DNA from: a virus
IMG/VR virus record: IMGVR_UViG_3300032289_001936
Location: 1 to 25,796 of that record
Length of the DNA: 25,796 bases
Reading direction: 5' to 3' (one strand)
Below the pieces are notes generated by a model, which worked only from the letters and a program-made list of their open reading frames with translations, was not told where the DNA came from and made no database searches. The stretch's first letter is position 1; every line of letters begins with the position of its first letter. A program made the translations under genes and the position numbers. Positions 1-25,796 of the stretch are shown piece by piece.

Positions 1-1
1 A

Positions 2-136
2 CTTTTAGGTGTTGGTACAGCTATTTTAGTTCCATTTATTAAAGCTCTAAAATCAGCTAAATCTCCAGAAGAAAAAGCTCAAATTAAAAATGATTTAAAG
101 AAAGCTATTGGTAGCAAGATGAGCGGTGGTATGTAA
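2..136 (+). CDS. C-terminal end of an unidentified protein (5' truncated)
   Basis: The open frame enters from the left edge and ends at TAA 134-136, leaving 44 codons. The visible tail starts with a hydrophobic stretch (LLGVGTAILVPFI), continues with a Lys/Ala-rich helix, and ends in KMSGGM. The hydrophobic piece could be the end of a membrane helix or a buried helix; this cannot be decided from the fragment. A hairpin terminator follows at 164-191, so this gene probably closes a transcription unit. I do not recognise the family. Confidence 0.6.
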   Translation, partial: LLGVGTAILVPFIKALKSAKSPEEKAQIKNDLKKAIGSKMSGGM

Positions 137-163
137 TTATTACCTAATAAAAATATAAAGTAG

Positions 164-191
164 AAAGGTGTCTTAAAAAAAGGCACCTTTT
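164..191 (+). terminator. Rho-independent-type terminator
   Basis: The arm AAAGGTGTC (164-172) pairs with GGCACCTTT (182-190), nine pairs with one G-T wobble, around a 9-nt A-rich loop. It is followed by TTTTCTTT, a short interrupted T tract. It sits 28 nt after the stop of the truncated first gene, as expected for a terminator of that transcript. Confidence 0.7.
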
Positions 192-225
192 CTTTGGCTT
201 TATAAAGAAAATTTGGTAACTTCAT

Positions 226-284
226 CCTACGGTTGGGTTAGAAATAGGGGAATGGGAGAAACCGTCGAGGGTATGGGAACCGGG
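226..284 (+). other. G-rich structured non-coding segment (possible RNA element or leader)
   Basis: This stretch is strikingly G-rich in an AT-rich genome, with six runs of three or more G (235-237, 247-250, 254-256, 269-271, 275-277, 282-284). CCT-ACGGTT (226-234) can pair with AACCGT-CG-AGG (260-270), a 9-bp helix with a 2-nt bulge. The unit AGGGnATGGGA...AACCG occurs twice (246-264 and 268-282), and the second AACCG (278-282) could compete for CGGTT (230-234). A 24-codon open frame from ATG 252 runs through it, but its codons (ACC, GTC, GAG, GGG) are unlike the phage genes, so I do not call it coding. It matches no RNA family I know. Confidence 0.4.
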
Positions 285-293
285 ATTATCATA

Positions 294-301
294 TATTTAT
301 A
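294..301 (+). promoter_or_regulatory. Recurrent TATTTATA motif (candidate late promoter)
   Basis: TATTTATA ends 14 nt before the ATG at 316, inside a run of alternating A and T. It is one of eight intergenic copies in the window. The core is the reverse complement of T4 late promoter TATAAATA. Spacing would suit a -10 element with a very short leader, but the AT-rich context makes a single copy weak evidence. Confidence 0.4.
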
Positions 302-315
302 TATAAACATATATT

Positions 316-516
316 ATGCGTTATAAAAACAATGTATTAGACAAATTAACACAACTAGAAGCTATTGCTAATAAAATTCAACTTCAAGTTAATAGAAATA
401 TGGATCAAGATTTAATTTTAGAATCTGTTGATTTATTAAAAGAACAAGTTGAAAAAACTCGTGAAGTTATTTCTTTAGAAAATGATAATTTCGAACAACA
501 ATTCGCTAATAGATAA
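316..516 (+). CDS. Small coiled-coil protein, function unknown
   Basis: A 66-residue protein with no signal peptide or membrane segment. Hydrophobic residues recur at coiled-coil-like spacing through most of its length (LDKLTQLEAIANKIQLQV, then LLKEQVEKTREVISLE), so it is probably a short helical hairpin or coiled coil. The ATG at 316 is the first in the frame and lies 14 nt after a TATTTATA motif; there is no Shine-Dalgarno sequence. It is followed after 4 nt by the small membrane protein gene, and the two are probably co-transcribed. I recall similar small proteins in marine T4-like phages but cannot assign a function. Confidence 0.75.
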   Translation: MRYKNNVLDKLTQLEAIANKIQLQVNRNMDQDLILESVDLLKEQVEKTREVISLENDNFEQQFANR

Positions 517-520
517 TATT

Positions 521-790
521 ATGTGGATTTGGTTAATAGGAATACACGTTGCTGAATTAATTGCTGTTGGTATATTTTTACTAATTAGACGTAATAGTAT
601 ACTTGAAAAAGCAGTTATTCAACAACAACAATATCTTGATGCAATTAGTATTGTAATTCAAAGTTCTCAACAAAAATTAGAAGAACTCGACGCAATGGGT
701 GCTTTTAGATCTGATGATGAAGTAGGTACTTTCTTTAAAAATTTAAAAGAAATACAAGACGTACTTAACGAGTTCAATACTAGAAAATAA
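521..790 (+). CDS. Small membrane-anchored coiled-coil protein
   Basis: I chose the ATG at 521 (89 residues) over the upstream in-frame ATG at 482, which would overlap the preceding gene by 35 nt and put a polar segment before the membrane helix. From 521 the protein opens with MWIWLIGIHVAELIAVGIF, a single transmembrane helix of about 20 residues, then basic residues (RRN), suggesting the N-terminus faces outward and the remainder lies in the cytoplasm. The rest is a Gln/Glu-rich coiled coil (QQQQYLDAISIVIQSSQQKLEELD). It could be a lysis accessory such as a spanin-like or holin-associated protein, or an unrelated membrane protein; nothing decides between these. Confidence 0.7.
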   Translation: MWIWLIGIHVAELIAVGIFLLIRRNSILEKAVIQQQQYLDAISIVIQSSQQKLEELDAMGAFRSDDEVGTFFKNLKEIQDVLNEFNTRK

Positions 791-799
791 TTTGGTTAT

Positions 800-843
800 G
801 TGATTTTCTCTCATTATATTGGGATTAAAAATTAGGAAATCAC
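800..843 (+). promoter_or_regulatory. Inverted repeat abutting the sigma-factor start
   Basis: GTGATTT (800-806) is the exact complement of AAATCAC (837-843), and a further C-G pair (808/836) forms across a bulged T. The right arm ends 1 nt before the ATG at 845 and overlaps the best Shine-Dalgarno-like sequence here, AGGA (834-837). In the mRNA the helix could hide the ribosome site. This gap is one of the few larger ones lacking TATTTATA. Confidence 0.35.
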
Positions 844-844
844 T

Positions 845-1618
845 ATGTCATATTTTGATACATACGGCGCTGATATATTTGATGATGATAAATTAGCATT
901 AACTAAACGAGGTAAACCACGTAAACGTAAACCAAAAGAACCTCGTATCTATTTTACCCAGGATACTGAAGATGCTATTGTAGAGTATCTTGTTACTGTT
1001 GATATTGCTGAACGTAATCGTATTTATAATGAGCGTATTGAATATGGTTTTTATAAATTAGCCGAAAATATCATTCATACATTTAAATTCTACTATACAG
1101 ATACAGATACGATAGAAGAGCTTAAACACGAGGTTATCACATTTTTACTTGAAAAGCTACACCTTTATAAACCAGAAAAAGGTAAGGCTTTTTCTTATTT
1201 CGGCACGATTGCTAAACGTTACCTCATTGTATATAATGAAAACAATTATCGTAAACTACAGGAAAAAGTAGATGTAGATGAATCTGATGAGGATCAAATG
1301 CATTTATACGAAAACGATAAGAGTATAGAGAATATGTTTAATGAAAATAATTTTATGGATCAATACATTAAATATATTGATACCCATATATACAAATTAT
1401 TTCCTAAAAAACAAGACGCTCAAACAGCGGATGCAATTGTAGAATTATTCCGTAAACGTGAAACGCTAGAAATATTTAATAAAAAGGCACTGTACATTTA
1501 TATCCGTGAAATAACAGATGTATCTACACCTCAAATTACTAAGATAATTAAAAAACTTAAACTCATTTATGTTCAATTATATAATGAGTATTATAGTAAT
1601 GGATATATAAAAATTTAA
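845..1618 (+). CDS. Late-transcription RNA polymerase sigma factor (T4 gp55-like)
   Basis: This 257-residue protein probably directs host RNA polymerase to phage late promoters. After a basic N-terminal tail (KRGKPRKRKPKEPR, residues 21-34), residues about 35-135 resemble the sigma-70 region 2 core of T4 gp55: a helical lead (YFTQDTEDAIVEYL), then EELKHEVITFLLEKLHLYKP, then GKAFSYFGTIAKRYLI, which corresponds to the NPFAYFTQI-type segment of gp55 that contacts the -10 element. A second, Lys-rich helical part (residues about 185-257) could be a degenerate region 4 or a binding surface. T4 gp55 has about 185 residues, so this is longer. I do not see the C-terminal sliding-clamp-binding motif of gp55 (LDFLYE-type). 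Arginine is encoded almost only by CGT, unlike the structural genes downstream. Confidence 0.75.
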   Translation: MSYFDTYGADIFDDDKLALTKRGKPRKRKPKEPRIYFTQDTEDAIVEYLVTVDIAERNRIYNERIEYGFYKLAENIIHTFKFYYTDTDTIEELKHEVITFLLEKLHLYKPEKGKAFSYFGTIAKRYLIVYNENNYRKLQEKVDVDESDEDQMHLYENDKSIENMFNENNFMDQYIKYIDTHIYKLFPKKQDAQTADAIVELFRKRETLEIFNKKALYIYIREITDVSTPQITKIIKKLKLIYVQLYNEYYSNGYIKI

Positions 1619-1619
1619 T

Positions 1620-1632
1620 TATAAATATTTAT
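1620..1632 (+). promoter_or_regulatory. Overlapping TATAAATA/TATTTAT element (candidate late promoter)
   Basis: The sequence TATAAATATTTAT contains the exact T4 late promoter core TATAAATA on the + strand (1620-1627) and the recurrent TATTTAT core (1626-1632). The first lies 20 nt and the second 15 nt before the ATG at 1648. It lies directly after the sigma-factor gene and before the structural operon. This is the best late-promoter candidate in the window. Confidence 0.5.
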
Positions 1633-1647
1633 TGTTAAACGCGAATT

Positions 1648-2037
1648 ATGTCTAATTTTGATGATGTTACAATATTTGGAAACACATCACTAGCAGACCT
1701 GTTTAAGCAGATACATAGGAATAATAAAGATGTTGATAAACAAATTAATGAATTAATCGATACCCTTAAACCTATTGCTACATCTAATGCAGGTTCCGCC
1801 GTGATGTTAATGCCTACTGTTAAAGATTTAATTGATGTTAATGTTAAAAATAACGAACAATTGATTAAAATGGCAGGTATTGCACAACGTGCTGCAACTA
1901 TGAATACTACTCAAGATACAGGGTTTATAGATATGGATGAAATTAATGCATTACTTGAAGAACAAAAAACGATTCAAGAGCAAGGTAATAAATTGTTAGA
2001 GCAAGTTCCACCTATACCTCAAATTGAAAATAAATGA
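1648..2037 (+). CDS. Unknown helical protein at the head of the baseplate operon
   Basis: A 129-residue, mostly helical protein without signal peptide or membrane segment. The N-terminal 45 residues have regularly spaced hydrophobics (TSLADLFKQIHRNNKDVDKQ), the middle is LMPTVKDLIDVNVKNNEQLIKMA, and the C-terminal part is a Gln/Glu-rich helix ending in Pro-rich VPPIPQIENK. It follows the candidate late promoter at 1620-1632, and its TGA overlaps the start of the hub candidate by 4 nt, so the two are probably translated together. Likely a tail-assembly or minor structural protein by context. I considered a gp33-type co-activator because of the adjacent sigma factor, but no clamp-binding tail is present. 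Confidence 0.65.
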   Translation: MSNFDDVTIFGNTSLADLFKQIHRNNKDVDKQINELIDTLKPIATSNAGSAVMLMPTVKDLIDVNVKNNEQLIKMAGIAQRAATMNTTQDTGFIDMDEINALLEEQKTIQEQGNKLLEQVPPIPQIENK

Positions 2038-3212
2038 GTATAAGAGTTAGAGATAATTTATCATCTGTTGTTGCTTCAGTTGGAAGAGGAGGTGCATCTT
2101 CTTTTAAAAGAGCTCAAGTAGGAAGAGTATATGGAGTAGTAACCACAGAAAATACCCCAACTCCAGCTATGTTTTTAAAAGCAGGAGGTTGGAATGGTAT
2201 AGGAACTATATTTTATCTTCCTTATGATCAATCAGTAAATATAAGTGGAACTGTTGAAAACTCTTTTTTAGATACTTGCAAAATAGCTAAACCTCTTTAT
2301 CCCCAATTTCAGTACTATCCAGTATTAGGTGAATTAGTCTTTTTAGAAGATCTTGCATCACCTATATCTCAAATTTCAAATAATGCTCCTCAAAAATATT
2401 ATATTGCTTCTATTAATATATGGAATAATCAACAACAAAATTCTCAACCTGCTAATAAAAATGATAGTATAGGAGTTACATTTGTTGAAAATCCTCAAAT
2501 TAAAACCTTATTACCTTTTGAAGGAGATCATATATTGCAAGGTAGACAGGGTGCTGCTTTAAGATTTAGTTCAACTACAAAGTTATATAGAAGTATAAAT
2601 GAATGGAGTAATGTGGGTAGTAATATAGATCCTATTACTATCTTAACAAATGGATTTAACTATAACCCAGATGAAAAATTTCATGTTGAACAAATAAATA
2701 AAGATCTTTCTTCTATTTATCTTACTTCAACCCAACAGCTTCCACTTCAAACAGATAAAAATGGAGTTTTAAATAATTTAACTAATCCTTTAAATGTACC
2801 TGATTATTTTGGGGCTCAAGCTATTATTAATAGTAATAGAATTATTATAAATTCTAAGAAGGACGAGGTAATGATATTTGCTAAAACAAATGTTGAAATT
2901 AATACTAAAAATGTTATTAATTTAAATGCTGATGAACGAGTTCATTTAAATTCTAATAATGTTTTTTTAGGCCCTTATAGTTCTACCAACATACCCCAAC
3001 CTGTTTTATTAGGAAATGAAACTGTAAGATTATTAATTCAATTAAATAAAACTTTAAATAGGCTTGCTGGTTATTTATCAAGTGCTGTTAGTACAGCTGA
3101 AGGAAGTCCTATAGTATCTTTAAAAGCAGCCGGAACTGATTTAGCTGGAGATATTAAACAATTAAATAAATTATTAAATAATATTACTTCTAAAAAAGTA
3201 TTTACTGTATAA
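2034..3212 (+). CDS. Baseplate central hub/spike candidate (gp5-like without lysozyme domain)
   Basis: A 392-residue beta-rich protein. Residues about 30-120 (GRVYGVVTTEN..., VLGELVFLED) look like an OB-type hub domain. The middle carries GRQGAALRFSSTTKLYRS followed by a segment ending IYLTSTQQLPL, a pattern I associate with gp5/VgrG-type spike proteins of marine T4-like phages. Residues about 275-325 show the short alternating strands of a beta-helix spike (VMIFAKTNVEINTKNVINLN, then VHLNSNNVFLG). The C-terminal 70 residues are helical. T4 gp5 has a lysozyme domain in this protein; here none is visible, and a separate GH19 enzyme is encoded at 7088-7687. Its start overlaps the previous stop by 4 nt, and its end overlaps the next ATG by 1 nt. 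Arginine is almost always AGA. Confidence 0.55.
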   Translation: MSIRVRDNLSSVVASVGRGGASSFKRAQVGRVYGVVTTENTPTPAMFLKAGGWNGIGTIFYLPYDQSVNISGTVENSFLDTCKIAKPLYPQFQYYPVLGELVFLEDLASPISQISNNAPQKYYIASINIWNNQQQNSQPANKNDSIGVTFVENPQIKTLLPFEGDHILQGRQGAALRFSSTTKLYRSINEWSNVGSNIDPITILTNGFNYNPDEKFHVEQINKDLSSIYLTSTQQLPLQTDKNGVLNNLTNPLNVPDYFGAQAIINSNRIIINSKKDEVMIFAKTNVEINTKNVINLNADERVHLNSNNVFLGPYSSTNIPQPVLLGNETVRLLIQLNKTLNRLAGYLSSAVSTAEGSPIVSLKAAGTDLAGDIKQLNKLLNNITSKKVFTV

Positions 3213-4489
3213 TGTCTAATAAAATTAATATATCACCTATTATATCTCCTAATATAGTAGAAACAATATCTAAGGCAGCTCCTATTAAATCTTTTGGATC
3301 TCAACTTAAAGATAAGAGTAAAGAAATACTTATAATAGGAGACCAAACTAAAACAGCTCAATTAGATAATGAACTTGATATTTTGACTAAAAAAGAACAA
3401 GAAGCAGGAATTGAAAAGAGCAAAACCGAAGAAGACGCTATATATAAACTTAATACTAAACAAATTACCCAAGACCAATATAATAAAATAATAGAAACAG
3501 CCTCAGCTTCTTTAATAGCTTCAAAAGCAATTATTAGTTTAAATCAAGCTAAATTACAGTTAGATAAAAATAATATAATAAATAATCCTTATACTCCTCT
3601 TAAAGAAAATCAAAATATTATAAGTAGAGAAATTAAAAATTTAGATAAAGTTGTAAGGGAAACTGAGAATAAATCAAAAAAAGATTTAGCTAAACAAGTG
3701 TTATCTAACCCAACTAAAACTCTAGCTTCAATTTTATCTCTTCAATTATCAAATAACCTTTCAATACTTATTTCTCAAAGAAAAAAATTAGAAGAATTAG
3801 TAGATCAAGTAAACATATATATAGATACTCAAGTTAAAGATGAAACAACGGTAACAATAGCTACTAATTTAAGAAATAATGCTATATTGTTAATCAATAA
3901 TAGTATTAAAAAGATAGATAACATTAATAAAATAGTTAAAACTATTAATGCTGTTGTAATTATTATATCTTTAGTATTAGTAGTAATAGAAAGAATTCTT
4001 AGTTTACCTATTCCGTTTTTACTTCCTTTAAAAGTTGAACTTCAACCTCGACTTCAAAAAATTATAAGATTATTATCTGCTATAAGTGTTTTATTAACTA
4101 TAATTTCTGTATTATTATCTAATGAAATAAGTAGATTAATAGAATTAAAAGAACGTTTAAAACAAATTAGTTTAAAATTAGATAATAAAGCTATAGATAA
4201 CTTAACTGAACAACAATTAACTGAATTATCAAATGTATTCCTACCAACTGGTGGAGATTATGGGTCTTCTGGTAGAGATTATGGATCTTATAAAGGATTT
4301 AAATTTGCTATTAAAGAAGAACAAAATAATCCTCAATTTGTTGTTAAAGGTAATAAACGTCGTTATGCTGTAGCTATTAATAGCCGTGGAGTAGAATCAG
4401 TTAAAAGTGAATACTCATTTACACAAGATCCAAATGATTTAATAGAACAACTAAAACTAATTATTGATCAACAAAATTTACAAGGTTAA
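3212..4489 (+). CDS. Coiled-coil protein with two hydrophobic segments (tape-measure or hub-core candidate)
   Basis: A 425-residue protein. Residues 1-240 are charged and helical (KEQEAGIEKSKTEED, QRKKLEELVDQVN). Two long hydrophobic segments follow at about residues 243-262 (NAVVIIISLVLVVIERILSL) and 283-305 (IIRLLSAISVLLTIISVLL). A Gly/Tyr linker (GGDYGSSGRDYGSYKG) leads to a small C-terminal domain of about 70 residues. Long helices plus membrane-like segments, located between the spike and gp25 genes, fit a tail tape-measure or hub-core protein that enters the host membrane at injection. It is shorter than T4 gp29 (590 residues), so if it is the ruler the tail would be shorter. Assignment is by context; no family signature was recognised. 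Arginine codons change from AGA to CGT in the C-terminal domain. Confidence 0.6.
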   Translation: MSNKINISPIISPNIVETISKAAPIKSFGSQLKDKSKEILIIGDQTKTAQLDNELDILTKKEQEAGIEKSKTEEDAIYKLNTKQITQDQYNKIIETASASLIASKAIISLNQAKLQLDKNNIINNPYTPLKENQNIISREIKNLDKVVRETENKSKKDLAKQVLSNPTKTLASILSLQLSNNLSILISQRKKLEELVDQVNIYIDTQVKDETTVTIATNLRNNAILLINNSIKKIDNINKIVKTINAVVIIISLVLVVIERILSLPIPFLLPLKVELQPRLQKIIRLLSAISVLLTIISVLLSNEISRLIELKERLKQISLKLDNKAIDNLTEQQLTELSNVFLPTGGDYGSSGRDYGSYKGFKFAIKEEQNNPQFVVKGNKRRYAVAINSRGVESVKSEYSFTQDPNDLIEQLKLIIDQQNLQG

Positions 4490-4490
4490 A

Positions 4491-4498
4491 TATTTATA
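4491..4498 (+). promoter_or_regulatory. Recurrent TATTTATA motif, 3 nt before a start codon
   Basis: TATTTATA fills most of the 12-nt gap before ATG 4502, in the near-palindrome TAAATATTTATA. With only 3 nt between motif and ATG, a -10 role for this gene would put transcription start inside the coding region; it might instead serve the genes beyond, or act at the RNA level. Confidence 0.35.
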
Positions 4499-4501
4499 AT
4501 T

Positions 4502-4828
4502 ATGAATGCTAAGGTATTTAAAAATTTAATTAAAGAAGCCGTTCGCGAAGCAGTTCGTGAAGAAATCGGTGTTCTTTTATTAGAACAGAAAAAACAAGAA
4601 TTAAACGAAAGTAAAACATTTAGTTTTACTAGTAGTGATGTACCAACAGGTGGTAATAATGAAGCTAAAGCTGCTTTACGTAGTAAAATGGGATCTATGT
4701 TCGGATATGAACAGCAACCTCAATTAAAGGTTGATCCTGCTTCTGATAATCCATTTGCTGCTTTTATTGCTGATGCTGGTGCTAATATGAGTGCTCATGA
4801 TAGAGCTGGATTAAGAAATTTAGATTAA
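4502..4828 (+). CDS. Unknown protein with an amphipathic N-terminal helix
   Basis: A 108-residue protein. It opens with a regular amphipathic helix (VFKNLIKEAVREAVREEIGV) and then becomes low in complexity, with Gly/Ser/Ala-rich stretches (SSDVPTGGNNEAKAALRSK) and NPFAAFIADAGANMSAHDRA near the end. The helix contains I10-K11-E12 followed by A13, which fits the (I/L)-x-E|A/G cleavage rule of T4 prohead protease gp21, as in packaged internal proteins. Equally, it may only be a docking helix of a baseplate component, since the neighbours are hub and gp25 genes; the gp25 gene follows after 1 nt. I do not recognise the family. Confidence 0.65.
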   Translation: MNAKVFKNLIKEAVREAVREEIGVLLLEQKKQELNESKTFSFTSSDVPTGGNNEAKAALRSKMGSMFGYEQQPQLKVDPASDNPFAAFIADAGANMSAHDRAGLRNLD

Positions 4829-4829
4829 T

Positions 4830-5234
4830 ATGCCGATACCTCAAACGATACGAGTAAATCCTTTAGATTTACAAAAGAATATTGCTATTGGGGTATCTTT
4901 ACCTTTTAATAAACCCTTTACTAGTACTTATACTACTAAAGACCAAATTAAATCTAATTTAATTAATCTACTATTAACATCTAGAGGAGAAAGAATAATG
5001 AATCCTCTTTTTGGTACAGGATTAAGAGAGTTTTTATTTGAAGGTATAACTGATTTTAATATTGAAAATTTAAGATTAGATCTTATAAATAGTATCAACA
5101 TGTTTATACCTGAAATATCAGTTGTAAACATAGATATAATTCCGGGCTATGATTCTAATTCTATAGAATTAAATTTAAGCTATTTATTAAATATATCCAA
5201 TACACCTGATCAAGTAACAGTACAATTTACATAA
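4830..5234 (+). CDS. Baseplate wedge protein gp25 (GPW/gp25 family)
   Basis: A 134-residue protein, close to the length of T4 gp25 (132). It shows the family signature at residues about 50-65, TSRGERIMNPLFGTGL, with the conserved Arg/Glu/Arg (52, 54, 55) and the Phe-Gly before the helix EFLFEG. In contractile tails gp25 sits in the inner baseplate wedge with gp6 and gp53 and nucleates the sheath. The gene starts 1 nt after the previous stop and is followed after 2 nt by the gp6-like gene, the usual T4-like order. This is one of the most secure calls in the window. Confidence 0.9.
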   Translation: MPIPQTIRVNPLDLQKNIAIGVSLPFNKPFTSTYTTKDQIKSNLINLLLTSRGERIMNPLFGTGLREFLFEGITDFNIENLRLDLINSINMFIPEISVVNIDIIPGYDSNSIELNLSYLLNISNTPDQVTVQFT

Positions 5235-5236
5235 TA

Positions 5237-7078
5237 ATGGCTGAAGAAAAAAATATATCATATTTAAATAAGGACTTTACAAGTTTTAAAAATGCACTTC
5301 AGCAATATGCTAAAACTTACTTTCCAACAACATATAACGACTTTACAGAAGCTACTCCTGGTAATTTATTTATCGAAATGGCTTCTTATGTTGGTGATGT
5401 AATGTCATTTTATCTTGATACTCAAACTCAAGAGAATTTTCTTTTATATGCTAAAGAAAAAGAAAATTTATATGCGATGTCTTATATAATGGGTTATCGC
5501 CCTAAAGCATCTTATGCTTCTACTACAACTATCGATATTTACCAATTAGTTCCTACTATAATTGATTTATTACCAGGTACCACATTTCCAGATACTACAA
5601 ACTATGGTTTAATTATTCCAGCTAATACTGTTATTACTTCTAATTCTACAGGAATTAAATTTTTAACTACAGAAACTATAGATTTTACTAATACAGGTAG
5701 TGCTGAAATAACTTTTGCTGATCCTTATTTTTTAATTAAAAAAACAGTTCCTGTTATATCTGCTGAATTAAAATCAACTATTATTAGTTTTACAGGTAAT
5801 CAAAAATTTGCAACTGCTAATATTAGCGATACTAATTTATTACAAATATTAAATGTTACGGGAAGTGATGGAAATATATGGTACGAAGTTCCATATTTAG
5901 CTCAAAGTTCTATTTTTACAAAAATTGCTAACCCCGCATATCCAACGGATCCAACTCCTTATTTATTACAATTACAAAAAGTTCCTAGAAGATTTGTATC
6001 TAGATTACTCTCTGATAATACTTTACAATTAGAATTTGGAGCAGGATTATCCCAAGATAAATCAGACAACCAAATTATCCCAACACCAGATACTATTCAA
6101 TTAGGATTAGTACCTGGTATTTCATTATTAACTAATAATTATAATGAAGCATCAGTAATGTTTACCCAAGAATATGGTTTAGTACCTTCTGGGTCATTAC
6201 AAGTAAATTATCTTGTAGGTGGTGGAATTACTTCAAACGTACCAGTTAATGATTTAACAATTATAGATACTTCTGGAATTTATTTTAAAAATACCCCTCC
6301 AGTACCAGGAGTTGCTACTATTATTCGTAATAGTGTAGTATCTAATAATTCACTCCCATCAACAGGGGGGAGAAATGGAGATACAGTTGATGAAATTAGA
6401 CAAAATGCTCTTTATGCTTATTCAACTCAATTAAGAGCAGTAACTAAAGATGATTATATAGTAAGAGCTTTATCTATGCCTCCTAATTATGGTACTATAT
6501 CTAAAGCATACATTACTCAAGAGTTTACTAGAGAAAACTCACAACAAACTGTAGCACATACTCAACCTGGTAATCCTTTAAGTTTAGATTTGTATATTTT
6601 ATCTTTTAATGATAATAAACAATTAATTCAAGCTTCTAATACTTTAAAAGAAAATTTAGTAACTTATATTAATGAATATAGAATGGTTACTGATGCTATT
6701 AATATTAGAGATGCTTTTTATATTAATATAGGAATTAATTTTGATATTACTATATTAAGTGGTTTTTCTAATAAAGAAGTATTAACTAATTGTATATCTG
6801 TTTTACAAGATTATTTTAATATAGATAAATGGCAAATTAATCAACCAATTATAATTTCTGACATTATAAGCAAATTATTACAGATAAGAGGGGTACAATC
6901 TGTTGTAAAATTAGAAATAGTTAATAAACAAGATCCAACAGAAATAACATATTCCCCTTATGGATATGACATAGCAGGAGCTACCAGAAATGGTAATGTT
7001 TATCCATCTATGGATCCTGCAATTTTTGAAGTTAGATATCCAAATACAGATATTCAAGGAAGAGTAGTAACAACTTAA
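5237..7078 (+). CDS. Baseplate wedge protein gp6-like (baseplate J family)
   Basis: A 613-residue protein, near the length of T4 gp6 (660), directly after gp25. The N-terminal part has NLFIEMASYVGDVMSFYLDTQ followed by NLYAMSYIMGYRPKAS, the typical gp6/J opening (an early helix pair that forms the wedge dimer). The second half contains GGRNGDTVDEIRQNALYAYSTQLRAVTKDDYIVRA, the hallmark of this family (a run of the type 'R...A......AVT..DY...'). The C-terminal third (LKENLVTYINEYRMVTDAINIRDAFYINI) matches the end domain of J-type proteins. gp6 forms the ring that holds the baseplate wedges together. Arginine is mostly AGA. Confidence 0.85.
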   Translation: MAEEKNISYLNKDFTSFKNALQQYAKTYFPTTYNDFTEATPGNLFIEMASYVGDVMSFYLDTQTQENFLLYAKEKENLYAMSYIMGYRPKASYASTTTIDIYQLVPTIIDLLPGTTFPDTTNYGLIIPANTVITSNSTGIKFLTTETIDFTNTGSAEITFADPYFLIKKTVPVISAELKSTIISFTGNQKFATANISDTNLLQILNVTGSDGNIWYEVPYLAQSSIFTKIANPAYPTDPTPYLLQLQKVPRRFVSRLLSDNTLQLEFGAGLSQDKSDNQIIPTPDTIQLGLVPGISLLTNNYNEASVMFTQEYGLVPSGSLQVNYLVGGGITSNVPVNDLTIIDTSGIYFKNTPPVPGVATIIRNSVVSNNSLPSTGGRNGDTVDEIRQNALYAYSTQLRAVTKDDYIVRALSMPPNYGTISKAYITQEFTRENSQQTVAHTQPGNPLSLDLYILSFNDNKQLIQASNTLKENLVTYINEYRMVTDAINIRDAFYINIGINFDITILSGFSNKEVLTNCISVLQDYFNIDKWQINQPIIISDIISKLLQIRGVQSVVKLEIVNKQDPTEITYSPYGYDIAGATRNGNVYPSMDPAIFEVRYPNTDIQGRVVTT

Positions 7079-7087
7079 AAATAAAAT

Positions 7088-7687
7088 ATGAAACTAGAAA
7101 AATTAAAAGGACATATACCTGATGCTGTTATAGCTCAGCTACCAGACACAATTGCTAAATTTGAATTAAACACCCCACTTCGTTTAGCACATTTTCTTGC
7201 TCAAGCAGGCCATGAATCAGGCGGTTTTAAAGCAGTTAACGAAAATTTAAACTACGGAGCAAAAGGTTTATTGACTATATTTAAGAAATATTTTCCAACA
7301 GAAGAGAAAGCTAAATTATACGAAAGAAATCCATCAAAGATTGCTAATTTAGTATATGGTAGCAGAATGGGTAATGGTCCTGAAGGATCAGGTGAAGGAT
7401 TTAAATTCCGTGGTCGTGGATATATTCAATTGACTGGAAAAGATAACTATAAAGCATTTGATACTGTTGTTCCTGAAAACCTACTTGAATCACCAGATCT
7501 AGTAGCAACCAAATATCCATTATTATCTGCTGCTTGGTTTTTTCATAAAAACGGATTACATAAAATTGCAGATAAAGGTGCTACTGATGCTGTTGTAACA
7601 GAAGTTACAAAGCGCGTAAATGGTGGTACTATTGGTTTAGCTGACAGGATTAAGCATTTTAAAGAATATCATACCTTGCTTGCATAA
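7088..7687 (+). CDS. GH19 (chitinase-type) lysozyme, endolysin or tail-associated
   Basis: A 199-residue single-domain glycoside hydrolase family 19 enzyme. The segment AHFLAQAGHESGGFKAVNENLNY holds the catalytic Glu43 and the second acidic residue Glu52; FKFRGRGYIQLTGKDNY (residues 105-121) is the substrate-cleft signature, and LSAAWFF...TKRVNGG completes the fold. Phage GH19 enzymes cleave peptidoglycan. There is no signal peptide or membrane segment. It sits inside the baseplate operon, 9 nt after the gp6-like gene, and the hub candidate at 2034-3212 lacks a lysozyme domain, so it may be the virion lysozyme that takes over the role of the gp5 lysozyme domain. A lysis endolysin remains equally possible. 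It has more CGT/CGC arginine codons than its neighbours. Confidence 0.85.
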   Translation: MKLEKLKGHIPDAVIAQLPDTIAKFELNTPLRLAHFLAQAGHESGGFKAVNENLNYGAKGLLTIFKKYFPTEEKAKLYERNPSKIANLVYGSRMGNGPEGSGEGFKFRGRGYIQLTGKDNYKAFDTVVPENLLESPDLVATKYPLLSAAWFFHKNGLHKIADKGATDAVVTEVTKRVNGGTIGLADRIKHFKEYHTLLA

Positions 7688-7706
7688 AATAGCTTGGTAG
7701 TTACTA

Positions 7707-7714
7707 TATTTATA
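7707..7714 (+). promoter_or_regulatory. Recurrent TATTTATA motif (candidate late promoter)
   Basis: TATTTATA lies in the 44-nt gap between the GH19 gene and the structural gene at 7732, 17 nt before its ATG. Spacing is suitable for a -10 element with a short leader. Confidence 0.45.
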
Positions 7715-7716
7715 TG

Positions 7717-7728
7717 TAGTAATTACTA
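7717..7728. promoter_or_regulatory. Perfect 12-nt palindrome at the expected transcription start
   Basis: TAGTAATTACTA is self-complementary and lies between the TATTTATA motif (7707-7714) and the ATG at 7732. An outer pair, TAGTTA (7698-7703) and TAACTA (7727-7732), partly overlaps it, so two alternative hairpins are possible. It could be an operator or a leader hairpin, or chance in AT-rich DNA. Confidence 0.25.
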
Positions 7729-7731
7729 ACT

Positions 7732-8829
7732 ATGGCTGTTTATAAAATATTTCCTGAAAAGACTGCTACTCTTTATTCATATTATCCTGTAACTAATACA
7801 GGAATAGATGAGATTTTGGATCTAAGCACATACAGAAGTATATCAGGAACTAATGAAGTATCTCGTTTTTTAATAAAATTTCCATCAAATCAAATTTCTG
7901 ATATTATTACCAATAAAATATCAGGATCTAATTTTGATGTTTATATGAAATTATATTTAGCTAATGCTACTTCAGTTCCATTAGATTTTACAATATTCTC
8001 TCATCCTATTTCTCAAGATTGGAATAAAGGTACAGGTCGTTTACCAAATAATCCTGCTACCACAGATGGAGTTAGTTGGACGTTTACCAACCAATCAGGT
8101 AGTATAGAATGGATTACTGGTTCTCTTATTTCTGGTACTACTGCGTCTTATACAGGATCTAATGAAGGTGGAGGAACTTGGTGGACTAGTTCTTTATATC
8201 AATCAACTCAATCTTTTAATAATATATCTGATAAAGATATTGAATTAAAAGTTACCAATACTGTAAAAGCATGGAATAGTAGTTCTATTAGTAATTATGG
8301 TTTTATTTTAAAACATTCTTCATCTTTAGAATTTACTACAGCTTCTAAATTTGAATTAAAATACTTTTCAGCTAATACTCCTACTATATATCCCCCAGCT
8401 CTTGAATTTAAATGGGATGATTCATCATATACTACAGGATCATTAACTGTATTTACTTCTAGTTTATGTGCTGTAACAATGTGGAATAATAAAGCTGAAT
8501 TTCAACAAGATTCAATTCAACGTTTTAGAGTAAATGTTAGAGACCAATACCCATCTGTAACTTTTAGAACATCTATTAGTTATGCCAATACAAAAGCACT
8601 ACCTTCTTCTTCATATTGGTCAATAAAAGATTTGGATACTGAAGAAATTGTCGTAGATTATGATACATCATATACTAAAATAAGCTGTGATTCAAGTGGT
8701 AATTATTTTAAAGTATATATGAATGGGCTAGAACCAGAACGTTATTATAAGGTACTAATTAAATCTGTTTTTTCAAATGGTGAAACAACAGTGTTTGATG
8801 AAAATTATATTTTTAAAGTTATAAGATAA
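7732..8829 (+). CDS. Baseplate/tail structural protein with DNRLRE-like domain
   Basis: A 365-residue beta-rich protein. The opening MAVYKIFPEKTATLYSYYP, followed by NEVSRFLIKF, YMKLYLANAT, the phrase ISQDWNKGTGRLPNNPATTDGVSWT and then TVKAWNSSSISNYGFILKHSSS, follows the layout of DNRLRE-type domains (about residues 1-235), known for surface binding. The C-terminal 130 residues (FRVNVRDQYPSVTFRTS...) form one or two more beta domains. I recall homologues from uncultured marine phage contigs next to baseplate genes. Whether it replaces T4 gp8 or is a side fibre is not decidable from sequence. It starts 17 nt after a TATTTATA motif; its stop overlaps the next start by 1 nt (TAATG). Confidence 0.65.
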   Translation: MAVYKIFPEKTATLYSYYPVTNTGIDEILDLSTYRSISGTNEVSRFLIKFPSNQISDIITNKISGSNFDVYMKLYLANATSVPLDFTIFSHPISQDWNKGTGRLPNNPATTDGVSWTFTNQSGSIEWITGSLISGTTASYTGSNEGGGTWWTSSLYQSTQSFNNISDKDIELKVTNTVKAWNSSSISNYGFILKHSSSLEFTTASKFELKYFSANTPTIYPPALEFKWDDSSYTTGSLTVFTSSLCAVTMWNNKAEFQQDSIQRFRVNVRDQYPSVTFRTSISYANTKALPSSSYWSIKDLDTEEIVVDYDTSYTKISCDSSGNYFKVYMNGLEPERYYKVLIKSVFSNGETTVFDENYIFKVIR

Positions 8830-9173
8830 TGTCACAAATACCTGTACAAAAAACAGTATTTAACAAAGATCAATATAGTAGAGTAATTGATACCCAATTT
8901 AGTCAATTTACTTCTCAAGGAACAGAAGAAGAATTATCTTTTACTACTGATGATTTTTTTGAATTATATGATCAAATATTTTATCAAATACCTAGAGAAG
9001 GTGAAACCAATTCTCATCAGTATATTTTACAACGTGAAGCCGATTATCTTAGTATAAGTTTAAGTCAAGACGATGTTCAAGCTTTACTTGATGAAATTAC
9101 TTCTTTAAGACAACAATTACTTGATACTCAAACTATAGTAAACGAATTGACTAAAGCAACTAGTAATATATAA
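8829..9173 (+). CDS. Small probable baseplate protein, function unknown
   Basis: A 114-residue acidic protein. The N-terminal part (VFNKDQYSRVIDTQFSQF) and the middle (TTDDFFELYDQIFYQIPREG) look globular; the last 40 residues are a coiled coil (VQALLDEITSLRQQLLDTQ). It is linked by 1-nt TAATG overlaps both to the preceding structural gene and to the following giant baseplate gene, so the three are almost certainly made together, and a linking or chaperone role in baseplate assembly is likely. The family is not recognised, but small proteins of this type recur at this position in related phage contigs as I recall them. Confidence 0.7.
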   Translation: MSQIPVQKTVFNKDQYSRVIDTQFSQFTSQGTEEELSFTTDDFFELYDQIFYQIPREGETNSHQYILQREADYLSISLSQDDVQALLDEITSLRQQLLDTQTIVNELTKATSNI

Positions 9174-12100
9174 TGGCAGATAATATTAAAATAGTAGGTG
9201 AAATTATAACAACAGAACAGGTATCTCGTTATGATGATGCTGATCTTAATCTACTTAATCCATTTACCTTAAATGAAGATTTTGGTCAATCCAATGACTA
9301 TATAGAGTATTATCTTTATGATATTGGAGATAATCTTTTAAATTTTAACTATAGTTATAAAGATTTTAAATTACCCGCTAACTCATATCTAGACCCAGTA
9401 AATGGATCCTTACCTATTATTGAAATAGACCCTGTTAAAGATATTCAAAATCTTGGTTATACATCAGGGGAATTTAAAACTCAATATAATTTCTTTAGTA
9501 ATAGAGTTTCTGACCCTAGTGCTGGATTATTTTTAAAAGAAATATCTTCTGACAGAACAGAAATAAAAGTAGGATCTACAACTCTTACAAATGAACAAAT
9601 AGAAAATTCAGCCTTATCTCTCATAAATGAATATTCTGGATCTGCTTATTTTGTTAACTATCTAGTTAATTTTGGAAATAATATTCAATCAGTAGCAGTT
9701 AATGTAGCTTTAAATAAATTAGATTCAGGATATGAAATATGGTTTAAATTATATCAACCATTAACTGATGAGGTAGAAGTTAAAACTTCTTTATGGATAG
9801 TAGAAGAAAAGGTAAATCCATATGTTTTTGATATTAATTTAGATAAATTAATTTTACCTCCGACTGGTTCTCAATTAAGGGGTCCAAATTTCTCTATAGA
9901 AATACCTAATAAAAATAATATTGATACTTCATATCAAAATTATAATACTTTATTAAATAGTTTACAAAATATTTCTTCTTCGTATCAACAACTTTTAAGT
10001 TTAATTACTTCACAAAGTATTGATATAAATACGGACTATAGTAATTTTTCTAATTTTGTATTTTTTAGCTCAGCTAAACAAAGAACAGTAAATTTTTATA
10101 ATAAAGTAAAAGAAATAGAGGATTATAATAGTTTAATATCTATTTATACTCCTCAAACTTCTAGTAAACCTAATTTAATTACAGATATTAATAGGGCTAC
10201 TGCTAGTATAGACAATATTATTTCTAATTTTGATGGATTTGAATATTATTTATATTTTGAAAGTGGTTCTACATTAGTTTCTTCTTTAGAATATGGTATA
10301 AATCCTTATCCAAAAACAAATTCAACAAAACCATTTACTTTACTTTCAACTAGCTCTGCTACTACTGAAGTATGGTTTAATGCAGCTACTTCTAGTGCAG
10401 AATATTATGATGATTTTAACCAAAATAACTTAATATTTACTGTACCTGCTTTTATTAGAGATGATGAATCTAATAATCCTTACCTTACTTTTCTTAATAT
10501 GGTAGGCCATTATTTTGATAATATATGGATTTATCTTAAAGCAGTTACTGACATTAATTTAGCAAATAATAATCTTGAAAAAGGGGTTTCTAAAGATTTA
10601 GTTTATACAGTATTACAGTCTTTAGGAACTAAATTATATAATAAATATGGGGATGTAGATAATGATCTTTTCTTAGTAGGTCAAGATAGTGGTAGTGTTA
10701 ATTTTGATAATAATTTTACTCCCACAGGTTCTTATTTAAATAATATACCACGTAAAGATTTACTTGCTGAGACATATAAGCGTATTTATCATAATTTACC
10801 TTTATTATTAAAAACAAAAGGTACAACTTATGGTTTACAAACATTAGTATCTACTTTTGGTATAACAGGAAGCATTTTAGGTGTTAAAGAATATGGTGGT
10901 AATTTAAAAAATAATACTTTAAATGAGTATAATACCGATCAAAAAGTAAGAATAGTAACAAATAATATATATACAGGAAGTGTTTTATCTCCTTATACTA
11001 GCTTACAAGTATACCCTTCCCAATCCACAGAATTCAGAACAGAAGATTATCATTATGTAGATATTTCATTCTCACCAGAAGATCAAATAAATACATATGC
11101 TTCTGCTGCTATAGCTATCTCAGATCCATTATGGAATATAGATGACTATATAGGAGATCCAGGATATCTCTATAGTGGTTCATATACTTCTTTAGATCAA
11201 CAACGAAATATTTATTATGACTTTGATCCAGCTTACATGGATTATGCCGGATTTATCCGTTTAATACAATTTTTTGATAATTCATTATTTAAAATGATTA
11301 AAGATTTTGTTCCTGCAAGAGCAAATCTTTCAACTGGTGTTACAATTAGTTCTCCTATATTAGAACGAAATAAATTTGTTTATGCTAATCCTTCTTCTAC
11401 TTCTGAAATAGAAGAACATACTGGTAATATTGATGGTCCTACCATAACAACTGAATATACAGATTTATATGATGGTTTAGGAGGTGATAAAATAGCCTAC
11501 TATGATGGTGATATAACAGGTAGTACTATTGAATATGGAGATGAATGGATACTTAAAAATTTTAATCCATATCTATTACTTACTAGTAGTTTAACATCTG
11601 TTGACCTTAACATATTTAACCATTCAGATTATAGTGTATTATTTAATAATATATCTCAAAGTATATTATCTTCAAATCGTAGATTATTACAACCAATATA
11701 TGTAAAAAATAGTCCTCTTAGCTTAGCAGGTTATTCATCAAGTTATTTTGCTGAACTACAAGACTCATATCAAACTCTTACTACTTACAATAATGCTAGA
11801 TATGATGGAACTAAAATAAGTAGTTTACTCTATAATACCTACACTTCCGCTTCTTCAATATACGTTGGTGATAATTCATATGGTAAAACAGCAACAACTG
11901 ATAAGCAAGTAAGACAAATAGGATTATTTACTGAAATTGTTTCTTCATCATTTTTACCAGGACGTAATAGAGTATCTTTAAAATATCTTGTAGATGAATT
12001 TGGTGGATTAACTGAATTAAACCAACGTAACAAACATTGGGAAGATATACAAAGAACATTTATAGCAGGAAATACATTTAATATTTCTCAATTTGATAAT

Positions 12101-13630
12101 CAAAAATTTGGAAATCAGAAAACTACTGATGGTGATAAATTAATTTTTGATAGTGGTTATTCTTATTATCCTATATTATATTTTACTGGTTCTTGTAATG
12201 GAAGTCAAAAAATATATTTTGAAAATCTAGGAGGATCTAATAGTTACTTAGTAACAGCTAATAATGGCCCTGAACCTAGAACTATAAGTGGATCAGGAAC
12301 AATGACTTTTCCTATAATTAGCTCTAATGTCTATAATATTTTTAATAGTGAAATAGATCCTGATAATATCTTCACCCCAGGAACTACTTTAGCTCCTCCA
12401 ACATATTCAGTACAAGAATCTGGAGGTCATAAAGTTGAAGCTAGTTTTAATTTAACCGTAAGTGTAACTGGAGGAAATAATTTAGTTACTGGATCTCTTA
12501 CTATGTTACGAAATGGAACTCCATTATTGACCTATTCAGAAATATGGGACCTTAACCAAGGAGGAACTACAGGATCTGCTATATCTGGGTTTATTAGCTC
12601 TCCATGGCAAGGAATAAGTAGTACTTTATCTCATACAAGTATTATAATTACAGGAAGAAGTATTCATTTAGGAGGAACTAGTTACCCAGCAGGAACTACT
12701 TTATACAAATATACTAAACCAGTATTTGGTTCATCAACAACATGTACTCCATCTAGTCCTCAACTTAATCCATATTACTCATTCTCACCAGGACCTTTTC
12801 CTGCTACTAATCTAAGCCCAGCATGTATTAATGGGGTAGTTGAATATAATGTTGGATCTGCTAATTTTTATTACGTTGATAATCCTGAATTACCTAGTTT
12901 AGGAGAAGCTACTAAATTATTATATATAAATCGTCCTGATAATTTTCCTGTAGATGGACTAGTAAAAAATGATGAAATATGTTTTGTTCTTAATATATCT
13001 TCTAGTAATAATAATTTTACATCATCTATATCTCAAGGTAGCTTAACAATAGGATCATTAGCTTCTTCTACAGGATATGCTTCTGCTACTTGTCCTTATT
13101 TTCATTCTGCTTCAATTGCTTCTTCTATAGCTGAAGGAGGAGGAAGTACAAATATTATAACATTCCCAGTAGCCTTAAGTAATTTTCATGATAATGGATA
13201 TCAATTTGTTCCTAATCCTGATACAGGATCTTTAAGTTCTTTATATAGTATTTATGGTGATGTTGATTATCCATTCATTACAAAACAATCTGATATAGTA
13301 TTAACTTACTTAGCAGATGGAACTTATGTTGAAAATCGAATAATAAGTTCATCATATTCTGGTAGCTTTTTTAGAATACATTTAGATAAAATAATGTCTA
13401 ATCAACATGCTAATAATATAATGTCTGAATCTTATCAGCGCTTTTTGTTATTATCTAGACTAAATGATGAAACAAATGCTCATGCTTCTTTTAGAAAACG
13501 CAGTGGAAAAACTTCATATGGCTTTGTAATTCCTGAAAATATAGCTCCAGATGTATTAGATAATATAGATACTATAACTCGTCAAGTAAAACAAAAGTTA
13601 TTAGCTGATCAACAAGGTACAACAATATAA
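9173..13630 (+). CDS. Giant baseplate wedge/host-contact protein (gp7-like position)
   Basis: At 1485 residues this is the largest gene of the window. Residues about 436-572 hold a helical core: NPYLTFLNMVGHYFDNIWIY, ... NNLEKGVSKDLVYTVLQSLG, ... then RKDLLAETYKRIYHNLPLLL and KTKGTTYGLQTLVSTFGI. This resembles the wedge-binding domain of tail proteins related to P2 gpI and T4-type wedge proteins. The N-terminal 430 residues and the C-terminal 900 are Ser/Thr/Asn/Tyr-rich beta material, the latter with many SSxYxG phrases and a few Cys, suggesting stacked adhesin or carbohydrate-binding domains. The position after gp6 matches T4 gp7 (1032 residues). It probably joins the wedge to peripheral fibres. 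Nearly all arginines outside the core are AGA. The assignment to gp7 is by place and size. Confidence 0.65.
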   Translation: MADNIKIVGEIITTEQVSRYDDADLNLLNPFTLNEDFGQSNDYIEYYLYDIGDNLLNFNYSYKDFKLPANSYLDPVNGSLPIIEIDPVKDIQNLGYTSGEFKTQYNFFSNRVSDPSAGLFLKEISSDRTEIKVGSTTLTNEQIENSALSLINEYSGSAYFVNYLVNFGNNIQSVAVNVALNKLDSGYEIWFKLYQPLTDEVEVKTSLWIVEEKVNPYVFDINLDKLILPPTGSQLRGPNFSIEIPNKNNIDTSYQNYNTLLNSLQNISSSYQQLLSLITSQSIDINTDYSNFSNFVFFSSAKQRTVNFYNKVKEIEDYNSLISIYTPQTSSKPNLITDINRATASIDNIISNFDGFEYYLYFESGSTLVSSLEYGINPYPKTNSTKPFTLLSTSSATTEVWFNAATSSAEYYDDFNQNNLIFTVPAFIRDDESNNPYLTFLNMVGHYFDNIWIYLKAVTDINLANNNLEKGVSKDLVYTVLQSLGTKLYNKYGDVDNDLFLVGQDSGSVNFDNNFTPTGSYLNNIPRKDLLAETYKRIYHNLPLLLKTKGTTYGLQTLVSTFGITGSILGVKEYGGNLKNNTLNEYNTDQKVRIVTNNIYTGSVLSPYTSLQVYPSQSTEFRTEDYHYVDISFSPEDQINTYASAAIAISDPLWNIDDYIGDPGYLYSGSYTSLDQQRNIYYDFDPAYMDYAGFIRLIQFFDNSLFKMIKDFVPARANLSTGVTISSPILERNKFVYANPSSTSEIEEHTGNIDGPTITTEYTDLYDGLGGDKIAYYDGDITGSTIEYGDEWILKNFNPYLLLTSSLTSVDLNIFNHSDYSVLFNNISQSILSSNRRLLQPIYVKNSPLSLAGYSSSYFAELQDSYQTLTTYNNARYDGTKISSLLYNTYTSASSIYVGDNSYGKTATTDKQVRQIGLFTEIVSSSFLPGRNRVSLKYLVDEFGGLTELNQRNKHWEDIQRTFIAGNTFNISQFDNQKFGNQKTTDGDKLIFDSGYSYYPILYFTGSCNGSQKIYFENLGGSNSYLVTANNGPEPRTISGSGTMTFPIISSNVYNIFNSEIDPDNIFTPGTTLAPPTYSVQESGGHKVEASFNLTVSVTGGNNLVTGSLTMLRNGTPLLTYSEIWDLNQGGTTGSAISGFISSPWQGISSTLSHTSIIITGRSIHLGGTSYPAGTTLYKYTKPVFGSSTTCTPSSPQLNPYYSFSPGPFPATNLSPACINGVVEYNVGSANFYYVDNPELPSLGEATKLLYINRPDNFPVDGLVKNDEICFVLNISSSNNNFTSSISQGSLTIGSLASSTGYASATCPYFHSASIASSIAEGGGSTNIITFPVALSNFHDNGYQFVPNPDTGSLSSLYSIYGDVDYPFITKQSDIVLTYLADGTYVENRIISSSYSGSFFRIHLDKIMSNQHANNIMSESYQRFLLLSRLNDETNAHASFRKRSGKTSYGFVIPENIAPDVLDNIDTITRQVKQKLLADQQGTTI

Positions 13631-13646
13631 AATTTAATTTTTAATA

Positions 13647-13654
13647 TATTTATA
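13647..13654 (+). promoter_or_regulatory. Recurrent TATTTATA motif (candidate late promoter)
   Basis: TATTTATA lies in the 43-nt gap after the giant baseplate gene, 19 nt before the ATG at 13674. It would start transcription of the adhesin gene cluster. Confidence 0.45.
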
Positions 13655-13673
13655 ATATATACAATAAACTGAT

Positions 13674-14336
13674 ATGGCAATTTTAAATCCTACAACAATT
13701 ACTGTAGATGCAATATTAACCACAAAGGGTCGTGAATTGTTGGCTCGTAACGATGGTTCATTCAAAATTACACAATTTGCATTAGCTGATGATGAAATTG
13801 ATTATACTTTATATAATCCAACTCACCCATCTGGTTCTGCATTTTATGGTGAAGCTATTGAAAATATACCTGTAATAGAAGCATTTCCTGAAGATTCACA
13901 AATCATGCGTTACAAACTTGTAACACTACCTCGTGGAACATCTAAACTCCCAGTAATTAACCTTGGATATACTTCAATTTCACTTAAACAAGGAGCTTCA
14001 TTAACAATTACTCCACAAACACTTAATTATTTGGGTGCTACAAGTACTTTTGAAGCTAATGGGTATGTTGCTACAATTGCTGATTCTCGTTTAGTATCTA
14101 CCTTTACTGGAACTGGTATTACTACTACAGCTCCTATTCAAGGATTAAATACAACAACAGGTACAGTAATATCTGTAACTCAAGTAGGAACTTCATTTAC
14201 ACTAACTGGTACTACAATTAATACTTTATTTGGAACTAGTTTGTCTACTTTAACAACTACTATTACCGTTATTGGTAGAGATAGTGGAGCTAGAGTTACT
14301 ATTCCTCTTAATATTTTAAAAGTATCAACACTTTAA
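13674..14336 (+). CDS. Virion structural protein, conserved phage family, with C-terminal Ig-like part
   Basis: A 220-residue protein. Residues 1-75 (ITVDAILTTKGRELLARNDG..., ITQFALADDEIDYTLYNPTH, FYGEAIENIPVIEAF) match a structural family I know from many marine T4-like phage contigs, where the pattern 'VDAVLTxKGR...FALADDEVDY' is very constant. Residues about 110-220 are Thr/Gly-rich beta strands ending in VIGRDSGARVTIPLNILKV, like an Ig-type or fibre domain. Likely a baseplate-periphery or fibre connector. It is the first of a group of four adhesin-like genes, begins 19 nt after a TATTTATA motif, and has a mixed CGT/AGA arginine usage. Confidence 0.75.
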   Translation: MAILNPTTITVDAILTTKGRELLARNDGSFKITQFALADDEIDYTLYNPTHPSGSAFYGEAIENIPVIEAFPEDSQIMRYKLVTLPRGTSKLPVINLGYTSISLKQGASLTITPQTLNYLGATSTFEANGYVATIADSRLVSTFTGTGITTTAPIQGLNTTTGTVISVTQVGTSFTLTGTTINTLFGTSLSTLTTTITVIGRDSGARVTIPLNILKVSTL

Positions 14337-14347
14337 TATAATAAAAT

Positions 14348-15265
14348 ATGTCATTCGTAAGATATAATACAGACGATCAAGTAGTAAGTTCAGAAACAGT
14401 AGTAAGAGGATTGTGGAGCCAAGATGAACCTACCTTAGCATCATTTTATACAGCAAGTAATAACACTCAGTATTATTTAAATGTATATAATACTGCAACT
14501 ACTGAATCTTTACAATTTGCTATTCAGTATGGTACATTAAATGGATCTGGATCTACTCCTATTAATTCATTAGTACCAGGAGCTACTCCTACTCGTATTG
14601 TATATGGTGAATATAGAAATTTAGTTTATGGTACTGAAAATAATAATTTTGTATTTAATGGTTCTACTGTATCAAATGGTATTTATGCTATAAACATTGC
14701 TCGTTCTCGTTATAAAGAAAGTTTACAACCTGGGTCTTTAGAATTAAAATTATCTGCTAGTTTAACTTTAATTGATGATAGTACAACTACTAATTTATCT
14801 CGCTTTATAGGAGAAAATAGATATTATAATATTATAAGTGGAAGTTTAACTGATGGAGCTTATAGTACTGCAACTAACTATGGTTTCTTCTTTCCAGATA
14901 TGGGATTACTTATATTAAATTCTGGAAGTTTAACAGCAAATATAAGTGGAACAGGGTCCGGGGCTTTACTTAATTCAATTAAAATAGGAAATGGGTTTAG
15001 ATTACAATCATCAGAAACAGTTTCTTCAACTTATTTCTTCACACGTGTGAAAAATAGTGAATTTAATTATACTACTAACCCATCTATTATAGATGATAAT
15101 GGTAATTTATTATATACTACATTAATTAATAATCCTCAGACATTCCCAACATCAGTAGGATTATATAATGATAATAATGAGTTACTAGCGGTAGCTAAGT
15201 TAAGTAGACCTTTAACAAAAGACTTTACTAAAGAAGCTTTAATTAGAATCAAACTAGATTATTAA
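14348..15265 (+). CDS. Tail fibre/adhesin-type structural protein with GLYNDxNELLAVAK end module
   Basis: A 305-residue beta-rich protein. Residues about 75-145 (RIVYGEYRNLVYGTENNN..., IYAINIARSRYKESLQPGSL) form a domain whose pattern returns in the next gene product. The last 45 residues carry GLYNDNNELLAVAKLSRPL and then FTKEALIRIKLDY, a module that returns at the end of the protein at 16694-16996 with a nearly identical DNA sequence. I take it to be a baseplate-attached adhesin or fibre subunit. It follows the previous gene after 11 nt without a TATTTATA motif, so probably the same transcript. No catalytic motifs are seen. The precise T4 counterpart is unknown. Confidence 0.65.
   Translation: MSFVRYNTDDQVVSSETVVRGLWSQDEPTLASFYTASNNTQYYLNVYNTATTESLQFAIQYGTLNGSGSTPINSLVPGATPTRIVYGEYRNLVYGTENNNFVFNGSTVSNGIYAINIARSRYKESLQPGSLELKLSASLTLIDDSTTTNLSRFIGENRYYNIISGSLTDGAYSTATNYGFFFPDMGLLILNSGSLTANISGTGSGALLNSIKIGNGFRLQSSETVSSTYFFTRVKNSEFNYTTNPSIIDDNGNLLYTTLINNPQTFPTSVGLYNDNNELLAVAKLSRPLTKDFTKEALIRIKLDY
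15156..15201 (+). repeat. Copy 1 of a near-identical DNA repeat encoding the GLYNDNNELLAVAK module
   Basis: The first 25 nt (15156-15180) match 16887-16911 exactly, and the following 21 nt match with four differences. It encodes the end module of the gene at 14348-15265. The second copy is about 1.7 kb downstream in the same orientation and frame. Confidence 0.8.
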
Positions 15266-15268
15266 TGC

Positions 15269-16678
15269 ATGTCTTCATTCAAAAATCTAATCAAATCAGA
15301 TATTTCAGTTGTACCTTATGAGGCTAACAAACAATGGTCTCTTTCTTATTGTCCTTATCCTACTTCTTCTCAATATTTAACAATATATAAAGGAACTAAT
15401 GTTCCTGGTGCTTTTTCTATCGATACAGATCCTGTAACTGAAAACCAATATGAAAGGTTAGTTTATGCTCAAATTAATCATTTATTTTATCAAACATATA
15501 CTGCTTCTTTAAATACATCATCTTTAGCTAATTCTATATATTATGAATCTGCTTCACAACAAAGACCAACAGCTTCATATTTTATATATAATGATAAATC
15601 ACAATTAGTTAAAAATTTCCCAACAGGAGCAAATGAAGGAATAAGAGTTATAACTGTTAATCAAAATGTATATGGTAATAAAATATTACCTTATACCTTT
15701 ATGTTGTCTTCTTCTGGCTATTTTATAACAGATGATGGATTTGGAAATCTATTAACATTACAAGGCTCAGCTGAAATATATATTCAAAATGGATATTTTA
15801 ATGCTGCTGGCTATTTTGCAGATAATATAATTGATGCTAATAGCTATATAGGAAATATATTCTATGCTCAAGGAATTGCTGTGATAACTAATCAGTCTTT
15901 TCAAACAATGTTTCCTTTACCTCCCTTAACATTTAATGATACTGTTTATTTTCAAACTACTGATTCTCCTAAGACAGTATCTCCTTTAACTAATGATAAT
16001 GGAAGAGGAGGAACTATAGATAATACAACTTTAACTTTATCTGGTAGTGCTAGTGAATTAGCTTCATGGACTAACAATGGAGATGGTACTATAGAATTGA
16101 ATGCTACTACTGCAGGCACATATACAATATATTATACAGTAGAAGCTAGTTATGATTGTGGGAATATAATAAGTAATAAAAGTAAAATTACTGCTGTAGT
16201 TACTACTACTCCTCCAACTACAACTACAAGCACAACAACAACTACAACAACAGCAGTTCCAACTACAACAACGAGTACTACAACTAGTACAACAACGGCC
16301 TCTCCATCTACAACTAGTACAACAACTACTACAACAACGGCAGCACCGACTACAACAACAACTACGACTACAACTACAACCACAACAACTACAACTAGTA
16401 CAACAACAACTACTACTACTGAAGCGTTAGTACAGTTAATTACATTGTATACTCCTTGTAGTTATAATCCTGGAACGAGTGGAACTACATCAAGTGATTT
16501 ATATGTTCTTCAATCTGTAGCAAATGCTGGAGCTCCATATTTAGGCACAGGAGTTCAATTATATTTAAGTAATAGATCTGCATTAACTAATGCTACTTCT
16601 ATAGCTGACAGTGCAACTAACATATATAATATAGGAGTTTCCGGAGTAATAGGATCAGATACCGGAATAAATTGTTAA
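15269..16678 (+). CDS. Adhesin-like tail protein with mucin-like Thr-rich linker
   Basis: A 469-residue protein in three parts. Residues 1-220 are beta-rich and share with the preceding protein a layout of 'ERLVYAQINHLFY...' then 'IRVITVNQNVYGNKILPYTF'. Residues about 225-311 (PLTFNDTVYFQTTDSPK... NNGDGTIELNATTAGTYTIYYTVEA) look like an Ig-like domain. Residues 312-384 are nearly pure Thr with some Ser and three A/V/S-P interruptions. The last 85 residues (VQLITLYTPCSYNPG... TGINC) contain two Cys and no homologous part in the neighbours, so they may be the variable receptor-binding tip. The gene lacks the GLYND module of its two neighbours. Two glycosyltransferase genes follow just beyond the next gene. 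The linker is probably extended and perhaps O-glycosylated (inference). Confidence 0.7.
   Translation: MSSFKNLIKSDISVVPYEANKQWSLSYCPYPTSSQYLTIYKGTNVPGAFSIDTDPVTENQYERLVYAQINHLFYQTYTASLNTSSLANSIYYESASQQRPTASYFIYNDKSQLVKNFPTGANEGIRVITVNQNVYGNKILPYTFMLSSSGYFITDDGFGNLLTLQGSAEIYIQNGYFNAAGYFADNIIDANSYIGNIFYAQGIAVITNQSFQTMFPLPPLTFNDTVYFQTTDSPKTVSPLTNDNGRGGTIDNTTLTLSGSASELASWTNNGDGTIELNATTAGTYTIYYTVEASYDCGNIISNKSKITAVVTTTPPTTTTSTTTTTTTAVPTTTTSTTTSTTTASPSTTSTTTTTTTAAPTTTTTTTTTTTTTTTTSTTTTTTTEALVQLITLYTPCSYNPGTSGTTSSDLYVLQSVANAGAPYLGTGVQLYLSNRSALTNATSIADSATNIYNIGVSGVIGSDTGINC
16202..16420 (+). repeat. ACN-codon repeat tract encoding a Thr-rich linker
   Basis: Seventy-three codons, mostly ACA and ACT, with some ACG/ACC and AGT/AGC interruptions, form an in-frame trinucleotide repeat. 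Three breaks of the type A/V/S-x-Pro (AVP, ASPS, AAP) divide it into four blocks. Slippage would change length in whole codons, so the linker could vary without frameshift. Its complement gives a long spurious open frame (poly-Val) on the - strand. Confidence 0.95.
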
Positions 16679-16682
16679 AAAA

Positions 16683-16690
16683 TATTTATA
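16683..16690 (+). promoter_or_regulatory. Recurrent TATTTATA motif, 3 nt before a start codon
   Basis: TATTTATA fills the 15-nt gap before ATG 16694 in the context AAATATTTATAATC, almost the same as at 4491-4498, and again only 3 nt from the ATG. Confidence 0.35.
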
Positions 16691-16693
16691 ATC

Positions 16694-16996
16694 ATGCCAT
16701 TATATACAGGATCATTTAGTGTTTCTTTTAAAAATGAATATACTATACATGAACATGAAGTTCGTTGTTTAGTGAAGGAAAGTGATTATAATTTATCCTA
16801 TAACCCAACTTTAGTTACAAATTATGCTAGTGGTTCATTAAAAGATTTTGCTACTGGTTCTAATTTTTATACTTATGCTACTGCTTTAGGATTATATAAT
16901 GATAATAATGAATTACTAGCAGTTGCTAAATTTGGTAAACCAATGCTTATGTCTCCCGATACAGATATGACCTTTGTTGTAAAATATGATACTTAA
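16694..16996 (+). CDS. Short structural protein with GLYNDxNELLAVAK module
   Basis: A 100-residue beta-rich protein. Its N-terminal half (YTGSFSVSFKNEYTIHEHEV, then CLVKESDYNLSYNPTLV) resembles the region before the end module of the protein at 14348-15265 (YFFTRVKNSEFNYTTNPSII). Its C-terminal half is GLYNDNNELLAVAKFGKPM ... MTFVVKYDT. It is therefore essentially a stand-alone version of that end domain, likely a small fibre- or baseplate-attached subunit. The DNA identity of the module suggests a recent duplication or gene conversion. It is followed after 17 nt by the first glycosyltransferase gene. Confidence 0.7.
   Translation: MPLYTGSFSVSFKNEYTIHEHEVRCLVKESDYNLSYNPTLVTNYASGSLKDFATGSNFYTYATALGLYNDNNELLAVAKFGKPMLMSPDTDMTFVVKYDT
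16887..16932 (+). repeat. Copy 2 of a near-identical DNA repeat encoding the GLYNDNNELLAVAK module
   Basis: This is the partner of 15156-15201, with 25 identical bases at its start, followed by four differences in 21. Three of the four are synonymous; the last alters the residue after AVAK. It lies near the end of the gene at 16694-16996. Confidence 0.8.
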
Positions 16997-17013
16997 AATA
17001 AAATAAAATTGTT

Positions 17014-17970
17014 ATGCAAAATTTACGTTACATTTGTGTTCAACCAAGATTACTTTATTATGCTTGGCAAGTAGAAGTTATGATAAATAACTTTATTAAA
17101 CATGGGATTAATCCAAATAATATTGAAATTTTAGTTGCTTGGAATCCAAGTGATTTAACTACTTCTGTACAAGCTAATGTTGATGCTTGGAATAAATTAG
17201 CAGCACATTATAATAATGTTAAGTTTTTCTTTTATCAAGATACTAGACAACATCCTATTCATTATATATCTTCTATTCGTCCTAATATTTTAAAACAACA
17301 TTTTGCTGCTTACCCTGAATTAAAATACGATGCTATATTTTATCACGATTGTGATATAGCATTTACTAAACAACCTAATTGGAATAGATTTTTACATGAT
17401 AGAATTTGGTATCTAAGTAACACTAATAGTTATATCAACTCAGATTATATTTTATCTAAAGGACAAGACGTATATAATAAAATGTGTGAAATAATAGAAA
17501 TAAATCCTTTAATTCCTAAACTAATGAATTCCAACTCAGGTGGAGCTCAATATATTTTAAAGTATATTGATGCTGAATATTGGGAAAAAGTAGAAAAGGA
17601 TAGCGAACAATTATATTATCAAATAACTCAACTTAATAATCAGAAAAAAGCAGCTGATCCATCCCACCATGAATTACAAATATGGTGCGCTGATATGTGG
17701 GCTGTACTTTGGAATGGTTGGTTAAGAGGAAGTGAAACTAAAGTAGTACCTGAAATGGATTTTAGTTGGGCTACTGATCCTATTAAACGTTGGGAAGAAA
17801 CAACTATATTCCATAATGCTGGTGTAGTTGAGGTGGGAGATAAATTCTATAAAGGAATTTATCAAAATGTTTTACCATACAACATAGAAGATAATTTTAA
17901 CAAAGATTATTGTTCTAGTTTATATTTTAATGAAATAAAAGAAACAGCTCAAAAATCATGTATAATTTAG
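17014..17970 (+). CDS. Putative glycosyltransferase (GT-A-like, DxD motif)
   Basis: A 318-residue soluble protein. The N-terminal part has the strand-helix order of a GT-A Rossmann-type fold (IEILVAWNPSD, NVKFFFYQDTR). YDAIFYHDCDIAF gives the metal-binding DxD (Asp112-Cys-Asp114). Later, SNSGGAQYILKYID and TTIFHNAGVVEVG look like acceptor-site and C-terminal His elements. It has no membrane segment. The donor and acceptor sugars cannot be told from sequence. The next gene is a second glycosyltransferase that overlaps it by 13 nt, so the pair probably acts in series. Likely acceptors are phage surface proteins (for example the Thr-rich adhesin just upstream) or host surface glycans; modification of phage DNA is less likely, as no base-modifying enzyme is seen here. 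Confidence 0.65.
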   Translation: MQNLRYICVQPRLLYYAWQVEVMINNFIKHGINPNNIEILVAWNPSDLTTSVQANVDAWNKLAAHYNNVKFFFYQDTRQHPIHYISSIRPNILKQHFAAYPELKYDAIFYHDCDIAFTKQPNWNRFLHDRIWYLSNTNSYINSDYILSKGQDVYNKMCEIIEINPLIPKLMNSNSGGAQYILKYIDAEYWEKVEKDSEQLYYQITQLNNQKKAADPSHHELQIWCADMWAVLWNGWLRGSETKVVPEMDFSWATDPIKRWEETTIFHNAGVVEVGDKFYKGIYQNVLPYNIEDNFNKDYCSSLYFNEIKETAQKSCII

Positions 17971-18725
17971 ATTATCCTCCCATATCATGTAGATGTATAA
18001 CTTACGGTAGAGTAAGTTTTTTAGAAGAAGCTATTGAATCTTTTCTAAAACAACAATACCCAGGAAAAAAAGAACTTATAATAGTAAATGATTATCCTCT
18101 TCAAACACTTAAATTTGAACACCCAGAAATAAAAATATATAATTTAGATTATACTTTTGATACTTTAGGTGAAAAAGAAAATTTTGCAGTTGATAAATGT
18201 TCATATGATATAATTGCTCTTTGGGATGATGATGATATATCTCTTCCCAACCATCTATCTAATATAGCTAAATTTTGGAAAGAAGACACTCATTTGATAC
18301 AATGGAATAGAGGTGTATTTATTAATGTTCCTAATATAGTTGATATAACAGGAATAGGAAATGCTGGGATGGTATTTAGTAAAGAAATATTTGAAAAAGT
18401 AGGAAGATATCCTTTAGAAAATGCAGGACATGATATGACCTTTATTTTTAGTATAAAAGATAATATACCTCCTTCTTCAAATATATATGCTAGTCCCCCT
18501 GATAATGAAGTTAGTTTTTTTTATGCATGGGGTGGTAGAGATTACCATGCTAGTGGAATGGGAACAGATACTCCTGATAGACCAAATATTATACAACGCC
18601 ATAAAGAATATATTGAAGGAAGAAGACAAAGAAATGAAATACCAACAGGAGAAATTTTATTAAATCCAAATTGGAAACATGATTATGTAAATTTATTACA
18701 TGAATTTGTTAAAACAAAACATTAA
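17958..18725 (+). CDS. Glycosyltransferase family 2-like protein
   Basis: A 255-residue protein with the GT2 plan. The N-terminal segment PISCRCITYGRVSFLEEAIESFL and KELIIVNDYPLQTL form the nucleotide-sugar-binding strands and helix. IIALWDDDDISLPNH (residues 85-99) gives the acidic metal-binding DxD (Asp90-93). AGMVFSKEIFEKVGRYP and ENAGHDMTFIF are the acceptor-side loop and the likely catalytic acidic residue. There is no membrane helix, so it is cytoplasmic. It starts inside the end of the preceding glycosyltransferase gene (13-nt overlap), which implies coupled translation. Substrates are unknown. Confidence 0.8.
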   Translation: MYNLDYPPISCRCITYGRVSFLEEAIESFLKQQYPGKKELIIVNDYPLQTLKFEHPEIKIYNLDYTFDTLGEKENFAVDKCSYDIIALWDDDDISLPNHLSNIAKFWKEDTHLIQWNRGVFINVPNIVDITGIGNAGMVFSKEIFEKVGRYPLENAGHDMTFIFSIKDNIPPSSNIYASPPDNEVSFFYAWGGRDYHASGMGTDTPDRPNIIQRHKEYIEGRRQRNEIPTGEILLNPNWKHDYVNLLHEFVKTKH

Positions 18726-18728
18726 TAG

Positions 18729-19157
18729 ATGAATAAATGGAAAAGTTGGGATGTGATAGATCCAACAAAATATTTTGGTTTTGTTTATAAAATAACTAAT
18801 AATAAAACAGGTAGGTTTTATATTGGTAAAAAAGTGTTTTGGAATAATAAAAAACACAAACTCACTAAAAAACAACTTGCTGAACAATCAGGACCAGGTC
18901 GCAAATCAACTCACGAAGTAATTCGTGTTGAGAGTGATTGGAAAACATATTGGGGTTCAAATAAAGAATTACTTGCTGATATTAAGCAATATGGAGAAGA
19001 AAATTTTGATTGTTGGATATTATCACAATGCAAAACTAAAAAACAACTCACCTATTGGGAAATGCACCATCAGTGTTTAAGTGAAGTTTTGATTGGTAAT
19101 AATCGAGCATATAACGATAATATATTAGGTAAATTTTTCACTAAAGACTTGTTATAG
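18729..19157 (+). CDS. GIY-YIG family nuclease (Seg-like, stand-alone)
   Basis: A 142-residue protein. FGFVYKITNNKTGRFYIGKK (residues 16-35) is the GIY-YIG core with Phe-Val-Tyr for the first motif and Tyr31-Ile-Gly33 for the second. SDWKTYWGSNKELLADIKQYG with ENFDCWIL follows, and Glu111 in YWEMHHQ fits the metal-binding Glu. This short version, without a clear DNA-binding C-terminal domain, is common in T4-like phages, as free-standing homing endonucleases or related housekeeping nucleases. It stands between glycosyltransferase and primase genes, a typical place for an inserted nuclease gene. It starts 3 nt after the previous stop. Whether it is mobile cannot be told from one genome. Confidence 0.8.
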   Translation: MNKWKSWDVIDPTKYFGFVYKITNNKTGRFYIGKKVFWNNKKHKLTKKQLAEQSGPGRKSTHEVIRVESDWKTYWGSNKELLADIKQYGEENFDCWILSQCKTKKQLTYWEMHHQCLSEVLIGNNRAYNDNILGKFFTKDLL

Positions 19158-19183
19158 GCAAAATAACTTCGTATATTGAGGTT

Positions 19184-20122
19184 ATGGATAATACAGCCTT
19201 ACTATTTCTAATAGAATCGGTACTAGGTAAAGGACAATCTACAAGCAAAGGTAATTTTGCTTTTAAATGTCCTTTTTGTACTCACCATAAAAACAAAATG
19301 GAAATTAACTTACGTACAACATCAAAACGTGAGAATTTTTGGCATTGTTGGGTGTGTGGTGCTAAGGGTAAGACTCTACTTAGTCTATTTAAAAAAATTA
19401 AGGCGCCACAAGGTAAAATTAATGAATTAAATATTCTAATTGTTCCGGCTAAAAAGGACAATCACACATCAGATATACTTGAATTTCCTAAAGAATTTAT
19501 ATCTCTTTCAAATACAATTGAAGATAAAATTGCTCAAATCGAAGCAAAACACGCTGTAAAATTCCTTAAAAAACGTGGTATTACACAAGACGATATTATA
19601 AAATATAATATTGGTTTTTGTAAAGAAGGTAAATATGAAGGTCGTGTTATTATACCATCATATGATGAAGATAAAAAACTAAATTACTTTATAGCTAGAG
19701 ATTATAAAGATACCTCACCACAAAAATATAAAAATCCTCCTGTATCCGCTAAAGATGTTATTGGATGGGAGTTATATATAAATTGGGATGCGCCAATTAT
19801 ACTTGTTGAAGGTATATTTGATGCTCTTACTATTAAACGCAATGTAATACCTTTATTTGGTAAAGTTATACATGGTAAATTAATGGAAAAACTAGTCAAA
19901 TCTTCTGTTAATCGTATTTATATTGCTTTAGATGCTGACGCTAGACGTGATGCTTTAAAACAAGCTGAAATGTTAATGTCGTATGGTAAAGAAATATATT
20001 TGGTAGAAATGGAAGGTAAAGACGCAAACGAAATAGGTTTTGAAAAATTTCTTAACACAATTGAGCAAACAGTACCTTTAAACTTACACAGTTTACTCGA
20101 AAAAAAACTACAATTAATATGA
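19184..20122 (+). CDS. DNA primase (T4 gp61-like, zinc finger plus TOPRIM)
   Basis: A 312-residue primase, close to T4 gp61 (342). An N-terminal zinc-binding domain has Cys29/Cys32 (KCPFC) and His54/Cys55/Cys58 (WHCWVC). After a linker comes the helical part AVKFLKKRGITQDDIIKYNI, then the TOPRIM fold with IILVEGIFDALTIK (Glu209) and IYIALDADARRDALKQAEML (Asp250, Asp252), the catalytic metal-binding residues. It makes RNA primers for lagging-strand synthesis with the replicative helicase. The ATG at 19184 follows a GAGG that is only 2 nt away, too close to be a normal ribosome site. Its end overlaps the next gene by 4 nt. Confidence 0.9.
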   Translation: MDNTALLFLIESVLGKGQSTSKGNFAFKCPFCTHHKNKMEINLRTTSKRENFWHCWVCGAKGKTLLSLFKKIKAPQGKINELNILIVPAKKDNHTSDILEFPKEFISLSNTIEDKIAQIEAKHAVKFLKKRGITQDDIIKYNIGFCKEGKYEGRVIIPSYDEDKKLNYFIARDYKDTSPQKYKNPPVSAKDVIGWELYINWDAPIILVEGIFDALTIKRNVIPLFGKVIHGKLMEKLVKSSVNRIYIALDADARRDALKQAEMLMSYGKEIYLVEMEGKDANEIGFEKFLNTIEQTVPLNLHSLLEKKLQLI

Positions 20123-20901
20123 TTGATAGACATGTCAACATTATAAAAGACCCTAAAATCAAGCGCATTGTTGAATACAGTGAAGGCGATAAACAAGTTA
20201 ATGTATTAGATAGCAGGTTTTACAGACGAAATGATAAATATTATCCTTCCGTAACATCAGTATTAAATTATTTTCCTAAAAATAAATTTTTCCATGAATG
20301 GCTTAAAGATGTAGGTCACAATGCTGATATTATTGCTTCTAAAGCAGCATCTGAAGGTACTCAAGTACACAATGCTATTGATCGTTTCCTAAACGGTGAA
20401 GAAATTAATTGGATTGATGAAAATGGAAGAGCAGAATACAGTCTAGAGGTTTGGAAGATGATCCTAAAGTTTGCTGATTTTTGGAATACACATAAACCAG
20501 AACTAGTAGCTTCAGAATACCACTTATTCTCAGACACTCACGAATATGCAGGTACAACTGATATAATTGTTAAATTAAATAACCAAGTTTGGTTACTTGA
20601 TATTAAAACATCAAACTCACTTCATACCTCTTATGATTTACAGTTAGCAGCATATGCTGTTGCTTGGAATGAAACACACAATACTTTAATTGAACGTACT
20701 GGTATTTTGTGGTTAAAAGCAGCTACTCGTGGAGAAGGTAAAAAAGATGCAATTCAAGGTAAAGGATGGCAATTAAAACCATCAGATAGTATTGCTACTA
20801 ATTTTGAAATGTTCAAGAAAATATATGACATTTACAAACTAGAAAATCCAGAATTTAAACCTATTACTGAATTATTACCTACATCAATTAAGATTGCTTA
20901 A
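20119..20901 (+). CDS. PD-(D/E)XK nuclease, RecB/Cas4-like exonuclease
   Basis: A 260-residue single-domain nuclease. The motifs in order are a His-containing helix (GTQVHNAIDRF, His84), Glu133 in SEYHLF, Asp148 in EYAGTTDIIV, Asp161-x-Lys163 in VWLLDIKTSNS, and QLAAYAVAWNE (Gln175), the full RecB/Cas4 set. I see no Cys cluster for an iron-sulphur centre. Overlapping the primase gene by 4 nt, it most likely acts in phage replication or recombination, for example by end resection or by degrading host DNA. The T4 counterpart is unclear. The gene is followed by a TATTTATA motif. Confidence 0.85.
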   Translation: MIDRHVNIIKDPKIKRIVEYSEGDKQVNVLDSRFYRRNDKYYPSVTSVLNYFPKNKFFHEWLKDVGHNADIIASKAASEGTQVHNAIDRFLNGEEINWIDENGRAEYSLEVWKMILKFADFWNTHKPELVASEYHLFSDTHEYAGTTDIIVKLNNQVWLLDIKTSNSLHTSYDLQLAAYAVAWNETHNTLIERTGILWLKAATRGEGKKDAIQGKGWQLKPSDSIATNFEMFKKIYDIYKLENPEFKPITELLPTSIKIA

Positions 20902-20903
20902 AA

Positions 20904-20911
20904 TATTTATA
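20904..20911 (+). promoter_or_regulatory. Recurrent TATTTATA motif (candidate late promoter)
   Basis: TATTTATA stands just after the nuclease stop and 30 nt before the small ORF at 20942. It could start the membrane protein/phosphatase unit. Confidence 0.4.
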
Positions 20912-20941
20912 TGTGAATAATCATTAAATAAAGTTACTAAA

Positions 20942-21025
20942 ATGAAAAAGAAAATTTATTTTAAAGAAATAATAATTAGTACTTGTATTTTAATGATGAT
21001 TATTATTAAACTATGTACTTTATAG
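20942..21025 (+). CDS. Possible 27-residue membrane microprotein
   Basis: ATG 20942 to TAG 21023-21025 encodes a basic start (MKKK), one hydrophobic helix (EIIISTCILMMIIIKLC) and a short tail. It ends 3 nt before the next gene, another small membrane protein, and starts 30 nt after a TATTTATA motif. Without it, 127 nt would be empty in a genome that otherwise has almost no gaps, which favours coding. No conservation test could be made. Confidence 0.45.
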   Translation: MKKKIYFKEIIISTCILMMIIIKLCTL

Positions 21026-21028
21026 ATA

Positions 21029-21313
21029 ATGTATAAAGAAATAATTGTTTTATTTGCTCAAACTTTATACAATATACTTAAAGTATTGGAAATAAAATAT
21101 ACATATCAAAATAAAATACCAGCACTTTTATTAAATTCAATTTGGATAAATTTAGTAGCATTAGCCTCTACGTATTATGCAATTGATGATTTGTTAAAAG
21201 GTAAATTTACTGTTGTTATATTTTATATAGTTGGTTCTGTTATAGGAAAATACTTAGGTATGAAATTTGGTAATCCTCGTAATCAAATTTGGAAAAAACT
21301 ATTTAAAAAATGA
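21029..21313 (+). CDS. Small membrane protein (weak DUF5698-like resemblance)
   Basis: A 94-residue protein with two clear hydrophobic segments, about residues 31-50 (ALLLNSIWINLVALASTYYA) and 58-77 (KFTVVIFYIVGSVIGKYLGM), and a shorter one near the start (EIIVLFAQTLYNIL). The end is basic (NQIWKKLFKK), suggesting a cytoplasmic C-terminus. The phrase IFYIVGSVIGKYLGMKFG resembles the 'YaxGfaxGxyvG' part of DUF5698 membrane proteins, but this is weak. It overlaps the phosphatase gene by 4 nt, so the two may work together at the inner membrane. A holin role is possible on size, but it is far from the GH19 gene. Confidence 0.75.
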   Translation: MYKEIIVLFAQTLYNILKVLEIKYTYQNKIPALLLNSIWINLVALASTYYAIDDLLKGKFTVVIFYIVGSVIGKYLGMKFGNPRNQIWKKLFKK

Positions 21314-22053
21314 CGTACAAAATAATCGTAGTATCTGACTTACATTTAGGAACAAAAGATAGCAAAGCAGAAGAATTTATAGAATTTTTAGAAAAACACC
21401 CAACAGATCTTTTAATATTAAATGGCGATATAATTGATGGGTGGGCGTTAAATAGAGGAGCTAAGTGGAAAAAGAAACACACTAAAGTTATTTCTAAATT
21501 ACTTAAATTATCTAATAAAACTCAAATCATTTGGATAAGAGGTAATCATGATGAATTTTTACAAGAATTTATAGGTGATCATTTTGGTGGAATAGAAATA
21601 AGAGAAGACTATAAAATAAAGTATTTAGAGCATATAGAGTACGATAACTGGAAAGAAAGATGCTATTATGTATTTCACGGAGATATAATAGATGTTTTTA
21701 TTACTAAATATAATTGGTTATCTAAACTTGGGTCAATAGGATATGACTTAGCTCTATGGGCAAATAGACAATACAACAAATATAGGAAATGGCGCAAATT
21801 ACCATACCAATCCATATCTCAAAAAATAAAAGCTAGTGTAAAAACAGCAGTGAGTTATGTAAATGATTTTGAAGTAACTGCTTTAAAAATGGCAGAAAAA
21901 CAAGGATGCGATGGAGTTATATGTGGACACATCCATCAACCAGAAGACAGAGTGATAGATGGTAAAAGATATCTAAATTCTGGTGATTGGGTGGAAAATA
22001 TGAGTGCTATTTTGATAGACTATCATGGAAGAGTCTATATGTATAATAATTAA
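21310..22053 (+). CDS. Metallophosphoesterase, LpxH-like (UDP-2,3-diacylglucosamine diphosphatase family)
   Basis: A 247-residue calcineurin-type phosphoesterase with all metal ligands: DLHLG (Asp10, His12), NGDIIDGW (Asp40), RGNHDEF (Asn79, His80), FHGDIID (His123) and CGHIHQP (His207, His209). The flanking phrases (DGW, a GxKWxKKH-type helix, SISQKIKASVKTAVSYVNDFE, YLNSGDWVEN) follow the LpxH-like family found in Bacteroidota, as I remember it. LpxH cleaves UDP-2,3-diacylglucosamine to lipid X in lipid A synthesis. The phage copy may therefore alter host outer-membrane lipid A, or act on another nucleotide. The coupling to a membrane protein gene (4-nt overlap) agrees with a membrane-side role. 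Arginine is mostly AGA. Substrate is inferred. Confidence 0.85.
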   Translation: MTYKIIVVSDLHLGTKDSKAEEFIEFLEKHPTDLLILNGDIIDGWALNRGAKWKKKHTKVISKLLKLSNKTQIIWIRGNHDEFLQEFIGDHFGGIEIREDYKIKYLEHIEYDNWKERCYYVFHGDIIDVFITKYNWLSKLGSIGYDLALWANRQYNKYRKWRKLPYQSISQKIKASVKTAVSYVNDFEVTALKMAEKQGCDGVICGHIHQPEDRVIDGKRYLNSGDWVENMSAILIDYHGRVYMYNN

Positions 22054-22061
22054 ATATTAAA

Positions 22062-22069
22062 TATTTATA
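22062..22069 (+). promoter_or_regulatory. Recurrent TATTTATA motif followed by a hairpin
   Basis: TATTTATA sits in the context TTAAATATTTATAGG, directly before the hairpin at 22070-22094 and 40 nt before the ATG at 22110. Confidence 0.4.
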
Positions 22070-22094
22070 GGTAGCTTGGACTGTCCAAGTTACC
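22070..22094 (+). terminator. Strong hairpin between transcription units (terminator or leader)
   Basis: GGTAGCTTGGA (22070-22080) pairs with TCCAAGTTACC (22084-22094), 11 pairs with one G-T wobble and a 3-nt loop. It is followed by TATTTATGTTTAATT, a T-rich but interrupted tract. It may end the phosphatase transcript. As the TATTTATA motif lies directly upstream, it could instead form the 5' leader of the nucleotidyltransferase mRNA. Confidence 0.5.
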
Positions 22095-22109
22095 TATTTA
22101 TGTTTAATT

Positions 22110-23081
22110 ATGATCCAACTACTAAAAATTGCTAAGCAAATATTAAAAGAAGGCGGTAATGTATTTGGTACTACTGACTCAATTGAAAAAGATAACATTG
22201 AACCTACAATTGAAGAATTTGTAGATCAATTATCTAAAATATTCCCTGCAAAAGCATCTACATTTACTTCATTTGAAAAATTAGGATCAGCTGGTAAAAA
22301 AGCAACATCAGGTGATATTGATTTATCTTACGATATCCAAAATATATTTCCTGGTGGAAAACCTGACTTTAAAGGTTGGGGAGTAGATGAAAATAAATAC
22401 AATGAATTAATAACACAATTTTCAAAACGTGCAAGATCAGCATCACCTGAAAAAATTCAGTTGCGTGCTATGATTGTATTGATAGCTGAAAAAATTAATA
22501 ATGCTTTACCTGATGTTGAAGTAGACGATAAAGCTTCTGGATCTGGTTCTATATTTTGTGCTATTCCTCAATACACCCCTAGTGGTGAAAAATTAGATAA
22601 AGCAGTACAAACTGATATTAATATAGGTAATCCTGAATGGTTACGCTTTAGTTATTATTCTCAATCGTATGAGGGTAATGTTAAAGGTTTACATCGTACA
22701 CAATTAATGTTAGCTTTATTCTCTAATAAAGGTAGAACATTTGGTCATTCTACAGGTGTTATCAATAAAGATACAGGCGAAAAAGAAGCATCTAATCCTA
22801 AAGAAGCAATTGCTTTATTAAATAAATTATATGGTTTTAATTTAACTCAAGATATTTTAGATGATTATTTTAAGTTAGAAGATTTCATGAAGAAAAATAT
22901 ATCTAAAGAAGAATATAACTCTATCATAGACAGATACCTTAAAATACTTGACTCAACTAGAGCCGATATCCCAGACAATCTCCAAAAATATTGGATTGAT
23001 AATCAAGATAGATTAGGATTAAAAGGTAAATTCTTACCTGATAATTCTAAATTAATTCCTTACCAAAAAGAAAAAGCATAA
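22110..23081 (+). CDS. DNA polymerase beta-type nucleotidyltransferase (first of a tandem pair)
   Basis: A 323-residue protein. FEKLGSAGKKATSGDIDLSY holds the nucleotidyltransferase signature: Gly59-Ser60 and, ten residues on, Asp69-x-Asp71; VQTDINIG supplies the third metal-binding acid, Asp169. The fold transfers a nucleotidyl group, but the acceptor (protein, RNA, small molecule) is not visible. The C-terminal half is helical (AIALLNKLYGFNLTQDILDDYF...). The start MIQLLKIAKQILKEGGNV contains L12-K13-E14 before Gly15, which fits the prohead-protease rule seen in packaged T4 proteins. Its stop overlaps the start of the second nucleotidyltransferase by 1 nt, and the two share the FxxF...SGS/GS...GDIDL layout, so they are probably paralogues. 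Confidence 0.75.
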   Translation: MIQLLKIAKQILKEGGNVFGTTDSIEKDNIEPTIEEFVDQLSKIFPAKASTFTSFEKLGSAGKKATSGDIDLSYDIQNIFPGGKPDFKGWGVDENKYNELITQFSKRARSASPEKIQLRAMIVLIAEKINNALPDVEVDDKASGSGSIFCAIPQYTPSGEKLDKAVQTDINIGNPEWLRFSYYSQSYEGNVKGLHRTQLMLALFSNKGRTFGHSTGVINKDTGEKEASNPKEAIALLNKLYGFNLTQDILDDYFKLEDFMKKNISKEEYNSIIDRYLKILDSTRADIPDNLQKYWIDNQDRLGLKGKFLPDNSKLIPYQKEKA

Positions 23082-24886
23082 TGTCAGGTTCAGCAGGTGG
23101 AAATAGAATTACTAGAGATGCTGTTGCTAAAACAACAGACAATTATATCAATAGAATATTAAAGAAATTTCCTACTTTTAAAAGCGCTAAAATTTCGGGT
23201 TCATATAACACAAGTGCTAAAGAAGATTTTGGTGATATTGACTTAATTGTTAATGTAGAAGCTACAGACAAGAAAAATATTAAATTAGAATTAGCCAAAT
23301 TTCTAGCTGCTCTACCAGATGACGTTATTGTACCTTTTAAAAGTGAGAAATATAAAGGTAAAAAATACCTAAACACAGGTGAGATAGTTACTATATTATA
23401 TCCTATAGAAGGTCAACCAGGCCAATACGTTCAAATAGATAATATTGTTTCTGTTAGTGATGATGAAGCTGAATTTAAAAAAGAATTTTTAGATTATCCT
23501 GCTGAAGTACAAGGATTACTGTTAGGATTAGCTAAGGTGATATGTTTAGAAGAAGATCCTAAGTCAATATTTGCTCGTATGGGTATAAAAAATGTACCTG
23601 AACTCGAAGCAAATCAAGAATATGAATTTAATTTATCAAGTGCAGGATTAACATTACGTATAGTAACACTAGATAATTTTAAAGAAGTTGATCGTACCGA
23701 AGTATGGAAAACTAGTAATTGGTCTAATATCAAAAAACTATTTACTAATTATAAAATAGATGGTAAATTCGAAGACCTATTAAATGATATATCATCTAAG
23801 GTAAAAAATCCACGTTCTAAAAATCGCATTAAAGGTATTTTTAATTCGATGGTATCTATTAAAAGTGGTGAAGTAGGTACACCTAAAGGCGATAATAAAC
23901 AAAAATCATTAGATAAAGTGAATAATACATTAAACGAAACTAATTTAGGTAGATATATAGCATCTCTACTTCTTGAACAAGAAGGAACAACATTTGCTCT
24001 ATTCCCAGGTAAATTTAAACCACCACATAAAGGTCACTTTAGTGTGGTAAAACAATTACTTGATAAAGCTGATCAAGTAGTGATATTAATTTCACCTAAA
24101 ATACACGATGGTATATCACCTGAAGAGAGTGTTGCTGCTTGGGAATTATATAAGAAACAATTAGTAGATGGTGATAGAGTTGAATTAAGGATATCTGCTG
24201 TTACTCCTGTTAAGGATGTATTCGATTTTGTAGAAAATAATCCTGAATTAACTGTATATGCTGCTTATGGTAAAGGTGAAGAGGATAGATATAAAAATTT
24301 GAGTAAATATCCAAATGCAAAAGTAGTTGATGGTGGTAATTTTGGTGGTTTAAATGCTACTGATCTTAGACGAGCTATAAAAGCTGGTAATGAAGAGGAA
24401 ATTAAGAAATTCCTACCTGATGGAGTTGAAGTAGCTGATTTTTTACTAGCAATGGGTAAAACATCTAAAGAAGAACCCAAACCAGAAGCTACCCCAGAAC
24501 AACCACCAGTAACTGAAGGTCGTTTAAATGAAAGCCAAACAGCAACTATAGGGGAATTTATAAAGTATGCTGTTAAAAACTTGGCTATTCAAAATCCTCC
24601 ACGTAACTTAACTCTCTCCTATGATACTAATCAAGTAAAAGACAGACGTAGTTTTGGTTATTTTGATCCGAATAATCACAAAATATGGGTTTATGTGAAG
24701 AATAGAAATATGGCTGATATATTAAGAACGTTAGCTCATGAATTAGTTCACCACAAACAAAATTTAGATGGACGAATTAATTATGAAAGTGGAAAAACTG
24801 GTTCTGATATTGAAAACGAAGCAAACGCTAAAGCAGGAGTATTACTAAGAGATTTTGGTAAGAAAAATAATGAAATATATCAATAA
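23081..24886 (+). CDS. Three-domain protein: nucleotidyltransferase, HxGH nucleotidylyltransferase and zinc metallopeptidase
   Basis: This 601-residue protein has three enzyme-like domains. Residues 1-270: polymerase beta-type nucleotidyltransferase (Gly40-Ser41, Asp52-x-Asp54 in GDIDLIV, Asp120 in YVQIDNIV). Residues about 303-460: HxGH nucleotidylyltransferase of the NMNAT/cytidylyltransferase superfamily (ALFPGKFKPPHKGHF with His316 and His319; GLNATDLRRAI at 423-433 in place of the ISSTxxR motif). Residues about 487-601: a zincin-type peptidase (HELVH 553-557, with Glu578 or Glu580 in SDIENEANAKAG as third ligand). Linkers lie at 265-300 and at 460-486 (Pro/Glu-rich). LLE299|Q and LNE484|S, at the two boundaries, resemble prohead-protease sites. 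It could be a polyprotein or a fused modification enzyme. The substrate is not known; homologues of the separate domains occur in marine T4-like phages as I recall. Confidence 0.75.
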   Translation: MSGSAGGNRITRDAVAKTTDNYINRILKKFPTFKSAKISGSYNTSAKEDFGDIDLIVNVEATDKKNIKLELAKFLAALPDDVIVPFKSEKYKGKKYLNTGEIVTILYPIEGQPGQYVQIDNIVSVSDDEAEFKKEFLDYPAEVQGLLLGLAKVICLEEDPKSIFARMGIKNVPELEANQEYEFNLSSAGLTLRIVTLDNFKEVDRTEVWKTSNWSNIKKLFTNYKIDGKFEDLLNDISSKVKNPRSKNRIKGIFNSMVSIKSGEVGTPKGDNKQKSLDKVNNTLNETNLGRYIASLLLEQEGTTFALFPGKFKPPHKGHFSVVKQLLDKADQVVILISPKIHDGISPEESVAAWELYKKQLVDGDRVELRISAVTPVKDVFDFVENNPELTVYAAYGKGEEDRYKNLSKYPNAKVVDGGNFGGLNATDLRRAIKAGNEEEIKKFLPDGVEVADFLLAMGKTSKEEPKPEATPEQPPVTEGRLNESQTATIGEFIKYAVKNLAIQNPPRNLTLSYDTNQVKDRRSFGYFDPNNHKIWVYVKNRNMADILRTLAHELVHHKQNLDGRINYESGKTGSDIENEANAKAGVLLRDFGKKNNEIYQ

Positions 24887-24889
24887 GTT

Positions 24890-25360
24890 ATGTATTCAAT
24901 TTACTGCGATATGGATGGAGTCATTGTTGACTTCGTCAAAGGTTATAAAGAATTAACAGGTGTAGATACTACTCATTATGTTAATAGTACTCCTGAGTTT
25001 TGGCAGCCTGTAGATCAAGCTGGTCCTTCTTGGTGGGCTAATCTAGAATGGAAATCCGATGGTCCTTTACTTTGGCAATATATTAAAAAATATAGACCAA
25101 ATCTCTTATCATCACCATCTCGTAGTGCATCATCTAGAGAAGGAAAAAAAGCATGGGTTAAATCACACATTCCAGCAACACAATATAGAAGCTTATTACT
25201 TTATCCAAGACATGAAAAACAATTATTTTCAGGCAAATATACTATTTTAATTGACGACTTGGAAAAAACAATTAAAGAGTGGCATGCTCAAGGAGGAATT
25301 GGTATTCTTCATACTTCTGCAGCTAATACAATCAAACAACTTAAAGAATTAGATTTATGA
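24890..25360 (+). CDS. HAD-superfamily phosphatase, 5'(3')-deoxyribonucleotidase-like
   Basis: A 156-residue HAD hydrolase. The start IYCDMDGVIVDF gives the nucleophile Asp7 and acid/base Asp9. NLLSSPS (about residues 71-77) is motif II, Lys86/Lys87 in GKKAWVK is the motif III candidate, and ILIDDLEKTIKEW (Asp122, Asp123) is motif IV. The small cap (FWQPVDQAGPSWWANLEW) is like that of 5'(3')-deoxyribonucleotidases (NT5C family), which remove phosphate from dNMPs. In a phage this could balance nucleotide pools. It starts 3 nt after the three-domain protein and overlaps the next gene by 4 nt (ATGA). Confidence 0.8.
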   Translation: MYSIYCDMDGVIVDFVKGYKELTGVDTTHYVNSTPEFWQPVDQAGPSWWANLEWKSDGPLLWQYIKKYRPNLLSSPSRSASSREGKKAWVKSHIPATQYRSLLLYPRHEKQLFSGKYTILIDDLEKTIKEWHAQGGIGILHTSAANTIKQLKELDL

Positions 25361-25796
25361 GTGATAATGTATTAAAACGTGAATTTAAAGAACGCGATGT
25401 TCAACGTATGCGTAACATTATTACTAAGGACTACACCGCTAAAACAGCAACGCAGATAGGTTATTCTAAGGCGCAAGTAGACCGTAAAGAGGGTGATATA
25501 TGGGATGAGAATGGTAAAAAATGGACCATTAAAAACGGCATTAAACAAACAGTTACACGCTTTGATAAATTAAAAGAAGCCATCAACTTACCACTAACTT
25601 GTCCTAAATGTGGTAAAGCAATGAAAAACCACAACTTAAATAAAAAGATGTGGCCACTACATAAAATGTGTTTTGATTGTGTAATAGTAATGGAAACTGA
25701 ACTAAAACGTACAGGACAATACGAAGAATATGTTCGTAATTTAACAACACGCGGTGTTAAAACATATATTACTGAATTAGAAAGTGCCTTATTAGA
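25357..25796 (+). CDS. Zinc-ribbon protein, function unknown (3' truncated)
   Basis: The ATG at 25357 overlaps the previous stop by 4 nt, and the frame stays open to the window edge (146 full codons). The N-terminal part is charged (FKERDVQRMRNIITKDY, then RKEGDIWDENGKKWTIKNG); the middle holds a four-cysteine zinc site, TCPKCGK and about 25 residues later MCFDCV. A helix and Arg/Thr-rich tail follow. I recall this family as a conserved hypothetical in T4-like phages of marine hosts; its role is unknown, though the Zn site and basic composition fit nucleic-acid or RNA-polymerase binding. Arginine is only CGT/CGC, like the sigma-factor gene. Confidence 0.75.
   Translation, partial: MSDNVLKREFKERDVQRMRNIITKDYTAKTATQIGYSKAQVDRKEGDIWDENGKKWTIKNGIKQTVTRFDKLKEAINLPLTCPKCGKAMKNHNLNKKMWPLHKMCFDCVIVMETELKRTGQYEEYVRNLTTRGVKTYITELESALL

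Follow-up and report, generated by a model that had tools for sequence, protein, structure and literature searches.

What would hold two kinds of nucleotidyl-transfer domain and a metallopeptidase together in a single phage protein is the question raised by the ORF at 23081-24886 (plus strand; 601 aa, ATG start) of the window, by which we mean the whole 25.8-kb virus record analysed here. Some of its genes resemble T4-type baseplate genes, and its nearest isolates are the Flavobacterium phages vB_FspM_immuto (immuto). A SegE-type GIY-YIG homing endonuclease gene (18729-19157, plus strand) lies shortly 5' of the primase gene. Full-length relatives of the three-domain ORF are present in many IMG/VR contigs and in immuto, so it is not a chance reading frame. 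A first scan for relatives yielded 11 loci and an alignment-based scan 182, of which 80 were kept.

The structure model (mean pLDDT 84) contains three folded domains, with low-confidence stretches (pLDDT <50) at residues 287-301 and 464-479; a mixed fragment alignment (A5) was left out of folding because its peptidase rows were misplaced. All features of the chain are on the plus strand. Module 1 (23081-23938) consists of a Pol-beta-type nucleotidyltransferase (NTase2) and C-terminal helices ending in LNE/, where the slash marks a predicted cut or the equivalent boundary. By Foldseek this N-terminal domain resembles DNA polymerase lambda/beta, and the GS...DxD...D active-site motif is present (GS 40-41, DID 52-54, D120). 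It is followed by a capsid-targeting-like amphipathic linker helix, TNLGRYIASLLLE (23939-23977), placed between L/I-x-E sites after residues 286 and 299 on the basis of pLDDT, motif counts and comparison with the relative L101. Module 2 (23978-24466) is an HxGH adenylyltransferase of NMNAT/NadD/PPAT-like fold, in which HKGH (316-319) together with T427/R430 forms the HxGH and (S/T)xxR signature of an alpha/beta nucleotidyltransferase fold; its Pfam CTP_transf_like match (residues 307-339) scores above the cut-off (23.5 vs 21 bits), and Foldseek places it with NMN/nicotinate-nucleotide adenylyltransferases (E 8e-7 to NadM). A Pro/Glu-rich linker of low pLDDT (24467-24532), which ends GRLNE/S and is the insertion point of 0-3 cassettes in relatives, leads to module 3 (24533-24886), a zinc metallopeptidase with HELVH at 553-557 and E578/E580 downstream, similar by Foldseek to phage 'IrrE N-terminal-like' proteins.

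Pfam matches for the Pol-beta NTase and the metallopeptidase fall below cut-off, and profiles of NTase2 and of the peptidase had no significant match among PDB sequences. The VIA-align rows span the HxGH domain alone, so the other domains are judged by Foldseek alone. In VIA-align the middle domain reaches Z ~15 to PPAT and 14-15 to NadD, and because these two score alike its substrate cannot be named from the fold. The catalytic residues of all three domains are invariant across 24 aligned relatives (including H553, E554, H557, E578 and E580), bearing out by Pfam, model and Foldseek what an earlier note had read from the letters, namely three domains with intact catalytic residues. In one relative (L099, 6030-9568) the NTase2 part of the frame is broken (15-aa open frame, later start), perhaps by a sequencing error or as a decayed copy.

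The gene upstream, a separate ORF beginning at 22110, overlaps the start of the three-domain ORF by one base (TAATG) and encodes a further Pol-beta-type enzyme, NTase1 (Foldseek E 7.5e-5 to DNA polymerase beta). Across 32 sequences S60, D69, D71 and D169 of its GS/DID/D motif are invariant and G59 is conserved in at least 90%. NTase1 opens with a 14-aa capsid-targeting-like prefix, MIQLLKIAKQILKE (22110-22151, plus strand), which has the form of a T4-type targeting prefix (~10 aa with an L/I-x-E end) and is modelled with pLDDT <50 (residues 1-15); the predicted cut at LKE/GG (LKE/GGNVF) would leave a mature part starting at GGNVF (22152-23081, plus strand). Where relatives have the prefix, E directly precedes GGNVF in 45/45 and the full [LI]xE in 38/45, while six orthologues have no prefix and begin M/GGNVF. 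A misannotated start is ruled out for one such protein, immuto gp181, by an in-frame stop just upstream. In a single relative, L009, NTase1 and the three-domain gene are separated by an inserted ORF (2562-3395) that is P-loop kinase-like and has the prefix MIKLLDILKE/IA.

Related phage proteins, about 70 in number, share the first two domains but range from ~600 to 1358 aa, and most of the complete ones begin MSGSAGGNRI or similar and retain NTase2 and the HxGH domain. The N-terminal 460 aa are common to them and are followed by 0-3 cassettes, sometimes as tandem copies; the range in length comes from these cassettes, which are inserted after the HxGH domain and ahead of the peptidase. In most relatives the peptidase itself is C-terminal or nearly so, and its active-site residues are intact. 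The cassettes include a further NTase (phrog_36119, with matches in 45 phage records, some of them separate genes), one with a weak RegB match (E 0.01), one with a weak HYD1-type ADP-ribosyltransferase match (E ~5e-4, below cut-off) and one with the signature KxACIKYGNGYSFCISARG, whose leading segment also opens a separate gene in L002 and L009. The Tox-ART-HYD1 cassette, at residues 555-596 of L065 and L085 and flanked in L065 by LNE/, LEE/ and LKE/, is by analogy a candidate counterpart of the head-packaged T4 Alt. A relative of the YGNGYSFCISARG cassette lies inside a large protein of megaphage LR756511 (L052; 595 kb), so this module travels outside the present phage group, and in L201, L217 and L218 a ParB-like DGHHRW domain precedes the same peptidase with L/I-x-E at the junction.

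The earlier note had suggested, as a possibility, that the fusion serves modification plus cleavage, or NAD-related chemistry. The domains are instead exchanged, duplicated, lost or encoded as separate genes, with L/I-x-E between them, and a joint chemistry of the three is therefore not supported; NAD-related chemistry is possible for the HxGH domain by itself. The fusion order is held in other phages for the first two domains, but the cassettes vary, and two relatives (L096, L094) are reordered and have no peptidase. Of the two observations that the note had expected to count against it, degenerate catalytic residues are not found, whereas separate genes for the domains are. The short prohead-protease-like L/I-x-E sites between the domains point to a polyprotein, and we think it quite probable that the ORF encodes an effector polyprotein that a T4-like Bacteroidetes phage packages in its head and cuts with its prohead protease; both the cleavage and the packaging we infer.

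The T4 prohead protease gp21, whose targeting peptides are ~10 aa, cleaves at the consensus L/I-x-E (PMC9026906), and in the ORF and its relatives this motif stands, as in gp21-processed proteins, at predicted mature ends. Five L/I-x-E occur in the 601 residues, the glutamates at 286, 299 and 484 lying at or near the edges of low-confidence linkers. Of 29 relatives (<92% identity, counted ungapped), 26 have an L/I-x-E 4-10 residues ahead of the HxGH domain, in the form of 12 different triplets; in 2000 shuffles of the same linkers the count averaged 4.5 and never exceeded 12. A column-by-column count on pairwise alignments gives only 11/30 because gaps shift the register, and the ungapped count was used instead. 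At these sites P3 is L or I only (never V or M), P2 is free, P1 is E in 26/29 (no other residue tested exceeds 7), and P1' is usually A, Q, E or D. The motif reaches 4.8 per 100 aa in the HxGH linker vs 0.92 in the domains. Just upstream of the peptidase, 27 of 34 nonredundant fused homologues have it (9.3 expected), and the remaining 7/34 have none at the expected place; some junctions depart from the consensus with V, T or no L/I at P3. Chance occurrence is ruled out by the shuffles and residue controls. In longer linkers two L/I-x-E flank a short amphipathic helix, as with the linker helix of the window.

Such linkers might also be relics of fused capsid-targeting peptides in a protein that stays whole as a true multifunctional enzyme. 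This reading draws on the fact that cleavage of the chain is inferred and that the fusions seem to have joined separate genes bearing such prefixes; against it, the conservation of P1 and P3 next to a variable P2 and variable flanks implies current selection, and constant cassette swapping speaks against a joint reaction. We regard it as unlikely.

A cleaved polyprotein also fits where genes break. In L096 a single frame runs HxGH-NTase1-NTase2 with junctions INE/GGNVF and LNE/SGSAGG, L094 has the same two junctions, and the internal LNE/SGSAGG of both compares with M/SGSAGG at the start of the window protein. The HxGH domain stands alone in cyanophages and in L101/L102, the L101 gene starting MNQLVRELVKGLFE/QEKPKVVALYGGGF and matching the internal LGRYIASLLLE/QEGTTFALFPGKF of the window. 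The peptidase stands alone in Synechococcus phages B23 and S-SRM01, and in B23 the separate protein starts MNYKQFLRE/STEK, aligning with the internal LNE/SQTA of the window. The breaks of split and joined genes fall at these glutamates, so the predicted mature ends stay fixed while the genes rearrange. By this comparison the enzyme modules are parted by L/I-x-E and by amphipathic helices that appear capsid-targeting-like, and gain, loss, fusion and fission take place at those motifs. The adjoining gene of the window (24890-25360, plus strand) encodes an NT5C-like nucleotidase that starts MYSIYCDMDG with no prefix; its orthologue immuto gp183 has a targeting-like prefix, MKKVMGNLADLLLE/ESDFMPKYQIYCDMDG.

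The same rearrangements bear on whether the C-terminal zinc peptidase cuts its own chain, with L/I-x-E as its own site. The position and intact active site of the peptidase in most relatives would suit this, and autoprocessing has a proposed precedent in polyvalent proteins and in phage P1 DdrB (PMC5512222). However, L/I-x-E junctions persist in proteins with no HExxH domain at all (L096, L097, L094), which makes autoprocessing less likely; the motif also occurs in neighbouring single-enzyme genes and in capsid proteins, and it is the gp21 consensus. We give this possibility little weight, and since autoprocessing is less likely at these sites, the peptidase is better read as a further cargo enzyme or a later, in-host processor.

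Processing by a prohead protease, the reading we prefer, is consistent with the genomic setting. A Peptidase_S77 (gp21-type) gene was found among the relatives' contigs in 6/14, then 19/35 and then 12/17 records, with matches over the cut-off in most long contigs and a gene in nearly every one >100 kb. Two relatives' contigs above that length (124 and 102 kb; both linear and perhaps incomplete) have none, nor does the 25.8-kb window fragment. In immuto the polyprotein gene lies in a stretch that reaches the terminase, portal, S77 protease, scaffold and capsid genes, and L/I-x-E is borne by its capsid proteins and S77 protease, N-terminally in the major capsid proteins. Over five long contigs and the window, L/I-x-E ending at residues 4-16 occurs in 69/144 head-stretch ORFs vs 90/523 elsewhere (odds ratio 4.4, p 3e-13, Fisher test on pooled genomes that are related to one another); taken singly, G002 (3e-5) and immuto (2e-4) are significant and G008 is not. 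At 4502-4828 (plus strand) of the window, among baseplate-like genes, a 108-aa ORF has three L/I-x-E in its first 37 residues (NLIKE/AVREAVREEIGVLLLE/QKKQELNE/SK) and recurs in G002 at 170180-170503; its product is possibly another head- or prohead-processed protein, encoded far from the head cluster.

Mass spectrometry by others has detected NMNAT/cytidylyltransferase proteins in the virions of three cyanophages (S-SCSM1, S-CREM2 and S-CBWM1), with their authors' caveat that carry-over could account for the detection (PMC9602691, PMC10665884). The virion-detected HxGH homologues begin MKSFLQFLKE/A (S-SCSM1) and MKNFSSFLTE/A (S-CREM2), and L/I-x-E falls at residue 10 in eight of nine stand-alone HxGH homologues and at residue 12 in the ninth. 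That the protein is an unpackaged host-takeover or NAD-salvage enzyme made during infection, the direction of the earlier note, is very improbable: the HxGH fold does resemble NMNAT, NadD and PPAT and phages are known to restore NAD (PMC9503650), but the gene lies in a stretch reaching head genes, relatives' enzymes bear head-targeting-like prefixes and homologues are detected in virions.

For the packaged polyprotein we propose the following course. The chain would be drawn into the prohead core by its internal targeting helix, and the S77 (gp21-type) prohead protease of the phage would cut after each L/I-x-E. Once released, NTase2, the HxGH adenylyltransferase and the peptidase, along with the NTase1 that the coupled gene supplies, would remain in the mature head, enter the bacterium with the phage DNA and then act separately. 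Their predicted activities in the host are nucleotidylation of proteins or RNA by the NTases, adenylyl transfer linked to NAD or other cofactors, and proteolysis of host proteins. More broadly, many T4-like Bacteroidetes phages probably make polyproteins in which L/I-x-E and internal targeting helices act as a universal joint for swappable cassettes that enter the prohead on one common chain and are released by the head protease, so that the injected payload could be updated by one recombination.

A puzzling enzyme fusion thereby gives way to a testable rule: in T4-like phages, cargo packaged in the head would be recognisable by an L/I-x-E with an amphipathic helix beside it, both in separate genes and within a chain. 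The rule predicts which 'hypothetical' genes are injected effectors, and their likely mature ends. Under it the T4 head protease would count among the enzymes that process polyproteins, in principle like those of eukaryotic RNA viruses, and it offers a possible mechanism for the presence of cyanophage NMNAT-like proteins in virions.

Several known systems share parts of this picture. For the isolated domains, NadM/NadR, NadD and PPAT share the fold, the HxGH and the (S/N)xTxxR-type motif, but are only ~11-22% identical to the HxGH domain, and their fold does not reveal its substrate. Protein-AMPylating or nucleotidylating Pol-beta NTases share GS...DxD...D with NTase1 and NTase2, for which NMP transfer to protein is a putative activity. 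The virion proteins of S-SCSM1 and S-CREM2 have the HxGH domain and a T4-like prefix (L-K-E/A, L-T-E/A), in a position close to that of the ~ten-residue targeting prefix of T4 internal proteins; unlike the ORF, they and the S-CBWM1 protein are single-enzyme genes, and the targeting prefix goes unmentioned in the passages of their papers covered here. In the literature covered, which included few subscription journals or preprints, we found no prior account of targeting sequences in cyanophages or of prohead-protease sites between polyprotein modules, and neither cleavage results nor virion proteomics for the window phage or immuto.

The two closest parallels are of different kinds. The internal head proteins of T4 and Alt carry a short N-terminal prefix ending L/I-x-E that is cut by gp21, and are effectors for early infection (PMC9026906); an S77 protease is likewise present in relatives of the window phage. 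In T4 each has its own gene and prefix, whereas here enzymes share a chain with internal targeting-like helices and several predicted cut sites. The ORF begins MSGSAGG and has no L/I-x-E before residue 158, and because an N-terminal targeting peptide is absent it is no plain T4 internal protein. Polyvalent proteins (Iyer et al. 2017, PMC5512222) combine catalytic domains of several unrelated kinds within a single phage polypeptide, as here; their wider set includes zincin-like HExxH peptidase, Pol-beta NTase, ART-like and BECR-like domains, and both the zincin-like HExxH with a downstream Glu and the domain shuffling among relatives recur in the ORF and its family. Injection with the DNA was proposed for them, and viral polyproteins are their authors' own analogy (PMC5512222). 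They differ in that release is ascribed to embedded peptidases, whereas a T4 prohead-protease motif lies at the junctions here; in that the HxGH domain is near-constant here, the word cytidylyltransferase being absent from PMC5512222; and in that the present modules also occur as T4-type targeting-peptide proteins. The ORF is best explained as a polyvalent protein crossed with T4 internal proteins, the predicted prohead-protease sites at its junctions being the new part.
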